Below the pieces are notes generated by a model, which was given only the letters and a program-made list of their open reading frames with translations, was not told where the DNA came from and made no database searches. The translations under genes and the position numbers were made by a program. A stretch of 64,000 nt of DNA, taken from Natronosalvus rutilus (GTDB lineage Archaea; Halobacteriota; Halobacteria; Halobacteriales; Natrialbaceae). Positions 1 through 64,000 of this stretch are shown here, one piece after another. The stretch covers positions 1,345,451 through 1,409,450 of the forward strand of contig NZ_CP100355.1 in NCBI RefSeq assembly GCF_024204665.1, written 5' to 3'. The number at the start of each line of letters is the position of its first letter. Positions within the stretch are counted from its first letter, which is position 1.

Positions 1-1
1 T

Positions 2-409
2 CGCATAGGTGCGTCGTGGGGCCACAAGTGGGCGTTCCGAACGCTCTACGAGTACGTCGAGTATAAAGCCGAATCGGTCGGTATCTCGGTGAAGCAAGTC
101 GGGTCGGCGTACACGTCAAAGCGGTGTGCCGAGTGTGGATTCACGGCAGACGAGAATCGCCCGACTCGTAACGAGTTCCGGTGTCAGAAATGTGAGTCGG
201 AAGCAAACGCGGACTACAATGCGGCGAAGAACATCGGAATGCGGTATGTCCGTCGGGGCCAACAGTCGTCTCGGCGGACGGGCAACAGTCAGCTTGCCCT
301 AAAGTCCGGAACGGTGACGCCAAGCGGCGGATTTACCGCCCACCCAGATGGGTTCGACGCCGAGTTCATGGACAAGCCCCACCCTCAACGAGCGAACCCG
401 TCAGGGTGA
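2..409 (+). CDS. tnpB: TnpB RNA-guided nuclease, C-terminal part (cut by window edge)
   Basis: This is the C-terminal 135 residues of an IS200/IS605-family TnpB. The frame is open from base 2, so the gene begins outside the window. It reads through a WAFRTLYEYVEYKAE segment, the TSKRCAECG...CQKC zinc ribbon and the last RuvC aspartate (NADYNAAKNIG). The family makes an RNA-guided DNA nuclease that uses an RNA from the 3' end of its own element. After the ribbon comes a long Ser/Gly/Pro-rich tail whose DNA carries a GGTGACGCC block (313-321), also seen in other elements of this window. The closest relative here is the copy at 37527-38774, judged by protein motifs and right-end sequence. The family is certain; completeness of the missing part is unknown. 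Confidence 0.9.
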   Translation, partial: RIGASWGHKWAFRTLYEYVEYKAESVGISVKQVGSAYTSKRCAECGFTADENRPTRNEFRCQKCESEANADYNAAKNIGMRYVRRGQQSSRRTGNSQLALKSGTVTPSGGFTAHPDGFDAEFMDKPHPQRANPSG

Positions 410-433
410 GCGAAGTAGGGTGGGGTAGTTGAC
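377..433 (+). mobile_element. Right end (RE) hairpin of the first TnpB element
   Basis: A perfect 9-bp inverted repeat, CCCCACCCT (377-385) and AGGGTGGGG (417-425), overlaps the tnpB stop and is followed by TTGAC (429-433). Subterminal hairpins of this kind are the recognition structures of IS200/IS605 transposases. A related end, AGTAGGGTGAGGTAGTTTAC, closes the 37.4-kb element on the other strand. Confidence 0.7.
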
Positions 434-451
434 CTGAGCACGAACAGTCGG

Positions 452-1495
452 TCAAACGATATTCCTCTCGTCGAGCTGGGACCAGTTCTCCAGGCCGACG
501 CGGAGAGCGGCTTTGAGTGCGCCGAGGATGACGGGACCGAAGAACAGCCCCATGATCCCGAATGCGTACGCCCCTCCGAGGATACCGAGGAGGATGACGG
601 CAGGATTTAGTTTGGCGTACCTGTCGACGGCGAATGGACGAAGATAGTCGTCGGTGAGTCCAACCACGACGACGCTATAGACGAATAATCCGACGGCGAG
701 CAGCGGTTCATTCGCGAGATACAGGTAGACCACCGCTCCACCCCAGACGGGGATCGCACCAACGAGTGGAACCATCGCGAGAACGACCATGACGGCCGTC
801 CAGAACAGCGCATTGGGAACACCAGTAGCGATGAGTCCGATTCCGGCGACGACTCCCTGGACGATGGCAACGAAGACGTGTCCGAAGAGAACGCCCCACA
901 TCACGTCGTTGATCTCGGCGTAGAGCTCGCGCTGGATGTCCGCCGGGAGGGGGACCGTTTGGTAAAGCCAGTCAAACAGATCGTCACTGTCTTTGAGAAG
1001 GTAATAGACGAGAAAGAGTGCTAACGCGATCCCAATGAGGTGGAAGGTGATTGTACCGAGCGCTTGGGTCGACCGTTCGAACACGATCGTCCCGATTTCT
1101 CGCCCTGAGTTGACGAGTTCGCCGGCGATATCGACCTCTTGTCCGGTGACATCCTCGATTCGAGATTCCACTACATCAATCTGCACTGGGTCAGTGCCGA
1201 GGCTCTGGAGAATTCGGTCGGCACTATCAACCACCGTCGCGAGGATCACCACGAACGGGGCGACGAATACAGCAACTGCCAGAGTCACGAGCGAGAGTGC
1301 GGCGACCATCGGCGGTACGTACGCTTCGAGACGGATCTGCAGCGGATAGAGTACGTAGGCAAGGAGGACGGCACCGAGGACGTACTGGAGAAACGGCTGG
1401 GCCAGCATGGCCGAGAGCACGAGGAGGGTGACGACGAGGGCGAGAACAAACCCCTTGCTGAGGTTCACAGCTGTAAGTTTGTCGACTGATGGCAA
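452..1495 (-). CDS. AI-2E family transporter (PerM-type permease)
   Basis: A 347-residue multi-pass membrane protein of the AI-2E/PerM superfamily. Two hydrophobic hairpins lie in the first 90 residues, an extracytoplasmic domain spans about residues 90-140, and a C-terminal block of four or five helices contains the family's GVPNALFWTAVMVVLAMVPLVGA and GILGGAYAFGIMGLFFGPVILG-like segments. Some relatives export autoinducer-2 and others are Na+/H+ antiporters or uncharacterised, so the substrate here is not known. Length is normal. The gene stands alone between the TnpB end and a transporter remnant. The ATG at 1495 is used because the first helix follows directly. Confidence 0.85.
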   Translation of the reverse strand: MPSVDKLTAVNLSKGFVLALVVTLLVLSAMLAQPFLQYVLGAVLLAYVLYPLQIRLEAYVPPMVAALSLVTLAVAVFVAPFVVILATVVDSADRILQSLGTDPVQIDVVESRIEDVTGQEVDIAGELVNSGREIGTIVFERSTQALGTITFHLIGIALALFLVYYLLKDSDDLFDWLYQTVPLPADIQRELYAEINDVMWGVLFGHVFVAIVQGVVAGIGLIATGVPNALFWTAVMVVLAMVPLVGAIPVWGGAVVYLYLANEPLLAVGLFVYSVVVVGLTDDYLRPFAVDRYAKLNPAVILLGILGGAYAFGIMGLFFGPVILGALKAALRVGLENWSQLDERNIV

Positions 1496-1735
1496 AAAGG
1501 TTGGCTCTGTTTAAATTCTTTGAGAATTATAAGTTTGGCCAGTAGTGTAACCGAATACAGACTCCCTCAAAGCCATGGTTGCCCGTTTCGTCGAGGAGAT
1601 ATTTATGTTAGCGCAACGTGCCGTGGCTTGATACTCATCGAAGTTCACGAAACAACGCTACACGCACCATCAGCACCTCGTTCGCCTCTCTCTCAAATTT
1701 GGAAGAACAGGTACTGTCTAGATAACGCCGGTCCG

Positions 1736-1888
1736 TCAGATGCCTTTGTTCAGGACGAACGTCGCCAGCACGGTGAGCATCACGGGGTTCGAGAATTCTG
1801 AAACTCCTTGTTCCGGCGACACGCTGATCCACTCGCTGAGGAGGACGAGTGCGACCACGTGCCGTTTTTCAGGTCGTTCCAGTGGCAC
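1736..1888 (-). pseudogene. Fragment of an SLC13/DASS-type permease
   Basis: On the minus strand a 50-codon stretch reads RPEKRHVVALVLLSEW, then SPEQGVSEFSNPVMLTVLAT, then FVLNKGI and a stop. The pattern of a helix, an SPEQG(V/I)S-FSNP turn and a second helix ending FxLxxG(I/V) is typical of the N-terminal region of SLC13/arsenite-type permeases, which are normally above 450 residues. No start codon context or continuation is present, so I read it as a relic. It lies in the otherwise gene-free 1496-1941 stretch, which also holds AT-rich sequence at 1500-1550 that could include the permease promoter. Confidence 0.45.
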
Positions 1889-1941
1889 GGAACGTGCGCC
1901 CGACGGGAACGCTTGTGTCTCTCGAGGGCGTACCTCACATT

Positions 1942-2940
1942 ATGACGTCCGTCTACACGGCGCTTCCGAATCGGTTGCTGGTCTCTCGAGACGACGGCGA
2001 CAGCGAGTGGTCACAGTCGACCCGCCTCGAGGGCTACGACCTCGAGTGCGTCGCCGTCTCGCCCGACGCCCCCGACCGGGCCTTCGTCGGCACGTTCGAG
2101 GATGGCCTTTTTCGCTCGACCGACGGCGGCGACTCCTTCGACGCACTCGAGACGGAGTTCGTGAGCGACACGGTCATGGCGGCGACGATCAGCCCCCATG
2201 ACCCCGACATCGTCTACGTCGGCACCGAACCCAGCCGCGTCTACCGCTCGGAGGACGGCGGCGACTCCTGGACGCACCTCGAGGGGCTGGTCGACCTCCC
2301 CTCCGAGGAGGAGTGGTACTTCCCGCCGCGACCCCACACCCACCACGTGCGCTGGCTCGAGGTCGACCCCCACGACCCCGACCGTCTCTACGTGGGGATC
2401 GAGGCGGGGGCGTTCGTCATCCGCGACGAAGCCCAGGACAGCTGGCAGGAGCGCCCCGAGGGCTCGCGGATCGACAACCACAGCCTCGCCACCCATCCCG
2501 ATATGGAGGGCCGGGTGTACTCTGCGGCGGGTGACGGCTACGCCCAGAGCGACGACGGCGGCGAGACCTGGAGTCACCCGCAATCGGGCCTCGAGCACCG
2601 CTACTGCTGGTCGGTCGTCCCCCATCCCGAGGATCCAGAAAGAGTTCTCCTCTCGAGCGCCAGCGGCGCCTCGAGTGCACACACGGCCTCGCGAGCGACA
2701 GCCTACGCCTACCGCAAACCGGGACCGGACGCCGACTGGGAGCGCCTCGACAACCGCGGCCTCCCGATGGGCGACGGAGTCGTCCGGACGATCTTCGACG
2801 AGTCTGAAGGAACGGTGTACGCTGTCAACAATCTCGGCTGTTTCGTCTCACAGGACTTCGGGGACTCGTGGTCGGTGCTCGAGGCGGACTGGAAGGGTGA
2901 GGAGTCCAAAACGCCGCGGGGGCTGGTGGTCGTCGCGTAA
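1942..2940 (+). CDS. BNR/sialidase-like beta-propeller repeat protein
   Basis: A 332-residue protein built of sialidase-type (BNR) propeller blades. Each blade follows the scheme (D/H)PxDPDxVYVG...VYRSxDGGxSW, visible near residues 35-65, 75-105, 125-150 and 180-205. No signal peptide or transmembrane segment is visible, so it is probably cytoplasmic. Propellers of this kind often act as binding platforms, but nothing in the sequence gives the ligand. The frame is open upstream to 1849, but the ATG at 1942 is preferred because the protein MTSVYTALPNRLLVS begins directly with blade sequence. A decayed copy lies 2 kb downstream (4940-5518). Confidence 0.8.
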   Translation: MTSVYTALPNRLLVSRDDGDSEWSQSTRLEGYDLECVAVSPDAPDRAFVGTFEDGLFRSTDGGDSFDALETEFVSDTVMAATISPHDPDIVYVGTEPSRVYRSEDGGDSWTHLEGLVDLPSEEEWYFPPRPHTHHVRWLEVDPHDPDRLYVGIEAGAFVIRDEAQDSWQERPEGSRIDNHSLATHPDMEGRVYSAAGDGYAQSDDGGETWSHPQSGLEHRYCWSVVPHPEDPERVLLSSASGASSAHTASRATAYAYRKPGPDADWERLDNRGLPMGDGVVRTIFDESEGTVYAVNNLGCFVSQDFGDSWSVLEADWKGEESKTPRGLVVVA

Positions 2941-2982
2941 CCCGACACAGCCATTTTCCGGTCTAACCGACAGCAATGAGAC

Positions 2983-3339
2983 CTACGTCTCTCGCTGGAG
3001 GCGCTCACGGCGTTCTTCGAATTCTTCATCCGAGAGGTCGCCACGAGCGTAGGCCGACCGCAACCCTTCGATTGCCGCGTCGCTCTGTCGAGTACTGGAT
3101 TGACGAATCGCACTGTACAACAGGTATCCGATCCCGAGGATCACGAGCAAGGGCACTATGGACATGAGGATCCACATCCACGTCCCTCCAGCGCCGTTCC
3201 AGGCACCCCCACCCCACATGTTTCCCCACCCCCACAGACCCATCATCGGCATCATCGCGACCATCATGACGACCGGCACGAGCAGGATTGCAGCGATGAC
3301 GATCAGGAGCGTTCGAGTGAGTGAATCATCGGTTGCCAT
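2983..3339 (-). CDS. SHOCT-domain membrane protein
   Basis: A 118-residue protein starting MATDDSLTRTLL. Two transmembrane helices (about residues 8-32 and 52-78) flank a Gly/Trp/Met-rich loop (MMGLWGWGNMWGGGAWNGAG). The C-terminus is a SHOCT motif, a short amphipathic helical module (AAIEGLRSAYARGDLSDEEFEERRERL). SHOCT modules occur at the ends of many archaeal and bacterial membrane proteins and probably mediate oligomerisation. The frame is open further upstream to 3423, but the ATG at 3339 gives the usual haloarchaeal N-terminus. Function is unknown. Confidence 0.8.
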   Translation of the reverse strand: MATDDSLTRTLLIVIAAILLVPVVMMVAMMPMMGLWGWGNMWGGGAWNGAGGTWMWILMSIVPLLVILGIGYLLYSAIRQSSTRQSDAAIEGLRSAYARGDLSDEEFEERRERLQRET

Positions 3340-3468
3340 ACCCCGAGATACGGCGTCCAGGTACGTTATTCGTTCCCCAGGATCCCACGGAGCAGGAAAC
3401 GTCGCTCGAGGCGATCTGGTCACGAACCAACTCTGAACACACGTCCGTCGTTCACAGCGAGGAGGATA

Positions 3469-3699
3469 TCACTTTGACTTCAGGTCAGCAATCTCCTTCT
3501 CGAGAGCCGTAATTCGCTGTTCGTGGGTCTCCAACAGTTCCTGAATCTCGGTCTCAGTTTCTGTCGCTCGTGGTTGTGAGACGGCCTCCTCCCTTTCCCT
3601 GCGTTCTGGGGCCCCTTTCTGGAGGTGTTTGCAGCGTCGAAGGTGGGCTCTCAGTTCGTCGTGGGAACAGTGAGCGTTGCACCCCGGGCACGTTGGCAT
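3469..3699 (-). CDS. Small zinc-finger / coiled-coil protein
   Basis: A 76-residue protein. The N-terminus MPTCPGCNAHCSHDELRAHLRRCKH has a CxxC pair followed by an HxxxC-type pair, which would fit a single zinc finger. After a charged linker, the last 28 residues (IQELLETHEQRITALEKEIADLKSK) form heptads expected for a coiled coil. It could be a small DNA-binding or adaptor protein, but no named family was recognised. The upstream region contains a 5-bp hairpin (ACCCG...CGGGT, about 3763-3780). Confidence 0.6.
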   Translation of the reverse strand: MPTCPGCNAHCSHDELRAHLRRCKHLQKGAPERREREEAVSQPRATETETEIQELLETHEQRITALEKEIADLKSK

Positions 3700-3835
3700 A
3701 CGCGTCGTACGACCGGATTCGTCATAAACACCGGGCCACTCGCACCGAAAAAGGGCGCCTCACCCGGTTGTACTCGGGTATTTCACAATTTTGTGGTGGC
3801 ACATATTTTTGTGAACGGGCGTGATGGGTCATGAC

Positions 3836-4864
3836 ATGGTGATCGGGATCGGGGTCATTGGACTGGGAGGGCTCGCTCACGTCGAATCAGATCACCTCGA
3901 TTCGATGCCGGAGGTCGACCTCGTCGGCGGTGCCGATTCGTTTGAGGCGGCGCGCGACGCGTTCGAATCGGCCTATCGGGTTCCCACCTATCCCAACTAC
4001 CAGACGTTGCTCGAGAACCACGAGGACCAACTCGACGCCGCACTTATCGTCACCCCACATACGCTCCACTACGAACACGCCAGCGCATGCCTCGAACGCG
4101 ACTTGCACGTCTTCGTCGAGAAGCCAATGGTGACGGCAGTGGCGGATGCGATCGACCTCGTGGAAACGGCGGCCGATCGCGATCTCGTACTGCAGGTGGG
4201 CTACCAGCGACACTTTCACCCGGCGTTTCAAGAGATTCGACGCGTGGTATCGAGTGGTCGTATCGGCACCCCACACACCGTGAGCTGTTCGTTGGATCAA
4301 GAGTGGGTGACGAACCACGAGGGCACGTGGCGCGTCAACCCCGATCTGTCGGGTGGTGGGCAACTGTACGATACCGGCTCCCATCTCTTCGATGCGCTGC
4401 TCTGGATGACGAATAGCACGCCGAAAACGGTGACAGCACAAGTCGAGTTCGTGAAACCAGGGATAGACGTCAATAGCGCGCTTACGATGACACTCGACCG
4501 CGACGGAGAGACGATTCGGTCCGGAATCAGCGTCAGTGGTGACGGCATCGCGAACTCACCGTTCGAAACGTATGCGATCTGGGGGACGGACGGCCGCCTT
4601 ACGTACCGTGATGATCGTCTGACCATCGTCGAAAAGGGCCGCGCAACGTACAGGGCGACTATCACCGAGGGGGCCGAGACCCAAACGCTCACGCGAAAAA
4701 AACTCGAAAACTTCGTCGCATCGATCCACGGCGACGTGGAGCCTGCTGTACCGGGAGACGTTGGGCTCCAGATAACGGCGCTGACGGAGGCGATATACGA
4801 AGCCGCTGAGGACGGGTGTTCGGTCGATGTGCAAACGATTCTGGCAGAACCGCAAGACAGTTAG
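3836..4864 (+). CDS. Gfo/Idh/MocA family NAD(P)-dependent oxidoreductase
   Basis: A 342-residue two-domain dehydrogenase. The N-terminal Rossmann fold shows GVIGLGGLAH (dinucleotide-binding loop) and, near residue 93, the family's EKPM signature with the catalytic lysine. The C-terminal alpha/beta substrate domain contains GGGQLYDTGSHLFDALLW, where the conserved D-x-x-x-H is expected. The family oxidises or reduces sugars, inositols and related compounds; the substrate is not indicated. In-frame ATGs lie at 3821 and 3836. I prefer 3836 because a TATA-like CATATTTTTG (about 3799-3808) would place transcription start close to it. No metabolic partner gene is adjacent. Confidence 0.85.
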   Translation: MVIGIGVIGLGGLAHVESDHLDSMPEVDLVGGADSFEAARDAFESAYRVPTYPNYQTLLENHEDQLDAALIVTPHTLHYEHASACLERDLHVFVEKPMVTAVADAIDLVETAADRDLVLQVGYQRHFHPAFQEIRRVVSSGRIGTPHTVSCSLDQEWVTNHEGTWRVNPDLSGGGQLYDTGSHLFDALLWMTNSTPKTVTAQVEFVKPGIDVNSALTMTLDRDGETIRSGISVSGDGIANSPFETYAIWGTDGRLTYRDDRLTIVEKGRATYRATITEGAETQTLTRKKLENFVASIHGDVEPAVPGDVGLQITALTEAIYEAAEDGCSVDVQTILAEPQDS

Positions 4865-4939
4865 TCGATGCAGGAGCGTTGACTGCGGTGCCAGCACTCC
4901 CAGAAGTGCGCTTCGAGACCGGTGAATGGCCCGTCCCAA

Positions 4940-5518
4940 GGCGTGGTCCTCCGGTCGTTTCGAGTCGGCCGTTCGAAGACGGCCTCTCTCGCTCGATCGA
5001 CGGCGGGGGGCGACTCCTTCGATCAGTTCAAGAGGGATTTCGTGAGCAATGCGGTCATGACGGCGACGGTCAGCCCGCACGGCACGAACGTCGTGTACGC
5101 AGGCACCGAACCCAGTTGCGTCTACCGTTCCGCAACGGCGGCGAGATCTGGAGCCACCCGCAGTTGGGTCTCGAGCATCGCTACTGCTGGTCAGTCTCCC
5201 TCATCCCGAGGATCCTGACCGGGTGCTCCTCTCGAGCGCCAGCGGCGCCTCGAGTGCACACACGGCCTCGCGAGGACAGCCTATGCCTACCGCAAACCGG
5301 GACCGGACACCGACTGAGAGCGTCTCGATGACTGGGGCCTCCCGATGGGCGAGGGGGTCGTCCGGACGATCTTCGACGAGTCTGGAGAAACGGTGTACGC
5401 CGTCAACAACCTGGGCTGTTTCGTCTCACGGGATTTCGGCGACTCGTGGTCGGTGCTCGAGACCGATTGGGACGGTGAGGAGTCCAAAACGCCGCGCGGG
5501 TTGTCCGTCGTCTCGTAA
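4940..5518 (+). pseudogene. Decayed duplicate of the BNR propeller gene
   Basis: This stretch aligns with 2092-2940 of the intact propeller gene, ending in the same SKTPRG-L-VV sequence. Damage is plain: four extra bases in a G run at the first blade (around 5005-5015), a TGG-to-TGA stop near 5316, a one-base loss near 5273, and loss of about 300 bp between two blades. The deletion joins the sequence after PSCVYRS to GGEIWSHPQLG, with GGCGGCGA at the junction in both parental positions. Deletion by recombination between blade repeats is the simple explanation. No product is expected. Confidence 0.9.
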
Positions 5519-5542
5519 CGGCGTTTGTTACCTCTCACGGCG

Positions 5543-6931
5543 TCAGTTACCGATTGCTCGGTTGACGTCGCTCAAATCGAACAACTGCAGATCTTTGCGC
5601 TCGGAGACGGCCTCCTGAACGGACTGTGTTGCACCGCTCCGTGTGAATAGCGCGTATTCGATGGCGGAATCACCTGCGTTCGGCCTCCAGCGAATTTCTT
5701 CTGCGTGGTCCTCGAGCGAGGCAAGAGCACTGTAGTCGAGCGGTGCATTCGTGAATTTGCACTCCCCTGCAACGATCGTCCCATCTGTAGCCAGCCCGAC
5801 GACGTCGACCTCGTGCTCCTTGTACCACCAGCGACCGATGTCGAGAAACGTCGTCTCTGGGTAGAGGTTCGGTAGGGCGTCCTGGCACAGTTTCTCGAAC
5901 TCTGGACTGACGAAGTCAGCTATCTTTGGCTCGATGACTGCCTCGTATGCCTCCTCACCGAGGCGTTCGTATCGGTCCTCCTTGCCGTAGACGAAGCGGA
6001 ACCAGAACCGGAACAGGGGGTCTCGGATCCGGTAGCGTCCACGGCGTGACTTCGCTTTCTCTTCAGTAATCGGTACTTCGCGCTCGATGAGTCGCAATCG
6101 CTCTAGCTTCTGTGTGTACGTCGAGATCTGCTTCCCATCGATTCCGATTGCCTGGGCGATCTCGTTCGACGTCGTCTTGCCCGCTGCGATCGCAGTGAGG
6201 ATTGCAAAGTATCGATTCGGGTCGGTGAGTTCCGTCCGAAGCACGTACTCCGGCTCGTTGTGAAGGTAGCCGTTCTGGGAAAACACTTCTTCGGTGAGAA
6301 TCGTCCCGAGGGTCTGGTCGAGGTCGATGCCATCGAGATAGTACGGAGTACCGCCAAAGGTACCCCAGACGAAGATCCGCTCTTCAGGCGAGTACTCATC
6401 TGGGATGAACTCCTGTGCGGCGGCGAAGTCGAGGGGACGGAGGTCAAGCTGTTCTGTAAACCGCCCGTACAGGGGACTGTTCCCGAGTAGTGTCGCTTCT
6501 TCTATCATACTGATCGACGACCCGATCAGAATGAGCGTCCCTGACGTGTTCTGGAACCGCTGGTCCCATAACCGCTGGATGACTGAGGGGAGACTCTCGT
6601 CGGCGTCGATTAGATACGGAAATTCGTCGAGGACGACAACCCCACCCTGATCGCCGAGGTATCCGAGCAGTGCTTCCCAATTCTGTCTAATCTGTGTAAT
6701 GCTGGGAAACGCCTCGGACGCGACATCGACGAATTCATCGAGTTGAATCTGTGCCGTGGTCTCCGTGGCCTGGAAGATAACAGCATCGTCGCGGTCGGCG
6801 AGCGAATGCTGGACGAGCTGTGTCTTCCCGAGACGTCGTCGCCCAATAATGACGATCATTTCGGCAGCATCGGACTCGTAGCTCTCTCGCAAGCGTGAGA
6901 GTTCGACTTCCCGATTGACGAAGTCCGCCAT
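5543..6931 (-). CDS. Archaeal-type ATPase with DUF234 nuclease-like domain
   Basis: A 462-residue STAND/AAA-like archaeal ATPase. It has a P-loop GRRRLGKT (residues 30-37), a Walker B strand GVVVLDEFPYL (97-107), a sensor-like LILIGSSISM, a winged-helix region (TSNEIAQAIGIDGKQISTYT, about 255-275) and a C-terminal DUF234 domain. DUF234 carries a PD-(D/E)xK-like core, EHEVDVVG...VAGECK (about 372-392). The group is abundant and patchily distributed in archaea and often associated with mobile DNA; its role is not established. Immediately upstream are four 15-bp tandem repeats, the likely control region. Start ATG at 6931. Confidence 0.88.
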   Translation of the reverse strand: MADFVNREVELSRLRESYESDAAEMIVIIGRRRLGKTQLVQHSLADRDDAVIFQATETTAQIQLDEFVDVASEAFPSITQIRQNWEALLGYLGDQGGVVVLDEFPYLIDADESLPSVIQRLWDQRFQNTSGTLILIGSSISMIEEATLLGNSPLYGRFTEQLDLRPLDFAAAQEFIPDEYSPEERIFVWGTFGGTPYYLDGIDLDQTLGTILTEEVFSQNGYLHNEPEYVLRTELTDPNRYFAILTAIAAGKTTSNEIAQAIGIDGKQISTYTQKLERLRLIEREVPITEEKAKSRRGRYRIRDPLFRFWFRFVYGKEDRYERLGEEAYEAVIEPKIADFVSPEFEKLCQDALPNLYPETTFLDIGRWWYKEHEVDVVGLATDGTIVAGECKFTNAPLDYSALASLEDHAEEIRWRPNAGDSAIEYALFTRSGATQSVQEAVSERKDLQLFDLSDVNRAIGN

Positions 6932-6968
6932 ACGTCTACTTACTCCCAGTGGTGAATAATACTTCCGA

Positions 6969-7028
6969 ATAGCCTAACCCAGGATAGCCTAACTCAGAAT
7001 AGCCTAACTTAGAATAGCCTATTTTCAA
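6969..7028 (-). repeat. Four tandem 15-bp repeats upstream of the ATPase gene
   Basis: Units at 6969-6983, 6984-6998, 6999-7013 and 7014-7028 all begin ATAGCCTA. The first three share ATAGCCTAAC(C/T)(C/T)AGR-type sequence; the fourth is diverged in its second half. The array starts 37 bp upstream of the ATPase ATG, with a possible TATA element (AGTATTATT on the minus strand, about 6952-6962) in between. The 15-bp period is not a whole number of helical turns. It is most simply a multi-site operator or activator region. The rest of the gap to 7313 holds only the rps24e promoter. Confidence 0.75.
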
Positions 7029-7269
7029 ATCTTTACGGATGCCTGGGAACGACTGTCAGGGTCTCGCCCGATTACCGTCAAAGCAGCGGGTGCCCCCGTC
7101 GAACTGATCGACAAGATACTTCGGAATTGGAATGGATTCGCCGGGGGTGGTTGCTCGAGCACGTATCTAGGCACGTGAGACAGAACGATTTCTCGGCACA
7201 TACCGTTCGTCGGCGTCCGCTCGTTCTGGCCAGTGTGTGCCCGGCCGACACGCCCCCGGGTTCGAAATC

Positions 7270-7280
7270 CTTTTAGGCGC
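7270..7280 (+). promoter_or_regulatory. Probable TATA box of the rps24e operon
   Basis: CCTTTTAGGC lies about 40 bp before the rps24e ATG in an otherwise GC-rich region, the usual form of a haloarchaeal TATA element. A short leader would result. Confidence 0.4.
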
Positions 7281-7313
7281 TACCCGGGCATAGTAGAGTA
7301 ACTGAGTGATATC

Positions 7314-7625
7314 ATGGACGTCGACATCATCTCCGAGGAGGAAAATCCCATGTTGCACCGCACGAACGTCACGTTCGAACTGACCCACGACGAGGCGACG
7401 CCCTCGCGTCTGCAGGTCCGTGACAGCCTCGCCGCGAAAATGAACAAGGACGCCGACGAGGTCGTCATCCGCAAACTCGACACCAAGTTCGGCATGCGCA
7501 AGACCGTCGGCCACGCGAAGGTCTACGAGACCTCCGCCCACGCCACCGAGGTCGAACAGGAGCACATGCTCGAGCGCAACAAGATCGTCACCGACGAGAG
7601 CGACGTCGAAGCGGAGGAGGCCTGA
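7314..7625 (+). CDS. rps24e: 30S ribosomal protein S24e
   Basis: A 103-residue protein with the S24e pattern: [19 protein letters not shown] at the N-terminus, then [19 protein letters not shown] and the central [21 protein letters not shown]. It belongs to the archaeal/eukaryotic-specific part of the small subunit. Length is normal. It is followed after one base by rps27ae, and the pair precedes kae1-bud32, a conserved order in haloarchaea. Confidence 0.96.
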
Positions 7626-7626
7626 G

Positions 7627-7761
7627 ATGGCACACTACGAACTCTACAACGACGAGGGCGAAGTCGAGCGCGAACAGTGCCCACGCTGTGGGGACTCGTT
7701 CCTCGCCGACCACGGCGACCGCCAGCACTGCGGCAAGTGCGGCTACACCGAGTGGGCGTAA
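7627..7761 (+). CDS. rps27ae: 30S ribosomal protein S27ae
   Basis: A 44-residue zinc ribbon protein, [11 protein letters not shown]...[27 protein letters not shown]. Two CxxC pairs (CPRC and CGKC) bind zinc. This is the archaeal S27ae protein, without the ubiquitin fusion found in eukaryotes. The ATG at 7627 follows the rps24e stop by a single base, so the two are surely co-transcribed. Confidence 0.96.
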
Positions 7762-7837
7762 GCCGGCTCAAGTCTCATCTCGTCGCCGTGTTGAACCGAA
7801 TTCGACCACGTTTTTTCACATGTGAGGAGCGTCAGCT

Positions 7838-9571
7838 GTGACCCGGGACGCCCGCAGTGACGATGAGCCCGAGACTCGCTCGAGCGCAAACGCGAGGTCT
7901 ACTCCTGCCTCCGACAGCGACCGACCACTGCGGGTCCTCGGCATCGAGGGAACTGCGTGGGCGGCGAGTGCGGCCTTGCACGACGGCGACGACGTGGTGA
8001 TCGAGACCGACGCCTACGAACCCGACAGCGGCGGCATCCACCCCCGAGAGGCAGCCGAGCACATGCACGACGCGATCCCACGGGTCGTCGAAACGGTGCT
8101 CGAGCACGCCGCCGAGACGACGGACGAACGGCCACCGATTGACGCAGTCGCCTTCTCTCGTGGCCCTGGCCTCGGTCCCTGCCTGCGCGTCGTCGGCACC
8201 GCCGCGCGGGCGCTCGCGGGCACCCTCGAGGTACCTGTCATCGGCGTCAACCACATGGTCGCCCACCTCGAGATCGGGCGCCACGCAGCCGACTTCGACG
8301 ACCCCGTCTGTCTGAACGCCAGCGGGGCCAACGCCCACCTACTGGCCTATCGCAACGGGCGCTATCGCGTCCTTGGCGAGACGATGGACACCGGGGTCGG
8401 CAACGCCATCGACAAGTTCACCCGCCACGTTGGCTGGTCCCATCCCGGCGGCCCCAAGGTCGAACAAGCTGCCAAAGACGGCGAGTACGTCGACCTGCCC
8501 TACGTCGTCAAGGGGATGGACTTCTCGTTTTCGGGGATCATGTCCGCGGCGAAGGCCGCCGTCGACGAGGGCCACGCCGTCGAGGACGTCTGTTTCTCCC
8601 TCCAGGAGCACATCTTCGCGATGCTCACCGAGGTCGCCGAACGCGCGCTCTCGCTCACCGGTAGCGACGAACTCGTCCTCGGGGGCGGCGTCGGCCGGAA
8701 CGCTCGCCTCCGCGAGATGCTCGAGACGATGTGTGCCGACAGGGGTGCCGAGTTCTACGCTCCCGAGCCTCGATTCCTGGGCGACAACGCCGGGATGATC
8801 GCCGTCCTCGGCGCGAAGATGTACGCCGCAGGCGACACGCTCGAGATTCCAGACTCCCGCGTCGATCCCGACTTCCGACCCGACCAGGTGCCGGTCACCT
8901 GGCGGAGCGACGAACCATATCGGGCCGTCGCCGGGGGCCAGGGAGTCGACGACGCCGAGCGTGAAGACGGAGGCGAAAACGAGAGCGAGACGATTCGCGG
9001 TGCCGAAGCCGTCGTCACCCTCGAGCCGGACGCCGGTCGCGTCCGCAAGCGCCGCCTCCCCAAACGCTACCGCCACCCCGACCTCGATGCGCGTCTGCGA
9101 CGCGAGCGGACCACCCTCGAGGCCCGTCTCACGAGCCACGCTCGACGGGTGGGCGTCCCGACACCGGTGGTTCGCGACGTCGATCTCCAGGAAGCGACTC
9201 TCGAGTTCGAGTACGTCGGTGAGACGGATTTGCAGGCGGCGTTGACGGTCGAACGCGTCGAATCCGTTGGACGGTCGCTCGCGACCATCCACGAGGCGGG
9301 GTTCGTTCACGGGGATCCGACGACGCGAAACGTTCGCGTCGACACTGATCGGACCTACCTGATCGACTTCGGGCTGGGCTATCACTCCGACCACCTCGAG
9401 GACTACGCGATGGACCTCCACGTCTTCGACCAGAGCCTGGTCGGAACGGCTAACGAGCCCGAGCCGCTCCGAGAAGCGCTCCGGGCGGGCTACCGCGAGG
9501 CCGGGGACGGGGCAGTCCTCGAGCGCCTCCGCGAAATCGAGCGTCGAGGTCGGTACGTCGAAAAAGAGTGA
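7838..9571 (+). CDS. kae1-bud32: Kae1-Bud32 fusion: tRNA N6-threonylcarbamoyladenosine synthase with KEOPS kinase
   Basis: A 577-residue fusion of two KEOPS subunits. Kae1 (about residues 30-355) begins LRVLGIEGTAWAASAAL and has the metal-binding GVNHMVAHLEIGRH, the SGGANAHL-like SGANAHLLAY and the GGGVGRNARLREM nucleotide loop. After an acidic linker, Bud32 (about 390-577) is a small kinase/ATPase with GFVHGDPTTRNVRVD (catalytic loop) and LIDFGLGYHSD (DFG-type motif). The complex makes t6A37 in ANN-decoding tRNAs, with threonylcarbamoyl-AMP from Sua5. The GTG at 7838 adds about 30 acidic residues before the conserved core, common in haloarchaea. It is the third gene of the ribosomal cluster. 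Confidence 0.95.
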   Translation: MTRDARSDDEPETRSSANARSTPASDSDRPLRVLGIEGTAWAASAALHDGDDVVIETDAYEPDSGGIHPREAAEHMHDAIPRVVETVLEHAAETTDERPPIDAVAFSRGPGLGPCLRVVGTAARALAGTLEVPVIGVNHMVAHLEIGRHAADFDDPVCLNASGANAHLLAYRNGRYRVLGETMDTGVGNAIDKFTRHVGWSHPGGPKVEQAAKDGEYVDLPYVVKGMDFSFSGIMSAAKAAVDEGHAVEDVCFSLQEHIFAMLTEVAERALSLTGSDELVLGGGVGRNARLREMLETMCADRGAEFYAPEPRFLGDNAGMIAVLGAKMYAAGDTLEIPDSRVDPDFRPDQVPVTWRSDEPYRAVAGGQGVDDAEREDGGENESETIRGAEAVVTLEPDAGRVRKRRLPKRYRHPDLDARLRRERTTLEARLTSHARRVGVPTPVVRDVDLQEATLEFEYVGETDLQAALTVERVESVGRSLATIHEAGFVHGDPTTRNVRVDTDRTYLIDFGLGYHSDHLEDYAMDLHVFDQSLVGTANEPEPLREALRAGYREAGDGAVLERLREIERRGRYVEKE

Positions 9572-9659
9572 TTCGGGTTGTTCTGGAACTCCCTGGCTGC
9601 AGCGGGGACGCAAAGTTGAGGTCCAGTCGAGGTCGAGCTCAAGGCCGAACAGGATTGTT

Positions 9660-10035
9660 GACATCCTCCGCACGACTGAAGTCGTGGGATTCCCCGTGCT
9701 CGGGGTCGGGTCGGTCTCGACGCCGACAGGGGCAACTTCCCGCCCTCGATGGGCGGTTTCGGTTTGCAGGTTATGCGTCAGGGGCGGTGGGCGCGTGGTG
9801 ACGCCAGTCCGCGTGGACTACCCTGCTGACACCCTACGGGCCGTGCCATCGGCCCGACTCGGACTCGCGCCCGAGCCTCACTTGGGCAGGGTTGCTTTTT
9901 GATGGTGGAGACCCCAATCCAACTCCAGGTTTCCCGAGCGAGTTATATTGATATCCGACCCCGGCCACCCTGAGTATTGCGTTTTGATCAAAACTGGTCG
10001 GATTCATCCCACGACTGAAGTCGTGGGCTTTCTTC
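9660..10035 (-). mobile_element. tnpB-less IS200/IS605 derivative (MITE-like) keeping an omegaRNA-like region
   Basis: Both ends carry the same hairpin: CACGACT-GA-AGTCGTG at 9671-9686, next to TTGACATCCTCC, and CCCACGACT-GA-AGTCGTGGG at 10008-10027, next to GGATTCATCC. These flanking words match the right end (11868) and left end (13341) of the complete element at 11.9-13.4 kb. No tnpA or tnpB coding remains. The interior keeps the right-end part of a tnpB element, including two blocks identical to the element at 22 kb. Boundaries are estimated from the hairpins. Confidence 0.75.
9690..9860 (-). ncRNA. Candidate omegaRNA (sotRNA) scaffold in the tnpB-less element
   Basis: GCGCGTGGTGACGCC (9791-9805) and ACGGGCCGTGCCATCGGCC (9836-9854) are identical to sequence at the 3' end of tnpB at 22 kb. 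A nested fold is possible: outer GTCA+GGG (9777-9783) with CCC+TGAC (9821-9830), and inner AGTCC (9806-9810) with GGACT (9815-9819). TnpB guide RNAs and the sense-overlapping transcripts of haloarchaeal IS1341-type genes come from this part of the element. Expression without tnpB is only inferred. Confidence 0.5.
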
Positions 10036-10047
10036 TCGAATCTGTGT

Positions 10048-10347
10048 AATCTACGATCCACGAGACTGGCTTGCTCCGTACTCGAGACGAGTCAGTCTTC
10101 CAACCGGCTGGAAGGGTCTGACCCAACACCACTGCCTAACTCCGTCCAGTACAGCGAATATGCCTCGAGGTGTCATCCAGCAAACCAGGTCGGTTTTGCT
10201 ATTCTAGCCATTGAGTACGCTTCGCATACCTTCAAAGCAAGCTAGTCTGTCTTTCACCATACAGTGTGTATATATTCTTGTATTTCATGAATCAATTAAC
10301 GAACAACGGCTTGATTTCCGGTCGCGAGTCTCGAGGAGCGATCACCC
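10048..10347. other. Intergenic region before the PadR-like gene
   Basis: About 300 bp without a gene. The AT-rich last 90 bases probably contain the promoter of the gene at 10348. An inverted repeat ATACA-GTG-TGTAT sits at 10259-10271 and could be an operator. Nothing else stands out. Confidence 0.4.
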
Positions 10348-10857
10348 ATGAGTAATCACACGAAGCACACGGGCGCGATTCTCAACAAATTGGCGAACGA
10401 GGGGTCGATGAATACTGCGGCAGAACCGAACACCCTCTCTGTCGAACGGAAGGAAAACCATCAGTCCGCGGTCGAACATGACCTCGAGGAGATGATGGCG
10501 CAGGTCGTTAGCGTCCTCCCTGCCGACGACGTTCGGTTCGAGGACGATCTTCTCAAGGAAAACCTCGAGGAGGTGCTCCTGATGCTCGTCGCCCTCCACG
10601 GCGAGGCCAACGGCAAGGAACTCCTCTCTACGTTAGCCACCTACTTCGACATCCAGTTGAGCCCCGGCATCGTGTATCCAGCGCTTCACGACCTCGAGGA
10701 TGAGGCGTTCCTGGAGATGCACCCGATGGTCCGCACGAAGGAATATTCGATTTCGAACGAAGACCACGTACGGGCGACCCTCGAGGCGACGATGGTCCAG
10801 CACCTCGCGTTTGGTTTGCTGCTCTCTGCGTTCCTCCCTCGACTCAACTCCCTGTAA
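10348..10857 (+). CDS. PadR-like transcriptional regulator
   Basis: A 169-residue protein. Residues 70-135 match a PadR-type winged helix: LLMLVALHGEANGKELLSTL, then the recognition region SPGIVYPALHDLEDEAFLEM and a wing with KEYSISNE. The C-terminal helix (ATLEATMVQHLAFGLLLSAF) is suited to dimerisation. The first 60 residues are polar and may be disordered. PadR proteins are repressors that often control a neighbouring transporter or resistance gene, but none is adjacent here: a mobile-element relic lies upstream and an unrelated membrane gene downstream. The target is therefore unknown and autoregulation is possible. Confidence 0.7.
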   Translation: MSNHTKHTGAILNKLANEGSMNTAAEPNTLSVERKENHQSAVEHDLEEMMAQVVSVLPADDVRFEDDLLKENLEEVLLMLVALHGEANGKELLSTLATYFDIQLSPGIVYPALHDLEDEAFLEMHPMVRTKEYSISNEDHVRATLEATMVQHLAFGLLLSAFLPRLNSL

Positions 10858-11004
10858 CTCACACAACTGCTGCGAGAGCGATCTGTCGGCGACGGATGTG
10901 ACGACGCTCCCATATCGAAACTAGAACTGAGCAGCGCTACGCGGCTAATTCATCGACACTTTCCGAACAAAACCAGTGTTTCTGAAGGGCATCGACCGAA
11001 CCGC

Positions 11005-11733
11005 TCAGGCTGGTGTTCCCGGAACGGTTGGCTGGGTGTCGGGGCGTTCGCCAGGCCCGCCGTCGCGAAGCTGGTCGTACGCACTGACGGTCGTCGCGAG
11101 CACGTACACCGTGATGGCCGCGCTGACGACCTGGGCCAGCACGCCCCCGACGATGCCGAGTAGGGCGACCGGCAGGGCGAACGCCGCCGTGACGACGGCA
11201 CCGGTCACGAAGACGGCGACGCCGAGGCCGAACAGTCGAAGCCGGTTGCCGCGGGTGAGCTGCCAGCTGCTGCGAAAGCCCTCGAGCGCGTTCTGGTCCT
11301 CGACGGCGACGAAAACGGCCCAGTAGTAGAGGCTGACGAGCAAGAACAGTCCTGGAACGACGAACAGGACGGTTCCGAAGGCGACGAGCAAGGCAAACGC
11401 GATCCCGCCGAGGATTACATTGAGCGTCGCCCAGCCGACGTTCCGACGCACGAACGCGTCGGGGATCGTCTCCGTTTCGCCCGCGGCGAACGTGCGCAGG
11501 GCGACGATCGCGGCGACGACGGTGGCGATAGCGACGACGATCGAGAGCAATCCGGCGAACGCGCCGGCGATCCCGACGGTCGGCGCTACAGGCTCGCCAG
11601 TGTCGAGTCGCATCGGGGACAAGAGGACGCTCGCGATCGAGAGGATGGCGAAGACGGCGACGAACCGCAGTCCGTTTCGAGTCGTGGTGCGCTCGAACCC
11701 ATCAGTCATTGTGTCGATAATAGGAATTCCCAT
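11005..11733 (-). CDS. Haloarchaeal six-helix membrane protein of unknown function
   Basis: A 242-residue membrane protein with helices near residues 22-42, 50-80, 98-125, 128-150, 172-200 and 200-225, and a polar C-terminal tail. The central segment VEDQNALEGFRSSWQLTRGNRLRLFGLG resembles the loop found in glycerophosphodiesterase-type membrane domains and related haloarchaeal families. No catalytic residues are evident. The ATG at 11733 sits about 26 bp after a TAGTATAT box, which would make the transcript leaderless; MTDGFERTTTRNG at 11709 is the alternative start. Confidence 0.65.
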   Translation of the reverse strand: MGIPIIDTMTDGFERTTTRNGLRFVAVFAILSIASVLLSPMRLDTGEPVAPTVGIAGAFAGLLSIVVAIATVVAAIVALRTFAAGETETIPDAFVRRNVGWATLNVILGGIAFALLVAFGTVLFVVPGLFLLVSLYYWAVFVAVEDQNALEGFRSSWQLTRGNRLRLFGLGVAVFVTGAVVTAAFALPVALLGIVGGVLAQVVSAAITVYVLATTVSAYDQLRDGGPGERPDTQPTVPGTPA

Positions 11734-11734
11734 A

Positions 11735-11768
11735 CTACTAGTAGGCGTCCGAGCAGCATATACTAGTA
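11735..11768 (-). promoter_or_regulatory. Promoter with two ACTAGT palindromes
   Basis: CTACTAGTAG (11735-11744) is a perfect 10-bp palindrome and TACTAGTA (11761-11768) a perfect 8-bp palindrome sharing the ACTAGT core. They flank the likely TATA element of the membrane-protein gene starting at 11733. Two similar palindromes bracketing a core promoter suggest a repressor site, though no regulator is identified. Confidence 0.4.
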
Positions 11769-11869
11769 CGCAGACATGTGTCTGGAAGTCAGACAGTCTT
11801 CACCGATTCGGTTCTCTTCCCCGGAACATCGGACGGCATTCTCACTCGAGTGGACTCGACCAAATTGAC

Positions 11870-12010
11870 ATCCTCCCGCGCCTGAAGACGCGGGAATCCC
11901 GAGCGTTGGGATATTAGGGTTTGCAGTCTACCACTTGTTCCCTCGGTGAGAATCCGTGGGACAAGTCGTGAAGGTAGACTCCGGGCTGTGCCAACCAGCC
12001 GGTACTCCTA
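11870..12010 (-). ncRNA. Candidate omegaRNA (sotRNA) of the 11.9-kb TnpB
   Basis: At the tnpB 3' end the sequence can fold into nested stems: AGTCTACC (11925-11932) with GGTAGACT (11973-11980), then ACTTGT (11933-11938) with ACAAGT (11961-11966), and a small CGG/CCG hairpin inside. The pairings differ in sequence from those at 22 kb and 9.8 kb but keep the same order. Haloarchaeal IS1341-type genes are known to produce such sense-overlapping RNAs, and TnpB uses the equivalent RNA as its guide scaffold. Confidence 0.55.
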
Positions 12011-13230
12011 TCCCCACCTAAAGTGGCTGCAGACTCGGAGTTACTTTGGTTCAAGTCGAGACGGATGTTCTCCGCCCCATTTACGTCAGCGTTGAATGCC
12101 GCATCACACGACTCACAGACGTACAAGCCGCGTTCAACACGCTGACTCTCATCTTCTGTACCGCACACGCAACACGTCTTACTTGTGTTCCGTTCTGAAA
12201 CTTCTACAACTTCGATACCCTCGACTTTCGCTTTGTACGTGAGAATCTTCGTGAAGCGGTCGAACGCCCACCCGTGTAAGTCAAGGTTGCCGTGCCGACC
12301 CCAGTTCTTCGAGTCGCCGTTTTCATCCTCTCGAACACCAGCGAGTTTTCCGATGTTGATTCTCCCCACGCCACGCTCGATACACTTCTCAACGACGTGT
12401 TTCGCTAAAGAGTGGAAGAAGTGAGCGCGGCGCTCGCTCCATTTGTGATGAAGTCTGGTGGCCTCAGAGCCACCTGAGTCGTCGTACTTGGCTATTTCCT
12501 TCGGGAAGTAGTATCCGTCTTGTTTCAAGCGGTTTCCGGGGTACAAGTCGGCTTGCTCAATACTGTAGGCGACCGCCGCGAAGTTGCAGATACCGAGGTC
12601 GATGCCAGCAGTCTCGTTGCCGGGAGCATCGGGTGTTTCGACTTCGTGTTTACACACGAGGTGAAGTTCCCATCGCCCCTTCAATTTGCTGTAGACGGCT
12701 CGAACCTGTTGTAGGTTCTCAACCGTAACCCCAGGACGAGTCTCATACTCGACGAGAATGTAGTCCCAGTCTCTCGGGTGGTCTTTGTGATTCGCACCTT
12801 TCGAGAGCCTGACGCGGTTGTGCTTGGTGTCGTGACGGATGCCCTTTTGCTTCCACGTCACCGTGCTACGAGGGTGTTCTTCGTGGACGCGGTTGCCGTC
12901 ATTGTCGTAGTAGTTTTTCTTGCGGTAGCCGGGCGGATTCGCACGAGAATCGTTCTTGCGTTTTCCGAACCACGAGTTGAAGGCTTCAGCGAGTTCTTCC
13001 AGAACGCGCTGGCTGGACTGACTGTGCAGTCCCTTGTAGTTGTCGTGACCTTTCAGCTCGTTTTTCAAGTCCGAGTCGTCGGGGATCTCGCCCGTGTCAT
13101 CCCACACTTGGCGGGAGTGATAGTTCGCAACGTTCCATAGTTTCGATGTACTCCACGCGTGCAGGTCGAGCATCTGCTCCACTTGTGAGTGGTTGCGGAT
13201 TTTCGCCCGGCAAGTGCGGTGGATGTGCAT
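11914..13230 (-). CDS. tnpB: TnpB family RNA-guided nuclease, relocated-glutamate type
   Basis: A full-length 438-residue TnpB. The N-terminal helical region holds the family's LHSQSSQRVLEELAEAFNSWF. RuvC motifs follow: GIDLGICNFAAVAYS (first Asp), then RINIGKLAGVRED where most TnpB proteins have (I/V)xEDL, the zinc ribbon CCVCGTEDES...CESC, and the final NADVNGAENIR Asp. The usual catalytic Glu is replaced by Gly (IGKL). VSERNTSKTC, about 50 residues later, offers a glutamate in the position used by Fanzor and some TnpB lineages. The 3' end overlaps the candidate guide RNA. No tnpA is adjacent. Confidence 0.93.
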   Translation of the reverse strand: MHIHRTCRAKIRNHSQVEQMLDLHAWSTSKLWNVANYHSRQVWDDTGEIPDDSDLKNELKGHDNYKGLHSQSSQRVLEELAEAFNSWFGKRKNDSRANPPGYRKKNYYDNDGNRVHEEHPRSTVTWKQKGIRHDTKHNRVRLSKGANHKDHPRDWDYILVEYETRPGVTVENLQQVRAVYSKLKGRWELHLVCKHEVETPDAPGNETAGIDLGICNFAAVAYSIEQADLYPGNRLKQDGYYFPKEIAKYDDSGGSEATRLHHKWSERRAHFFHSLAKHVVEKCIERGVGRINIGKLAGVREDENGDSKNWGRHGNLDLHGWAFDRFTKILTYKAKVEGIEVVEVSERNTSKTCCVCGTEDESQRVERGLYVCESCDAAFNADVNGAENIRLDLNQSNSESAATLGGDRSTGWLAQPGVYLHDLSHGFSPREQVVDCKP

Positions 13231-13471
13231 CCGTGGAACGCCTACATAACAGGTTATGTGAGGTTCTGTTGTGAAAGTTTGGATTTGAGCGTGGAATATC
13301 CAGCCGTGCCATCGGACGGTGATTGGTGGAATATATTGTCGGATTCATCCTGACCCTAAAGGGTCAGGTATTCTCCTTGTTTTCGTATAACTGAGCGCGA
13401 CCCAACCGGCTGAACCTGACGCTCGTTCGACACCCGGGATCATCCACAAAAGAAACGCAACCGAATCCCGC

Positions 13472-14758
13472 CTAGAGCACGTACTCGCCGGCGACGTCCT
13501 GGGGCGTGATGACCTCGATTTCGCCGGCTTCTTCGAGTTCCTGGACGTGTCCCAGGGTGGCCTCGAGTTCGCCGACGCCGCCGTCGAACCGGACGAACGA
13601 GATGGCGGTGATGCCGCCGAGTTCGGCCGTCGTCTCGAGGGCCTCGCGGGCCTCGTCGCCGTCGGGGTGGACGAGGCGCGGGCACAGCGCGGCGTTCGTG
13701 AGGTAGCCGTTGACGGGGTAGCCGCCCGTGAAGCCGAGTTCGTGGTTCGCTTCGACGGCCTCGATTGCCTCGTCGTTGTACGCACCGCCCGGGTAGGCGA
13801 CGTACTCGGCATCGTAGCCCTCGTCCTCGAGCCAGGCAGCGGCCTCCTCGATTTCGCTCGCGGGCGTCCGATCACCCTCGAGGGCCGTCAGGTCGTTGCC
13901 GTGGGCGCCGTAGCTCCCGATGGTCCAGCCGGCGTCGGCGAGTTCAGCGACCTGATCTTCGGTGAGGCGGTCGCCCTCATCGTCCTCGGAGGCACGAAGG
14001 CGAGATGGGGGAACGAACGCCGTCGCGGAGTAGCCGTACTCCTCGAGGAGGGGCATGGCCTCGCTGTAGTGGGTCTCGTAGCCGCCGTCGAACTGGAGGA
14101 GGACGGTCGGGTCGGGCTTGGGAACGAAGTGGAGGTCGTCGATCCAGGCCTCGGCCGTGCCGTCGCCGACCCAGATCGAGATGTGGATCTCGGTGATCGC
14201 GCTCAGGTCGGGGTCGCCGTTGATGTACTCGACGCCGAAGTTCACGTGACGGATGGACATGCCGTGGGTCCGCTGGCGGTAGACCACCTTGTCGCGGCTT
14301 TCGTCGTAGAGCTGAATGCCGACGTTGACCGTCGAGTGGGAGGCCACGGCCAGTCCGGGCGTGATCTCGGACATGTCGAGGGGTTCGTCGAGTTCGCGCG
14401 CGATGCGAACCTGGTCCTCGGCCTCGCTCGCCTCGAGGAGGACGGACTGGGAGCCGACGACCGAGTAGTCGGTGTAGGGGGTTGCCGACCCGGAGACGAC
14501 CTGCCAGTCGGAGAGATCTTCGAAGTCGTCGAAGGTTTCGGCTTCCGTCGGCACGTCGCCGTCGCCGTTGCCCTCTCCGTTGCCGTCGCCGTTGCCGTCG
14601 CCATTCCCGTTGCCGTTGCCATCGCCGTTCCCGGTTTCGTTGCCATCCGGGTCGCTCGAGTTGCTGTCGTTTCCTCGTGGTTCGTCGGTCTCACCAAAGC
14701 CCATACAACCGCCGAGGGTCAGTGCGCCTGCCGTTGCGAGATAGGTACGTCGCTTCAT
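13472..14758 (-). CDS. Polysaccharide deacetylase (NodB-like) lipoprotein with altered active site
   Basis: A 428-residue exported protein. MKRRTYLATAGALTLGGCMG has twin arginine-like basic residues, a hydrophobic stretch and a lipobox Cys, so it is probably membrane-anchored outside the cell. A low-complexity Gly/Asn/Asp linker (residues 35-70) follows, then a beta-sandwich-like domain (about 75-210) and a NodB-type barrel (about 215-428). NodB enzymes normally show TFDDG and SHxxxH. Here these read LQFDGGYETH and IGSYGAHGNDL, so the metal-binding Asp and first His are missing. It may be a binding protein or have unusual chemistry. Confidence 0.8.
   Translation of the reverse strand: MKRRTYLATAGALTLGGCMGFGETDEPRGNDSNSSDPDGNETGNGDGNGNGNGDGNGDGNGEGNGDGDVPTEAETFDDFEDLSDWQVVSGSATPYTDYSVVGSQSVLLEASEAEDQVRIARELDEPLDMSEITPGLAVASHSTVNVGIQLYDESRDKVVYRQRTHGMSIRHVNFGVEYINGDPDLSAITEIHISIWVGDGTAEAWIDDLHFVPKPDPTVLLQFDGGYETHYSEAMPLLEEYGYSATAFVPPSRLRASEDDEGDRLTEDQVAELADAGWTIGSYGAHGNDLTALEGDRTPASEIEEAAAWLEDEGYDAEYVAYPGGAYNDEAIEAVEANHELGFTGGYPVNGYLTNAALCPRLVHPDGDEAREALETTAELGGITAISFVRFDGGVGELEATLGHVQELEEAGEIEVITPQDVAGEYVL
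14556..14650. repeat. Short-period repeat encoding the Gly/Asn/Asp linker
   Basis: GCCGTTGCC/GCCGTCGCC-type hexamer and 12-mer units are repeated inside the deacetylase gene and encode GNGDGNG. Such tracts can change length by slippage in multiples of six bases, which keeps the frame. Confidence 0.7.
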
Positions 14759-14941
14759 TGCGCCGACAGGGGGTACGACGGGAGATGGGGATTGTTATGA
14801 ACCGGTTGGCGTCACCGTAGGTCACCACTTCCGAACGGTTTCGCGGCGAACACGACCGCTCGAATCGAGCCTCTATCCGGAGAAACCGCCCGATAAAGAG
14901 GGTAGGAGGGCGTTACCGATGGCCGATCGCATGCCGACTCC

Positions 14942-15559
14942 CTACTCAGTGTCCGCCGAGCGCTTCTCCTTCTCGAGTACGCGGACGTGCTCGATTCGTG
15001 TGGCGGGGTACTGACCGTCTGCGTCCTTTTCGACGGCCTTGACCATGTCCCAGACGACGTTCAGCCCCGTCGTCACGCCCTCGAGGGCCTCCATCTCACA
15101 GCCAGTTTTCCCCGTCGTCTCGACGGCGACCTCGAGTTCTAGCGCCCCCGATTTGGGTTCGCCGTCGGCTGACCCGTCCCCCTTCTCTACGCTATCCTCC
15201 CCGCTCGATCCGCCCCGTTCGTCCGCACCATCCTCGTGGAATCGAAACGCCGTGTCGACGTTCGTGATCGGGATCTGGTGGCACATCGGGATCGTCTCCC
15301 AGGTGTGTTTGACCGCCTGGATCGCCCCGACGCGTGCGGTCGCGAGCACGTCGCCCTTGCTCACCTCGTCCGCGCGGATCGCCTCGAGCGTCGTTTCCTG
15401 AAGCCGGATCTCGCCGACGGCGACGGCCCGACGCCGGGTGTCGGGTTTGGCCCCCACGTCGACCATCTGGACGTCGCCGTCGTCGGTCGTGTGGGTGAGG
15501 TCGCTCGCCGTCGATTCGTTCCGGTCGGCGTCCACGCCGGTCGATCGATCTTCACTCAT
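14942..15559 (-). CDS. moaC: Cyclic pyranopterin monophosphate synthase
   Basis: A 205-residue MoaC, the enzyme that rearranges 3',8-cyclo-GTP to cyclic pyranopterin monophosphate in molybdenum cofactor synthesis. Family motifs are clear: MVDVGAKPDTRR near the start, PMCHQIPITNV in the middle and TGKTGCEMEALEGV near the C-terminus. It is about 40 residues longer than typical owing to an N-terminal extension and an acidic Gly/Ser insertion (DGADERGGSSGEDS and onward, about residues 115-143) between two strands. The ATG at 15559 overlaps the nnr stop by 8 bp, indicating translational coupling. Confidence 0.94.
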   Translation of the reverse strand: MSEDRSTGVDADRNESTASDLTHTTDDGDVQMVDVGAKPDTRRRAVAVGEIRLQETTLEAIRADEVSKGDVLATARVGAIQAVKHTWETIPMCHQIPITNVDTAFRFHEDGADERGGSSGEDSVEKGDGSADGEPKSGALELEVAVETTGKTGCEMEALEGVTTGLNVVWDMVKAVEKDADGQYPATRIEHVRVLEKEKRSADTE

Positions 15560-16979
15560 CGTCCCCACCCCAGATCGCCGCTGGAATCGCCTCGAGCAGG
15601 TCTGACGCGACCAGGCCGAGGTCGTGGCGACGTGCGATGCGCTCGCCAGCGTGTCCGTTGACGTACGCGGCGGCCGTCGCGGCCTCGAGGGGGTCGGCGT
15701 GTTCGAGTAAACCGGCGACGATTCCGGAGAGGAGGTCGCCAGTGCCGCCGACGGCCATCGCCGGCGTCCCCGCGCGGCTGACGCGGGTCGTCTCGCCGTC
15801 GGAGATCACGTCCGCTGCCCCCTTCGCGAGGACGACGTGGCCCAGGTCCGCCGCGAAGGTCTCAATCTCGTCCGTGACCGCCCGGAGGTCCTCGGCCTCG
15901 GGCCCGCCCATCCCCGCGAGTTCGCGTCGGTTGGGCGTACAGACCAACGTCGCCTCGGTCTCGAGGCCGGGGACGACCTCAAGGGCGTCCGCGTCGACGA
16001 CGGCCGGGCCAGTGTAGGACTCGAGAAATTGTCGGGCGGCCTCGATGGTCTCCTCGGCGGTGCCCAGACCGGGCCCCAGGACGACCACGTCGTCGTGGCG
16101 CTCGGCCGTCTCGACGAGTCCTTCGACCTGGTCGGGCGTCAGCACCTCGCCCTCGTAGGGCTGGACGATCAGGTCCTCGGCGTACCCTTGGATCTCTCCG
16201 GCGACCGTATCGGGCGCGGCGACAAACGCGAGTTCCATGCCCGTCCGGAGCGCGGCCTGGGCGGCGAGCGCCGGTGCGCCGGTGTAGGGGCCACCACCGA
16301 TGACGAACGCCCGGCCCGTTCGTTCGGCGGGTCGAGCGAGGTCGACGTCGCCGGGCCCGGCGAATCGCTCTGCGGCCGCCGGAATGCCGATGTCGGCGAC
16401 CTCGAGCGTCGACTCGAGGCCCTCGAGCCCCGGCTTGGCGTCGTGGAAGGTGACGACGTGGTCGGCCGCGACGCCGTTGTCGGCGTGCTCGCCCGCGTCG
16501 GCGTCGAACCCGGAGGGGACGTCGACGCTCACCACCGTCGCGTCGGCCGCGTTGATCGCCCGGGCGGCCGAGGCCGCGGGTTCGCGGAGGTCGCCGCTGA
16601 TCCCGGTACCGAGCATCGCGTCGACGATGACGTCACAATCGGGGAGGGAAAGCGAGCGGGAGTCGGTGACCGCCTCGACGTCGTACTCGCCTCGCTCGAG
16701 CGCCTCCCAGTTCGCCCGCGCGATGTCGGTCCCGATGGCCTCCGGTCGACCAAGCAACAGCGTCGTCACGTCGTAGTCCTCGAGGAAGCGGACGGCCACG
16801 AGGGCGTCCCCGCCGTTGTTTCCGCGGCCGGCGACCACGACGACCCGTGCGCCGGGGTCGGCGACGCGCTCGACGGCTCGAGCGACGGCGTTTCCACTGG
16901 ATTCCATGAGCTGTCGGCGTGGGACGCCCAGCGCGGCGGCGTTCTCGTCGACGGCGACCATCCGTTCGCCAGTGATCAT
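15552..16979 (-). CDS. nnr: Bifunctional NAD(P)H-hydrate epimerase / ADP-dependent dehydratase
   Basis: A 475-residue two-domain repair enzyme for hydrated NAD(P)H. The N-terminal epimerase domain (about 1-215) shows VVVAGRGNNGGDALVAVR and VDAMLGTGISGDLR. The C-terminal ribokinase-like dehydratase domain (about 225-475) has GPGLGTAEET, VDADAL and the nucleotide-binding GGTGDLLSGIVAGLL. The length matches two-domain homologues. It overlaps moaC downstream, so the two are one operon despite unrelated chemistry. Start ATG at 16979. Confidence 0.94.
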   Translation of the reverse strand: MITGERMVAVDENAAALGVPRRQLMESSGNAVARAVERVADPGARVVVVAGRGNNGGDALVAVRFLEDYDVTTLLLGRPEAIGTDIARANWEALERGEYDVEAVTDSRSLSLPDCDVIVDAMLGTGISGDLREPAASAARAINAADATVVSVDVPSGFDADAGEHADNGVAADHVVTFHDAKPGLEGLESTLEVADIGIPAAAERFAGPGDVDLARPAERTGRAFVIGGGPYTGAPALAAQAALRTGMELAFVAAPDTVAGEIQGYAEDLIVQPYEGEVLTPDQVEGLVETAERHDDVVVLGPGLGTAEETIEAARQFLESYTGPAVVDADALEVVPGLETEATLVCTPNRRELAGMGGPEAEDLRAVTDEIETFAADLGHVVLAKGAADVISDGETTRVSRAGTPAMAVGGTGDLLSGIVAGLLEHADPLEAATAAAYVNGHAGERIARRHDLGLVASDLLEAIPAAIWGGDDE

Positions 16980-17180
16980 GTTCGGACCTTCGCCGGCCTG
17001 CCCGTTGAAGATTGCGGGGTTCGGGTGACGAGTCGTCGGTCACCGGAGGAAGCGGGGTTCGGCTGACGAACCGCCGGAGTCGCTGGAGAGAGCGGACTTT
17101 GGGGCGAGTCATCGGGGTCGCTTGCGGGGGCGTGATGCGACCTGCGAGACGCTTTGGTCCCTCGAGCCCTACCGTCACCT

Positions 17181-17687
17181 GTGAACGTCTTCTGGCTCGA
17201 CGAGGACCCGCGCCTGGCAGCTCGCTATCACTGCGACAAGCACGTCAACAAGCTGTTGCTCGAGGCCGCGCAGGTGCTGTGCACGGCGGCCCGGGAGAAC
17301 GGGTACGACGGCGATGACGAGTTCCTCTACGCCTCGACGCACGCGAACCACCCGGTCACGCGATGGGCGACCGAGTCGGAAGCCAACTGGCTACGCCTTC
17401 GCGAACACGCCCGGGCGCTCAACGCCGAGTTTCGCGAGCGCTACGAAAAGCGCGAGGACCACGCCAGCTGGGCCGTCGTCCAGCAAATCGATCCCGACCT
17501 GATCGACTTCCCGAGCGTAGAGCCGACCCCGCGACCACAGGCGATGCCCGAGACGTACAGACGCGACGACCCCGTCGCCGCCTACCGGGCGTACTACGCG
17601 GCCGAGAAGGCCCCCTGGGCTACCTGGGCTCACACCGAGCGACCGCCCTGGCTCGCCGAATTCGAAGCGAACGACGGGGACGCGTAA
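17181..17687 (+). CDS. Conserved protein of unknown function (VFWLDEDP...CDKHVNK family)
   Basis: A 168-residue protein beginning at GTG (17181) as MNVFWLDEDPRLAARYHCDKHVNKLLLEAAQVL. The D-x-D-P-x-x-A-x-x-x-(D/C)xxHVxKxxxE(A/S)AQxL pattern also occurs in phage and bacterial proteins of unknown function, sometimes grouped near T4-type pyrimidine-dimer glycosylases. I did not assign an activity. The Cys-Asp-Lys-His cluster and the later HxxHPVTRWA could be catalytic or metal-binding. The upstream in-frame start at 17154 would add nine residues not typical of the family. Confidence 0.65.
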   Translation: MNVFWLDEDPRLAARYHCDKHVNKLLLEAAQVLCTAARENGYDGDDEFLYASTHANHPVTRWATESEANWLRLREHARALNAEFRERYEKREDHASWAVVQQIDPDLIDFPSVEPTPRPQAMPETYRRDDPVAAYRAYYAAEKAPWATWAHTERPPWLAEFEANDGDA

Positions 17688-17690
17688 CCG

Positions 17691-17984
17691 TCAGTACCGA
17701 ATCTCGAACCCGTTCTCGCCCTGGGGCTCCTCGTACTCGACGTCGACGTCCCTGACGTCGGCCGCTGGGCTGCCCTCGTGACACCACTCGACCATCGACT
17801 CGACGGCCGCCTCAGGACCCTCGAAGACCGCCTCGACGCGGCCATCGTCGAGATTTTTGACCCAGCCGTCGACGCCCGCCTCTCGAGCCGTCTCTCTAGT
17901 CGTCGCTCGATAGTAGACGCCCTGCACCGTCCCGGAGACGAAGACGTGGGCTCGCGTACTGTCGTCGGTGCGTTCGTTCGTCAT
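17691..17984 (-). CDS. acyP: Acylphosphatase
   Basis: A 97-residue acylphosphatase that hydrolyses acyl phosphates such as carbamoyl phosphate and 1,3-bisphosphoglycerate. The phosphate loop VQGVYYRATTRETA with its Arg, and GWVKNLDDGRVEAVFEG with the catalytic Asn, match the family. The frame is open to 18164, but that extension crosses a homopolymeric Pro-coding tract and is not conserved-looking; MTNERTDDSTRAHVFVSG at 17984 is the natural start. It is convergent with the preceding gene, with a 3-bp gap. Confidence 0.93.
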   Translation of the reverse strand: MTNERTDDSTRAHVFVSGTVQGVYYRATTRETAREAGVDGWVKNLDDGRVEAVFEGPEAAVESMVEWCHEGSPAADVRDVDVEYEEPQGENGFEIRY

Positions 17985-18045
17985 ACGCGAGCAGTGGCTC
18001 GCGACGAGCAAAAAGGCACTCCCGAAAGGGGCTTGGGGTTGGAAA

Positions 18046-18056
18046 GGGGGGGGGGG
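18046..18056. repeat. Homopolymer of 11 G (C on the minus strand)
   Basis: An uninterrupted G11 run lies about 60 bp upstream of the acyP start. It is the longest mononucleotide run I saw in the window and a likely site of length variation. Confidence 0.85.
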
Positions 18057-18314
18057 AGGCGAGGGGGTGACTCGCGGGACACCCGACGGGCGGACATCAA
18101 CGCCCGGGTAGGGTGACCCGCGTACTACAGTGGTCGACGAACAGCTACATGTGGATTCTTCCAAAATTCTTTGGGTCGTGTGAACACAGGGCGGAGGGCC
18201 GCTGTCTGGAGTTGCCGACCGGCCACGAACGGTCGTCGTCCTCGTGAGCGTGCACGCCGATCCGTCCAGGACGGTTCGACCAACCTATTTCTGCGCGTCC
18301 GTCGAAATCGACCC

Positions 18315-18572
18315 ATGGGTATCATCGACCGGTTCGAAACCGAGTACCTCGACGTCTCGAGCAGCCGTGCGACCGTGCGCGACATCGTCGAACTCGTCGT
18401 CGGGTCGGTGGTCTTCGTCGCAATCGCCTGGTTGTTCGTTTCTACGTTCGTCGGCGACACGGCCGCGCTGGGCGTCGCGGTGATTTTCGGAGTCATCTTC
18501 ACCATCACGATCCTGTCGCAGGCCTACTGGGGGCTCACCGGGCGGTCGGATTACCGCGAGGACGACGGCTGA
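18315..18572 (+). CDS. Small two-helix membrane protein
   Basis: An 85-residue protein, MGIIDRFETEYLDVSSSRATVRDI, followed by two transmembrane helices (about residues 27-47 and 50-70) and a charged tail (GRSDYREDDG). It was not assigned to a named family. The ATG at 18315 is preferred over upstream in-frame codons because the preceding sequence is Arg-rich and unlike protein. It stands alone between acyP and crtB. Confidence 0.65.
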   Translation: MGIIDRFETEYLDVSSSRATVRDIVELVVGSVVFVAIAWLFVSTFVGDTAALGVAVIFGVIFTITILSQAYWGLTGRSDYREDDG

Positions 18573-18590
18573 ACGCTATCTCTCGCAACC

Positions 18591-19550
18591 TCACTGGGTC
18601 GGAATCCCGTCCTCGGGACGTGGGTCCGGTTCGCCTGCCTTCCCCGTCTCGCGTCTGGGGACGGCCGACACCCGTCGGAAGACGGCCTCAGGGTCACGGT
18701 TCCAGTGCCAGTGCCAGCGTGTCTTCAGGACACACCACAGTTTTCGTGACGTCGACAGCGACGGCTCGGCGGTCAACACGTCGTACCCTCGAGCGCGGAT
18801 GAGCGCGTGGTGTTCGGCGTACAACACGGCCGCGAGCAAGACTGGAAGCTGACAGTCCTCGGGGAGATACTCGATGCCCGCGACGCCCTCGCGATACAGC
18901 GACTCCGTCCGACGAAGTTCCTCGGCCATCGCCGTCGCGAACGAGTCGGTCAACTCGAGGCGCTCGACCTCCCCTTCGGTGACCCCGTGGGCCTCGAGCG
19001 TCTCGAGGGGCAGGTAGATGCGGTCGCGCTCGAGGACGTCCTCGCGGACGTCCCGCAGGAAGTTCGTCATCTGGAACGCCTCGCCGAGTTTGATCGCGTA
19101 GGGGAGCGCCGCTTCGGGATCCTCGGGATCCATGATCGCCGTCATCATCACGCCGACGGCGGCCGCCGACCCGCGCATGTACGCCTCGAGGTCGGCGTAG
19201 GTGTCGTACCGATCGGTGTGGATGTCGGATTTCATCGCGTCGACGAACTCGTTGACCTCGGCGTCGCTGATCCCGTATCGCTCTCGGAGGTCGCTGAAGG
19301 CGATGAGGACCGGATCGTCGGTGGGCTGATCGCCCAGCGCCTGCGCACGAAGGGTCTCGAGGCGGGCGGCCTGCCTTTCGGGTGGGACGCCCGAGGCGTC
19401 GTCGACGACCTCGTCGGCGATCCGAAAGAAGCCGTAGAGGACGTGCGTCGGCTCCCGGACGCGCCGCGGCAGGAAGCGCGTCGCGAGGTAGAACGTCTTC
19501 CCGGTTCGTCGTTGGATTTCCTTGCCGGCGTGTACGTGTTCTTGATCCAT
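18591..19550 (-). CDS. crtB: Phytoene/squalene synthase family protein
   Basis: A 319-residue trans-isoprenyl diphosphate synthase that joins two geranylgeranyl diphosphates head to head. Both aspartate-rich motifs are present: ADEVVDD (about 46-52) and FLRDVREDVLERDRIYLP (about 164-181). TGKTFYLATRFLP at the start and the AYMRGSAAAVG segment are also family features. The length suits phytoene synthase, the first committed step to bacterioruberin carotenoids in haloarchaea; squalene synthase is the alternative. No other carotenoid gene is adjacent. Confidence 0.9.
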   Translation of the reverse strand: MDQEHVHAGKEIQRRTGKTFYLATRFLPRRVREPTHVLYGFFRIADEVVDDASGVPPERQAARLETLRAQALGDQPTDDPVLIAFSDLRERYGISDAEVNEFVDAMKSDIHTDRYDTYADLEAYMRGSAAAVGVMMTAIMDPEDPEAALPYAIKLGEAFQMTNFLRDVREDVLERDRIYLPLETLEAHGVTEGEVERLELTDSFATAMAEELRRTESLYREGVAGIEYLPEDCQLPVLLAAVLYAEHHALIRARGYDVLTAEPSLSTSRKLWCVLKTRWHWHWNRDPEAVFRRVSAVPRRETGKAGEPDPRPEDGIPTQ

Positions 19551-19686
19551 GTGAATCCCCTCGTCGAACGACTCGACACCGATCCGATACTATACTGTCC
19601 GGCAGAAGCGTACAAAAAGGGAATCCCTCACTAGGTTAAGATTCGCTCGAGAAAGTATTTGGGGGCTGGCCAGTAACGACGCTACT

Positions 19687-20691
19687 GTGACGCGACGCGC
19701 CCTCCAGATCATCTTCGTGGTCGCCCTGATCACCCTTGCCGGGTGTAACGGCTTCGCCGCCGCCCCGTTCGAAGACTCGAGTCCCGACCGCGAGGCCTAC
19801 GGCGTCGACGAGCCGCTGGATCCCGAGGAGATTGAAACCGAGTTCGACGAGGACGTTCCGCCTGGCATCCCGAGCGACGAGACCGGATCGATCGACACTG
19901 GACCGTTATCACAGGCTCACTCCGAAGCGATCCGGGGAACGACCTATCGCCAGCACATCCGAAGCGTCGTTACTCTCGAGAACGGGACGACACTGATCGA
20001 CAATCGCGCTTCGCTGGCGGCTAACCCCGCAGTGGGCATCTTCCACGCCACGGAACGCTTCGAGGGCCGATTTCCGACGCAGCATCCTCCATCGAGAGCC
20101 CGCGCCGACGTGCCTCTGGACGGGCTGACGGCGGCCGAACAGTGGATCAACCACTCCGAGTCGGAACAGGTTGGCGTGTACGAGTACGAGAACGGGTCGA
20201 CGCGTTACGCCCAGACGATGGTCGGGTTCGTCGGTTACTACTCCACCCAGCAATCCATGATCCACTTCGCCGAGAACGTCTCCGTACAGCGATTCCAGGA
20301 CGACGGTGATCGCTACTACCGGCTCTCCTCGGAGACGCCCCGGAACAACAACTACCTTGAGGACGAGCCCTTCGAATTCGAAGCCTACGTGACCAGCGAG
20401 GGCGTCATCGTCTACGCCAGCCTCGAAGGAACGATGCGCCTCGAGGACTCGCCGCTCGCCCAACGATTCGACGGGGGAGAACGAGAAGGTCGGACGATCA
20501 CTGTCCAGCAAGTCGCCACGACGACGGACATCAACGAGACGGACCTCGAGGAACCGGATTGGGTCGAGACGGCGCGAGAGGAGGCACCCGATCGGGAAGA
20601 CAGGCTCGAACCCGGTGATGCCGAAAGCGAATCGGTAGAACGGGACGGCGAAGAGAGCGACGAGTCCCCCGATACCGCCACTGAGGGCTAG
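19687..20691 (+). CDS. Haloarchaeal secreted lipoprotein of unknown function
   Basis: A 334-residue protein beginning at GTG (19687). MTRRALQIIFVVALITLAGCNG is a signal peptide with a lipobox cysteine, so the protein is likely anchored on the outer face of the membrane. The body has repeated strand-rich segments (YRQHIRSVVTLENGTTLIDN, YEYENGSTRYAQTMVG, YVTSEGVIVYASLEGTM), suggesting a beta-rich fold of the type found in a large haloarchaeal lipoprotein group. The C-terminal 50 residues are strongly acidic and probably disordered. Function is unknown. Confidence 0.75.
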   Translation: MTRRALQIIFVVALITLAGCNGFAAAPFEDSSPDREAYGVDEPLDPEEIETEFDEDVPPGIPSDETGSIDTGPLSQAHSEAIRGTTYRQHIRSVVTLENGTTLIDNRASLAANPAVGIFHATERFEGRFPTQHPPSRARADVPLDGLTAAEQWINHSESEQVGVYEYENGSTRYAQTMVGFVGYYSTQQSMIHFAENVSVQRFQDDGDRYYRLSSETPRNNNYLEDEPFEFEAYVTSEGVIVYASLEGTMRLEDSPLAQRFDGGEREGRTITVQQVATTTDINETDLEEPDWVETAREEAPDREDRLEPGDAESESVERDGEESDESPDTATEG

Positions 20692-20751
20692 CTCGAACTC
20701 GAGCAGAGCGCCGACCTAACAGCACTGACGACTGACGCTCGAGCGTCTTGT

Positions 20752-21996
20752 CTATACCTCGTCCTCGAGCAACTCCTCGGCCAGCATCGGCAGGAACGTC
20801 CCGATGTCGGTGACCATCCCGATCGCCTGGGCGCTCCCGCGGTCGAGCAACTGGGTCACGGTCGCGGGGTTGATGTCGACGCAGACGGTCTTCGTCGTCG
20901 ACGGCAGGCAGTTGCCGACGGCCACCGAGTGGAGGAGCGTCGAGAGCATCAGGACGAGGTCGGCCTGCTGGGCCTGCTCTCGGATCGCGTCCTGGGCCTC
21001 GATCGAGTCCGTGATCGTGTCCGGGAGCGGGCCGTCGTCTCGGATCGACCCCGCGAGCACGTACGGGACGTCGTTGGCAACGCACTCGTACATGACGCCG
21101 CTGTCGACGATGCCCGCGTCGACGGCCGCCTCGATTCCCCCGGCGCGGCCGATCTCGCTGATCGTGTAGATGTGGTGCTTGTGCCCCTTCCGCGGGTGCT
21201 CGAGCGTCTCCGTGTCGACGCCGAGTGAGGTCCCGTACAGGTCGCGCTCGATGTCGTGGACCGCGAACCCGTTGCCCGCACTCAGCGCGTCGATGTAACC
21301 TTCGCGTACGAGATCGGCGAGGGCCTCCCGCCCTCCGGCGTGGACGATGGCGGGGCCACAGACAACCAGGACGTTGCCGTCGCTCTCGGCCACGTCGCGC
21401 ATCTCGTCGGCGATCTCCTCGATCAGGGACTTCGAGGGGCGCTCGCTCGAGACGCCACCCTGCATGAACCCGAAGGCGCTGCCTTTCCCGCGCGGGCGTT
21501 CCGGGGGGTCGACGCGAATGCCGGTCTCCCCCGTGACGACGAGGTCGCTCTCCTCGATGGCGTTGAGGACGCGCGTCCGGACGCGCACCTCGTCGGCCTC
21601 GTCCTCGGCGCGGGAGACGACCAGCGCGCAGTCCATCTCGACGTTCTCGACGGGGATCCACTCGCCGTCGACGCGGACCTCGGTCGGGTGGTTCGTCGTC
21701 GAGTAGAAGTCGATCGGTACCACCTGGTCGGCGGGCGCCGCCTCGAGCGTCGCGTCGCGCGGATCGGCGACGGTCGCGCCGTTCTGGTTGAGTTCGTGGA
21801 GGATCGCCCGGAGATCCGCCTCGCTTTCGGCGCTGACGGCCATCCGGCAATAGGACTCCGCGTGTTTGTGTCGGCCCACCTCGAACGCCTCGACGTCGAA
21901 CTCGCCACCGAGGTCCATCACGGCCCCGAAACACCGGGCCATCGTCCCGGAGTCGATAATGTGCCCCTCGAGTTCGACGGTACGACTGACGGTCAT
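20752..21996 (-). CDS. TIGR00300-family protein, archaeal ornithine cyclodeaminase type
   Basis: A 414-residue protein of the archaeal LOR/SDH-type family. An N-terminal domain (about 1-110: VELEGHIIDSGTM, KHAESYCRM) precedes a nucleotide-binding domain with VVCGPAIVHAGGREALADLV, LSAGNGFAVHDIERDLYGTSLG, a KGHKHHIYTISEIGRAGGI segment and TKTVCVDINPATV. A methanogen homologue has been shown to convert ornithine to proline and ammonia with NAD. The same reaction is likely but not proven here. Start ATG at 21996, directly next to an IS right end (22034). Confidence 0.85.
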   Translation of the reverse strand: MTVSRTVELEGHIIDSGTMARCFGAVMDLGGEFDVEAFEVGRHKHAESYCRMAVSAESEADLRAILHELNQNGATVADPRDATLEAAPADQVVPIDFYSTTNHPTEVRVDGEWIPVENVEMDCALVVSRAEDEADEVRVRTRVLNAIEESDLVVTGETGIRVDPPERPRGKGSAFGFMQGGVSSERPSKSLIEEIADEMRDVAESDGNVLVVCGPAIVHAGGREALADLVREGYIDALSAGNGFAVHDIERDLYGTSLGVDTETLEHPRKGHKHHIYTISEIGRAGGIEAAVDAGIVDSGVMYECVANDVPYVLAGSIRDDGPLPDTITDSIEAQDAIREQAQQADLVLMLSTLLHSVAVGNCLPSTTKTVCVDINPATVTQLLDRGSAQAIGMVTDIGTFLPMLAEELLEDEV

Positions 21997-22033
21997 TGGT
22001 CGGTCTTGGTTCCGGAGGACCGTGAATCTGTGT

Positions 22034-22215
22034 TTGACATCCTCCCCGCGCTAAAGCGCAAGAATTCCACCGTGGGTGTTCGGCTACGCCGATTCCCCGG
22101 CGGTAACTTGCGGGTGTGTATGCTCCTCGTTGGGACGGTGAGCGCGTGGTGACGCCGACCATCGGTGGTCGTCCCACTTGAGGCATACGGGCCGTGCCAT
22201 CGGCCATGGTACGTT
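22034..22215 (-). ncRNA. Candidate omegaRNA (sotRNA) of the 22-kb IS
   Basis: The tnpB 3' end and right end fold into nested stems: GTATGC (22118-22123) with GCATAC (22183-22188), TGGGAC (22131-22136) with GTCCCA (22171-22176), and GACCA (22157-22161) with TGGTC (22166-22170). The conserved GCGCGTGGTGACGCC (22142-22156) lies within the fold and ACGGGCCGTGCCATCGGCC (22187-22205) at its side. Both blocks recur in the relic at 9.8 kb. The RNA would be read in the tnpB direction with its guide continuing past 22034. Confidence 0.6.
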
Positions 22216-23373
22216 TCCTTCGTGCCGTCGGAGGAACGTCTCCGACGCCGTGAGGTCCGCGTGGCCCTCGAAGCCACACGGACAGGTGAGCGTGTCTTTG
22301 TGTCGAGTTGTGTCCTCCGTTGAGCCGCACTGGGGACACGTCTGCGAGGTCCACGCTTCGGGGCGGACTTCGACGACGATGCCGTACTCCTCGGCGGTAC
22401 ACGCCAGCCGGTCGATAAACGCGCGGAACGCCCAGAAGTTGTGCGTCTTCTGGTTCGCCCGCACCGACCAGTGCGTTTCCAGTACGTCGGTGAGGTCGCC
22501 GACGTACACGGTGGAAACACCTTCCCCGTGCAATCGATCGAAGAGGTCGCGGGCAAGTGCGTCCATGGCGTGGTCGCGTCGTCGCGTCCGTCGGCGGTAC
22601 AGCCGTCGAATCCGCTTCGACGTGTACCGGCCCTCTTCGCGCTTCACCTTCGATTGGTGGTCCGCGATTCGGCGGGTCGTCTCGCGGAACCGCTTGAATA
22701 GGTTGCGCCCCTCGTAGAGATACTGCTGGCCGGTCGTGGTTGTACAGGCGACGATGTTGTTTGCGCCAATATCCAGAGCAGCCGTCTCGTCGGCTAATGG
22801 TGAGTCCTGTCGAGAAACATCCGTGGTGACAGGTTGAATGGCCCTGAATTGGCCGCTTAACTCGTCGTAGTACAGTTCCAACCGGCCTTGGTCGTCCGAC
22901 CACTTCGGCTTCCCACGAACGCCGAGTGTGAGGCGTTCGCGGTAGCCCATGTCGTACTCATCCTTGAGGTCGCTGCCGACCGGGATTTCGATGGTCGAAC
23001 GGTCGCCCCACCGGAGCGTGTACTGGTCGTTGCGAATATACGTCCGCAACTCCCGCCCTTCTTCCTCGTTGCCCCAGTACCCCGGCAGGCCGTTGGCTTC
23101 CCCCTTCTCTTTCAGGGCAAAGAACGACCGCCACGCTTCGGTGTTCTTGCGAATCACCTGTTGGGCGGTGGCACTTCCGAGGACACCGACGTACTGTTTG
23201 CGGTAGTCCTCGGTATCCCACACCGACTTGTCGATGTCGGGGCCGGTGAAGTTCTGCCGGCGCTGGTAGGTGATTTGGTTCCACAGCGAGGCAGAGGCGT
23301 CCAACAGCCTGTGAAGCAGTTCTTCGTCGGCGTCGGAGCGCGGGACGACGGTAAAGGAGTTAACGCGCCTCAT
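22084..23373 (-). CDS. tnpB: TnpB family RNA-guided nuclease, relocated-glutamate type
   Basis: A roughly 430-residue TnpB. RuvC motifs are [15 protein letters not shown] (first Asp), [11 protein letters not shown] in place of xEDL, the zinc ribbon [22 protein letters not shown], and [14 protein letters not shown] with the last Asp. As in the 11.9-kb copy, the canonical Glu is Gly (VGDL). A candidate substitute is the Glu in [11 protein letters not shown]. The start is placed at the ATG at 23373, where ATGA overlaps the tnpA stop; a GTG at 23382 is also in frame. The C-terminal tail lies within the candidate guide RNA. Confidence 0.92.
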
Positions 23374-23765
23374 GCAGTCCACCTCCCGTCTTGCTTGTCC
23401 TTCTGCTCGCGGATGTACTGCTTAACGGCGTCTTTCGAGACGCTGCCGGCAGTCCCGACATAGTACGAGCGCGTCCACTTGATACGGTCGTTGGACCGCT
23501 CATTGTACCACCGGGCGGAAATTCCCTTCACCCAGTTGACGATGAGTGACGGGGCGTTCTTCGGCGGACTGCCGATGAAGAGGTGGACGTGGTCAGGCAT
23601 GATTTCGGCTTCGACCAGTTCGAGGTCTTTGTCGTCGCAGATTTCCTCGAAGATGGAGTGAAGCCGGTCGGCGGCGGCACCCGTGAGACGCTGCTCCCGG
23701 TACTTCGGGATGAATACTACGTGGTAGTAGAGGTCATAGACTGCGTGACGGGTGCTCTTCACCAT
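23370..23765 (-). CDS. tnpA: IS200/IS605 Y1 transposase TnpA
   Basis: A 131-residue HUH single-strand transposase. The histidine pair is in [14 protein letters not shown] (about 62-76) and the nucleophilic tyrosine near the C-terminus in [13 protein letters not shown]. It cuts and joins single-stranded element ends at the subterminal hairpins. Length and motifs are normal, so it looks active. Its stop overlaps the tnpB ATG (ATGA). Confidence 0.95.
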
Positions 23766-24060
23766 GCATGTATACCATAGTTAGCATGGGCGGTAAGTGC
23801 TCCGGTCGAACCCCAGCCCTGCCATCGTTGGTGGACTGTGTGGCCGGAGTGTCCGGCTGACCCCACCCAGAAGGGCAAGGCTTGCACTCGAAAACCCTGT
23901 CATTCATTTGCTGTGCATGCTAACCCGGGTGATTCACTCGCCGTCCACGCTGACCCGGATTCGGCTTTACCCTCCTATCACCGACTCGAGCGCCCGTTCC
24001 CCGCCGTCCTGGAGGTTGTAGTCGACGACTACCAAAGTCAGGCGAGGGCGAAGGTCGCCC

Positions 24061-24807
24061 ATGGTCTCGGACCGCGAACTGGTCGACAAGTGGCGAACGC
24101 ACGTGTTTCGACCCGCAGCCGACGAGGTCAGGGCGCTCCTCGAGCGGTTCCCCGACCGCCGGTCGCTCACCGTCCCGTTCGACCGCTGCGGGACCGACTA
24201 CCGCTTTTCGGCGCCGCTACTCGAGCAACCCGACCGGACTCTCGAGGCCGGACGGGCGGCCCTCGGCGAGTTCGCCGAGGAACTCGGGGCGAGGGAGGGA
24301 CGGATTCACCCGGATGACCGGGTCTACCTGCGGGTGACCGGGGCCCCGACGAGCGTCCGCCACTCGCTGTCGGACCTCGGCACGGAGCACCTCAATCGAC
24401 TCGTGACCGTCGAGGGGACCGTCGCCGACGTGGACGCACCCGGTCCGCGGGTCGCCGTCGCCGGCTTCCGCTGTGACCACTGCGAGGAACTCGTCTCGGT
24501 CCGCCAGCCGGGACGATTCTTGCGTCGACCGGGTCGCTGTCGCCACTGCAATGCCAACGGGCCGTTCACGCTCGAGCCGGATCGAGCGACCTGCGTCGAC
24601 GCCCAGACCATCGCCATCAGCGACGACGACCGGACGCTCGCCGTCGAACTCGAACACGACCTCGTTGACGCCTTCTCGATCGGCGAGGAAATCGAACTCG
24701 TCGCCATCCCCAGGGCACGACTCGACGGCGAGACGACGACCGGCACGCTCGAACTCGAGGCCGTGAGTGCCGATCCCGAGAACGAAAACCCGGTGCCAGC
24801 GCCCTGA
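24061..24807 (+). CDS. Standalone MCM N-terminal-domain (OB-fold, zinc ribbon) protein
   Basis: A 248-residue protein resembling only the N-terminal half of the replicative helicase MCM. It has an N-terminal helical part, then an OB-fold (VYLRVTGAPTSVRHSLSDLGTEHLNRLVTVEGTVADVD), a zinc ribbon (CDHCEELVSV...CRHCNANGPF) and the continuing barrel (VDAQTIAISDDD...VELEHDLVDAFSIGEEIELVAI). The AAA+ motor is absent and the stop is clean, so it cannot unwind DNA itself. It may bind DNA or MCM. It lies 46 bp before the aIF2-beta gene, same direction. Its ATG at 24061 sits in a CCATGG palindrome. Confidence 0.75.
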   Translation: MVSDRELVDKWRTHVFRPAADEVRALLERFPDRRSLTVPFDRCGTDYRFSAPLLEQPDRTLEAGRAALGEFAEELGAREGRIHPDDRVYLRVTGAPTSVRHSLSDLGTEHLNRLVTVEGTVADVDAPGPRVAVAGFRCDHCEELVSVRQPGRFLRRPGRCRHCNANGPFTLEPDRATCVDAQTIAISDDDRTLAVELEHDLVDAFSIGEEIELVAIPRARLDGETTTGTLELEAVSADPENENPVPAP

Positions 24808-24853
24808 ACGCAAGAGCAGAACGGATTTACGTCGCGGGCCACTTGGCTCGACT

Positions 24854-25465
24854 ATGGATTACGAAGCGAGCCTCGAGCGCGCGATGGAGAACGTCCCCGA
24901 TATCGGCGGGGACGATGACCGACTGCAGATTCCCGACGCCCAGCCCCAGAAGGACGGTGCCTTCACCCGGTTTACTAACCTCGGCGAGATCGCGGACGTC
25001 CTCTCGCGAGAGACCGACCACTTACACCGATTCGTCCAGCGCGAACTCGGGACGAACGGGAAACTGGCCGACGGTCGCGGCCGGTACAACGGTTCGTTCT
25101 CCGGCCAGGACTTCGACGCCGCAATCGACGCCTACGTCGAGGAGTACGTCCGCTGTTCGGAGTGTGGCCTCCCCGACACGCGACTCGTCCGTGAGGACCG
25201 CACCCCGATGCTCCGGTGTGACGCCTGCGGGGCGTTCCGCCCGGTCACGAAGCGCTCCTCGAGCGCCCAGCAACAGACCCAGCGCGAGGCCGTCGAGGAA
25301 GGCCAGACCTACACCGTCGAGATTACCGGCACGGGTCGCAAAGGCGACGGAGTCGCGGAGAAAGGCGAGTACACAATCTTCGTTCCCGGCGCGAGCGAGG
25401 GCGACGTCGTCGACATCTACATCAAGAACATCTCGGGCAACCTGGCGTTCGCTCGCATCGACTGA
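24854..25465 (+). CDS. Translation initiation factor aIF2 subunit beta with TRAM domain
   Basis: A 203-residue protein. MDYEASLERAMENVPDIGGDDDRLQIPDAQ is the aIF2-beta N-terminal helix, followed by the alpha/beta core (FTRFTNLGEIADVLSRETDHLHRFVQRELGTNGKL) and zinc ribbon (CSECGLPDTRLVREDR...CDACGAFRP). A C-terminal TRAM domain (EGQTYTVEITGTGRKGDGVAEKGEYTIFVPGA) is fused, as is usual in haloarchaea. The protein supports initiator-tRNA binding in the aIF2 complex; TRAM adds RNA affinity. The frame is open upstream, but the ATG at 24854 gives the conserved start. Confidence 0.93.
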   Translation: MDYEASLERAMENVPDIGGDDDRLQIPDAQPQKDGAFTRFTNLGEIADVLSRETDHLHRFVQRELGTNGKLADGRGRYNGSFSGQDFDAAIDAYVEEYVRCSECGLPDTRLVREDRTPMLRCDACGAFRPVTKRSSSAQQQTQREAVEEGQTYTVEITGTGRKGDGVAEKGEYTIFVPGASEGDVVDIYIKNISGNLAFARID

Positions 25466-25712
25466 GTTCGTTCGCTTCCACGTCCGGTCCGTTTTCGGTC
25501 CGTTCTTTCGGAACTCCAGCCGGTGGTCTCATCGACAATCTACCAATATGTATACCCCTCCAGATATTGATCTACTGCATCTCTTCTCTGTATCCAGCAC
25601 GCTCCTCTCGACAGCACCGTGAGAGTTCGGTTAGGACCTGCTAACGGACACCTGTCAGCGTCTCACCGACTGGAATCGGTGCTGGAATTCTGCTGCGCCA
25701 CGTCGGTGCGCG

Positions 25713-27028
25713 TCAGCCAAACGGACAGCGACCGACTACCTCGAACGAGCACTCACCAAACGCGTAGAGGTTCCCGTAGTTCGAGACGACAAAGACGAGG
25801 TCGGAGGTAACCGCCGGGGTCCCCATATCGGCGCCTTCGTTGCGCCCCATCTCCACGTGACCGAGTTCCTCGCCCGTTGCCGCGTCGACGACGAACAGCT
25901 GGCCGTACACCGTATCACGCTGGAACCAGCCCGGGACGTAGACTGCGTCACCAGAAACGACGGCGTGGAGACGAGTTCGACCTGCGGTTCGTCCGGCGCG
26001 GGCTCCCCTTCGCCGCCAGCGTCGCCACCGAAGCGCCACACCCGCTTGCCCGTCTCGAGACGGCGGGCCTCGAAGCCGAAGTTCGCGACGTGATAGATCA
26101 ACCCGTCAGCGACGGTGAATTGTGCGTCCGGCCAGCGGGACCCGATTGACTGCTGCCAGCGAAGCGAGCGGTCACGACGGTCCATCGCAACGAGCGCGTA
26201 CTCGTCGTCACGCCGGAGCGGCACGAGTAGCAGGTCGTCGACGACGGTCGGGGTTCCATTGATGGGTCCCTCCCAGCGCCAGCGTTCCGCACCCGTCGCC
26301 ACGTCGAGTGCGACGAGGCCGTCACCGAGGAACGGAACGTAAACGACGTCGTCGGTCCCGACCAGTTGCCACATCATGGCCCACTCGGGGAACGGGACGC
26401 TCCAGCGTTTGTCCCCGGTCGCGGGATCGATGCCGTAGACGACTTCCTCTTGATGGGCTTCGACGAGTGTGCCGTACGTCCCCGTCACGACACCATCATC
26501 GGTAACGACGGGCGTGACGACATCGGGCCGTTGCTGGCCACGATAAAGATTCTCGAAGGTCCACTGAATCTCCCCGTCGGTGGTGAGCATCGTCAACCCG
26601 GGCCTGGTCTGGAGGAACAACCGGTTCCCGTCGACGACCGTCGAGTCCGAGTGGTAGAAGTAGTGGAACTCGTCGGTCCGGAAGAGTTCGGTCGTCCATC
26701 GGGAATCGCCGGTCGCCGCGTCGAACGCCTCGACCCACGCACCGCCACGTTCGTTACGTCGAGACTCCTGTGCATAGGCGAAGTAAAGCACGCCGTCGTC
26801 GACGACCGGAGAGGGATTGACCACCCCGCTTCTCGGTCGCTCCCGGTGCCAGACGGTGTGGAGGTCCGTCGTTGGACCCTCCGTCGTCGAGTGCCCGGTA
26901 TGGGCGTTAGTCAGCGTTCGTCTGGGCCACGAGCCGTCGGCGGTCGGTTTCTCGGTCGAGATACACCCCGCGAGTGCACCGACCCCGGCAGTACACGCTG
27001 CGAGAACCGACCGGCGGGTGGAGGGCAT
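25713..27028 (-). pseudogene. PQQ-type beta-propeller lipoprotein, frameshifted near the C-terminus
   Basis: The main frame starts MPSTRRSVLAACTAGVGALAGC (twin-arginine lipoprotein signal) and contains PQQ-like blades: AFDAATGDSRWTTELF, YGIDPATGDKRWSVPF, ALDVATGAERWRWEG. After QVELVS (about 25980) the main frame turns into Ser/Thr/Arg-rich nonsense. The correct continuation is in another frame: VVSGDAVYVPGWFQRD, VVDAATGEELGHVEMG and VVSNYGNLYAFGECSF, ending at 25713. One base is missing or extra near 25970-25985. Either the gene is recently broken or this is a sequencing error. The intact family is extracellular, substrate unknown. Confidence 0.8.
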
Positions 27029-27420
27029 TGGTACAAAAATCACAGTGTTGTAAAATATAGTCTTCGGTCATCCATCACGAACGGTAGCGGGAACGATGTC
27101 CTATCCACCGTGAGGTGCCTGTTGGAGCCTGCTACCACAAGTCCAGAACTGCGAGGTGGCGACGCAGATATCCAACCGGATGCTGAATACATCTCTCTAT
27201 CGGTAAACAACGAGAGAATCCAGCCCGAGAGGGCGGGCGTGAATCGTGTCACTCACTGTGATCGGCATGGGTCGAGTGAAACGTCTCAGCGTGTCTCGAG
27301 CTTCGATTACGTGACTCGAGACTCGAGTTCGCCCTGAACGTCGCTGTGTTCCTCCGGAATTCATCCGATCGGTCGAGGATGCTAGCGAAACTGGCTCTAA
27401 AACGAAAATCGATTCCCTGT
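27029..27420. other. Gene-free stretch between two outward-ending genes
   Basis: About 390 bp with no convincing gene on either strand. It contains the promoter region of the propeller gene (AT-rich at 27030-27062) and the 3' flank of the surface-protein gene. Composition is less GC-rich than the neighbours. Confidence 0.4.
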
Positions 27421-29358
27421 TTAGTAGAACCGTCGGTAGGCCACGAACAGACCACCGATGACAGCGACGCCGGCGATGCCTGCTGCGGCGGCAGCGGTTG
27501 TCGAAATCGGGAGCAGCGAGTCGTCGTCCTCACCCTCCTCGAGGAACGAGCGGACCTCGTCTTCGTTGATCGAGGGGAACTCGCGGTCCCACTCACCGGG
27601 CTGGTGGACGGTCGTGTCCTCGCCGACCTGGCGCTGCTCGCGAACTTCGGCCTCGTCGGCGTCCTCGCCGACGAATCCTTCGACGGTGACGTACATCGTC
27701 GTCGTCGCGTTCTCGGTCTCGCCGTGGACCGCCGTGACCGTGAGGCCATCCTCGGTCTCGAAGGGAACGCCCTCGAGTTCGGTCATGTTGCCGAACGCCG
27801 CGGCCGTCTCGAACTCGGCTTCCTCCTCGGTGATGGACATCGTCGCTCTGGCCGTCTCGAACTCGGCAGCGCGGAAGTTCTCGATGGCTTCGGTGAACTC
27901 GTCACCGATCATCGGATCCTCCTCGGCCATTCGCTCGTACTCATCGAGGATTCGCTCGAGCAACGCGTCGTCCTCGGCGGCGTAGTCGTACTCGACGGTA
28001 ACGTCGCCGTCGACAGTCTCGGCCTCGAAGGAAAGCGTCGTCTCCGCGATGAACTGCTCGACGTCGCGCTCTTCGAGTTCGTCGACGTAGTCGCCCCAGT
28101 TCTCGGTGTCGACCGAGGAACTGAACTGCACGCTCGTCTCGTTCGGCGCCTGGGTCATCGAGAGGTCGTACTCGGTCGTCTGCACGAGGTCGGCTTCCTT
28201 CTGGGCCTCGATCATCTGTCGGGCCTCGTCAAACTGGTCGGCGAGTTCGTCGTCGACGTCGTCGAGGGATTCGGCGATCTCGATGACGCCCAGCACGACC
28301 TGGTCGTAGTTGTGGATCTCGGCGTCCCAGTCCATGACGACCGCGGATCCGTCGGTCTCGACCGAGAACTGGAGTTCCTCGATCTGTAGCTCGGCAAGGC
28401 GGTCGGCGATCGCTCGCGCCTCGGTCTCGTCGAGGTCGAGTTCGGGGTCGTTCTGCAACTGCATCGCGATCATGTCCGAGACCTGGTCGCTGATGCCGGT
28501 GAACGTAACCGAGTACTCGAGGTCGACCGTCGGCGACTCGCCGCTGTCGTCGTAGCTGTAGGACTCGAGCGTCAGGTCGTACTCCCCGCCGAAGTTCATT
28601 GCGACGCTCTGGAACTGGCGGTCGAGGGCGGCGCGTGCGTCCTCCTCGGTGGCCCAGTTGTTCTGTTCGTACTCGCTGAGCGCTCGCGTCTCGCTCACCG
28701 AGAGATCGTACTGGTCGTCGCTCTGGGTGAGCGTCATGTCGATGGCGGTGTCATCCGACGCAATGAGGGTTTCTTCTTCGACGGTCATCGTCCCGGACGA
28801 CGTGAGCGTGGTCGCAGTAGTCTTCGTCTGTGCGGAGATCTCGACGCTCTCTTCCTCCTCGACGACGTTACTCTCGTTGATCACCATCGCGAGGTCGGCG
28901 TTCGCCGAGTAAGTCGTTCGGGACTGCTCGAGGTCGACGTCGGCGCTGAACTCGTCGTAGGCGTCGACGTCTCGGAACGTGAGGTCGGCCGCACTCGTGA
29001 CTGACTCGGGGGACATCCGGAACGAGGCGTCCCCGACCACGCCGAGTTCCTCGCTGACGTTCTCGTCCATCTCGGTAAAGTCGGCGCCGTAGAGGGCGTG
29101 CATGAGTCCCGTCTGGGTCTCGATACCAAACGTACCGGAGACGGCCTCTGCGTCGGAGTCGTTGGAGGCCTCCTCGTAGACGAGGACGGCGTCGCCGTTC
29201 TCAGAGACGTAGACTTCGTCCGCTTCGTCGGGGTCCGCATCGAATTCTTCCTGCGTCGACGCGCCTGTAGACTGCGTCGCCGCGATCGCCGTCGCTCCCA
29301 GACTCGCGACGAGAAAGAGCGACAGCACTAGTGCACCAATTTGTTTCTTGCGCATCAT
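27421..29358 (-). CDS. Large secreted, C-terminally anchored haloarchaeal surface protein
   Basis: A roughly 645-residue exported protein. MMRKKQIGALVLSLFLVASLGATAIAA is a Sec-type signal peptide and LLPISTTAAAAAGIAGVAVIGGLFVAYRRFY a C-terminal transmembrane anchor with a positive end. The ectodomain is very acidic and strand-rich, with many Thr/Ser/Val repeats (e.g. SADVDLEQSRTTYSANADL, TLTQSDDQYDLSVSETRAL) and several N-x-S/T sequons. No enzymatic motif or PGF-CTERM is seen. It could be a cell-surface structural or adhesion protein; the family was not recognised. ATGs at 29358 and 29355 are equivalent starts. Confidence 0.75.
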   Translation of the reverse strand: MMRKKQIGALVLSLFLVASLGATAIAATQSTGASTQEEFDADPDEADEVYVSENGDAVLVYEEASNDSDAEAVSGTFGIETQTGLMHALYGADFTEMDENVSEELGVVGDASFRMSPESVTSAADLTFRDVDAYDEFSADVDLEQSRTTYSANADLAMVINESNVVEEEESVEISAQTKTTATTLTSSGTMTVEEETLIASDDTAIDMTLTQSDDQYDLSVSETRALSEYEQNNWATEEDARAALDRQFQSVAMNFGGEYDLTLESYSYDDSGESPTVDLEYSVTFTGISDQVSDMIAMQLQNDPELDLDETEARAIADRLAELQIEELQFSVETDGSAVVMDWDAEIHNYDQVVLGVIEIAESLDDVDDELADQFDEARQMIEAQKEADLVQTTEYDLSMTQAPNETSVQFSSSVDTENWGDYVDELEERDVEQFIAETTLSFEAETVDGDVTVEYDYAAEDDALLERILDEYERMAEEDPMIGDEFTEAIENFRAAEFETARATMSITEEEAEFETAAAFGNMTELEGVPFETEDGLTVTAVHGETENATTTMYVTVEGFVGEDADEAEVREQRQVGEDTTVHQPGEWDREFPSINEDEVRSFLEEGEDDDSLLPISTTAAAAAGIAGVAVIGGLFVAYRRFY

Positions 29359-29497
29359 ACCTACTGGTAAGGTGGACACTTCATACGCATAATAGTTTCT
29401 GTGTCCGTTTGTTAGCAGACAACAATATTTGCCAGCGAAGACCGACGACGATCCGTCGGGCTTTTGGCCGCTGACGCCCCATTCGCGAGTAACACCC

Positions 29498-30745
29498 GTG
29501 GCCCGCTATCACATCGAAACCTACGGCTGCACGTCGAATCGCGGCGAGAGTCGCGAGATCGAGCGGCGCCTCCGTGATGCGGGTCACTATCGCGTTGACG
29601 GCCCGGAGACGGCCGACGTCGCCATCCTCAACACCTGCACCGTCGTCGAGAAGACCGAGCGAAACATGCTCGAGCGAGCCACGGAACTGAGCGAGGATAC
29701 CGCCGACCTGTTCGTCACCGGCTGTATGGCGCTCGCCCAGGGCGAGGAGTTCGCCGGCCTCGACGCACAGGTCCTCCACTGGGACGAGGTTCCGACCGCG
29801 GTCACCAACGGCGAGTGCCCGACGACAACGCCCGACGCCGAGCCGATCCTCGACGGCGTTATCGGCATCCTCCCCATCGCGCGTGGCTGTATGTCCGACT
29901 GCTCGTACTGCATCACGAAGCACGCAACGGGCAAGATCGAGTCGCCGCCGATCGAGGAGAACGTCGAGAAGGCACGCGCGCTCGTCCACGCGGGGGCGAA
30001 AGAACTCCGAATCACCGGCCAGGACACCGGTGTCTACGGCTGGGACACCGGCGAACGCAAACTGCACGAACTCCTTAAGCGCATCTGTGCCATCGACGGA
30101 GACTTTCGCGTGCGCGTCGGGATGGCCAACCCGAAGGGCGTCCACGGCATTCGCGAGGAACTCGCCGACGTCTTCGCGACGAACGACGAACTCTACGACT
30201 TCCTGCACGCGCCGGTGCAGTCGGGCAGCGACGACGTCCTCGGCGACATGCGCCGCCAGCACCAGGTCAGCGAGTACCTCGAGGTCGTCGAAACCTTCGA
30301 CGACGCGCTCGGCTACTGGACGCTCTCGACGGACTTCATCGTCGGTTTCCCGACCGAGACCGACCACGACCACGAGCAGTCGATGGCCCTCCTGCGGGAG
30401 ACCCGGCCCGAGAAGATCAACGTCACGCGCTTCTCGAAGCGACCCGGCACTGACGCCGCCGAGATGAAGGGCCTCGGCGGCACGATCAAGAAGGAGCGTT
30501 CGAAGGCGATGTCCAAACTCAAACTCGAGATCGTCGGTGCCGCCTACGAGGAGATGGTCGGCGACACTCGTGAGGATGTCCTGGTCGTCGAGGAGGGGAC
30601 GGGCGACTCGGTGAAGTGTCGCGATTCGGCGTACCGACAGCTCATCGTCCGCAACGCTAGCGAGTACGGCCTCGAGCCCGGACAGTTCGTCGACCTCGAG
30701 GTGACGAGCGCGAACACGGTGTACGCGTTCGCCGAACCGGTCTGA
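29498..30745 (+). CDS. tRNA t6A37 methylthiotransferase (e-MtaB/CDKAL1 type)
   Basis: A 415-residue radical-SAM methylthiotransferase that adds a methylthio group to t6A37 of tRNA. The N-terminal UPF0004 domain has cysteines in ETYGCTSNRGE, LNTCTVVEKTE and VTGCMALAQGE for one Fe-S cluster. The radical-SAM cluster is in ARGCMSDCSYCITKHATG. A C-terminal TRAM domain begins near GDTREDVLVVEEG. The GTG at 29498 gives MARYHIETYGC, the standard start, whereas the upstream in-frame codon does not. Its substrate t6A is made by Kae1-Bud32, also in this window. Confidence 0.94.
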   Translation: MARYHIETYGCTSNRGESREIERRLRDAGHYRVDGPETADVAILNTCTVVEKTERNMLERATELSEDTADLFVTGCMALAQGEEFAGLDAQVLHWDEVPTAVTNGECPTTTPDAEPILDGVIGILPIARGCMSDCSYCITKHATGKIESPPIEENVEKARALVHAGAKELRITGQDTGVYGWDTGERKLHELLKRICAIDGDFRVRVGMANPKGVHGIREELADVFATNDELYDFLHAPVQSGSDDVLGDMRRQHQVSEYLEVVETFDDALGYWTLSTDFIVGFPTETDHDHEQSMALLRETRPEKINVTRFSKRPGTDAAEMKGLGGTIKKERSKAMSKLKLEIVGAAYEEMVGDTREDVLVVEEGTGDSVKCRDSAYRQLIVRNASEYGLEPGQFVDLEVTSANTVYAFAEPV

Positions 30746-30777
30746 GTCCGTACGGGCAGGCTCACTTTTCGGTAATT

Positions 30778-31860
30778 CTAGGGCTTCGCTTCGAAGACCA
30801 GACTGGTCGGCGTCTCTGCCGCGCGGCGAAAGCGCGTAAACCCGCCCTCGGTGACGACGTCGCGAGTCTGCTCTTCACCCGCCTGGGCGCCGAGACCGTA
30901 GCCGACGTCCTGACTGAGCGAATTCGGCGTACAGGCCACCGTCGAGATCGCGTACGCGAGACGGCCGAATGGCGTGAGGTTATCTTCGACGTCGTCCTCG
31001 GCGTAGGGTTCGACGATCATCCACGCACCGTCGTCGGTGAGCGTCTCCCTGACGTGGGCCGCCACGCCGACGGGATCGCCCATGTCGTGGAAGCAGTTGA
31101 ACATCGTTACCAGATCGTAGTCCGTTCCGTTGTACTCCCGCGCGGTCGCCACCTCGAAATCGACGCGATCGGCGACGTTCGCCGCTTCCGCCCGCTCGCG
31201 CGCTACCGCTATCGAGGCTTCGTGGTAGTCGATGCCGACGACCCTCGAGTCGGGGTACGCTTCGGCCATGCGGATCGTCGGTGCGCCGTGTCCACAGCCA
31301 ATGTCGGCGATCCGTCCACCCACTTTCAACGCTGGATCTACCCCGTCGAGCGCCTCGATCCAGTCGAGCAGAAAGGCCCCGTAGGACGGGCCGAAGAAGC
31401 GTTCGGTGCCGTGAAACACGTCCTCGTCGTGTTCGTGCCAGCCGATGCCCTCGCCCGTTCGAAACGCCTCGGTAAGGTCGGGTTCGATCTTGGCTACCGA
31501 CGTGACTAGCTGGAAGGCGCCCGGCATGAACACTGGACTCTCCCTGTTGGCTAACACGTACGCCTGCTCGGGAGAGAGATCGTAGCGGTCGGTCTCGGGG
31601 TCGTAGGTCACGTACCCGCCGGCGGCCTGCGAGCGCAGCCATTCGCGGACGTAGCGCTCCGCGGTATCCGTTTTTTCTGCTACCTCGGTGGACGTGAGCG
31701 GCCCAGCGTCGTCCAGTGTCGTATAGAGATTGAGTTCGTCGCCGATGACGGCGAGCGCGGCGTGGACCGTCGCGCCGAGGTCGACGAGCGACGTCTCCAC
31801 GAGTTCGTTGAGTTGCTGTTCGTTGATCGGATCCGCTTCTGCTCGGGTTTCTGTTGTCAT
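30778..31860 (-). CDS. Winged-helix class I SAM-dependent methyltransferase
   Basis: A 360-residue protein. An N-terminal winged-helix region (about 25-105: LNLYTTLDDAGPLTSTEVAEKTDTAERYVREWL) precedes a Rossmann methyltransferase. Motif I is GGRIADIGCGHGAPTIRMAE (about 183-202), followed by VVGIDYHEASI and DYDLVTMFNCFHDMGDP. The layout matches Rv2258c-like and O-methyltransferase-type enzymes acting on small molecules. The substrate is unknown. It is next to the DUF1059 gene on the same strand, 16 bp apart, so probably one operon. Confidence 0.88.
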   Translation of the reverse strand: MTTETRAEADPINEQQLNELVETSLVDLGATVHAALAVIGDELNLYTTLDDAGPLTSTEVAEKTDTAERYVREWLRSQAAGGYVTYDPETDRYDLSPEQAYVLANRESPVFMPGAFQLVTSVAKIEPDLTEAFRTGEGIGWHEHDEDVFHGTERFFGPSYGAFLLDWIEALDGVDPALKVGGRIADIGCGHGAPTIRMAEAYPDSRVVGIDYHEASIAVARERAEAANVADRVDFEVATAREYNGTDYDLVTMFNCFHDMGDPVGVAAHVRETLTDDGAWMIVEPYAEDDVEDNLTPFGRLAYAISTVACTPNSLSQDVGYGLGAQAGEEQTRDVVTEGGFTRFRRAAETPTSLVFEAKP

Positions 31861-31876
31861 TGTCTCATTTCCGTCG

Positions 31877-32050
31877 CTACACGATTTTCAGGTATTCACT
31901 CCGGAGTTCCTCGACCGCGTAGTCCTTCCCGTGGACGTCGCGCATGTGCGTTTTCGCTAATTCGATCGTTTCTTCCTCGTTTTCCGACTGAATAATGAAC
32001 CGGCAATCGCCGACTGCCGATTCGCAATCCAGCCTGTGGGCCTGTGCCAT
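31877..32050 (-). CDS. DUF1059 family small protein
   Basis: A 57-residue protein, MAQAHRLDCESAVGDCRFIIQSENEEETIELAKTHM and so on, with the DUF1059 pattern (L-D-C...D-C-x-F...E-E-x...A...H...VH). The two cysteines and two histidines suggest metal binding but the role is unknown. The ATG at 32050 is the conserved start; an in-frame ATG at 32080 would add ten residues. It is the first gene of a pair with the methyltransferase. Confidence 0.8.
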   Translation of the reverse strand: MAQAHRLDCESAVGDCRFIIQSENEEETIELAKTHMRDVHGKDYAVEELRSEYLKIV

Positions 32051-32284
32051 TTCTGTACCCCCGGATACACCATCAACCACGACCGGAATAAGTGTAATTA
32101 GAACGATATTTCTATTGGAATGCTGATCGAACTGTGATTCTATAACTAATATGATGTCTTGTCCCGAACTCGATGGAACACGGGTACGATCTTCTCGGCG
32201 ACTCTCGAGGCCCTTCGAGGACCCGATACTGTGCTGTATGCTAACGTGAGGAAACGTCTTTACCGTCGTTCGCGTGGTTTCTGT

Positions 32285-33256
32285 ATGGACTCCTCAATTC
32301 CGAGCGAAACAGCGGAGTCAACTCAATCCACCGGAGACGAGGCGTTCCAGCTCCTCTCGGACGAGACCAGACTAGCCGTATTACAGGTTCTCTGGGAATC
32401 ACACGACCCCGCAAACGAGACGCCGATGCGGTTCGCCGAACTTCGCCAACGCATCGGCGTCGAGGATCCCGGCCGTCTCAACTACCACTTGAACAAGCTC
32501 ACGGGTTACTTCGTACGGCGGACTGAAGATGGATACGAACTTAGGGATTCGGGAAAGCGGATCGTCAGAATGCTCCTTTCCGGCACCGCGATCGACGATC
32601 CGGAGATCGAGCCCGTTGCGGTGGATATCTCGTGTTGGTACTGCGGAGGGAAACCTGAGTGGAGCTACCGGGATGGGTGGCGATACCTGGAATGTACCGA
32701 CTGCGACGCCCGGTGCGTCGATACCTTCTCGCCCGGCGTCATCAGCAAAAACGAGTTCCCACCGTCGGGGTTACGGAATCGCACGCCAAACGAAATCAAC
32801 GAAGCCGACCGGATCTGGGGTACGCATCGACGAGCGTCCGTCATAGACGGCGTCTGTCCGGAGTGTGCGAGCGATATGCCTGTCACCGCGGTCGATATCT
32901 GCGACGATCATCACCCCGATTGGAACGAGTACCAGTTCTGCGAGGGTTGCAGGTCGCTCTTTTGGATGCTCGTCTCGCACGTCTGTGAGGGGTGTAAATA
33001 TCGGTGGCGGATGCCGACGTTGTTCTACCCGTCGAGACAGCCGGCAGTGACCGCGTTCTATTACGAGCACGGCATCGAGTTCGACCTCGCCACGTACGAA
33101 CAGCGCGCACTCCTCCTCGATTTCGAAGAGGAACTCCTCTCGGAGGATCCGCTTCGTATCGGCATCTCGATTCCATTGAAGGACGAAGCACTGCGGGTGA
33201 CGTACGATGAACGGATGGAGGTGGTGGATGTAAATCGGCGGGGACGAATCCATTGA
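32285..33256 (+). CDS. ArsR-like winged-helix regulator with zinc-ribbon sensor domain
   Basis: A 323-residue regulator. The N-terminal winged helix (about 20-90) reads EAFQLLSDETRLAVLQVLWE, RFAELRQRIG and GRLNYHLNKLTGYFVRR. The rest holds several cysteine pairs: CWYCGGKPEW, CTDCDARC, CPECASDM, CEGCRSLFW and CEGCKYRW, enough for at least two zinc ribbons. This arrangement is a common haloarchaeal regulator type. It is divergent from the methyltransferase operon and upstream of the dehydrogenase pair, so either could be its target. ATG 32285 is preceded by Arg-rich, non-conserved sequence. Confidence 0.85.
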   Translation: MDSSIPSETAESTQSTGDEAFQLLSDETRLAVLQVLWESHDPANETPMRFAELRQRIGVEDPGRLNYHLNKLTGYFVRRTEDGYELRDSGKRIVRMLLSGTAIDDPEIEPVAVDISCWYCGGKPEWSYRDGWRYLECTDCDARCVDTFSPGVISKNEFPPSGLRNRTPNEINEADRIWGTHRRASVIDGVCPECASDMPVTAVDICDDHHPDWNEYQFCEGCRSLFWMLVSHVCEGCKYRWRMPTLFYPSRQPAVTAFYYEHGIEFDLATYEQRALLLDFEEELLSEDPLRIGISIPLKDEALRVTYDERMEVVDVNRRGRIH

Positions 33257-33353
33257 CTCAACGGTTGCCTGCTCGACGGAACATTCGCTGGGTGGGGCTC
33301 TATGGTACTCGCGCTGCTAGAACGCCCGACCGTGCAGTAGGAGGGTCACGACA

Positions 33354-34751
33354 ATGGATAGTATCAATCCGGCGACAGGCGAGGTGATTGAAACGTACGA
33401 CGATCACACTGCGGACGACGTCGATTCCATCCTCGACGAATCGGCGGCGGTTACGAGCGATTGGGCGGAGACGCCCATCACCGATCGACAGCAGTTACTC
33501 GAGCGAGCGGCCGACGTCCTGCGCGATAACGAGGACGAGTACGCCGAGTTGATCACCCACGAGATGGGGAAACCCATCTCCGAATCCCGGGCGGAAGTCG
33601 AGAAGTGTGCCTGGGTCTGTGAGTACTACGCCGAACGGGCGGGCGAGTTCCTCGCCGATCGGGTTATCGGGAGCGAACCAAACGCGCGGACGTTCGTCTC
33701 CTACGAACCGCTCGGCGCGGTGCTCGCGGTGATGCCCTGGAACTTCCCGTTCTGGCAGGTGTTCCGGTTCGCCGCGCCCCATCTCACGGCGGGGAACGTT
33801 GGCCTGCTGAAACACGCCTCGAACGTACCGGGCTGCGCGCTGGCGATCGAGGACGTCTTCCGGGAGGCTGGCTACCCGGAGGGCGTCTTCTCGACGCTAC
33901 TGGTCGACTCCGAAAAGATGGAGGACGTGATCCGGGACGACCGCCTCGACGCGCTGACGCTCACCGGGAGCGAGGGCGCGGGTCGGACCGTCGCCGAACA
34001 GGCCGGGAACGAGTTGAAGAAGCACGTCCTCGAACTCGGCGGGAGCGACCCGTTCGTCGTGTGCGAAGACGCCGACCTCGACGCGGCGGCTGAGACCGGC
34101 GTCGCGGCGCGGACGATCAACTCCGGCCAGTCCTGCATCGCGGCCAAGCGGTTCATCGTCGTCGACGCCGTCTACGAGGATTTCCTCGACCAGTTCGTCC
34201 AGGAGATGGAGGCGCTCGAGGTAGGTGACCCGACGGACTCGGATACCGAGGTCGGCCCGCAGGCCCGCGAGGACCTCGTGGAGGACCTCCACGAGCAGGT
34301 CGAAGCGAGCGTCGACGCCGGCGCCGACCTCGCGTGTGGCGGCGGCCCGATGGATCGCGAGGGCTGGTACTACCCACCGACGGTGCTCGCGGAACCGCCG
34401 ATGGACAGTCCAGCGGCGACCGAGGAAGTGTTCGGCCCGGTCGCGGCGGTCTTCCGCGCCGAGGACGAGGCCGACGCGATCGAGATGGCCAACGACACCC
34501 ACTACGGACTCGGCGCCTCGATATGGACCGCTGACCTCGAGCGCGGCGAGGGACTCGCCCGCGAGATCGACGCTGGCTGCGTGTTCGTCAACGAACTCGT
34601 CAAGTCCGATCCACGGGTGCCCTTCGGTGGCGTGAAAGCGTCGGGATACGGCCGGGAACTCGGGAAGGAAGGGATCCACGAGTTCGTCAATCGAAAGACC
34701 GTGTGGGTCCAGTCACCTGGTGACGAAGACGATGCGGTTCCCACGGAGTGA
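33354..34751 (+). CDS. NAD(P)-dependent aldehyde dehydrogenase, succinic semialdehyde type
   Basis: A 465-residue ALDH. It shows MPWNFPFWQVFRFAAPHLTAGNVGLLKHASNVPGCAL, the general base Glu in KHVLELGGSDPF, the nucleophile in NSGQSCIAAKRFI and the EEVFGPVAAVF segment. NFPFWQVFRFAAP with GLLKHASNVP marks the succinic semialdehyde dehydrogenase subgroup also found in cyanobacteria. It would oxidise succinic semialdehyde to succinate. Its TGA overlaps the GTG of the next gene (GTGA), so the two are translationally coupled. It sits 98 bp after the regulator gene. Confidence 0.88.
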   Translation: MDSINPATGEVIETYDDHTADDVDSILDESAAVTSDWAETPITDRQQLLERAADVLRDNEDEYAELITHEMGKPISESRAEVEKCAWVCEYYAERAGEFLADRVIGSEPNARTFVSYEPLGAVLAVMPWNFPFWQVFRFAAPHLTAGNVGLLKHASNVPGCALAIEDVFREAGYPEGVFSTLLVDSEKMEDVIRDDRLDALTLTGSEGAGRTVAEQAGNELKKHVLELGGSDPFVVCEDADLDAAAETGVAARTINSGQSCIAAKRFIVVDAVYEDFLDQFVQEMEALEVGDPTDSDTEVGPQAREDLVEDLHEQVEASVDAGADLACGGGPMDREGWYYPPTVLAEPPMDSPAATEEVFGPVAAVFRAEDEADAIEMANDTHYGLGASIWTADLERGEGLAREIDAGCVFVNELVKSDPRVPFGGVKASGYGRELGKEGIHEFVNRKTVWVQSPGDEDDAVPTE

Positions 34752-36361
34752 GACCCGTGACCACTGCATCCGACCTGCTCGTGGCCTGCCTCGAGGCGGA
34801 GGGCGTCGAGCACGTCTTCGGCCTTCCCGGTGAAGAAATCGAGGACCTCCTGTTCTCGCTCCGGGAGTCGTCGATCACGTTCGTCCCGACTCGCCACGAA
34901 CAGGGCGCGGCGTTCATGGCCGACGTACACGGCCGATTGACTGGCGAGGCGGGCGTCTGCCTCTCGACGCTCGGGCCAGGCGCGACCAACCTCGTCACCG
35001 GGGTCGCGGACGCTCACCTCGACAAGAGCCCGGTCGTCGCGATCACCGGACAGGGGGGCCGGGAACGGCTCCACAAGGAGAGCCATCAGGCGCTCGAGGT
35101 GGTCGACATCTTCGAGCCGATCGTCAAGTGGAACGCTCAGCTGACCGCCCCGGAGATCGTCCCCGAATCGATCCGAAAGGCGTTCAAGCTCGCCGAGTAC
35201 GAGAAGCCGGGAGCGACCCACCTCGAGTTCCCGGAGGACGTCGCCGGCGAAACCATCGACGCCAGTCCGATCCCTCAGCGCGATCAGGTGCGTCGACCCG
35301 ACCCGGACACCGAATCGGCGGCACGAGCGGCCCGGACGATCGAGGCAGCCGAACGGCCGATCCTCCTCGCCGGTAACGGTGCGGTACGGACCCGTGCCTC
35401 CGACCGGTTGCGTGCGTTCGTCGATCGCCTCGACATTCCGGTCGTCGCGACGTACATGGGGAAGGGAGCGATCTCCGACCGCGACCCAGCGTCGCTCCTG
35501 ACGCTCGACTCCGGCCCGGACGAGGAGGCCGCCCGTGCCATCGAACTGGCCGACTGCGTCGTCGCCGTCGGCTACGACATCGCCGAACACGACCCGGCGG
35601 CGTGGAACCCCGACCTCGAGACGGCGGTCGTCCACGTCGATCACGAACCCGCGGAGGTGTACCGTCACTACAACCCCGAGGTGGAGATCGTCGCCGACGT
35701 CGGCGCATCCCTCGAGGCGATCGGTGAGAATCTTTCTGCGGGCGCCTGCTCGCTGTGGTGTGCCGACCGACACGACCGGATCCTCGAGCACGTTTCCGCG
35801 CCACCGGAGGCGGACGACCCTGTCACCGTCAGGAATGTACTCCCCCTGCTTCGCGAGGCGATGGCCGACGAAGACGTACTGGTCTCGGACGTGGGGAACC
35901 ACAAGCTCGCGATTGCACAGAATTACCCGACCTACGAGCCCAATACCTGCGTCATCTCCAACGGCCTGGCGAGCATGGGTATTGCCGTACCGGGCGCGCT
36001 CGCGGCCGACCTCGCCGTGGACGCGAACGTGGTCGCCGCGACTGGCGACGGCGGTTTCCTGATGAACGCGGCAGAGATCGAGACCGCGACGCGCCTCGGC
36101 TGTGCGTTCACCATCGTCGTGTTCACCGACGACGATTACGGACTCATCTCCGCACAACAGGTCGACCATCGGGGGGAATCGACCGGAACGACGCTCTCCA
36201 ACCCCGACTTCGTCGCCTTCGCCGAGAGCTTCGGGATCGACGCCCGTCGCCCCGAGACGTGGGACGAAATCGATCGGGCGCTCTCGGAAGCGGTCTCCTC
36301 TGACGACCTGACCCTGATCGAGGTGCGTCTGGACGCGTTACGGTCGGACTCAAGCGGGTGA
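34748..36361 (+). CDS. Acetolactate-synthase-like ThDP enzyme; candidate 2-oxoglutarate decarboxylase
   Basis: A 537-residue ThDP enzyme of the acetolactate synthase superfamily. The cofactor-activating Glu is in TRHEQGAAFMADVHGRLTG (about 45-63) and the ThDP/Mg loop is GDGGFLMNAAEIETATRLGC...FTDDDYG (about 438-470). The N-terminal FGLPGEE and LSTLGPGATNLVTGVADAHLDKSPVVAITGQ resemble cyanobacterial 2-oxoglutarate decarboxylase, which is also annotated as acetolactate synthase. No IlvN-type regulatory subunit lies nearby. Coupling to a semialdehyde dehydrogenase supports that function. A GTG at 34757 is an alternative start. Confidence 0.85.
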   Translation: MRPVTTASDLLVACLEAEGVEHVFGLPGEEIEDLLFSLRESSITFVPTRHEQGAAFMADVHGRLTGEAGVCLSTLGPGATNLVTGVADAHLDKSPVVAITGQGGRERLHKESHQALEVVDIFEPIVKWNAQLTAPEIVPESIRKAFKLAEYEKPGATHLEFPEDVAGETIDASPIPQRDQVRRPDPDTESAARAARTIEAAERPILLAGNGAVRTRASDRLRAFVDRLDIPVVATYMGKGAISDRDPASLLTLDSGPDEEAARAIELADCVVAVGYDIAEHDPAAWNPDLETAVVHVDHEPAEVYRHYNPEVEIVADVGASLEAIGENLSAGACSLWCADRHDRILEHVSAPPEADDPVTVRNVLPLLREAMADEDVLVSDVGNHKLAIAQNYPTYEPNTCVISNGLASMGIAVPGALAADLAVDANVVAATGDGGFLMNAAEIETATRLGCAFTIVVFTDDDYGLISAQQVDHRGESTGTTLSNPDFVAFAESFGIDARRPETWDEIDRALSEAVSSDDLTLIEVRLDALRSDSSG

Positions 36362-36389
36362 TCGTCGCCTGCGAAAACGCTCGAGGCGG

Positions 36390-36935
36390 CTACTCGAACG
36401 CGAATCGAACCGCGTTCGAATCGTCCGGGACCTGCGCGCCCTCCTGGGCGGCGAAGGCCTCGTGAACGAGGGCGTACGTCTCCTCGAGCGCCTCGACGAT
36501 GACCGTGGTATCGCTCAGGACGGGCATGAAGTTCGTGTCGCCCTGCCACCGCGGGACGACGTGGGTGTGCAGGTGATCGCCGATCGAGCCACCCGCCCCT
36601 TCGCCAAGGTTTAGCCCGGCGTTGAATCCGTCCGGTTCGAGGGCAGTCTCGAGGGCGTCGAACGTGCGCTGTTTCAGGCGGGCGTGGTCGAGCAGTTCCT
36701 CGTCCGTGAGTTCGGTGTAGTCGCCGGTGTGGCGGTGAGGGATCACCATGACGTGTCCGGGATTGTACGGGGCGTTGTTCAGCAACACGAAGGCGTGGTC
36801 GCTCCGGGCGACGAGTTGGTTCTCCCGCTCGTCTTCCCACTCGGGAAGTTCACAGAAGACGCACTCCTCGACGTTCGGATTTTGCTCCTCGCGCCTGATC
36901 CACTCGATTCGCCACGGCGCAAAGATCCGGTCCAT
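36390..36935 (-). CDS. HIT family hydrolase
   Basis: A 181-residue histidine-triad protein, MDRIFAPWRIEWIRREEQNPNVEECVFCELPEW. The catalytic HIT motif is GDHLHTHVVPRW (about 122-133); NNAPYNPGHVMVIPHRHTGDYTEL is also typical. CVFC at the start may bind zinc. Relatives hydrolyse AMP conjugates such as Ap4A or adenylylated amines. The reading frame is open for another 112 codons upstream, but that stretch is unlike protein, and the ATG at 36935 gives the standard N-terminus. Confidence 0.92.
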   Translation of the reverse strand: MDRIFAPWRIEWIRREEQNPNVEECVFCELPEWEDERENQLVARSDHAFVLLNNAPYNPGHVMVIPHRHTGDYTELTDEELLDHARLKQRTFDALETALEPDGFNAGLNLGEGAGGSIGDHLHTHVVPRWQGDTNFMPVLSDTTVIVEALEETYALVHEAFAAQEGAQVPDDSNAVRFAFE

Positions 36936-37249
36936 ACGGGTTCCACTCGAGACGAACTGAAAGAGGTGTCGAGAGGTGGTGCGAACGGTGAGCAGCGCGA
37001 AGACAGACGGGCTCGATTCCGCTATTGTGGCGTGTTGGCCGTTCTCACGGCCCTTGTCGATAATCCAAACTAACATTTCTGTCACGACTTTCAGGAAATC
37101 GTGAAATAATCGCTGAGCAATGAGTTTGAACTGTCTAAAACCGTCTCGGGCCTGCTTATGGTCTGTATAATCCCCTGCTTGCGGTTTTCTCGACTCAGGA
37201 TCCGAAATGAAACTGGGTTTTAATACTACTCTAACGGAAGAATCTCTCA
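36936..37249. other. Intergenic region between the HIT and zinc-ribbon genes
   Basis: About 310 bp without a gene. A TATA-like TTTTAATA (37218-37225) lies 25-32 bp before the ATG at 37250 and should make that transcript leaderless. Nothing else was recognised. Confidence 0.4.
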
Positions 37250-37450
37250 ATGGCAACGACTGACAGCTCATTTAACGGATTGACCGAATACTGCAAGGAG
37301 TGCGACCTGGACACGCTACACGAAGTGAACGTGCAGATCCGCACCGAGAGTCTGAAGAAAGAGAACGCGCAGTTTTCCCGTGAACCCTACCGCGTCACCG
37401 AGTGCCAGCGCTGTGGAACGCGCTCAAGCCAGCGGATGAACAACGCGTAA
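37250..37450 (+). CDS. Small zinc-ribbon protein, haloarchaeal
   Basis: A 66-residue protein with two cysteine pairs, CKEC (about 15-18) and CQRC (about 52-55), separated by a basic stretch, typical of a zinc ribbon. It resembles a widespread family of tiny haloarchaeal zinc-finger proteins, some of which affect gene expression and biofilm formation. Specific function is unknown. The IS right end begins at its stop codon (37448-37450), so the element inserted exactly next to this gene. Confidence 0.75.
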   Translation: MATTDSSFNGLTEYCKECDLDTLHEVNVQIRTESLKKENAQFSREPYRVTECQRCGTRSSQRMNNA

Positions 37451-38850
37451 ACTACCTCACCCTACTCCCTCGGCGCATACGCGCCTCGGTCCTTGCGGGT
37501 GTGGCTTTGATGTGGACTCCCGGCAATCAGGCACCAGCAATAGGCCGATGGCTCTTGCCGTTCACCGTCCCACCATTCACACGCAGGTCTACTTCTGCGT
37601 CTCCGCTCCCCGACGTGGGCGAGGAACGGAGTCTGTGTATCCGCTTCCGGGCGTAGCGTAGCCCGATGTTCTTCGCGCCGTTGTAGTCCGCGTTCACCTC
37701 GTACCCGCACTTCTGGCAACAGAAGCGTTCTCCGTGGCGGTTAGCTTCGTGCGTGAACCCACATTCCGTCCGAGAACAGCGTTGGGACGTATGGTTCGGC
37801 TCGACTTGCTCAACGGAGACGCCTTGTTCAGGCGCTTTGTACTCAACGTACTCGAAGAGGCGTCGGAACGCCCAGACTTGGTGCCACTTTGCGTGTGGAA
37901 GTTGCTCGCGTATGTCGGTCAAGTCCTCGAACGCGATCACGTCGCAACCGCGTTCGACGGCTTCCGTGACGATTTCGTTGGCGACGGTGTGGATGTACTG
38001 TTTGCGCCACGCTTCTTCGCGTTTCCCGAGGCGAAGCAGGGCGTTATGTGCGGCCTGGGTGCCGCGCTGTTGCATCTCGCCACGTCGCTTCTCGAACTCA
38101 CGACACCAGTGGTCGTACTCATCGCCCTGCCAGAAGGTACCAGTCGAGGAGACGGCGAGACTGTTGACGCCGAGGTCGATACCGAGGACCGTTTGGTCGG
38201 GGTGCCCGGTCTCTTCCGGAACCTCCGCGTCGTCGCCAAGCCGCCGAGTTGAGATATGAAGGTGGTACTCGTCGGTCGCCGCGTCGTACCGAAGTGTACT
38301 CTCGCGGAACTCGTAGTCTTCGGAGAGTACGTACCGCTCGTAGGGCGTCGGGCTGTCTGCCGGGAGTACGAACGCCGGTTCAACTCGGCCCTGAACCGTT
38401 GCCAGCGACGCTCTGTTCCGGTAGAAAGTCGCGCTCCGCGTGTCGTAGTCCATCGTTTCGGCGGTGAACGTCGGACAAGAGACGCGCTGTCCCTTCTTCC
38501 AGCGTTCGACAACGCCTTTGACGGCTTCGACGGCGCGACGTATCGCGGCTTGGACGAGTTGTGCCTGTAGGCCCGTCTCCTCTCGGAAATTGGAGTAGAG
38601 TGCGTCTCGAACCTGCCGTTTGTTGGTCTTGCACTCGGTGAACGAGGTGTCCGACCAACAGTAGTCGGCGGTTCGGTTCGCACAGTACAGGTACTGCTCG
38701 GCGGTTCGGTGGAGTGCGTCGCGTTGCTCGTCGGAAACGGCGAGTTTCACGACGGCGGTTCGACGCACGTCCATAACTTCAGAGAGAACCCGACGGTACT
38801 TGAATATGTGGGGGTCAGTCGGTCGGAGCCTGCCGGTTGTGTCGTACAGT
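37449..38850 (-). mobile_element. TnpB-only (IS1341-type) element
   Basis: The right end reads, on the minus strand, AGTAGGGTGAGGTAGTTTAC and includes a GGCGC-GTAT-GCGCC hairpin. It is related to the end of the first element (377-433). tnpB occupies 37527-38774. The left boundary beyond 38775 is uncertain. No tnpA is present. Confidence 0.65.
37527..38774 (-). CDS. tnpB: TnpB family RNA-guided nuclease, canonical RuvC
   Basis: A 415-residue TnpB. All catalytic residues are canonical: GIDLGVNSLAVSST (Asp), VIAFEDLTDIRE (Glu) and GYEVNADYNGAKNIG (Asp). The zinc ribbon is CSRTECGFTHEANRHGERFCCQKC, with an extra residue in the first pair (CSRTEC). It shares WAFRRLFEYVEYKAPEQGVSV with the fragment at the window start, so the two are the same subfamily. 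It has a full-length N-terminus (MDVRRTAVVKLAVSDEQRDAL) and looks intact. Confidence 0.93.
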   Translation of the reverse strand: MDVRRTAVVKLAVSDEQRDALHRTAEQYLYCANRTADYCWSDTSFTECKTNKRQVRDALYSNFREETGLQAQLVQAAIRRAVEAVKGVVERWKKGQRVSCPTFTAETMDYDTRSATFYRNRASLATVQGRVEPAFVLPADSPTPYERYVLSEDYEFRESTLRYDAATDEYHLHISTRRLGDDAEVPEETGHPDQTVLGIDLGVNSLAVSSTGTFWQGDEYDHWCREFEKRRGEMQQRGTQAAHNALLRLGKREEAWRKQYIHTVANEIVTEAVERGCDVIAFEDLTDIREQLPHAKWHQVWAFRRLFEYVEYKAPEQGVSVEQVEPNHTSQRCSRTECGFTHEANRHGERFCCQKCGYEVNADYNGAKNIGLRYARKRIHRLRSSPTSGSGDAEVDLRVNGGTVNGKSHRPIAGA

Positions 38851-38863
38851 GTCGGTTTCTTTT

Positions 38864-38905
38864 CCAGCCTACTCGCTCCCTTCGGTCGTTCCTTGAGGCC
38901 GGAGG
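38864..38905 (-). mobile_element. Possible solo IS200/IS605 end
   Basis: GCCTACTC (38867-38874) followed by CGTTCCTTGAG (38887-38897) reproduces, in the same orientation, the words found in the solo right end at 44058-44108. It lies next to the left end of the 37.4-kb element and is not explained by it. Confidence 0.4.
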
Positions 38906-38973
38906 CACCACCTAGAATTACGCTGAATACCGTCGGTCCCTCTCCTCCGTTTCCCTCTCACGCGCCAACCGGT

Positions 38974-39876
38974 CTACCAATCGGCCGTCGTGACCTCACA
39001 CCCGTCTTCGGTGACGATGACGGTGTGTTCTTTCTGACTGACCAGATAGCCCTCGTCTTCCTTGAGCACCGGGTAGCCGTGGACCACGTTTCGTCGCTTG
39101 AGTCGGCGAAGCGCCATCTCGGGGCGGTCGGTCTCGAGCCAGCGGGTCGCGAACGGCAGGGTGCGGAACTCCTCGGTAATCTGTGCGAGCGCGTCTCGCG
39201 CCTGTCGGTTGCGAACCGACGCTTCCCGCTCGAGCGAGTAAATCTCCTCGCTCGAGCCCTCGGTCACCTTCCCGCCGCCGTCGGTCGCGAACGGTTCGAT
39301 GGCGACGACGTCGCCTACCTCAAGCGTCGTCCCCTGGGAGACGGCCCGGTTGGGGATGTTGGGGCTGGTGTGTTGTTCCCAGTGACCCAGGCCGTGGCCG
39401 GTGAGGTTGACCACGGGGTTGTAGCCGTAGCCGTCGATGACGTCCTCGATTTCGGCGCCGATGTCGCCGGTGTTCACGCCGGGTTCGACGAGATCTAGGG
39501 CGGCCTCGAGAGCCTGCTCCGAGGCCTCGGCGAGTTCGGGGTTTCCGGAGAGGTCGACCGTGATGGCGGTGTCGGCGAGCCAGCCGTCAACGTGGACGCC
39601 GATGTCGAGGTTGATCATCTCCTCGCCGAAGGTCGACTCGTCGTCGATGGTCGGCGTGCGGTGAGCCGCCTCCTCGTCGATGGAGATGTTGACGGGGAAC
39701 GCTGGCTGCCCGCCGAGTTCCCTGATGCGGTCTTCGGCGTACTCGGCGACCTCGAGGTGGCTCACGCCGACCTCGACGCGGTCGGCGGCTTCCTGGCGGA
39801 CCTGGGCGAGGATCGCCCCGGCTTCGCGATGCTTCTCGTACTGTTCGGCCTCGAGGTCGACCGCGCTGTCGCTCAT
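38974..39876 (-). CDS. map: Methionine aminopeptidase, type II
   Basis: A 300-residue archaeal methionine aminopeptidase, which removes the initiator Met. Metal ligands fit the pita-bread fold: DIGVHVDGWLADTAITVDLS (two Asp), NLTGHGLGHWEQHT (His), VVAIEPFATDG (Glu) and a final Glu near the C-terminus. The insertion typical of type II is present. The ATG at 39876 begins MSDSAVDLEAEQYEKHREAG, a normal haloarchaeal start. Confidence 0.94.
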   Translation of the reverse strand: MSDSAVDLEAEQYEKHREAGAILAQVRQEAADRVEVGVSHLEVAEYAEDRIRELGGQPAFPVNISIDEEAAHRTPTIDDESTFGEEMINLDIGVHVDGWLADTAITVDLSGNPELAEASEQALEAALDLVEPGVNTGDIGAEIEDVIDGYGYNPVVNLTGHGLGHWEQHTSPNIPNRAVSQGTTLEVGDVVAIEPFATDGGGKVTEGSSEEIYSLEREASVRNRQARDALAQITEEFRTLPFATRWLETDRPEMALRRLKRRNVVHGYPVLKEDEGYLVSQKEHTVIVTEDGCEVTTADW

Positions 39877-39993
39877 GCCGTGTGCTTGTGCGGGTCGATA
39901 AAAAGAGATTGCGTCACAGTTCGACGCGAGTCGGTCACCGTTGGGCCCGATCCACTCTCGGCGTGCGCCGGTTTCGTCCCGATCGACGGCGTA

Positions 39994-40206
39994 CTAGGCC
40001 GGGGTCCGCCCGCCCCGGACCAGTTTGAGCACGCCCTGGGCGATCAATCCGAGCATCGTCCACTTCCAGGCGAACGCCGCGAGGACGAGCAGCCCTGCTG
40101 CCCTGATCCGGTGCCCGTTCTTGAACGCCCGTTTCGCCTCCGCGGCGACCGAGAGGACCGTCAGCGATCGAGCCGCTTTCGAGCCCAGCAACCGTTTGAG
40201 TACCAT
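39994..40206 (-). CDS. Small basic membrane-associated protein
   Basis: A 70-residue protein, MVLKRLLGSKAARSLTVLSV, with one hydrophobic helix (about residues 34-62: IRAAGLLVLAAFAWKWTMLGLIAQGVL) and a strongly basic remainder. The positive charge is unusual for a haloarchaeal protein and suggests binding to acidic membrane lipids or nucleic acid. No family was recognised. Confidence 0.55.
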   Translation of the reverse strand: MVLKRLLGSKAARSLTVLSVAAEAKRAFKNGHRIRAAGLLVLAAFAWKWTMLGLIAQGVLKLVRGGRTPA

Positions 40207-40288
40207 AGCCGGTCTAGCCCTCGAGGGTGGTTACCTCGCGTGCCAGTATACGCAAGTCGTCGCAAGTCGCAAGCCGTCGGCTGGGCGG

Positions 40289-41248
40289 TCACTCCGGGTC
40301 GAAGCCACCCACGAGTCGATCGAGCGCGAAGAGCGCAATCGCCCCGACGACGGTCCAGACGGCGGCCAGGACGATCGTATCGGTCGTCCAGGTGTGCGTC
40401 TCGCCGATGTTGTGCAGCGGGGCGGGCGTCGAGCCGGCGATGAGGCTCACCAGAAAGATCAGCGTCGTGTTTCGGTGCCGATCGAGCGCTGCCCGGACGA
40501 TGCGCGCGACGCTCAACAGGCCGACCAGCCCGCCAGCGACGAACAGGACGACCGTGGTCCCGGGATCGAGGACGGCCTCGAGCGACCCGCCGCCGGCGAG
40601 ACCGGCGATTCCCGAGAGAAATGCGCTCAGTTCGCCTGAGAGGAAGACGTACTGGCCGAGCAGGATCAGGATGAGCGACCCGGAGACGCCCGGTAAGATC
40701 ATCGCGCTGATGGCGAGGGCGCCGGCGAAGACGATGGTGATCGCGCCGCTTCCCGGCAACTCGAGGACGTTCGCTGCGATGAGCAACGCGAGCGACACGC
40801 CCGCGATGGCCACGAGTACGTCCGTCCGCGTCCGAACCCGGAGCTCACGGTAGAGGACGATCGCGGACGCCCCGATGAGCCCCGTGAAAAAGCCAAAGAG
40901 GGCGACGGGATGTGATTCCGCGAGCGACGCCACCGCGCTGGCGATGAGCGCGACGGCGGTCACTGCGCCGAGCCCGAGTGGGAGCAAGAAGCCCACGTCT
41001 ATCTCGAGGAGTGCTTCCCTGGCGGAGTTGCGGTTTCCCGGACGAACGCCGTTGAGCACGGTCCAGATGCGAGTCGGGGTGATCGACGTGATCGCCGCGA
41101 TTAACCGACCGTAGAACCCGAGGAGAAGGGCGATCGTTCCGCCGGAGACGCCAGGGAGGGCGTCCGCCGTTCCCATGCAGAGCCCGTAGGCGTAGATTCG
41201 GAACATCGACAGACGCTCGACGAGGCGCTCGTCGACGCTATAGCCCAC
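40289..41248 (-). CDS. DUF368 membrane protein, candidate polyprenyl-phosphate transporter
   Basis: A 319-residue multi-pass protein with the DUF368 signatures GTADALPGVSGGTIALLLGFYGRLI and ISAMILPGVSGSLILILLGQY. These two GVSG-containing half-repeats suggest an inverted-repeat transporter fold. Bacterial DUF368 proteins (PopT) recycle undecaprenyl phosphate across the membrane. In an archaeon the equivalent cargo would be dolichyl phosphate used for S-layer N-glycosylation, an inference only. An in-frame ATG at 41206 (MFRIYAYGLCMG) may be the true start. Confidence 0.85.
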   Translation of the reverse strand: MGYSVDERLVERLSMFRIYAYGLCMGTADALPGVSGGTIALLLGFYGRLIAAITSITPTRIWTVLNGVRPGNRNSAREALLEIDVGFLLPLGLGAVTAVALIASAVASLAESHPVALFGFFTGLIGASAIVLYRELRVRTRTDVLVAIAGVSLALLIAANVLELPGSGAITIVFAGALAISAMILPGVSGSLILILLGQYVFLSGELSAFLSGIAGLAGGGSLEAVLDPGTTVVLFVAGGLVGLLSVARIVRAALDRHRNTTLIFLVSLIAGSTPAPLHNIGETHTWTTDTIVLAAVWTVVGAIALFALDRLVGGFDPE

Positions 41249-41421
41249 GCCGCGTCACCTCGAGGGCGCGTGGCGCTCGCCGGACGGTCGTCGAGGCTGA
41301 CGATTCGCGGGGCCGAGTGGCGTCCATTACAGGTCCGTACCGCGGGGAGCCCCTAAAGCGGTTCTACTCGCTACGGTTCCTGCAGGCTGCGATCGTTCAC
41401 CACTCGAGCGTCGACGCGTCG

Positions 41422-43953
41422 TCACTCGTTGGCGCTCGAACTCGCTGCGCTTCCGGTCCCCGTGTACTCGCTCCCGATGACCTCGCGCAAGCGTTCGGCG
41501 GTCACTTCGCCGACGCCGTCGGCCTCCCGCAACTCGTCCTCGCTCGCGATCATCACCGCCTCGACGCTCCCGAAGGTCTCGAGCAGCGAGCGGGCGGTCA
41601 CTGGACCGACGTCAGCGATCGAGGAGACGACGTACTCCTGTTGCTCGCTCAGGGTCTTCGCCCCCTTCTCGCCGTGGACGGACACCTCGCGGCTCGAGAG
41701 CTGTTGTTCCCGCTTGGCGATCGTTGCGAGCAACTCCGTCGTATCGTCCTCGTTCTCGCTCCGGAGGATGCTCGCGCCGAAGTCGACCGCCAGGCTCGAG
41801 AGCGCCCCGCGGATCGCGTTCGGGTGGACGTCACGTTGTTCGTACAGCCCCTCGCCCTCGACGATGACGACCGGGCGGGAGTAGTGGCGAGCCATCGCGC
41901 CCACCTGCTCGAACACCGAACGGTCGCCGCCGACCAGCGAGTCGACGAAGTCCGCGACCGACTTGCGCTCGACTACCACGCGGTCCGAGCAGACGTAGTC
42001 GCCGACCTCGAGCGTCTCCAGGCGAATTTCGATCTCCTCACGCCTCGAGAGTTCGCGGGCGATGTTGGCGTCCATCTCGCGCTGGTCGGCGACGATTTCG
42101 ACCGTATCGCCCTCGGCGCTGGGTTCGTGGGTTTCGACCGTTGCGGTTTCCTCGTCGGTCGCGTCAGGCTCGTCGGTGAAATCCCCATCCTCCGTTTCGC
42201 CCTCGTCCGCCGTTTCGTTCCCGTTGCTCCCGTCGCTCGAGTCGCCCACGTCGCCGACGAAATCCTGCAGTCCAGGCTGGCTGCTCTTCCCCTGACTCCC
42301 ACTCGAGGTGCCGCTCTCCGATGCGGGTTTCGACCCACCCGACGCCGCGGACGCCCCGCTCTCGAACGCCTCGAGGGACTGCTGGGCGTCGTCGAGTTCG
42401 GCCTCGAGGTCGCTGGCCATCCCCTTGAGTTCCCGGAGTTCGCTCTCCATCTCCTTCTCGCGACGCCGCGAGATCCAGAAGTAGGCCTCGTCGCGGGTGT
42501 CCTCGGCCATCAGGACGACGACGCGTCCCTTCGCCTGGCGGCCGGTTCGACCTTTGCGCTGGATCGACCGGATGGCTGTCGGGACGGGCTCGTAAAAGAG
42601 CACGAGGTCGACCTCGGGGACGTCTAGCCCCTCCTCGGCGACCGACGTCGAGACGAGCACCTCGAACTCGCCGGCCCGGAAGGCGTCGAGCACCTCCTGC
42701 TGTTGTTTCTGGGTCATCCCGTCGCTGCCCTCGCGGTCGCCCTGGCCGACGAAGCGCTTCGCGTCGAAACTCGTGTTCAAGAATTCGGTCAGCGCCTCGG
42801 CCGTGTCCCTGGACTCGGTGAAGACGATGACGCGCTCGCCGCCCTCGAGTCCCAGGGTCTCGGCCAGGAGCATCCGCGTCTTGCGGTATTTGGGGTGGAG
42901 TTCGTCGAAGGACTCTGCCCGGCGCATCGCCTCTCGGACCCGGGGATCGCTCACAAGTCGCTGGCTCGCCTTCGAGGCTCCCGAGCTGCGGGCCTGGTTG
43001 CGCTGGCGCTCGAAGTACCGTCGCAGCGCCTCGACGCTTTGGGTCTCGACCAGGGTGACGGCCTGGCGGAGTTTCATCACCTCTGCGTGGACTGACATGC
43101 CCTTGAACCCCTCCGACTGGTCGTTGTTGATCAACTGCTGGAGTTCCGCACGCATCCGGTTGAGGTCCTTCTGGGACTGATCGGGCTGGGTCGACCTGGC
43201 GACTCCCAGTTCTTTCAGTTTCTCGAGACGTTCCGTGATCACTTCGTTCAGGGCGTCCCTGATTTCGATGACGTCATCGGGCAACTGGATGCGTTCCCAC
43301 TCGACCTCGGTGTCGTGGGTGAACTCCGCGACGTCGGCGTCGTCCTCGGTCATCACCTCGACCTCCCGGAGCCCGAGGTTCGCACACACCTCGAGGATGG
43401 CTTCCTCGTCGCCGCCGGGAGAGGCGCTCATCCCTGTGACGAGCGGGTCCGTGGCGTCGACGTGGTAGCGCTCGGCGATGTAGTTGTAGGCGTAGTCGCC
43501 GGTGGCGCGGTGGCACTCGTCGAAGGTACAGTGAGTCACGTCCACGAGGGAGATGCGAGAGCCCACGAGGTCGTTCTCGATCACCTGCGGCGTCGCCATG
43601 ATCACGGTCGCGTCGTCCCACAGCGCTGCGCGGTCGTCAGGGCTCACGTCGCCAGTGAAGACGACGACCTCCTCGTCGGGGATCTGAAGGGCCTCGCGGT
43701 AGAAGTCGGCGTGTTGCTGGACGAGGGGTTTCGTCGGCGCGAGCATCAGGGACTTGCCACCGACCTCGTCGAGGCGTCGGGCGGTCACGAGCAGGCTCAC
43801 CGTCGTCTTCCCCAGCCCAGTCGGGAGACAGACGAGAGTGTGGTCGTTCGCCGCAGTGCCGGCGAGTTTTAGCTGGTAGAGTCGTCGCTCGAGGAAGTCC
43901 GGCTCGAGCAGCGGGTGGTCGATGGAGGGCGTTCCCTCGTCCGTCGCGGCCAT
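41422..43953 (-). CDS. hef: Hef helicase-nuclease
   Basis: An 843-residue Hef, the archaeal FANCM/XPF-like protein that processes stalled replication forks. The helicase half has LPTGLGKTTVSLLV (P-loop, about 44-57), the DEAD-type box FDECHRATGDY and the C-terminal motor motifs VSTSVAEEGLDVPEVD and QRKGRTGRQ. A Ser/Gly/Asp-rich linker (about 540-630) leads to an XPF-type nuclease with VVVERKSVADF (the ERKxxxD motif), then a helix-hairpin-helix pair (DVGPVTARSLLETFGSVEAV, ADGVGEVTAERLREV). All catalytic motifs are intact. Start ATG at 43953. Confidence 0.95.
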   Translation of the reverse strand: MAATDEGTPSIDHPLLEPDFLERRLYQLKLAGTAANDHTLVCLPTGLGKTTVSLLVTARRLDEVGGKSLMLAPTKPLVQQHADFYREALQIPDEEVVVFTGDVSPDDRAALWDDATVIMATPQVIENDLVGSRISLVDVTHCTFDECHRATGDYAYNYIAERYHVDATDPLVTGMSASPGGDEEAILEVCANLGLREVEVMTEDDADVAEFTHDTEVEWERIQLPDDVIEIRDALNEVITERLEKLKELGVARSTQPDQSQKDLNRMRAELQQLINNDQSEGFKGMSVHAEVMKLRQAVTLVETQSVEALRRYFERQRNQARSSGASKASQRLVSDPRVREAMRRAESFDELHPKYRKTRMLLAETLGLEGGERVIVFTESRDTAEALTEFLNTSFDAKRFVGQGDREGSDGMTQKQQQEVLDAFRAGEFEVLVSTSVAEEGLDVPEVDLVLFYEPVPTAIRSIQRKGRTGRQAKGRVVVLMAEDTRDEAYFWISRRREKEMESELRELKGMASDLEAELDDAQQSLEAFESGASAASGGSKPASESGTSSGSQGKSSQPGLQDFVGDVGDSSDGSNGNETADEGETEDGDFTDEPDATDEETATVETHEPSAEGDTVEIVADQREMDANIARELSRREEIEIRLETLEVGDYVCSDRVVVERKSVADFVDSLVGGDRSVFEQVGAMARHYSRPVVIVEGEGLYEQRDVHPNAIRGALSSLAVDFGASILRSENEDDTTELLATIAKREQQLSSREVSVHGEKGAKTLSEQQEYVVSSIADVGPVTARSLLETFGSVEAVMIASEDELREADGVGEVTAERLREVIGSEYTGTGSAASSSANE

Positions 43954-44050
43954 TGCCCCCGATTCGAGGCGGGTTCGGTTAAGGGTTCTCGTACCGCGGT
44001 GAAAGTGGACAAAGCGGTTCCTGACTCTCTCTTTCTCGACGTGCTCCTTG

Positions 44051-44125
44051 TGAACTACCCCTGCCTACTCACTCACGGCTACTGCCGTTCGTTCCTTGAG
44101 AACAGGGGCTTAGCGCCCTCTCCTT
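44051..44125 (-). mobile_element. Solo IS200/IS605 right end
   Basis: TGAACTACCCCTGCCTACTC with a CCCCTG (44058-44063) / CAGGGG (44103-44108) stem matches the architecture of the right ends at 377-433 and 37449, on the minus strand. No tnpB is attached. The left hairpin of another element starts only about 40 bp further on (44147), so two insertions are stacked here. Confidence 0.6.
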
Positions 44126-44187
44126 CTAAAGGAAACAGCGAGAGTTCCACGGGTCACCTGACCCGTGGGTGAATCGCGTACACTCGC

Positions 44188-44610
44188 CTAGTGTTCCGTC
44201 TCCTCGATGTACCGACGAACCACGTCCTCGGAAACAACACCAGTCGTCCCAACGTAGTATCCATCCTTCCACAACCCACTTCCCCAGAAATACCGCTGTT
44301 TGATTTCTGGATGGCGTTTCAGAATCGTTCGGCCCGAGTAGCCCTTGAATTGCTTGGCGATCTCGGCAGGACTCCATTTCGGGTCAGCCTCCACGAACAA
44401 GTGAACGTGGTCAGTAGCAATCTCCATCGACACAATCTCGTGACCGAACCGTTCAGCAGTTCCTTGAAACAACTCCGCAAGTTCGCCTCGAACTAACTCC
44501 AACATCCCATGTCGATACTTCGGATACCACACGAAATGATATTTACACGAACTAATCGAATGTGCATGACTCCTGTAGTCTCCCCTCCTAATCCCTACTT
44601 TTATTATCAT
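44188..44610 (-). CDS. tnpA: IS200/IS605 Y1 transposase TnpA
   Basis: A 140-residue HUH transposase. The His pair is in ATDHVHLFVEADPKW (about 68-82), the catalytic Tyr in VSEDVVRRYIEETEH at the C-terminus, and HSISSCKYHFVWYPKYRH near the start is typical of IS200/IS605. It differs clearly from the copy at 23.4 kb, so the two insertions are from separate lineages. Start ATG at 44610, divergent from tnpB. Confidence 0.94.
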   Translation of the reverse strand: MIIKVGIRRGDYRSHAHSISSCKYHFVWYPKYRHGMLELVRGELAELFQGTAERFGHEIVSMEIATDHVHLFVEADPKWSPAEIAKQFKGYSGRTILKRHPEIKQRYFWGSGLWKDGYYVGTTGVVSEDVVRRYIEETEH

Positions 44611-44629
44611 TTGATTCGATAGTCAAGGT

Positions 44630-45944
44630 ATGGGTATCGAAGAAGTTACGAAGACCGCACGCACTCGGCTCTGCATAGAGTCTGGTGAGCGGTCGTGGCT
44701 CAAAGATGCCCGATTCACCGCACGAGACATCTCCAACGACACACTCCGACTCAAACAACAAGGCTACAACCGCACTGAGATTCAGAACGGAGTTGACCGC
44801 GATGACTTCCTTCGGAACAACAAGTGTGCGGTCGTCGGGAAAGCCCTGCAAGCGTGGGACTCCTACAAAGAACTCCTCAACTGGTGGTACGACCAAGACG
44901 ACACCAACGTCGGGAAACCGTCGCCACCAGCCACGGACAAGAAAGGAGCCTACCCGTTATGGCGCACACCGAAGGCTACCGACTCACCTACGACGACAAG
45001 GACGACCGCGTAGCGTTCCGTGTGAGTGCGAAGCCGTACAAGAAGGTGAAAGGACACCTTCGAGGGCGACCGGAAGACATCAACCTCATCGAGTCAGCCT
45101 TGACCGAAGATGAGTGGTCGTTGGGGCAGGCCGAACTTCTGTACCGAGATGGCGTGTACTACCTACACGTCACGGTCAAAACAGAAGTCGAAGTGCCTGA
45201 ACCTGAAGACGCTGACACACTCGTCGGCGTCGATATTAACGAGCGCAACATCTCTCTCACCGCTCTTAATCGTGAGATGATGGACACGCTCGGAACACTC
45301 GTGCTTGACTACGGCTCGGTGAAAGCCGAGCGCCAACGCTACCACACCATCACCAAACGCTGTCAAGAACACGGCCAACACTCTATCCACCACCAACTCG
45401 GGGAGAAAGAAGAACGCTACACTGAGTGTGGATTCTTCACCGTATGTCCCGAGTCGTGGTCGAGTTTGCCCAACAATTCTCGAACCCTGTTATTGTGTTC
45501 GAGGACTTGAGTGGGATTCGAGACGCCATCAAGTACGGCACGTACATGAACCGGCGTCTGCATAAACTCCCGTTCCATAAGTTCGAGAAACAGGTTCGAT
45601 ACAAGGCAACGTGGAATCAGGTTCCGTGTGAGACGGTTGAGTCGCCGTACAACTCGAAGTCGTGTTCGTGCTGTGGACACCGTGGCTACCGCCAAGGTCG
45701 GCGGTTCCGCTGCACTAACGATGAGTGTGCGGTTCAGCAAGACCACGCTGACCGAAACGCGAGTGTGAATGTGGCGTGGCGAGCGTGGGCGAAACACGCT
45801 GGCGTAGACGTTGAATCGGTTAATTACCGGACTCGCAAAACCCAACCGTTTGTTCGGAAGGTGAGCCTGTCTGGGTCGGGGCGCTCTGTAAACCGCCCAT
45901 CCTCATCCCGCAAAATCGCTTCGCGTGGAGTGCTGTCGGCGTAG
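44630..45944 (+). pseudogene. tnpB: tnpB with two frameshifts
   Basis: TnpB coding is spread over three frames. Frame one covers 44630 to about 44955 (MGIEEVTKTARTRL ... KPSPPATDKKGAYPLW). The second continues with MAHTEGYRLTYDDKDDRVAF to EKEERYT (about 45425), and the third with WILHRMSRVVVEFAQQFSNP to 45944. Joined together, it has GVDINERNISLTAL (Asp), VIVFEDLSGIRDA (Glu), CSCCGHRGYRQG...CTNDEC and HADRNASVNVA (Asp), all canonical. Two single-base indels have destroyed it, unless they are sequencing errors. Confidence 0.85.
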
Positions 45945-46018
45945 GCTGAGTGAATTAGAAAAGCCACGGGTCACCCGACCCGTGGTCGTTTACCTATCTG
46001 GGGAGTGTGTGACCAGCT

Positions 46019-46546
46019 ATGGACGAAACGAGAACGATGGACGGCACCCGTCGCGGCGGAATTTCCCTCCGATCGCTCTCGCGAGGCGACGTCCTCGAGG
46101 CTCTGGCGTTCGTGATCGGCGTCAACGTCGTCGGCGGGCTCCCCGCGGTGCTCGGCGGCCCCGACAGCGTCTGGTTCGAGAGCCTCGAGAAACCCGCCTA
46201 CTACCCGCCCGAACTCGCGTTCCCGGTCGTCTGGACGCTCCTCTTTATCCTGATGGGGCTCGCCCTGTGGCTGGTGTGGCGGTCCTCGCGGGACGGCCGA
46301 CGGCTGGCTCTCGGGCTGTTTGTCGTTCAGATGGCGTTCAACGTCGCCTGGACGCCGGTGTTCTTCCAGTTCGAGGAGGTCGCGGCGGCGCTCGTCGTCA
46401 TCGTCGTCCTCTGGGTGCTCCTCGTCGCGACCATCGCGGCGTTTCGACGGGTCGACCGGCGTGCGGCGGCGCTGCTGGTGCCGTACCTCGCCTGGGTGAC
46501 GTTCGCTTCCGTCCTGAACTACGGCATCTGGCGGTTGAACCCCTGA
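46019..46546 (+). CDS. tspO: TspO/MBR family protein
   Basis: A 175-residue five-helix membrane protein. WFESLEKPAYYPPELAFPVVWTLLFILMGLALWLVW contains the family's W-Y-x-x-L-x-K-P-x-(W/Y)xPP pattern. QMAFNVAWTPVFFQ and the C-terminal WVTFASVLNYGIWRLNP also match. Bacterial relatives bind and break down porphyrins or act as stress sensors; the ligand here is not known. The ATG at 46019 is the first in frame; another lies at 46037. It starts 25 bp after the IS boundary. Confidence 0.9.
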   Translation: MDETRTMDGTRRGGISLRSLSRGDVLEALAFVIGVNVVGGLPAVLGGPDSVWFESLEKPAYYPPELAFPVVWTLLFILMGLALWLVWRSSRDGRRLALGLFVVQMAFNVAWTPVFFQFEEVAAALVVIVVLWVLLVATIAAFRRVDRRAAALLVPYLAWVTFASVLNYGIWRLNP

Positions 46547-46617
46547 GGTGGTCGGAACTCGAGGTCACCGGAGTGCGATCTATCGCCTCCGACCTGGCCG
46601 GCCTCCTCGCTATCGAG

Positions 46618-47061
46618 TCAGTTCCGGGTTCCCCTGCCGTCCACGTCGACGGGCGCGTCGTGGGCGTCGGACGCCCGCACCCGATCGGTGGCGTACGCGA
46701 GCGCGCGTTCGAAGGTTGCCGGGCCGTCGTAGGCCGTCTCGAAGAGCGACATGAACCGACGGGCGAGTTCGTCGCACCTCGGAAAGCGAAAGACGGAGCG
46801 AATCGTCCGCGAGGTGGACTCGAGGCCATCACCGGCGGGACCGTCGGACGACTCGAGTTCGGGATAGGTCGTCGTGGTGATCGCGTACCCCGGCCGGTCG
46901 TCGCCGTCGATAGAGGCGGGGGCAACCCGGACGCGCAGGTCTCCCGATTCGTGGCGGTACGTGACGTAGGTCATCTCGCGGTCGCTCGTCGCTGGCGTGT
47001 AGCGTCTGTGGATCTCGACGTGCCAGCCGGCTGGCGGGTCCTCGAGGTCCTCCTCGGTCAT
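46618..47061 (-). CDS. Haloarchaeal hypothetical protein
   Basis: A 147-residue acidic protein, MTEEDLEDPPAGWHVEIHRRY. It has an alternating strand pattern (EMTYVTYRHESGDLRVRVAPAS, PGYAITTTTYPEL) and a C-terminal helical part (DELARRFMSLFETAYDGPATFERALAYATDRV). No catalytic motif or signal is seen and no family was recognised. The frame is open to 47109, but the ATG at 47061 gives the more plausible start. It converges on tspO. Confidence 0.6.
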   Translation of the reverse strand: MTEEDLEDPPAGWHVEIHRRYTPATSDREMTYVTYRHESGDLRVRVAPASIDGDDRPGYAITTTTYPELESSDGPAGDGLESTSRTIRSVFRFPRCDELARRFMSLFETAYDGPATFERALAYATDRVRASDAHDAPVDVDGRGTRN

Positions 47062-47211
47062 CGTCCACTGAAACGACCGGAACTGCCACGTTCGTATCGA
47101 CTCGAGCAATATTCCCGGACTAACGCCTCCTTATCCACCGTATGTCTGGTACTAATGGCGTAAACGGGGCTATTTGTGTACGTCTGTTCGAGAGTAGTGC
47201 GGCGAGTAGAA

Positions 47212-48123
47212 CTATCGTTTGTTTGCCCGCGGATACTCCGCCGCGAACACGTCCTCCACCAGCGGTTCGCCGTCGGTGGCGTTCGGTGCGGCGTCGGGTT
47301 CCGCCGGGCTGTCCGCACCGGGACTCACGCTCCCCGTCCGGTAGCCGTGGAGGTCGAGGGTAACGTGATCGAACCCGAGCTCGAGCAGCGGGTCGCGGAT
47401 CGCCTCGACGAAGGCTGAGTCGAGGGCGTCCTCGAGTTCGTCTGGATCGATTTCGATGCGGGCGAGGCCGTCGTGGTCACGGACGCGAAAGCCCTCGAAT
47501 CCCCACTGGCGGACCAGCGCCTCGGCGCGCTCGATGCGCGAGAGGCGGTCCTCGGTGACCGACAGCCCCGTCGGGATTCGCGAGGAGAGACAGGCCATTG
47601 ACGGCTTGTCGGCCACGGAGAGGCCGTAGTCATCGGCCAGTTCCCTGACCGCCGACTTCGAGAGGTCGTGCGCGAGCAACGGCGAGTGAACCTCGAGTTC
47701 CTCGACGGCGCGCAGGCCTGGGCGGTGGCCGGCGCCAGGGTCGTCCGCGTTGGTCCCGTCACAGACCGTCTCGATGCCGAGTTCGCGGGCCTTCTCGAGC
47801 ATCTTCCCCAGACGCATCGTTCGACAGTGGTAACACCGCTCCTCGTCGTTCGCGACGAAGGCGTCGCTGTCGAGTTCGGAGAACTCGACGACCTCGTGGC
47901 GGATGCCGATTTCTCTGGCGACGCGTTTCGCGTCCTCAAGTTCCGATTCGGGGAGGGTCTCGCTCTTTGCCGTACAGGCGACCGCGTCCTCACCGAGGGC
48001 TTCGTGGGCGAGGGCCGCGACCGTGCTCGAGTCGACGCCGCCTGAGAAGGCGACCAGGACGCCGTCGTGGGTGCGGAGGTCGTCGACGGCGGCCGCGCGT
48101 TTTGCCTCGAGGTCGAGGGTCAT
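47212..48123 (-). CDS. larE: ATP-dependent sacrificial sulfur transferase LarE
   Basis: A 303-residue PP-loop ATPase. LVAFSGGVDSSTVAALAHEALG (about 24-45) is the PP-loop; DGTNADDPGAGHRPGLRAVEEL, ACLSSRIPTG and the cysteine in ERCYHCRTMR match LarE. LarE transfers its own cysteine sulfur in building the nickel-pincer nucleotide of lactate racemase. No larB, larC or larA is in the window, so the product may serve another enzyme. Three residues (CYHC and CLSS) could bind an Fe-S cluster as in some LarE. ATG at 48123; 48129 is in frame. Confidence 0.88.
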   Translation of the reverse strand: MTLDLEAKRAAAVDDLRTHDGVLVAFSGGVDSSTVAALAHEALGEDAVACTAKSETLPESELEDAKRVAREIGIRHEVVEFSELDSDAFVANDEERCYHCRTMRLGKMLEKARELGIETVCDGTNADDPGAGHRPGLRAVEELEVHSPLLAHDLSKSAVRELADDYGLSVADKPSMACLSSRIPTGLSVTEDRLSRIERAEALVRQWGFEGFRVRDHDGLARIEIDPDELEDALDSAFVEAIRDPLLELGFDHVTLDLHGYRTGSVSPGADSPAEPDAAPNATDGEPLVEDVFAAEYPRANKR

Positions 48124-48328
48124 AGCCACCGTTTGGCCTCGAGGGGCAAAAACGCGTTGTCACCGGTGTGGACTTGGCTCGAGTCGTCGTTCGAATCGGT
48201 CTACCGTGCTGGGCCGATCTCGAGTAGGGTCTCGAAACCGGATGGCGTCTTTGAGGATGTGCGTCGTAACCTGCGTGGAGAAAACACTTATACGCGGATT
48301 GACCACTTGGACTACTGATTTAATTCAA

Positions 48329-48982
48329 ATGAATCGATACCACATCCCCGCTATCGTTCTTCTGGTGGTCGGGGTCGGATTGCTGGTCGGTTTGGGGTAC
48401 GCCGTCCTTTCGGAGCCATCGGCAGAGCGGACGTACTCCATCGAGGAAGTCGGCTCCGTCGCCAACTACGGGCCAGACACGGACAGCATGACCCCGACTT
48501 ACAACTATTCCGAACTCTCCCCGGGGGGAAAAGAGACGTTCCGAAAGACGCTCGATTCGGACGATGGCACGCACGTCGAAACCGGCGATCGGGGGGAGTT
48601 TGCGCCGGATTTTCACCCGCCACAGGAAATGCACTCCGGTGATCATCGCATTCGATACGGCGACACCTATTATAATTTGGGCGTACAGAGTACCGACACC
48701 GGTGGACACGGCCTCGTCTTCGCCATTCCGTTCGTTCTCCTGACCAGTACGATATTCATCTCACTCGGTGCAGTCGGAGTGGGAACGTCTCGTCCCGTCT
48801 TCCCGACGGCAATACTCGTCGGCCTCGGCTACCTCGTCGTCCGGTCCACTCTGTTCGAGCTCACCGGCGGAACGCTTCCAGCCGGGTTGTCTCGCGGCGA
48901 TCTCGGGAGCAGCGTGTTGCTGATGATCGGCACGTACGTCGTTATTCGGGGACGAATCGCGTGGAAACACCGGACCGGGTAG
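48329..48982 (+). CDS. Membrane protein with extracellular loop
   Basis: A 217-residue protein, MNRYHIPAIVLLVVGVGLLVGLGYAVL, with one N-terminal helix, a polar domain (about 28-125) and three C-terminal helices (about 130-152, 160-178, 190-208). The loop contains many Asp, Tyr and Thr residues and HSGDHRIRYGDTYYNL. The topology is common in haloarchaea but the function is unknown. A likely TATA (CACTTATACG, about 48286-48295) lies about 35 bp upstream. Confidence 0.7.
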   Translation: MNRYHIPAIVLLVVGVGLLVGLGYAVLSEPSAERTYSIEEVGSVANYGPDTDSMTPTYNYSELSPGGKETFRKTLDSDDGTHVETGDRGEFAPDFHPPQEMHSGDHRIRYGDTYYNLGVQSTDTGGHGLVFAIPFVLLTSTIFISLGAVGVGTSRPVFPTAILVGLGYLVVRSTLFELTGGTLPAGLSRGDLGSSVLLMIGTYVVIRGRIAWKHRTG

Positions 48983-49058
48983 TTTCGTGAGCGGCCACGG
49001 TTCACAGAATCCAGGTGGGATCTAACCGCGTTGTTCTGACGACCATCGTGAAAAACGG

Positions 49059-49712
49059 TCACAGGACGTCCCCGCGAACCGTCGCTCCCGCCTGCTCGCC
49101 CCGCCAGGCGTGGACCGCCTCCGCGGCCTCCTGGGCCTCCGCGTCGTCCATCCCGAGCATCTCGAGCGCGCCCGACAGCGTGGGAAATGCCAGTTCGCTG
49201 TTTCGCACCTTCTCGAGGGCGTCGTCGCTGCGAACCCCGTCGGACCAGAGACAGACGCCCCGTGGGTCGAGCAACTGCGTGTAGTCCTCGCGCAAACGCG
49301 CGCCGCGCAGGCGCTGGGTCACGTTGTCCTCGAACCGAGCGTTGCAGACCTCGAGGTGGACCGGTTCGTCGTCGGCGAGCAACTGCGCGGCGAGGCACTT
49401 CTCGGGGGCGGCGTGGCCGTTCGCGTTGGCTCGGAGGTGTTCGGGGTGGGCGCGGGCCCACTCGGCCCGAACTGACTTACCGACACCCTTGACGCCGTGG
49501 CTCTCCTCGAACTCGGCTTCCGCCTTGGGTTCGTCGCGCATCAGGATGTCCTTCGTCAGGTAGACGTCCAGACGGTCGACGGGGTCGAGCCCGAGCGCGA
49601 GGTCGCCGTAGATCCACACCTCACGGACGGGAACTGGCAGTGGTTCCGAGTCGACGGTCTCGAGGATCGCCTCCACCCTGTCGACGGCGTCGTCCCGGCT
49701 GAATCCGCTCAT
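49059..49712 (-). CDS. Conserved haloarchaeal protein of unknown function
   Basis: A 217-residue protein, MSGFSRDDAVDRVEAILETVDSEPLPVPVREVWIYGDLALGLDPVDRLDVYLTKDILM. The EVWIYGDLALGLDPVDRLDVYLT segment resembles the nucleotidyltransferase core G(S/D)-x-A-x-G-x-x-x-x-x-D-x-D, which could point to a degenerate nucleotidyltransferase fold. This is only an inference. The start at 49712 is preferred because the upstream 27 codons are unlike protein. The C-terminal helix pair (GALEMLGMDDAEAQEAAEAVHAW) is well formed. Confidence 0.65.
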   Translation of the reverse strand: MSGFSRDDAVDRVEAILETVDSEPLPVPVREVWIYGDLALGLDPVDRLDVYLTKDILMRDEPKAEAEFEESHGVKGVGKSVRAEWARAHPEHLRANANGHAAPEKCLAAQLLADDEPVHLEVCNARFEDNVTQRLRGARLREDYTQLLDPRGVCLWSDGVRSDDALEKVRNSELAFPTLSGALEMLGMDDAEAQEAAEAVHAWRGEQAGATVRGDVL

Positions 49713-49801
49713 GGCCCGAGATTGGGGCGAGTCGGGCAAAACGGTTTTCCTCGACCTGTGCCGATCAACGAACTCGCTCGATTGCCTCTGCAAACGCCAG
49801 T

Positions 49802-50269
49802 TTACGCCCGCTTGGACTCGTCGGTCCCGACGTACACCTCCTTCTCGGCTCTCGCGTGACGGGTGCCGTCCGCAGCAACGATGTTGACCGCGTAGGTCCG
49901 GGTGGTCGAGGACTCAGTCTCGAGGATCGACTCGATCTCCTCGAGTTCCGCGTCCGAGAGCCGAAACCTGGCGTACAGCGTCTCTTTGGCCGGCTTCTCG
50001 AACTCGATCGTCGCGCCCTTGTCCCAGACGACGTAGGAGTTCTCGAGTGCCTGGACGAGCATCATCGCGTAAATCGGATCGATTGCGGCGTAGATGCTTC
50101 CCCCGAAGGTCGTCCCGAAGACGTTCTTCGTCCGCCAGCTACGCGGGATCGAGACGCGAACCTCTTGCCAGTCGCTCGCGATGTACCGCACCCGGCCGCC
50201 GGCGAGTCGGTAGGCCGGAAAGAGATTGAAGCGATGGCGCGCGAGTTTCGTCCGGAGGGATTCGGGCAT
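49802..50269 (-). CDS. DUF4442 / hotdog-fold thioesterase-like protein
   Basis: A 155-residue protein, MPESLRTKLARHRFNLFPAYRLAGGRVRYIASDW. The hotdog helix region FGTTFGGSIYAAIDPIYAMMLVQALEN and the strands after it (WDKGATIEFEKPAKETLYARFRL) match DUF4442, a group related to acyl-CoA thioesterases. The catalytic Asp or Glu is probably in AAIDPIY. The natural acyl substrate is unknown. The ATG at 50269 is favoured over 50290. Confidence 0.8.
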   Translation of the reverse strand: MPESLRTKLARHRFNLFPAYRLAGGRVRYIASDWQEVRVSIPRSWRTKNVFGTTFGGSIYAAIDPIYAMMLVQALENSYVVWDKGATIEFEKPAKETLYARFRLSDAELEEIESILETESSTTRTYAVNIVAADGTRHARAEKEVYVGTDESKRA

Positions 50270-50364
50270 TGCGTGCGTGTATCGTCTCAAGGGGGAAACG
50301 TAGCGGCTTCGATCCTGGCGTGTGGATTGTTGGCTTCCACCCCGATTCTAGCGACTGACAGCGT

Positions 50365-51222
50365 ATGCTTTTGTCACTTCCCGACGAATGGACAGCCGAG
50401 ATGCGCCATCGAACCTTCAACGACGAGGGCGAGGAGGACCTCGTCTTCGTCATGGGCTTCGGGAATCGCTGGACTCACGAGAACGTCAGCTGGCTCGTCG
50501 GGACGCTCGCCAACGCTGGCTACCGCGTCCACACGTTCGAGCTGCCCACCAACATCGATGACTTCAAAGCCGACTGGCTCGAGCCCGTTGCCGAGTACGT
50601 CGTCGACCTCGAGGAGTACCAGCTCCTCGCCCACAGCGCGGGCTCGCTCGTCGCCCAGGCGCTCGACGGCGCGGACAACCACGTCTACCTGAGTCCGTGG
50701 TGGGGGTACAACGAGCGGGTTCCCGACCCAGTCCTCGACCTCCTCTCCCAGATTCCGACGAGCGCGCCGTTTCTCCCGCGGGGCGAGACCGACAAGTCGG
50801 CCATCGGCGACCTCGCGACGGACCACCAGCTCGCGACCAGCCCGAAGTGGGTCTCGCCGTCGTTCGTCCGGGAGACGCGCCGCGCCCAGGGCGACCTCCT
50901 GGCGATCGACCACGACGCCGTCGTCTTCTGCTCGCTCAAAGACCCCATCATCGACCACCAGTCCATCGGCGAGCGGGTGCCGCCCCAGCACGTGGTCCTC
51001 TACGACGGCGGTCACGAACTGTTCTCCTCGAGCGTGCGCGACCAGTACGTCGGCCTCCTGTTGACCGCGCTCGAGGGTGGGGCCCACGCGATCGAAGCGG
51101 CCCACGGGATCTACACGCTCGAGGCGTCAGAGGACCGTGGCGACGCTGTCGATGCCGACGCTGGTGCTGACGCCGACACCGACGCGGGAGACGAAGCCGA
51201 CGCCGTCGACGTGAGCAACTAG
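50365..51222 (+). CDS. Alpha/beta-hydrolase fold protein
   Basis: A 285-residue protein with an alpha/beta-hydrolase core. FVMGFGNRWTHENVSWLVGTLANAGYRVHTF matches the strand-loop at the oxyanion hole, LLAHSAGSLVAQAL the nucleophile elbow (Ser in HSAGS rather than GxSxG), and LYDGGHELFSS carries the catalytic His. An Asp is expected near LKDPIIDHQ. The tail (DADAGADADTDAGDEADAV) is a low-complexity acidic extension. Substrate is unknown. ATGs at 50365 and 50401 are possible starts. Confidence 0.75.
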   Translation: MLLSLPDEWTAEMRHRTFNDEGEEDLVFVMGFGNRWTHENVSWLVGTLANAGYRVHTFELPTNIDDFKADWLEPVAEYVVDLEEYQLLAHSAGSLVAQALDGADNHVYLSPWWGYNERVPDPVLDLLSQIPTSAPFLPRGETDKSAIGDLATDHQLATSPKWVSPSFVRETRRAQGDLLAIDHDAVVFCSLKDPIIDHQSIGERVPPQHVVLYDGGHELFSSSVRDQYVGLLLTALEGGAHAIEAAHGIYTLEASEDRGDAVDADAGADADTDAGDEADAVDVSN

Positions 51223-51304
51223 ACGTTGCAGCCATCCAGGAACGACCGCTTACAGCCGACGAGGAGCGAAACGCGTTTCCCCCCGAACCCGCTACCTCGA
51301 GTCG

Positions 51305-52273
51305 ATGAACTGCAACCGGTGCGACGGCGAGGCGGTGATGCACGCCGCCTACTCGGGGGCGCACCTCTGTGAAGACCACTTCCTCGAGTCCGTCGACAAG
51401 CGGGTTCGGCGTCGGATTCGCCGCGACGACCTGGTCCCGCGAGACGCGACTCCAGAAAACCCCCAGACGTGGGTAATCGGCCTCTCGGGCGGGAAGGACA
51501 GCGTCGTCCTGACACAGATTCTCTCGGAGACGTTTGCCGAGGACCCCCGGATCGAACTCGTCTGTCTCACGATCCACGAGGGGATCGAGGGCTACCGCGA
51601 CGAGAGCCTGGCGGCCTGTCTCGAGCTGACCGAGGATCTCGACATTCGTCACGAGGTGGTGAGTTACGAGGACGAGTTCGACGTCCGCATGGACCACGTC
51701 GTCGAGGACGACCCCGAAAACATGGCCGCTTGCGCCTACTGCGGCGTCTTCCGGCGCGACCTCCTCGAGAAGTACGCCGACTGCTTCGGCGCTGACCTGA
51801 TGCTCACCGGCCACAACCTCGATGACGAGGCCCAGACGGCCCTGATGAACTTCCTCGAGGGCGACGTCTCCCAGATCGCCAAACACTTCGACGCGAGCCT
51901 CGGCCCGCTCGACGAACGCCGGGACCAGGACAACTTCGTTCCCCGGGCCAAACCCCTCCGGGACATCCCCGAGAAGGAGGTCGCCCTCTACGCTCACCTC
52001 CGGGACCTGCCCGCACACATCACCGAGTGCCCCCACTCGAGCGAGGCCTACCGCGGCGAGATCCAGCAGCTCCTCTACGGCCTCGAGGAAAATCACCCCG
52101 GGACGCGCCACTCCATCATCTCGGGCTACGAGGAACTCGCCGGCATCATCGCCGATCGCTACGACGAAGACGGCGACGACGCCGACCTCCAGGCGTGTAC
52201 CGAGTGCGGTTCGACGACGACGCGGGCGGTCTGTCGGAAGTGCTCGTTGCTCGAGTCGATCCACGCAGTTTGA
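51305..52273 (+). CDS. ncsA: tRNA 2-thiolation enzyme NcsA/TtuA-type
   Basis: A 322-residue PP-loop protein, VIGLSGGKDSVVLTQIL (about 56-72), with an N-terminal zinc site (CNRCDGEAVM...CEDHF), CAYCGVF in the middle and a C-terminal ribbon (CTECGSTTTRAVCRKC). LTGHNLDDEAQTALMNFLEGD is the adenylate-binding motif of this family. It adenylates U34 of tRNA-Lys, Glu and Gln for 2-thiolation, with the ubiquitin-like SAMP2 as sulfur donor in haloarchaea. It is convergent with ftsZ2. Confidence 0.93.
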   Translation: MNCNRCDGEAVMHAAYSGAHLCEDHFLESVDKRVRRRIRRDDLVPRDATPENPQTWVIGLSGGKDSVVLTQILSETFAEDPRIELVCLTIHEGIEGYRDESLAACLELTEDLDIRHEVVSYEDEFDVRMDHVVEDDPENMAACAYCGVFRRDLLEKYADCFGADLMLTGHNLDDEAQTALMNFLEGDVSQIAKHFDASLGPLDERRDQDNFVPRAKPLRDIPEKEVALYAHLRDLPAHITECPHSSEAYRGEIQQLLYGLEENHPGTRHSIISGYEELAGIIADRYDEDGDDADLQACTECGSTTTRAVCRKCSLLESIHAV

Positions 52274-52438
52274 GTTTTCTCGAGGAATTTCTCGGTGTAT
52301 TACGTCGTCGTACCCGGGAGATTCACTCTCGTCCGTGACGTCTCGAGAACGGCCGGCGGTGCTCGCGGAACCCACGTGTGGATTGCAGCACGCCGGGCGT
52401 CGCCACTCGAGGGCGTGAAAGCGTCGGTCGGCCAAAGT

Positions 52439-52560
52439 GGTGTGTCTGGTGTGGTGTCCTACGGCGGCGGTGTGTCAGGGCCGCCGCAGGCGGCCGACCG
52501 ATGGTGTGTCGTGATCGGTGATCGCGATTGCGTTGGTGTGTCAGTCGCGATTGGTGTGTC
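52439..52560. repeat. Cluster of five GGTGTGTC octamers and a hairpin
   Basis: GGTGTGTC occurs at 52439, 52469, 52503, 52535 and 52553, with a variant GGTGTGGTGTC at 52448. Spacings are 30, 34, 32 and 18 bp. A perfect hairpin GGCCGCC-GCA-GGCGGCC lies at 52479-52495. The cluster is in the 330-bp gap between the converging ncsA and ftsZ2 genes, which otherwise has no gene. It may be a protein-binding array, part of the 3' untranslated region, or a terminator region. Confidence 0.6.
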
Positions 52561-52603
52561 GTTTCGACTCGAACGATCGAACGTCTGAACGGTTAGCCCC
52601 GCG

Positions 52604-53833
52604 TTAGCGGATGACGTCGACGCCGTTATTGCGCTCGAGCTGGTCGCGCCCGCCGTCGCTCTGGGCACCGAAGCTCGAACTCGAACTCGAGCGACGCCCG
52701 CCTGATCCTCGCTCCTGTGTCTGCTGGGAGCGAACGTTCTGGCTCGCATCGAAGTCCGCTTCGGTCACGCCCTCCAGGCTGGCGCGGGACTTGTCGGCCT
52801 GTTTCTGGGTACTCGGGCCGAGCACCTGCGCACTCTGGACGCCGGTCATGATCGCCATGACCCGCACCTTGCCCTTGTAGCTCTCCTGGATCCGGGCGCC
52901 CCAGATCACGTTCGCCGAGGCCTCGAGGCGCTCGGTGATGTTGTCGGCGATTCCCTCGGCCTCCTTCAGCGTGAGGTCGGGGCCGCCAGTGATGTGGACC
53001 AGTCCGCCGGAGGCGCCGCGATAGTCGACGTCCAACAGCGGATGGTTCATCGCGTCGCGGACGACCTCCTCGGTCTTGTTCTTGTCCTGGGTCTCCCCCA
53101 CGAGCATCACCGCGACGCCGCCCTGGTTCATGATCGTGGACATGTCCGCGTAGTCCAGGTTGATCAGGCTCGGCTGGGTGATCGTCTCGGAGATGCCTTT
53201 GACGGTCTCGGCGATGATCTGGTCCATCACCGAGAACGCCTTGCCGATCGGCAGATTCGGGACGTAGTCGAGCAGCCGGTTGTTGTCCAGTACGATGATC
53301 GAGTCGGCCTGCTCGCGCAGCTTCTCGAGGCCTTCCTCGGCTTTGACCGTGCGGGCGCGTTCGACGTTGAACGGCGTCGAGACCATCCCGACGACGATGG
53401 CGCCCTGTTCTTTGGCGATCTTCGAGGCGACGGGAGCGGCACCGGTGCCGGTACCGCCACCCATGCCGGCCGTGACGAAGACGAGGTCCGCGTCCCCGAG
53501 GACCTCCTTGATCGTGCCCTGGGCCATCTCGGTGGCACGCTCGCCCATCGAGGGGTCGCCGCCGGCGCCCAGTCCGTTCGTGAGCGACTTGCCCACAAGG
53601 ATCTTGGTGTCGGCCTCGATCATCTTCAGGTGCTGCTTGTCGGTGTTGATCGCGATCGTCTCCGCGCCTTCGACACCGATGTTGTACAGCCGGTTGATCG
53701 TGTTGTTGCCGGCTCCACCGCATCCGATGATGACGATTCGGGGCTCCCCGAACTCGTCGTCGTCGAGGGAGCCGTCCATGTTCTTGGCCTCTTCTTCGGC
53801 ATTCTCGAGGGCGTCTTGCACGATGTCCTGCAT
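52604..53833 (-). CDS. ftsZ2: Cell division GTPase FtsZ2
   Basis: A 409-residue archaeal tubulin homologue, [19 protein letters not shown]. GTPase features are [39 protein letters not shown] and the T7 loop LINLDYADM. The C-terminal tail ends NNGVDVIR, the usual conserved tail of FtsZ2 for partners such as SepF. Haloarchaea have FtsZ1 and FtsZ2; the N-terminus MQDIV and immediate cdrS neighbour identify this as FtsZ2, which drives constriction after FtsZ1. The ATG lies two bases after the cdrS stop, so they are one operon. Confidence 0.95.
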
Positions 53834-53835
53834 CG

Positions 53836-54015
53836 TTACACCTTCGCCCAGCCGCGTTTACCCGGCTGTTCGTGGCGACCCTCGTACTGGTCGTTGATCA
53901 TTTCTCGCACGGCCGAACGGATAGCTTCGCTCCGGTTTGGAAACTCCCCCGTCTCGACCAGCTGTTCGACTTCTTCGATCTGCTGTTTCGGTATTCGCAG
54001 TGTCACACGCTCCAT
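53836..54015 (-). CDS. cdrS: Ribbon-helix-helix cell-division regulator CdrS
   Basis: A 59-residue RHH protein, [20 protein letters not shown], then [20 protein letters not shown] and a basic tail (PGKRGWAKV). The first strand (RVTLRIP) and helices form the RHH dimer. CdrS has been described in Halobacterium and Haloferax as a master regulator of division genes including ftsZ2. Its position directly before ftsZ2 is diagnostic. The stop is two bases before the ftsZ2 ATG. Confidence 0.95.
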
Positions 54016-54035
54016 TATTGTATTCCCCGTATTGG

Positions 54036-54208
54036 GTAAGACGGTGCGCGCCCCTGTCAGACGCGGCGTGTCTTACACGTCGAATCGCCCGCAGTCGGAC
54101 GATTTTCGGGTGATTCCCACCCGCTGTAAGACAACCGTCTTACGCGACTGTAGCCAACAGGCTGGTAGGTATTAAAACTATCGGCGTTGGTGACCGTCCG
54201 TGTCTTAC
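54036..54208. promoter_or_regulatory. cdrS-ftsZ2 control region with five GTAAGAC/GTCTTAC boxes
   Basis: Boxes lie at 54036-54042, 54070-54076, 54126-54132, 54137-54143 and 54202-54208. The middle pair is a perfect inverted repeat GTAAGAC-AACC-GTCTTAC. On the minus strand a likely TATA element (TTTTAATAC, about 54168-54176) places the transcription start on this inverted repeat. Another box lies 21-27 bp before the cdrS ATG. An RHH protein such as CdrL or CdrS is the expected binder. Confidence 0.7.
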
Positions 54209-54230
54209 GACGGAATCGTTTGTATGACAG

Positions 54231-54842
54231 TCACGACTGATTCGACTCGAGTACGTCCGCGGCGGGCGTTCGACGCCCACAGCTCGGACAGAACGCCCAG
54301 TCCGATCGCACCTCGTCCCCGCAGTCACAGAAGACGCGGTGGGTCGCCTTCTCCCCGCAGTTGGGGCAGAAGACGTGTTCGGACTCGAGTCCTGTCCCAC
54401 ACTGGCCACATGCGCTTGCGCCTCGAGCGGGACGGTCCTCCATCGAACGCGCCGGTTGGTCTCGAGTCGAGCCGTTCGAGGCGCTCGAGTGGTCGACCGC
54501 GTGCGTTTCCACAGCCGGAGTAGTGGATTCGGTCTCGCGTGCGCGCGTCGCCTCGACACCCTCGAGCGCGATGGAGACGTTGACGTCCTGGCCGCTCGAC
54601 GAATGACGAGCGGACAGCCGTCGTTCGAGCAGGGAGTCGATCCGTTCCTCGAGCAAGGCGTCGAGGCTGTCGTCCGGAGCGTCAGCACGAGCGTCGTCGG
54701 TCGGACGGGCGTCGACGCCGTCTGTCGGCTGCTCGTCCAGGTACGCTCGGAGTGCCTCGCGCATGACCTCGCTCTTCGAGGCGTCGAAGGCCTCGAGTTC
54801 GGCGACGAGGTCGTCATCTGCGCGGAACGTGATCTTTCCCAT
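54231..54842 (-). CDS. cdrL: CdrL-like protein: RHH domain plus C-terminal zinc ribbons
   Basis: A 203-residue protein. MGKITFRADDDLVAELEAFDASKSEVMREALRAYLDE is a complete ribbon-helix-helix domain. A variable linker (about 40-130) leads to a zinc ribbon (CGQCGTGLESEHVFCPNCGEK) and a second ribbon-like CDCGDEVRSDWAFCPSCGRR. CdrL, the long partner of CdrS, has been reported to act on the cdrS-ftsZ2 promoter. Its gene lies upstream, same strand, with the GTAAGAC boxes between. A TATA box (TTATAATATGG, minus, 54861-54871) about 24 bp before the ATG implies a leaderless mRNA. Confidence 0.9.
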   Translation of the reverse strand: MGKITFRADDDLVAELEAFDASKSEVMREALRAYLDEQPTDGVDARPTDDARADAPDDSLDALLEERIDSLLERRLSARHSSSGQDVNVSIALEGVEATRARETESTTPAVETHAVDHSSASNGSTRDQPARSMEDRPARGASACGQCGTGLESEHVFCPNCGEKATHRVFCDCGDEVRSDWAFCPSCGRRTPAADVLESNQS

Positions 54843-54860
54843 GGTCGATTCAGTTACCGA

Positions 54861-54871
54861 CCATATTATAA
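54861..54871 (-). promoter_or_regulatory. TATA box of cdrL
   Basis: TTATAATATGG on the minus strand, centred 24 bp upstream of the cdrL ATG, is the strongest TATA match in this area and fits a leaderless transcript. Confidence 0.6.
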
Positions 54872-54966
54872 CTCATCCTATATGAAACTTCCCACGCGTC
54901 CGACGCGTGTCTCACACGGCGCGAATAATAACCCTTATACCGCCTTCGTCTGCTACGTATGAGTGA

Positions 54967-55040
54967 CCGCTCTTAGCTCAGCCTGGTAGAGCAGTCGACT
55001 GTAGATCGACTTGCCCCCCGTTCAAATCGGGGAGAGCGGA
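54967..55040 (+). tRNA. trnY: tRNA-Tyr (GTA)
   Basis: A complete 74-nt cloverleaf: acceptor CCGCTCT pairs with AGAGCGG, with discriminator A (55040). The D-arm reads GCTCAGCCTGGTAGAGC and the anticodon loop CTGTAGA in a GTCGA...TCGAC stem. The T-arm is CCCCGTTCAAATCGGGG. C1-G72 is the archaeal/eukaryotic identity pair for TyrRS. No intron is seen and CCA is not encoded. A TATA-like CCTTATACC lies about 30 bp upstream. Confidence 0.97.
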
Positions 55041-55195
55041 CTCGTTTTCTTCGCCGAGCGAATCACGTTCGACCGACAGCAGCGATTTCGATACTACGTC
55101 GTATCCACGGCGAGTCGTCGATCCCGAAAGTGCCTGCTCGAGTGCTCTCCCACGTGTCCAGATGCTACGCTTTTTAGATGGACGTTTACGGGCGA

Positions 55196-56539
55196 TCAGG
55201 AGGGGCGAAGCTGCACAATCGCGTCGTCGCGCTCGAGTGGGAACGGTTCGTGGGCCATTCCGTCGTGGTTCGAGGTTCCGAGGAGGACGCTCCCGTCTGG
55301 AGCCTGCGTGACGGTCCGAATTCGTCCGAACTCGTCCTCGAGGAGGTGGTGGGCGGTCACGGTGTAGGCGTTGTCCAGCCAGGGCGCGTCGAACCTCTGT
55401 GCGGCGTCGCTTTGGGGCGAATCCCCAGCATCCGCGTCGGACGACCAGAGCAAGAGGACCGCGAGGGACTGTCGCTGTAGCGTCCCGACCAGGAGGCGGT
55501 CGCGCCACGCGGGAATGGCGTCGCCGGTGTAACGGATGCACGCGCTGGGAGCCCACGTGTCGTCCGGCCCGGTGTTGACGAGCGGGGGCGTGACGTCCTC
55601 GTGGGCACCGTAGGATTCGTACTCGGGGTCGTCGGGACCGCCCTGGACGTCCGGCCAGCCGTAGTTCGCGCCGGGTCGGAGGACGGTCACCTCGTCGCGG
55701 CCGTCCGGCCCGTGGTCGACGCAAATGGGCGTGTCGTCGGCGAGCCAGGCGATTCCCTGCGGGTTGCGGTGACCGTAGGAGAACACACGGGGGTCGGCGC
55801 CGTCAATGTCGGGATTGTCCGGCGAGGGGGCGCCGTCCGGTGTCAGCCTGAGAACCGCCCCGCCGAGGCTCCCGGGGTCCTGTGCGGGCGTCTTCTCGGC
55901 GGTCCCGGCCGTGACCCAGAGCGCTCCGTCGGGACCGAACATGATCTCACCGCCGATCGTGTGGTCCCCGACGATGCCCTCGAGGAGCACCTCGTGGGTC
56001 GCCTCCGGATTGCTCGCCTCGGCGTCGAATCGACCGACGCGGTTCGCTCCGCCCACGTTGTAATACAGGTACACGTACGCGGGATCCGGGTAGGACGGGT
56101 GGATGGCGATCCCCTGAATCGACTCGCCCGGCCACTCCTGTCGCCGTTCGTCCGGGACGTCGGTCGCACGAATCGGATCGTCGGCTGCCTCGAGCAGCGC
56201 CTCCGCGTCCAGGCGCAGCAATCGTCCCGCGCGTTCGGAGACGAAGACCTCGTCGGTGGGCGTAAACGCGATCTCCCAGGGGACCTCGAGGCCGACGAGC
56301 AGCGGCGTGGGGTCGAGGTCGGCCTCGAGCGGCGATTCGGGTGATTCGTCGCCGGAATCGTTCGAGGGTGTGTTTTCGGCGGGTTCGTCGCCATCACTCT
56401 CTCGCTCCCCACCGCCATCTCCATCCGGTTGTGACTCGGTGGCGTTGTCGGGCATCGAACAACCGGCGAGCGCGGGGCTAGCGGCCGCAGTCGCAGCGAG
56501 CAGACGGCGACGGGAGAGTCGATTTGGCCGGGTAGGCAT
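55196..56539 (-). CDS. PQQ-type sugar (glucose/sorbosone) dehydrogenase lipoprotein
   Basis: A 447-residue secreted propeller. MPTRPNRLSRRRLLAATAAASPALAGCSM is a twin-arginine lipoprotein signal. An acidic linker (about 30-70) leads to the GSDH fold: LEVPWEIAFTPTDEVFVSERAGRLL, HPSYPDPAYVYLYYN, FGPDGALWVTAGTA, FSYGHRNPQGIAWLADDTPICVDHGPDGRDEVTVL and CIRYTGDAIPAWRDRLLVGTL. These contain the His and Arg that bind PQQ and substrate in relatives. The physiological substrate and cofactor are uncertain. ATG at 56539; upstream in-frame codons read poly-Ser. Confidence 0.88.
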   Translation of the reverse strand: MPTRPNRLSRRRLLAATAAASPALAGCSMPDNATESQPDGDGGGERESDGDEPAENTPSNDSGDESPESPLEADLDPTPLLVGLEVPWEIAFTPTDEVFVSERAGRLLRLDAEALLEAADDPIRATDVPDERRQEWPGESIQGIAIHPSYPDPAYVYLYYNVGGANRVGRFDAEASNPEATHEVLLEGIVGDHTIGGEIMFGPDGALWVTAGTAEKTPAQDPGSLGGAVLRLTPDGAPSPDNPDIDGADPRVFSYGHRNPQGIAWLADDTPICVDHGPDGRDEVTVLRPGANYGWPDVQGGPDDPEYESYGAHEDVTPPLVNTGPDDTWAPSACIRYTGDAIPAWRDRLLVGTLQRQSLAVLLLWSSDADAGDSPQSDAAQRFDAPWLDNAYTVTAHHLLEDEFGRIRTVTQAPDGSVLLGTSNHDGMAHEPFPLERDDAIVQLRPS

Positions 56540-56701
56540 TTCGTGACCGTTCGCTCTCGAGATAAATAGCTCCGGTGAGAACGAGGGCGAAGGTGACGAG
56601 GACGAGGGTAAGGGTGAGGATGTCACGACCTCGAGGACGAGTCCCGAGGTGACTGCGAGCGGACGCGCCGGGTCGCACGGCGAACTCCTGAACCCGACCG
56701 C

Positions 56702-57367
56702 CTACCGCACGATCTGCGGAATCGCGTCCAGTCCAGCCACCTCGTAGGTCGGGGCCTCGGAAAGTTCGACGTCTCGACAGTGGTCTCGCCTGACAAACGC
56801 CGAGTCCATTCCCGTCCGGTGGGCGGCGAGCACGTCGCTCTCGCTATCCCCCACGTACAGCGCACGACCGGCCTCGACGTCGAGGTCGGCCAGCGCCCGT
56901 TTGAGGTAGTGTCCGTTCGGCTTCTGCAACGCCAGGCTCTCGAGGGACTTCTCCCGACCGTAATACGTCTCGAACAGGTGCTCGAGGTCGAAGTACTCGA
57001 GGACGAACTCGATCGTGGTGTGATGGTTGTTGCTGACGATCCCACAGGGTTGCTCGAGTGTCTCGACTGCCTCGAGGTCGTCGTACGGCCCGCGCGTTCC
57101 GTCCCTGAACCGGAGAAACTGGGATCGTTCGTCGTGATCCTCCCAGGCCGTCCAGAACGGCTCCGGCTCGAGGTCGTACCGGCGACAGAGTTCCCGGACT
57201 CGCTCGGCGGGGACGCCGTCACAAAGTTCGTCGACGACCGCCCGGTCGACGGTCTCGACGCCCATCGCTTCGAACGCGGTCGCCGTCGCCTCTGCCTGGA
57301 CGTCGTCGGTCGGCGGGCGCACGAGCACGCCGTCGCTGTCGAAGATAACCGCGTCGTAGGCTGTCAC
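56702..57367 (-). CDS. HAD superfamily hydrolase
   Basis: A 221-residue phosphatase-type HAD protein. AVIFDSDGVLVRPP has the nucleophile Asp (motif I, DxD form DSDG), GIVSNNHHTTIEFVL motif II, and KPNGHYLKRALADLDVEAGRALYVGDSESDVLAAHRTGM motifs III and IV. A helical cap lies between motifs I and II (about 17-90). It resembles phosphoglycolate phosphatase-like enzymes; substrate unknown. It is upstream of and on the same strand as the sugar dehydrogenase, 160 bp apart. Confidence 0.88.
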   Translation of the reverse strand: MTAYDAVIFDSDGVLVRPPTDDVQAEATATAFEAMGVETVDRAVVDELCDGVPAERVRELCRRYDLEPEPFWTAWEDHDERSQFLRFRDGTRGPYDDLEAVETLEQPCGIVSNNHHTTIEFVLEYFDLEHLFETYYGREKSLESLALQKPNGHYLKRALADLDVEAGRALYVGDSESDVLAAHRTGMDSAFVRRDHCRDVELSEAPTYEVAGLDAIPQIVR

Positions 57368-57492
57368 TCGCGAACGTGTTCGCCGTGATCACGTGATCGT
57401 TTCGGTCTCCCGAGACGTGCGATTCGGCGCCAAACGGCCACCCCGCAGTCGCCAGCCAATCTCTTTTTCCGGCGCTCGTGGTAGCGACGACC

Positions 57493-57918
57493 ATGAGCGA
57501 CCAGCCACCAGACGCCGACTCGAGTGCGGGTTCTAACCAGCAAGACCCCGATTCCGAGCGTGTCCAGGAAAACGCGCGAGAGCGCCAGTCGTCCCGGGCG
57601 GAGTCGACCGAGGACATCCTCGAGACCGTCGAAACGCACCTCGGCGACCTCGAGTATCCCGTCTCGAGCGAAGAAATCGCCGCCGAGTACGGAAGTGAAC
57701 CGATCGACCTGCCCAACGAGACCGAGACGCTGGGAAGCGTCTTCGACCGGCTGGCCGGCGAGACCTACGACACGCCGGAGGAGGCCCGCGAGGCAATCTT
57801 CGGCCAGCTGACCGGCGAGGCGGGCGGGCGAACCGAGGCGAATCCGGAGCGCGACCTCGAATCGCTGGACGAGGCGGAACAGGGGTCGCCGAGCGAGAGC
57901 GGTGGCAGTGGTCTCTGA
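57493..57918 (+). CDS. Small acidic haloarchaeal protein
   Basis: A 141-residue protein, MSDQPPDADSSAGSNQQDPD. Disordered ends flank a conserved-looking helical core (TEDILETVETHLGDLEYPVSSEEIAAEYGSEPIDLPNETETLGSVFDRLAGETYDTPEEAREAIFGQLTGE), which resembles the haloarchaeal DUF5789 group. No motif suggests activity. The ATG at 57493 is used rather than the upstream GTG at 57478. Confidence 0.7.
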   Translation: MSDQPPDADSSAGSNQQDPDSERVQENARERQSSRAESTEDILETVETHLGDLEYPVSSEEIAAEYGSEPIDLPNETETLGSVFDRLAGETYDTPEEAREAIFGQLTGEAGGRTEANPERDLESLDEAEQGSPSESGGSGL

Positions 57919-57988
57919 TCGACCAGGTTTTTCCCTGCGTTTACACCGTTTCGTCCACCGAATATCGCGGCAGCGCCACCGTCCACCG

Positions 57989-59287
57989 TCATCCGTTCCG
58001 AGTCGACGAGCCTCGCGGCTCCCGAACCAGGACGCGTCGTCGTTCACCCTCGACGTCGGTCGCGCCGGCAACGAACGCCCGAATCAGCGCACCTAGGTCC
58101 CCGACCGTTACCCGCCGGTATCCGGGCGGTGCGACCTTCCTGTCGATCGTCATAGGGGCCAGAGGGAGATCGGTGACGACGTCGTCGAGCGTCGAGAGAC
58201 GGGTTCTCGATCTATCCAGGACCCATCCGAGGGCGGCCTCTGCCGCCCGATCGTATCGGCAGGAGCCACCAGCGGCGACGTAGGCCGCGACGGTGGTCGC
58301 CAACAGCGCCTGATTTCGCGGCCGGACCACCTGCCAGGAGGCCGGCTGTTTTCGGGTCACGCCGCGGAGTATCTGACCGAGGCGCGAGCCAGCCGGAACG
58401 GGTGCCGAGAGCACCCCGCCATCGGCGCGCACCTGGTCGACGAGCGTTCGTTCGAGGTGAGTTTCCACGACGGAGAGTGCGGCCGGTCGATCGATGCTCG
58501 CGGCGGCTCGAGCGAGGCCCCAAATTGCGTACGACCGATAGTCGAATTGTCGCGTCGCGTCGTCGGATCCGGGCCACCCATCGGCTTGCTGGCGCGATTC
58601 GAAGTTGGCGACTCCCTCGGTTACGGCCGCGCGGACGTCCCGGTCGTCGGTGACGTCGGACAGGGCGGCCCATCCAGCCAGCAGGAGGCCATCCTCCGCG
58701 TGATCGAACGTCCGGCCTCGAGTGCGCTCGAAGAGCACCGTCGCGACCTCGATCCAGGCCGGGTCCAAGACGGTGCTCGCACGCGTAAACGCGTCCACGA
58801 GGGCTCCGAGGACGCCCGGCGCGAGTTCGCCGCGGTGATTCTGCGTCGTCGCGAGCCGCTGGCAGTGCTCGAGTTGCCCGCGGAGCCTGTCGTCGTACGC
58901 GTCGGTCCCGAACGGCGAGGTCCGCCACTGGAGGGCGGCCATCGTCGCGAGCGGACCGTGTCGGTACTCGACGCCGCGCCGGGGAAGCCAGGTCAATCCC
59001 TCGCTGCGCTCTCGCTCGACGCCACGATAACCCTGGATGAAGCGCTCGTTCTCCGTGTCCCAGAACCCGCCGTCGTCGACCGGTCGAAACAGCGCGTCGA
59101 CGGCGTCGACGAGCGCCGTTTCGAAGGCGGCCCCCGCTGGCCGCTCGAGCCGAGACGTCGTCGACCACCACCCGCCGTCGAGCGGGTCGAGCAGGATCCG
59201 TAACCGATCGAGCACGTCGTCGCTCGTGCCGGCCGTCGATCCCTCGGCCGGCGACGCTGCGTCCCGATCGGACGCGTTCGCCCTCAT
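57989..59287 (-). CDS. Haloarchaeal alpha-helical protein, possibly alpha/alpha toroid
   Basis: A 432-residue soluble protein. It contains repeated helical hairpins with GWW, GGFWDTENERF, LAPGVLGALVDAF, FDYRSYAIWGLARAAASIDRPA and NQALLATTVAAYVAAGG, spaced roughly 40-60 residues apart. That pattern suggests an alpha/alpha toroid like the one in terpene cyclases and glycosidases, but no catalytic motif (DxDD or QW) is present. Family was not recognised. There is no signal peptide. Start ATG at 59287 follows a normal promoter-like gap. Confidence 0.65.
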   Translation of the reverse strand: MRANASDRDAASPAEGSTAGTSDDVLDRLRILLDPLDGGWWSTTSRLERPAGAAFETALVDAVDALFRPVDDGGFWDTENERFIQGYRGVERERSEGLTWLPRRGVEYRHGPLATMAALQWRTSPFGTDAYDDRLRGQLEHCQRLATTQNHRGELAPGVLGALVDAFTRASTVLDPAWIEVATVLFERTRGRTFDHAEDGLLLAGWAALSDVTDDRDVRAAVTEGVANFESRQQADGWPGSDDATRQFDYRSYAIWGLARAAASIDRPAALSVVETHLERTLVDQVRADGGVLSAPVPAGSRLGQILRGVTRKQPASWQVVRPRNQALLATTVAAYVAAGGSCRYDRAAEAALGWVLDRSRTRLSTLDDVVTDLPLAPMTIDRKVAPPGYRRVTVGDLGALIRAFVAGATDVEGERRRVLVREPRGSSTRNG

Positions 59288-59391
59288 ACTGTCGCGGTCT
59301 CGAGATGTCGGGATAGTTATGCCGTCGTTTCTACCCGTCGACGCCCGCTGCGCCGCGTCGAACCGATGGCCACCGTCTCCGGACGCGTCGT

Positions 59392-59946
59392 CTACTCATC
59401 CGCTCGCGGCGCCCCCGAGAGCCACAGCCAGCCGGCGACCAGGGGGGCGTGGATTGTCGCGAGCGGGTAGGCGGTTCGATTGGGGTCGACTCCGAACCCG
59501 GCGGACAGGCCGATAGCGGCGACGCCGACGAGCGCGAGCAGACCGGCCGTGACTCGCCGGTCTGCGGGGAGACCGACGGCTCGAGCGCCGGCCCAACAGA
59601 GTGCGAGCGCGTAGGCGAGACTCCCGAGCGGCCAGTAGCGGAGGAACGAGGGCGTCGGCCCCGGTTGATCGAGAAACGTCGGCAGGAGCGTGACGTGCTC
59701 GGTCTCGAGGACGATCGTCCCCCAGGGAAAGAGCAACGTCGTCCCGCTGGTTCGGATGACGACCCAGGGAACGACGCCGAGGGACAGCAGGGCGAGCCAG
59801 CGGACAATTCGGTCGCGGCGTTTTCGACCATCCGTCTGCGATTTCGGACTCGTGTTGTCGCCCACGTCGTCCGATTTGTTCGATTCGTCAGGCTCGTTCG
59901 ACTCGTCGACGGACGCCACGTTACCGGCCACCTCGGCCACCCGCAC
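59392..59946 (-). CDS. Small membrane protein, TIGR04206-like
   Basis: A protein of about 184 residues. After a polar acidic N-terminus (ESNEPDESNKSDDVGD), four or five helices follow: IVRWLALLSLGVVPWVVIR, GSLAYALALCWAGARAV, VTAGLLALVGVAAIGLSAG and LATIHAPLVAGWLWLSG. RRDRIVRWLALLSLGVVPWVVI resembles the haloarchaeal TIGR04206 family. The start is uncertain: no ATG is in frame, and GTG codons at 59946, 59940, 59931 and 59919 are candidates. It is divergent from pcp. Confidence 0.6.
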   Translation of the reverse strand: MRVAEVAGNVASVDESNEPDESNKSDDVGDNTSPKSQTDGRKRRDRIVRWLALLSLGVVPWVVIRTSGTTLLFPWGTIVLETEHVTLLPTFLDQPGPTPSFLRYWPLGSLAYALALCWAGARAVGLPADRRVTAGLLALVGVAAIGLSAGFGVDPNRTAYPLATIHAPLVAGWLWLSGAPRADE

Positions 59947-60090
59947 ATTCAGAACGGCCGTGCGCCCGCCGTTTCCCGCCGCTCGTGATCGTACGTCCAG
60001 GCACGCTCGAGCGTCCGTGGCGCGGCGAAAAAAGCGTGGCGACCGCCCGCGACCGGTGGACTCATCATCGCGTGCCCGAACGAGTGGCGC

Positions 60091-60708
60091 ATGTCGACGA
60101 TTATCGTGACGGGCTACGAACCGTTCGGCGAGTTCGAAACGAATCCGGCAAGCCAACTGGCCACAGCGCTCGACGGCACGCGAGTGGCAGGGGCGACCGT
60201 CGTCGGTCGCGAACTTCCGGTAGCCTTCGACCGGGCACGTCCCGCGCTCGTCGAACACCTCGAGCGCCACGACCCGACGCTGGTCGTCTCGCTCGGCCTG
60301 GCCGCCGGTCGACCCGCGCTCTCGCTCGAGCACGTGGGGATCAACCTCCGCGACACCGCGGGGACGCCGGACAACGACGACCACTCGGTCCTGGACGATC
60401 CGGTCGACGTCGAGGGGCCGGACGCGTACTTCTCGACGCTTCCGGTTCGCGAGATGCAAACGACCATGCTCGAGGCGGGCGTTCCGACGACGTTGTCGAC
60501 GTCGGCGGGCACCCACCTCTGTAACGATATCCTCTACGCGACACGCCAGTACGTCGAGACGAACGACCTCGAGATTCGGTCGGGTTTCGTCCACGTCCCG
60601 CTGAGCCACGAGCAGGCGGCCACTCGCGAGACCACGCAGCCGAGCATGGCGCTCGAGACGATGCGACGCGGGCTCGAGGTCGGTATCGAAACCGCGCTCG
60701 AGGAGTGA
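60091..60708 (+). CDS. pcp: Pyroglutamyl-peptidase I
   Basis: A 205-residue cysteine peptidase that removes N-terminal pyroglutamate. IIVTGYEPFGEFETNPAS is the family N-terminus. The triad fits: Glu in RPALSLEHVGINLRD, Cys in SAGTHLCNDILYATRQ and His in SGFVHVPLSHEQ. The length is typical. It starts 145 bp after the divergent membrane gene and is likely cytoplasmic. Confidence 0.93.
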   Translation: MSTIIVTGYEPFGEFETNPASQLATALDGTRVAGATVVGRELPVAFDRARPALVEHLERHDPTLVVSLGLAAGRPALSLEHVGINLRDTAGTPDNDDHSVLDDPVDVEGPDAYFSTLPVREMQTTMLEAGVPTTLSTSAGTHLCNDILYATRQYVETNDLEIRSGFVHVPLSHEQAATRETTQPSMALETMRRGLEVGIETALEE

Positions 60709-60925
60709 ACCGCGCCAGTTGCGGGACATTTGATATAGCGGCTGCGCGTATATCAACGCTCTATCTCCCGCTCGCCGGTTCGCCTCTCGAGGCACTCGTG
60801 GACGCTCAGACGGCGAGTTAGGCGACGAATGAAGACATCGGACGAGGACGACAGGCGCTGATTTCGACCGACTGCCGATGGCGCCGCCCCGGGAAGTCTT
60901 CGTCCTCCGGCCCGAACGGCCGATA

Positions 60926-62098
60926 ATGCCCACAATTCGCGCGTGCTACGCCTGCGAACGAACGTTCGAGCCCTCTCGAGCCCGGTGTGACTGCGGCGAA
61001 CCGCTGTGGCGGCCGATCGAACCGCTCGACCGCTGGCCCTCGGGTGCTGGCTCGAGTGGGCGGTCGATCTGGCGATACGACGCCGTGCTCCCGGCGAGCC
61101 AGCCGGCGGGTGACCTAGAGGCTGGCGGCGCTGCAGTCTGGAGAAGCCACTCTCTCGAAGGCTACGCCGGCACGCACGTCTGGCTCGCCGACGAGGGGCG
61201 AAACCCGACGGGGAGCTTCAAGGATCGGGGAAGCGCCGTCGGCGTCGCGGCCACCCTCGAGGCCGAAATCGATCGCGTCGGGACCGTTTCTCACGGCAAC
61301 ATGGCGAGAAGCGTGGCGGCGCACGCGGCGGCCGTTGGGATCGACTGCACCGTCCTGGTCCCTGCGGACATCGCCGAGGAGCGGGTCCGGGCCATCGCCC
61401 GGTTCGACCCGAAAATCGTCCGCGTTCGCGGTGACTACGGCCGACTGTATTACGACGCCCTCGAACTCGGCCGGAGGCATGGAATCCAGTTCCTCAACTC
61501 CGACGTTCCCCTCCGGGTCGCGGGCCAGAAGACGCTCGCGTTCGACCTCCTCGAGCGTATCCCGGACCTCGATGCCATCGTCCTTCCGGTCAGCAGCGGC
61601 GGCAACGCGAGCGCGGTCTGGAAGGGACTGCTGGAGTTGCGCGCCGGCGGATTGCTCGAGTCGCTGCCGCGACTGTACCTGACTCAGGCGGCGGCCTGCG
61701 ATCCGATCGCCGCGGCGTTCCAGTCGAGTCGAGAGCGCGTCGACCCCGATGCGGACGTGAGAGAGACCGTCGCCTACTCCATCGCCAACGCCGACCCGCC
61801 GAGCGGCACCCGCGCGCTCGCGGCCGTTCGCGACACCGGCGGCGCCGTCCTCTCGGTCGACGACGACGCGATTCTCGAGGCCCAGGATCGCCTGGCTCGC
61901 GACGCTGGCGTGCGCGTCGAACCCGCCTCTGCGACTACGCTCGCGGGGCTTCGGCAACTGACCGAACGCGAGGAAATCGACGCTGACGAGACGGTCGCCT
62001 GCGTGCTGACCGGGCGCGGCTACGGCGGTAGGGGCGACGTTCCGTCAGCGCCGGTCGTCGACCGCGAGGACCTCGAGTCGACACTCGAGTCCGCGTGA
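60926..62098 (+). CDS. thrC: Threonine synthase (PLP-dependent)
   Basis: A 390-residue fold-type II PLP enzyme. An N-terminal zinc-ribbon-like piece (CYACERTFEPSRARCDCGEPLW) is typical of threonine synthases. The PLP lysine is in NPTGSFKDRGSAVGVA and the phosphate loop is PVSSGGNASAVWKG. VSHGNMARSVAAHAAA supports the assignment. It makes threonine from O-phosphohomoserine; a paralogue of related specificity cannot be excluded. The ATG at 60926 gives MPTIRACYACE; an upstream in-frame ATG exists at 60878. Confidence 0.87.
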   Translation: MPTIRACYACERTFEPSRARCDCGEPLWRPIEPLDRWPSGAGSSGRSIWRYDAVLPASQPAGDLEAGGAAVWRSHSLEGYAGTHVWLADEGRNPTGSFKDRGSAVGVAATLEAEIDRVGTVSHGNMARSVAAHAAAVGIDCTVLVPADIAEERVRAIARFDPKIVRVRGDYGRLYYDALELGRRHGIQFLNSDVPLRVAGQKTLAFDLLERIPDLDAIVLPVSSGGNASAVWKGLLELRAGGLLESLPRLYLTQAAACDPIAAAFQSSRERVDPDADVRETVAYSIANADPPSGTRALAAVRDTGGAVLSVDDDAILEAQDRLARDAGVRVEPASATTLAGLRQLTEREEIDADETVACVLTGRGYGGRGDVPSAPVVDREDLESTLESA

Positions 62099-62234
62099 CG
62101 CTCGGTCTCGAATCGGTACTCGACCTCGAGTGAGGTCCTGTCGACGACGGTCCCGAGCGGGTAACGGCGCTACGGAGGGCCGCCGTAAGAGAGCGTACAT
62201 AATACTCTTATTACCGGACGGTGTACGCCCGGGT

Positions 62235-62528
62235 ATGGCAGACAAACCGACCTCCGGTGAAATTTTCGGAGTCCCGTACAACTTCGAGCGACCGAGTTTC
62301 GGCCGAATGCTCTCGTCGTACTGGCAACCCGGTAAAGGAATGCTCGTCGAGAAGCCCTTCGGCGTCGGCTACACGCTCAACCTGGCCAACTGGCGGTCCT
62401 GGATCGTCGTCCTCATCACGGGCGCGTTGCTCTGGCAGGAACAGTCGCCGTCGTCGGACTCGGACTCTGATTCGGACTCGGCGATCGATCCGGTCGAAGT
62501 GATCGTCGACGACGAGAGCGACGACTGA
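62235..62528 (+). CDS. Small haloarchaeal membrane protein, DUF5808-like
   Basis: A 97-residue protein, MADKPTSGEIFGVPYNFERPSFGRMLSSYWQPGKGMLVEKPFGVGYTLNLANWRSW, followed by one helix (IVVLITGALLWQEQS) and a Ser/Asp repeat tail (SDSDSDSDS, then acidic). GVPYNFERPS and GWGYTLNL-type motifs are typical of the DUF5808 group. The role is unknown. The frame is open upstream but the ATG at 62235 is the clear start, with TATA-like sequence (AATACTCTTATTA, about 62201-62213) before it. Confidence 0.8.
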   Translation: MADKPTSGEIFGVPYNFERPSFGRMLSSYWQPGKGMLVEKPFGVGYTLNLANWRSWIVVLITGALLWQEQSPSSDSDSDSDSAIDPVEVIVDDESDD

Positions 62529-62734
62529 GCGGTCTCCAGTAGCACTTTTCGACCGTTTCCGTTCGCCTGAGTTGCGGGTTCGAGCATCAGCCATGACGCT
62601 CGAACCTCGACCCTCGGACCTCAACCCTCGAACCGCGCGCTTGGAACCTTAAGTCTCTCTCCCCGGATTTCGAATTCGAATTCGACGACCTCGTGCGCCT
62701 GTTCTCTCCTTTCTCTTCCCCGGCGCGCGTCGAC

Positions 62735-63556
62735 TCAGGCCTCGAGCGCGCGGTCGCAAACCCAGCCCTCGGCACCGAACTTCCGCTCGGCCAGGTCGGC
62801 CGCGGCCTCGAGTTCCCCGTCCCGCCACTCGCCCTCTTCGGCGTCACACCACTCTCCGAGCGCGCTGGCGAGACAGTCGACGGCCTCCTCGCGGTCGATT
62901 CCCGCCTGCTCGCGGATGCTCGTGACGCGGTCTGTAAACGTTTGCGGCTCGATGTCCGCGGCAAAGACGCCGACGTGAGTTTCGGGCTCGAGGTCGAAGC
63001 TCAGCGAGCCATGCTGGATGACGACGTCGCGCTGGCGGTACTGGGCGTTGCCACTGATCTTCTTCGTCTCGGACTCGCTCGCAGGGGCCACTACGTCGTG
63101 AGCAGGGTGAATGTCCCGGAGGTAACACGAGGGGCGGTAGATGGCCTCCTGTTTCGCCCCCGCGAAGTCGGCGTCGACGCCCATCCGCGAGAACGCCTCC
63201 AGGATGGGTTCACAGAACATGGCGTAACAGTCCATCAGGTCGCCGGGGACTTCCGCGGCCGGGGCGACGATGGTGTAGGAGATGTCCGCGACGGAATCGT
63301 GGTAGATGCCGCCACCGCCGGTCTGGCGTCGGGTGACGTCAACCCCGTGCTCTTCGCAAAAGTCCCAGTCGACGGTGTCGGGTTCTTGCTGGTAGCCCAG
63401 CGAGAGCGTGCTGGGCTCCCAGTCGTAGACCCGAACGGTGCGCAGGTCGTCCTCGAGCGCCGTCTGCGCGGCGATTTCCTCGAGGGACATCTGGGTCGCT
63501 CCGTCCCTGGGGTCGTCCTTGATCAGGCGCCACTCGCGGTCGGCGAGGTCGGTCAT
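62735..63556 (-). CDS. lplA: Lipoate-protein ligase A family protein
   Basis: A 273-residue ligase domain protein. RRQTGGGGIYHDSVADISYTIV is the RRxxGGGxVYHD lipoyl-AMP binding motif, and KKISGNAQYRQRDVVIQHGSLSFD contains the catalytic lysine and G-N-A-Q motif. The last 60 residues form a small accessory helical domain (TDRVTSIREQAGIDREEAVDCLASALGEW). It attaches lipoate or octanoate to 2-oxoacid dehydrogenase or glycine-cleavage proteins. ATG at 63556 is preferred to 63640, which would add 28 residues. Confidence 0.9.
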   Translation of the reverse strand: MTDLADREWRLIKDDPRDGATQMSLEEIAAQTALEDDLRTVRVYDWEPSTLSLGYQQEPDTVDWDFCEEHGVDVTRRQTGGGGIYHDSVADISYTIVAPAAEVPGDLMDCYAMFCEPILEAFSRMGVDADFAGAKQEAIYRPSCYLRDIHPAHDVVAPASESETKKISGNAQYRQRDVVIQHGSLSFDLEPETHVGVFAADIEPQTFTDRVTSIREQAGIDREEAVDCLASALGEWCDAEEGEWRDGELEAAADLAERKFGAEGWVCDRALEA

Positions 63557-63648
63557 ACCCGTGTGCTCGTCGGCCACCGAGAAATGGATTCCGACGTGCG
63601 GGCACCGTCGACGGTCGACCATCGACGAATCCTCACACAAGCATCTGA

Positions 63649-63664
63649 TTTAGACTCGTCTAAA
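63649..63664. promoter_or_regulatory. Perfect inverted repeat TTTAGAC-TC-GTCTAAA; candidate metal-regulator operator
   Basis: A 7-bp inverted repeat with a 2-bp centre lies 54 bp before the metal-transporter gene start, just upstream of a likely TATA (ACTTTATAG, about 63685-63693). DtxR/SirR/TroR-type regulators of haloarchaeal metal transport bind similar palindromes. It also lies in the gap shared with lplA. Confidence 0.6.
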
Positions 63665-63717
63665 AATAGGGTTCAGTAGTAACTACTTTATAGTTCGTGG
63701 GTGCTACGTCACGACAA

Positions 63718-64000
63718 TGAGCGAGCGATCACGGTCGACAGACGGACGCTCGATATCCCGCCGTCAGGCACTCGCGAGCGGCGCTGGCGTCCTCGTCGCC
63801 GGAAGCGCGGGCTGTCTCGCGGGCGTCAGAGGAAGTCCGTCGGGGAGCGAGGACGGATCGCCGGTCGTCGCGGCGTCGTTTTTCAGCTTCTACGATTTCG
63901 GACGCAAGGTAGCCGAGAACACGCCTGTCCAGCTGACAAACCTGGTTCCGACGGGCCTCCACGGTCACGGCTGGGAGCCCGATGCGAGCATCACGCGCGA
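63718..64000 (+). CDS. Metal ABC transporter substrate-binding lipoprotein, 5' part
   Basis: The first 94 residues of a twin-arginine lipoprotein, MSERSRSTDGRSISRRQALASGAGVLVAGSAGCLAG. After the lipobox Cys, PVVAASFFSFYDFGRKVAENTPVQLTNLVPTGLHGHGWEPD matches ZnuA/TroA-type binding proteins, which bind zinc or manganese outside the cell. The His in LHGHGWEPD is in the metal-site region. The gene runs off the window end. A palindromic operator candidate lies 54 bp upstream. Confidence 0.85.

Follow-up and report, generated by a model that had tools for sequence, protein, structure and literature searches.

Can a transposable element without tnpB still carry a guide-RNA scaffold for TnpB proteins made elsewhere in the cell? 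The question is raised by a short element near 10 kb of the window, by which we mean the whole 64,000 nt of Natronosalvus rutilus contig NZ_CP100355.1 analysed here, numbered from its first letter. Haloarchaeal genomes contain many tnpB genes, few tnpA genes and numerous gene-less PATEs without an established function, and TnpB is thought to aid the persistence of its own transposon.

A complete non-autonomous IS200/IS605-type element

The sequence-only reading had drawn the element from 9660 to 10035. By comparison with copies in the same genome, we moved its ends to 9658 and 10045, with TTAC at 10046-10049. On the minus strand the layout is TTAC, followed by ACAGATTCGAGAAG-AAAG-CCCACGACTTCAGTCGTGGG ... 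GAAT-CCCACGACTTCAGTCGTG-CGGAGGATG-TCAA, where the element stops. Its outer parts are:

9658..10045, minus strand: complete tnpB-less element, 388 bp (left end 10045, right end 9658; ends common to full-length and tnpB-less copies)
10046..10049, minus strand: TTAC target tetranucleotide, left of the left end; IS608-type CL and predicted TAM (IS608 rule, PMC5934647)
10008..10031, minus strand: left end, with guide tetranucleotide AAAG (10028-10031; IS608 GL is AAAG) and hairpin CCCACGACTTCAGTCGTGGG (10008-10027), read from the sequence
9933..10007, minus strand: left-end spacer, the least conserved part (57% mean identity)
9668..9692, minus strand: right end, with GAAT (9689-9692; IS608 GR is GAAT) and hairpin CCCACGACTTCAGTCGTGCGG, read from the sequence
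9658..9664, minus strand: ATGTCAA with right cleavage site TCAA; TGTCA (9659-9663) pairs with TGGCA and the last A adjoins the guide

IS608 is cleaved at TTAC on the left and TCAA on the right, with guide tetranucleotides AAAG and GAAT (PMC5934647), and the window element matches this end code fully (CL TTAC/GL AAAG, CR TCAA/GR GAAT). Over 54 nt, its left end shares 98% identity with that of an intact tnpA-tnpB element located at C1:2592975-2594686 of the same genome. The hairpin core noticed earlier at both ends was borne out, as the window has exactly two occurrences of CACGACTGAAGTCGTG, at 9671-9686 and at 10010-10025. The core alone is a weak clue, because this genome has many ends-only copies of ~50 bp that bear this hairpin. 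These single-hairpin copies, TTACACAGATTCGAGGAGAAAGCCCACGACTTCAGTCGTGGGTGGATGTCAA, lie at L067 (2075-2114), L074, L075, L076 and L079, and related ones at L077, L078 and L083 terminate in AGTCAC instead.

The element lacks a protein gene, as previously read: tblastn found no TnpB in it, the longest stop-free stretch (80 codons) is in a frame unrelated to TnpB, and the TnpB frame itself holds only remnants, such as MARPV...ASPRAHRP followed by a stop. At 388 bp it is too short for a transposase gene and, having neither tnpA nor tnpB of its own, it is not an autonomous IS200/IS605 element. In two related genomes, G112 and G113, the sequence continues straight across the site that the window copy occupies, with neither an insertion nor a target duplication. 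Near-terminal palindromes of the kind found in IS605-type elements, the absence of terminal inverted repeats, and mobility without target duplication (seen from this empty site and from unrelated flanks in all aligned copies) place the element among the PATEs. A classical MITE was ruled out, since terminal inverted repeats and target duplication are both absent. Positions 9658-10045 are a complete non-autonomous IS200/IS605-type element.

Gene-less copies form a mobile family

We searched 125 genomes of the family for tnpB-less copies and inspected the loci. Copies were present in G112 (one, 93% identical), G111 (three), G114 (two), G085, G088 and G120 (four), and a second, divergent copy lies in the source genome itself (C1:1111720-1112110). 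Alignment A1 comprises 14 tnpB-less copies of 372-392 nt, from the target tetranucleotide through TCAA, and draws on six genomes besides the source. The 13 copies other than that in the window measure 372-391 bp, share their ends with it, and lie in unrelated flanks. Therefore, the gene-less form itself is mobile. This answered the call for more copies with the same ends in related genomes. The five copies in G088 and G120 (L123-L127) have target TGAC where the window copy has TTAC, and left guide GAAG where it has AAAG; within this one sublineage, target and guide changed together.

Exact-pattern matches extended to Natronoglomus, Halorubrum, Halobellus, Halegenticoccus, Haladaptatus, Haloquadratum, Natrinema, Halovivax and Natronocalculus; in these genera most were TTAC...GGATGTCAA elements with tnpB absent from the element. 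The copies are scattered insertions without conserved loci. When a Halorubrum copy was used as a query against a plasmid collection, 825 Klebsiella plasmids matched at 90-95% identity, probably over a short stretch. In a phage search, one match spanned 39 nt in an unannotated faecal phage, and a 36-nt right-end match in one halovirus proved to be an ends-only copy. The latter lies at ~16046-16097 of the tailed halovirus OP630575.1 (L254 1485-1536), and such a virus is a possible vehicle between hosts.

The interior retains an omegaRNA-like scaffold

The interior aligned with the 3′ end of the tnpB gene at 22 kb of the window (76% identity over 75 nt; E 1e-7 in 64 kb). Two interior blocks had been described as identical to that region, at 15 and 19 nt; the 15-nt block GCGCGTGGTGACGCC was upheld, whereas the second, TACGGGCCGTGCCATCGGCC, is 20 nt long. 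The relevant features are:

9658..9852, minus strand: omegaRNA-like 3′ scaffold, homologous to the tnpB 3′ end and the right end of TnpB elements (R2 and covariation)
9838..9855, minus strand: stem GGGCC[GATGGCAC]GGCCC, whose loop is the 5′ strand of the guide-proximal pseudoknot (TGGCA, 9844-9848)
9857..9876, minus strand: variable apical hairpin GCTCGGGCGCGAGTCCGAGT, with compensatory changes
22034..22203, minus strand: omegaRNA region of the tnpA-tnpB element at 22 kb, the scaffold's closest autonomous relative in the same genome (R2 98.5 bits, E 4.5e-23)

Covariance model R2 was built for the 3′ domain (alignment A5) from tnpB-less copies only. It nevertheless recognised the 3′ ends of tnpB elements at 61-141 bits, with scores of 141 for L133, 134 for L101, 106 for L182 and 94 for L073. 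Within the same genome, six full-length copies (L067-L072) and a right end in L081 scored 61-74 bits, and L066 only 18-23 bits. Since a model made from tnpB-less copies picks out tnpB-element 3′ ends, the scaffold is a homologue of TnpB omegaRNA at the combined level of sequence and structure, and this homology takes in the tnpB 3′ end and right end of the 22-kb element. The right-end hairpin of the 22-kb element differs from that of the window element. No intact tnpB lies in the element or the adjoining DNA, so the usual overlap with tnpB in cis is missing, and we therefore term the scaffold omegaRNA-like and trans.

The structure also covaries. In a MAFFT alignment of seven sequences, built without any fitting to the structure, 97.4% of cells were paired and 10 pairs changed on both sides. 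The covariation score was 0.205 compared with 0.037-0.075 for slid structures, which are the fairer control; none of 500 shuffles reached 0.205, a control that is inflated by relatedness. The folding energy of the window RNA lies 2.7 s.d. below shuffles. Mean identity is 57% in the left spacer, 78-87% in the RNA regions and 97% at the right-end terminus, a profile that is as expected if RNA were the cargo. Rfam returned nothing meaningful for the element at gathering and E-value thresholds. An Acido-Lenti-1 match in the element fell below the cutoff and was dismissed as a chance hairpin, and HgcC matches in L073 and L128 were also below the cutoff.

A conserved guide-proximal pseudoknot and the predicted guide

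In the loop of the GATGGCAC stem lies TGGCA, whose pairing partner TGTCA occupies positions -6 to -2 relative to the guide; the A at -1 stays unpaired. In ISDra2, the loop of stem 1 is likewise joined to positions -6 to -2, and the -1 A lies between pseudoknot and guide (PMC10097598); the pairing of a hairpin loop with the guide-proximal terminus thus has the ISDra2 geometry, which is also that of Halobacterium salinarum omegaRNAs (PMC12558985). The motif pair GATGGCAC/ATGTCAA is present in 42 of 43 distinct family members, and the remaining member keeps the pairing with GATGACAC/ATGTCAA. The pseudoknot also accounts for the block being shared with tnpB, where these bases code for the C-terminal PMARPV. 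Together, the R2 homology, the covarying stems and this pseudoknot agree with the original proposal that the element keeps an omegaRNA-like scaffold. The proposal had also placed the guide in host sequence beyond the right end, which fits the anatomy of TnpB and its omegaRNAs and gives:

9638..9657, minus strand: predicted guide, host DNA CAATCCTGTTCGGCCTTGAG, downstream of kae1-bud32

The RNA has a conserved 5′ domain of its own

Upstream of the GATGGCAC stem lies a further conserved domain, with closing pairs that covary:

9884..9937, minus strand: conserved 5′ RNA domain (GAAA..TGGAGTTGGATTGGGGTCTCCA..CAAAAAGCAACCCTGC), missing from tnpB elements (alignments A1-A3)

Covariance model R1 (5′ domain, alignment A3) covers 9823-9937 in the window copy at 130.3 bits. 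Matches of R1 to tnpB elements are confined to the GATGGCAC stem, and the 5′ block is missing there. Thus, going by these alignments, the element is more than a tnpB leftover, and TnpB loading alone does not account for the 5′ domain. At E<=1e-6, R1 detected 67 copies, spread over 44 of the 391 Halobacteria genomes and 26 of 86 genera. Among loci whose surroundings were inspected, none of the strong R1 matches adjoined an intact tnpB, and L176 and L181 had short tnpB-like fragments nearby. In L181 (1501-1723), a weak 5′ domain is followed by a stretch encoding the last 38 TnpB residues, 63% identical to the 22-kb TnpB, and this locus looks like an intermediate form.

In many copies, an AT-rich, TATA-like block also lies upstream at a constant spacing. 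It lies in the left spacer, ~43-51 nt upstream of the TGGAG motif, at ~9963-9971 in the window, where it is weak; TTTTAT-like sequence occurs in many subfamily-B copies and is weaker in subfamily A, to which the window copy belongs. This block may be the element's own promoter, and a fixed-position TATA box is only suggested.

Candidate TnpB and TnpA partners in carrier genomes

The 22-kb element encodes a candidate TnpB partner and a TnpA:

22084..23382, minus strand: TnpB, candidate trans partner, with the RuvC-II Glu replaced by Gly
23370..23765, minus strand: TnpA (Y1 transposase)

The same genome has 38 TnpB-domain and four TnpA-domain matches. When 30 carrier genomes were tested, all 30 had TnpB and 26 had TnpA. 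For TnpB, this co-occurrence is required by the proposed reading but weak as evidence, given how widespread TnpB is among haloarchaea. G017, G079, G104 and G159 each have a strong R1 copy and 8-16 TnpBs, and TnpA was not detected in them. In G088, which carries a copy, there was no other R2-type omegaRNA at E<=0.01.

The TnpBs with the closest omegaRNA (22-kb element, L073, L101, L133 and L182) have Gly at the RuvC-II Glu position of Cas12f-like relatives and keep the RuvC-I and RuvC-III Asp. Motifs at this position in the subfamily, which includes the proteins at 22084-23382 and 11914-13230 of the window, are YVGDL, YIGGL and NIGKL; the TnpB of L035 keeps the Glu. The Gly-bearing proteins may be nuclease-dead and binding-only, or may have a relocated catalytic residue. 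Therefore, binding without cleavage would be possible and cleavage is doubtful. The window also contains a second IS605-type element with a divergent tnpA, in which Rfam sot2652, a haloarchaeal omegaRNA, matches at 45823-46011, the 3′ end of a tnpB (44190-46010) that looks frameshifted.

A proposed mechanism and its alternatives

We favour, with somewhat better than even confidence, the reading that this PATE of the IS200/IS605 superfamily carries nothing but an omegaRNA acting in trans, with TnpA and TnpB supplied from elsewhere. As the scaffold is strongly conserved and the gene-less element recurs across haloarchaea, the TnpB that it uses is probably encoded at other loci of the cell. TnpA of other elements would mobilise it by way of its left-end and right-end DNA hairpins. 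An RNA of ~280 nt would be transcribed off the minus strand, possibly driven by a promoter that the element itself carries, and its 3′ part is predicted by homology and covariation to fold as a TnpB omegaRNA with the guide-proximal pseudoknot. TnpB encoded elsewhere would bind this RNA, with the host sequence adjoining the right end as guide, and the loaded protein would recognise TTAC plus the guide sequence, which is exactly the restored empty site. Judging from published TnpB biology, cleaving or occupying that site would favour retention of the element. Weighing against this reading are the G088 copy, whose genome has no other R2-type omegaRNA, the RuvC-II Gly of the nearest TnpBs, the differing right-end hairpin of the 22-kb element and a 5′ domain that loading by itself leaves unaccounted for. 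More tentatively, and with slightly less than even confidence, we extend this to a class-wide lineage of guide-RNA transposons, each with a self-promoted trans omegaRNA and its own 5′ domain, that would parasitise resident and possibly nuclease-dead TnpBs for retention.

Other functions of the RNA were weighed against this mechanism. It might serve a purpose unrelated to TnpB, for example as a host or virus regulatory RNA, with its omegaRNA features kept by descent only. The strongly conserved 5′ domain, which has no counterpart in tnpB elements, would suit such a role, as would a highly transcribed haloviral PATE whose authors guess at an ncRNA role (PMC10544981). We consider this unlikely, since the most invariant part is the most TnpB-specific one, the pseudoknot with the guide-proximal terminus, and since the copies are scattered insertions and not conserved loci. 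A slightly smaller chance is given to a decoy, in which the conserved RNA would bind TnpB and titrate or compete it away from the guides of autonomous copies, its own guide being irrelevant. Scaffold homology and the pseudoknot are equally expected of a decoy, and the extra 5′ domain absent from tnpB elements and the possibly nuclease-dead state of the nearest TnpBs would fit it. However, the right-end terminus and unpaired -1 A are perfectly kept, as guide use requires, and we know of no decoy RNA of this TnpB-titrating type.

Readings without any RNA function fare less well. The internal helices might be kept as single-stranded DNA structures for transposition, given that IS608 TnpA recognises DNA hairpins at both ends (PMC5934647). 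The described recognition involves only the subterminal hairpins with the guide and cleavage tetranucleotides, the 50-bp ends-only copies seem to spread without an interior, and the interior has its homologue in the 3′ RNA region of tnpB elements; a purely DNA-structural explanation was therefore rejected as very unlikely. Least probable of all, to the point of being barely credible, is a plain decayed IS605 remnant, in which an internal deletion spared both ends and the tnpB 3′ end, with no RNA function. Such remnants are documented in HqIRS71 (PMC3119063) and the Halanaerobium PATE (PMC7290912), and ends-only copies abound in this genome. Against this stand the recurrent, near-constant length, the covariation, an RNA that is better conserved than the spacer, and occurrence in 26 genera. 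We likewise rejected a one-off deletion without conserved structure, which the sequence-only reading had named as fatal to its proposal: the tnpB-less copies make up a family, their RNA structure is conserved and covaries, and they are homologous to the omegaRNA of tnpB elements.

If the trans-acting omegaRNA mechanism is true, a PATE family is selected for its TnpB guide scaffold, which would explain why PATEs persist; TnpB would be a shared resource exploited by non-autonomous elements; and the family would offer a natural, testable system for TnpB loading in trans. From the extra 5′ domain one may learn how a guide RNA arises without a tnpB messenger.

Comparison with known systems

The PATEs of Haloquadratum walsbyi are transposase-less elements with near-terminal palindromes and no target duplication, and form homogeneous multi-copy families with ends-only 52-bp forms; among related sequences, HqIRS71 is a remnant with a tnpB 3′ end (Dyall-Smith et al. 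2011, PMC3119063). The window element fits that definition, including its ~50-bp ends-only derivatives. The H. walsbyi elements are defined by their DNA ends, and the available part of that account describes no scaffold, pseudoknot or covariation, whereas the interior of the window element is a conserved omegaRNA-homologous RNA. The Halanaerobium PATE holds the last 58 nt of tnpB (PMC7290912). The PATE of halovirus HRTV-DL1 (489 bp) yields an abundant ~300-nt transcript (PMC10544981) and is likewise haloarchaeal. R2 had no significant match in the whole halovirus record OP630575.1, so this transcribed PATE is not tied to the family of the window element.

With the TnpB omegaRNAs and sotRNAs (ISDra2, PMC10097598; H. 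salinarum, PMC12558985; Rfam sot2652) the window element shares the pseudoknot between loop and guide-proximal terminus. It also has in common with them a right-end hairpin and a guide outside the element. In contrast to known TnpB omegaRNAs, which overlap tnpB in cis, it has no tnpB, carries an extra 5′ domain and goes unrecognised by Rfam. Guide scaffolds separate from an effector gene exist as orphan omegaRNAs of IscB and in tnpB-less IStrons; these resemble the window element in having a scaffold without an effector gene, and differ in serving another effector or belonging to intron-bearing elements. Our literature search, outside which most subscription journals lay, found nothing on non-autonomous TnpB guide-RNA elements or on PATEs carrying a conserved TnpB scaffold. 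PATEs and remnants with tnpB 3′ ends were already known; what appears new here is a PATE family with a conserved TnpB guide scaffold.

Follow-up and report, generated by a model that had tools for sequence, protein, structure and literature searches.

The cdrL-cdrS-ftsZ2 locus and its array of boxes

The locus studied here lies in a 64-kb window (i.e., the whole stretch of DNA analysed) and consists of cdrL and, downstream of it on the minus strand, the cdrS-ftsZ2 operon. The cdrS gene (53836..54015, minus strand) encodes a 59-aa RHH protein (Pfam RHH_1, 34.0 bits), and ftsZ2 (52604..53833, minus strand) is an ORF recognized as the top-scoring FtsZ in each of 14 genomes. Both genes have been reported to be cotranscribed (PMC7439475, PMC8406309). 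The product of cdrL (54231..54842, minus strand) combines an N-terminal RHH domain with a C-terminal double zinc ribbon; its Pfam match to DZR reached 32.1 bits, while those to RHH_1 (19.0, cut-off 20.5) and CdrL_M (22.5, cut-off 27) fell below their cut-offs. An AlphaFold2 model of the CdrL monomer had a mean pLDDT of 61 and did not form the RHH strand, and was left out of the argument.

The gap between cdrL and cdrS measures 215 bp (54016-54230). A first-pass annotation had reported five copies of GTAAGAC/GTCTTAC in it, and all five proved to be exact, with the order along transcription being box 1, TTTTAATA, box 2, 4 bases, box 3, box 4, box 5 and ATG. Box 1 (GTAAGAC, 54202..54208, minus strand) lies upstream of the TATA-like element TTTTAATA (54170..54177, minus strand), which was predicted from sequence and falls on conserved columns of the alignment. 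Box 2 (GTAAGAC, 54137..54143) and box 3 (GTCTTAC, 54126..54132), both given on the minus strand and with their centres 11 bp apart, are the left and right arms of a perfect inverted repeat with a 4-bp spacer, located approximately 25-30 bp downstream of TTTTAATA at the predicted transcription start. Box 4 (GTAAGAC, 54070..54076, minus strand) is in the predicted 5' leader, and box 5 (GTCTTAC, 54036..54042, minus strand) is found about 20 bp ahead of the cdrS ATG. The repeat at the predicted start, the copy upstream of the predicted TATA and the copy near the cdrS start were thus all as first described.

The rest of the window holds one further copy of the word (at 12176), with 4.3 expected in the window by shuffling. 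Five copies per 215 bp correspond to a Poisson P of ~5e-12, or ~4e-8 when corrected for 8192 possible words. The paired word GTAAGAC-N4-GTCTTAC is matched perfectly only once in the genome of 4.31 Mb; the sites ranking next have 2 mismatches. Directly 5' of the cdrS start codon, we also observed GGGGAATA (54021-54028), whose core GGGAA is conserved at ≥95% in 81 loci and perhaps serves in ribosome binding.

Conservation of the array in haloarchaea

Conservation of the word upstream of cdrS in relatives had been named beforehand as the first test that could refute the operator proposal, and the word proved to be conserved. Of 391 haloarchaeal genomes, 374 contain the pair GTAAGAC-N3-6-GTCTTAC, 372 of them once and 2 of them twice, and 17 do not; it is represented in 83 of 86 genera. 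A reversed control pattern matched in 7 of the 391. In three of the 17 genomes, the assembly lacks a true cdrS (best matches with E 7e-6 or worse), and the other 14 do have cdrS with an array, in which the spacer is 2 bp (six genomes) or one arm is altered (eight genomes). In three genomes without cdrS in the assembly, the best remaining CdrS relative was a third small RHH protein (M[P/A]KISVE[I/V]P...). In the 52 genomes for which both positions were compared, a stretch of 65-111 bp separates the cdrL match from the pair downstream of it.

When 80 named haloarchaeal loci were considered together with the window, the word was present in 81 of 81 cdrS upstreams (387 exact copies) and the exact inverted repeat in 79, with both exceptions belonging to Haloquadratum. 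Among 111 representatives, drawn from a wider set of 128 upstreams, 490 exact copies were counted versus 4.8 in dinucleotide shuffles; five copies were present in 64 loci, four in 32, three in 12 and two in 3. The spacer of the repeat in these representatives is mostly 4 bp (81 loci), followed by 5 bp (17), 2 bp (6), 3 bp (5) and 6 bp (2). Both the orientation and the distance of box 1 vary by lineage.

Chance, or shared ancestry without function, would draw on the flanking sequence that is also common to close relatives. However, boxes 2 and 3 and most of boxes 4 and 5 show ≥95% identity where many adjoining columns show 0-60%, and one pair per genome is kept across 83 of 86 genera, so that we give this explanation practically no weight. 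The assignment of the array as a conserved operator of the cdrS-ftsZ2 promoter appears well supported by these sequence comparisons.

Another explanation places the function of the boxes in the RNA of the 5' leader, with boxes 2 and 3 (and 4 and 5) forming hairpins that control translation or processing. Boxes 2-5 do fall within the predicted leader, and the operon has been described as probably regulated post-transcriptionally (PMC8303175), but box 1 is upstream of the TATA, untranscribed and found in either orientation. Furthermore, seven of the eight representatives with an altered repeat lose base pairs without compensation (5 or 6 of 7 kept); the remaining one keeps 7 of 7 by means of a G-U pair, and two-sided changes occur in none. 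It is the word itself and not its pairing that is conserved, and the leader hairpin was rejected as highly improbable because box 1 is untranscribed and altered arms are not compensated.

Viral contigs gave 56 matches to the pair. One of these has at least three boxes in its vicinity and falls in low-complexity sequence; an array of haloviral origin was not seen among these contigs. One haloarchaeal chromosome record (CP132292.1) holds two cdrS loci with the array at both and a second cdrL that reads shorter, which is possibly an overlap of the ends of the record.

CdrL and the genomes that lack it

In Hbt. salinarum, CdrL ChIP-seq yielded a sole reproducible site, upstream of cdrS-ftsZ2 (PMC7439475), and the array sits in the region that corresponds to this site known from another species. 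The promoter is thus the same, with one ChIP peak there and a paired word that is nearly always unique here, and this uniqueness in nearly every genome fits a single CdrL site. The main text of that study uses the word 'motif' 0 times, and no description of boxes, copy number or conservation was found in it; the cdrL deletion is reported there to carry second-site mutations and was not analysed further (PMC7439475). Neither later CdrL papers nor a relevant paper on the word GTAAGAC/GTCTTAC were found in the open-licence PMC literature. Compared with the papers that could be searched, the operator appears to be new at this level of detail, while its RHH kind was already known.

The same study stated that all sequenced Halobacteria have CdrL (PMC7439475). 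Contrary to this statement, CdrL was not detected in all of them: a CdrL profile had no match in 15 of the 391 genomes. Three of these also have no cdrS in the assembly, and the remaining 12, from at least seven genera, all keep the repeat. A search with the RHH part of CdrL alone found none in those 12 genomes and recovered it in four of four controls.

Boxes 1 and 4 were found in 76 and 85 of 100 CdrL-positive loci versus 2 and 1 of 11 CdrL-negative loci, respectively, while box 5 was found in 93 of 100 and 11 of 11. The 100 loci comprise all CdrL-positive representatives with an exact repeat (out of 108), and one CdrL-negative locus (G353) was excluded because its contig apparently ends just upstream. 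A tie between the loss of boxes 1 and 4 and the absence of CdrL is suggestive only, since loci of the same genus are not independent and the seven CdrL-positive loci of one family also have few boxes (box 1 in 4, box 4 in 2). In the two CdrL-less genomes of a single genus, 35 of 35 box positions are identical versus 72% elsewhere; the corresponding 0.72^35 (~1e-5) counts only if the loss of CdrL predates the split of this pair. Considering that 12 CdrL-less genomes keep the repeat and that the boxes of this pair are identical, CdrL is not the sole reason for the conservation, and CdrL as the sole reader was rejected.

The first-pass annotation had proposed the array as an operator for CdrL and CdrS. 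The operator itself is well supported by its conservation and the part of CdrL supported by the published ChIP, the latter qualified by the repeat kept in genomes without detectable CdrL, while the part of CdrS does not follow from its ChIP, as the promoter is not among the 18 CdrS sites. The main reader in most haloarchaea would probably be CdrL, with CdrS as a second reader.

CdrS and the promoters of the outgroups

The CdrS ChIP in Hfx. volcanii gave 18 sites, ftsZ1 and hisB included, with a symmetric motif; the cdrS promoter is not in Table 1 of that study, which concerns another species and a tagged plasmid copy (PMC8406309). In one Haloferax genome, perfect GTCAGAC-N4-GTCTGAC occurs exactly twice, upstream of hisB and of ftsZ1, from which we infer GTCNGAC as the probable CdrS half-site. 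The two sites share the N4 layout of the array, but their third base is C and not A, and the CdrS sites are mostly upstream of the promoter, where CdrS is proposed to activate (PMC8406309). Among 14 ftsZ1 loci, the best hit to the pair had 0 mismatches in one, 1 in four, 2 in four and 3-4 in five. A strict CdrS-type pair with a 3-6 bp spacer was found in 60 of 116 genomes (range of 0-10 copies), unlike the single GTAAGAC pair. CdrS-type pairs in dacZ promoters are weak (27 loci, best hits over the whole loci with 1-5 mismatches), so these promoters were not used as support.

The array boxes are GTAAGAC, unlike the CdrS half-site, with two isolated GTCNGAC boxes between them. GTCTGAC (54056..54062, minus strand) lies 14 bp downstream of box 4 and is found at the same place in most of the Natrialbales loci listed, while the place of GTCCGAC (54094..54100, minus strand) is not conserved. 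GTCNGAC is also enriched in haloarchaeal cdrS promoters in general (77 versus 12.1 in shuffled sequences).

Outside the Halobacteria, 40 upstreams of cdrS relatives were taken, 39 of them with a clear start, and 200 bp of each were examined. GTCAGAC/GTCTGAC is present in 38 of these 39 promoters (76 copies), and GTAAGAC/GTCTTAC in four. Of 69 pairs of GTCNGAC boxes, 67 are spaced by an exact multiple of 11 bp, as are 59 of 61 once similar loci are removed, and 52 of 70 boxes with a single mismatch are in phase with this lattice. Of the GTANGAC/GTCNTAC boxes of the outgroups, 12 of 14 are exactly 11 bp from a GTCNGAC box, and a GTC[A/T]TAC box is found exactly 11 bp from a GTCNGAC box in 12 loci, a placement on the GTCNGAC lattice which suggests that one reader probably accepts both forms. 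Half-sites of seven bases at a distance of 11 bp occur in both box families; in the haloarchaea only boxes 2 and 3 are mostly at this distance and the other boxes are not. Adjacent RHH dimers occupying the same face of the DNA would give such a lattice. No CdrL-like gene was found beside cdrS in 19 outgroup loci inspected, which makes CdrS the likely reader there. A search of 21 outgroup genomes with the CdrL of the window gave weak matches only, all in the zinc-ribbon part.

These observations bear on the alternative that CdrS is the main reader also in haloarchaea, the array being an autoregulatory site kept from a methanogen-like ancestor and CdrL a later, dispensable partner. The RHH boxes in the promoters of CdrL-less outgroups and the 12 outgroup GTANGAC/GTCNTAC boxes in register with GTCNGAC speak for it, as do the GTCNGAC enrichment in haloarchaeal cdrS promoters and the repeat kept in 12 CdrL-negative haloarchaea, with box 5 in all 11 loci examined. 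On the other hand, the 18 published CdrS sites do not include its own promoter (PMC8406309), the ftsZ1 and hisB sites are GTCAGAC and not GTAAGAC, and the CdrL ChIP does hit the cdrS promoter (PMC7439475). We consider this alternative unlikely overall. Most likely, the array would be an operator for RHH proteins with a CdrS-type array as its ancestor and CdrL as its present binder. A CdrL-CdrS heterodimer on an asymmetric GTA-N-GAC was also considered and is not supported, as the boxes persist in genomes without CdrL, and GTC[A/T]TAC boxes occur in outgroups without it.

Certain residues of the RHH strand read DNA bases in proteins of this kind. At these positions, all 27 CdrL proteins compared carry K3, T5 and R7, and CdrS has R3, T5 and R7. 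A third conserved protein could also read the boxes, e.g., a small RHH protein beginning MPKISVEIPEELL, which is present in the three genomes inspected, with weak CdrS relatives in most genomes of the cdrS search. Its strand residues are different, however (K3, S5, E7), it has no known link to the cdrS promoter, and the CdrL ChIP already supplies one binder, which leaves a third reader improbable.

Proposed mechanism of cdrS-ftsZ2 control

We propose, as a reading that we hold to be rather probable, that the array is a cdrS-ftsZ2 operator of RHH half-sites derived from a CdrS lattice, read mainly by CdrL and also by CdrS, and that its occupancy limits initiation. The present array may descend from an older one of CdrS type (GTCNGAC on an 11-bp lattice), through which CdrS would have controlled its own operon. 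The present half-sites would be of 7 bp, GTAAGAC or more loosely GTANGAC, for RHH dimers of the CdrS/CdrL type, and CdrS would probably also be able to use at least the core formed by the inverted repeat and box 5. Occupancy at the predicted start would most likely limit initiation and in this way steady the supply of CdrS and FtsZ2, while box 1, upstream of the TATA, could add a positive arm. As a general rule, sites at or downstream of a promoter usually repress and upstream sites activate (PMC8406309). Given this rule, and with the repeat at the predicted start and boxes 4 and 5 within the leader, we favour repression or homeostasis through boxes 2-5. The deletion of cdrS has been reported to lower ftsZ2 1.3- to 2.2-fold (PMC7439475), which speaks against simple autorepression by CdrS. 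This result and the spacer of 2-6 bp, which sets the haloarchaeal array off a strict lattice, were counted against this explanation.

Short promoter half-sites on which RHH dimers bind side by side, as proposed for the array, are known from the met boxes of MetJ and the heptads of omega, although these operators are bacterial and have other words and spacing. NikR, a tetramer that responds to nickel, has an additional metal-binding domain, for which there is no room in a CdrS of 59 aa. The best PDB sequence match of CdrS is a NikR, aligned residue 1 to residue 1. The NikR operator, GTATGA-N16-TCATAC, is likewise an inverted repeat for an RHH protein with a half-site resembling GTANGA, but its half-sites are much further apart than boxes 2 and 3 (PMC7055735, PMC4486848).

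FtsZ2 is required for haloarchaeal division, and an operator defined this precisely makes the control of its supply testable by edits of a few bases and not by deletion of cdrL. The 11-bp lattice in methanogen relatives, together with the one-base difference between sister sites, would also offer a clean case of divergence between regulator and operator.

The cdrL promoter as a possible return arm

The promoter of cdrL holds GTGAGAC-N4-GTCGGAC (54898..54915, minus strand), a CdrS-type pair and predicted CdrS site. In 100 cdrL upstreams, GTCNGAC was observed 94 times versus 15.0 in shuffled sequences, while GTAAGAC is not enriched (2 versus 3.2). At least one GTCNGAC is found within 260 bp in 61 of the 100, usually 48-65 bp ahead of cdrL. 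Between -75 and -40, 61 boxes were counted, and 29 of them are preceded by a second box at a distance of exactly 11 bp. These boxes directly precede a TATA-like stretch, and much of the Natrialbales is without them. An action of CdrS on cdrL is predicted on these sequence grounds. For Hfx. volcanii, we take HVO_0583 to be cdrL. The CdrS ChIP in that species did not list cdrL, and HVO_0583 is absent from the text of the study (PMC8406309).

Together with the array, these sites allow for a more far-reaching reading in which a one-base change of the operator rewired the control of division. In Halobacteria, the CdrS lattice would have become a CdrL array (GTANGAC), with CdrS acting on cdrL and CdrL on cdrS-ftsZ2, so that each sister RHH protein would control the other. 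K3 in CdrL and R3 in CdrS, both in the DNA-reading strand, would then tell A from C at the third base of the half-site. We regard this rewiring as possible and rather doubtful.

A tRNA-Tyr gene (54967-55041) lies directly upstream of cdrL and divergent from it, and a tRNA-like sequence is similarly placed upstream of cdrL in many Natrialbales loci.
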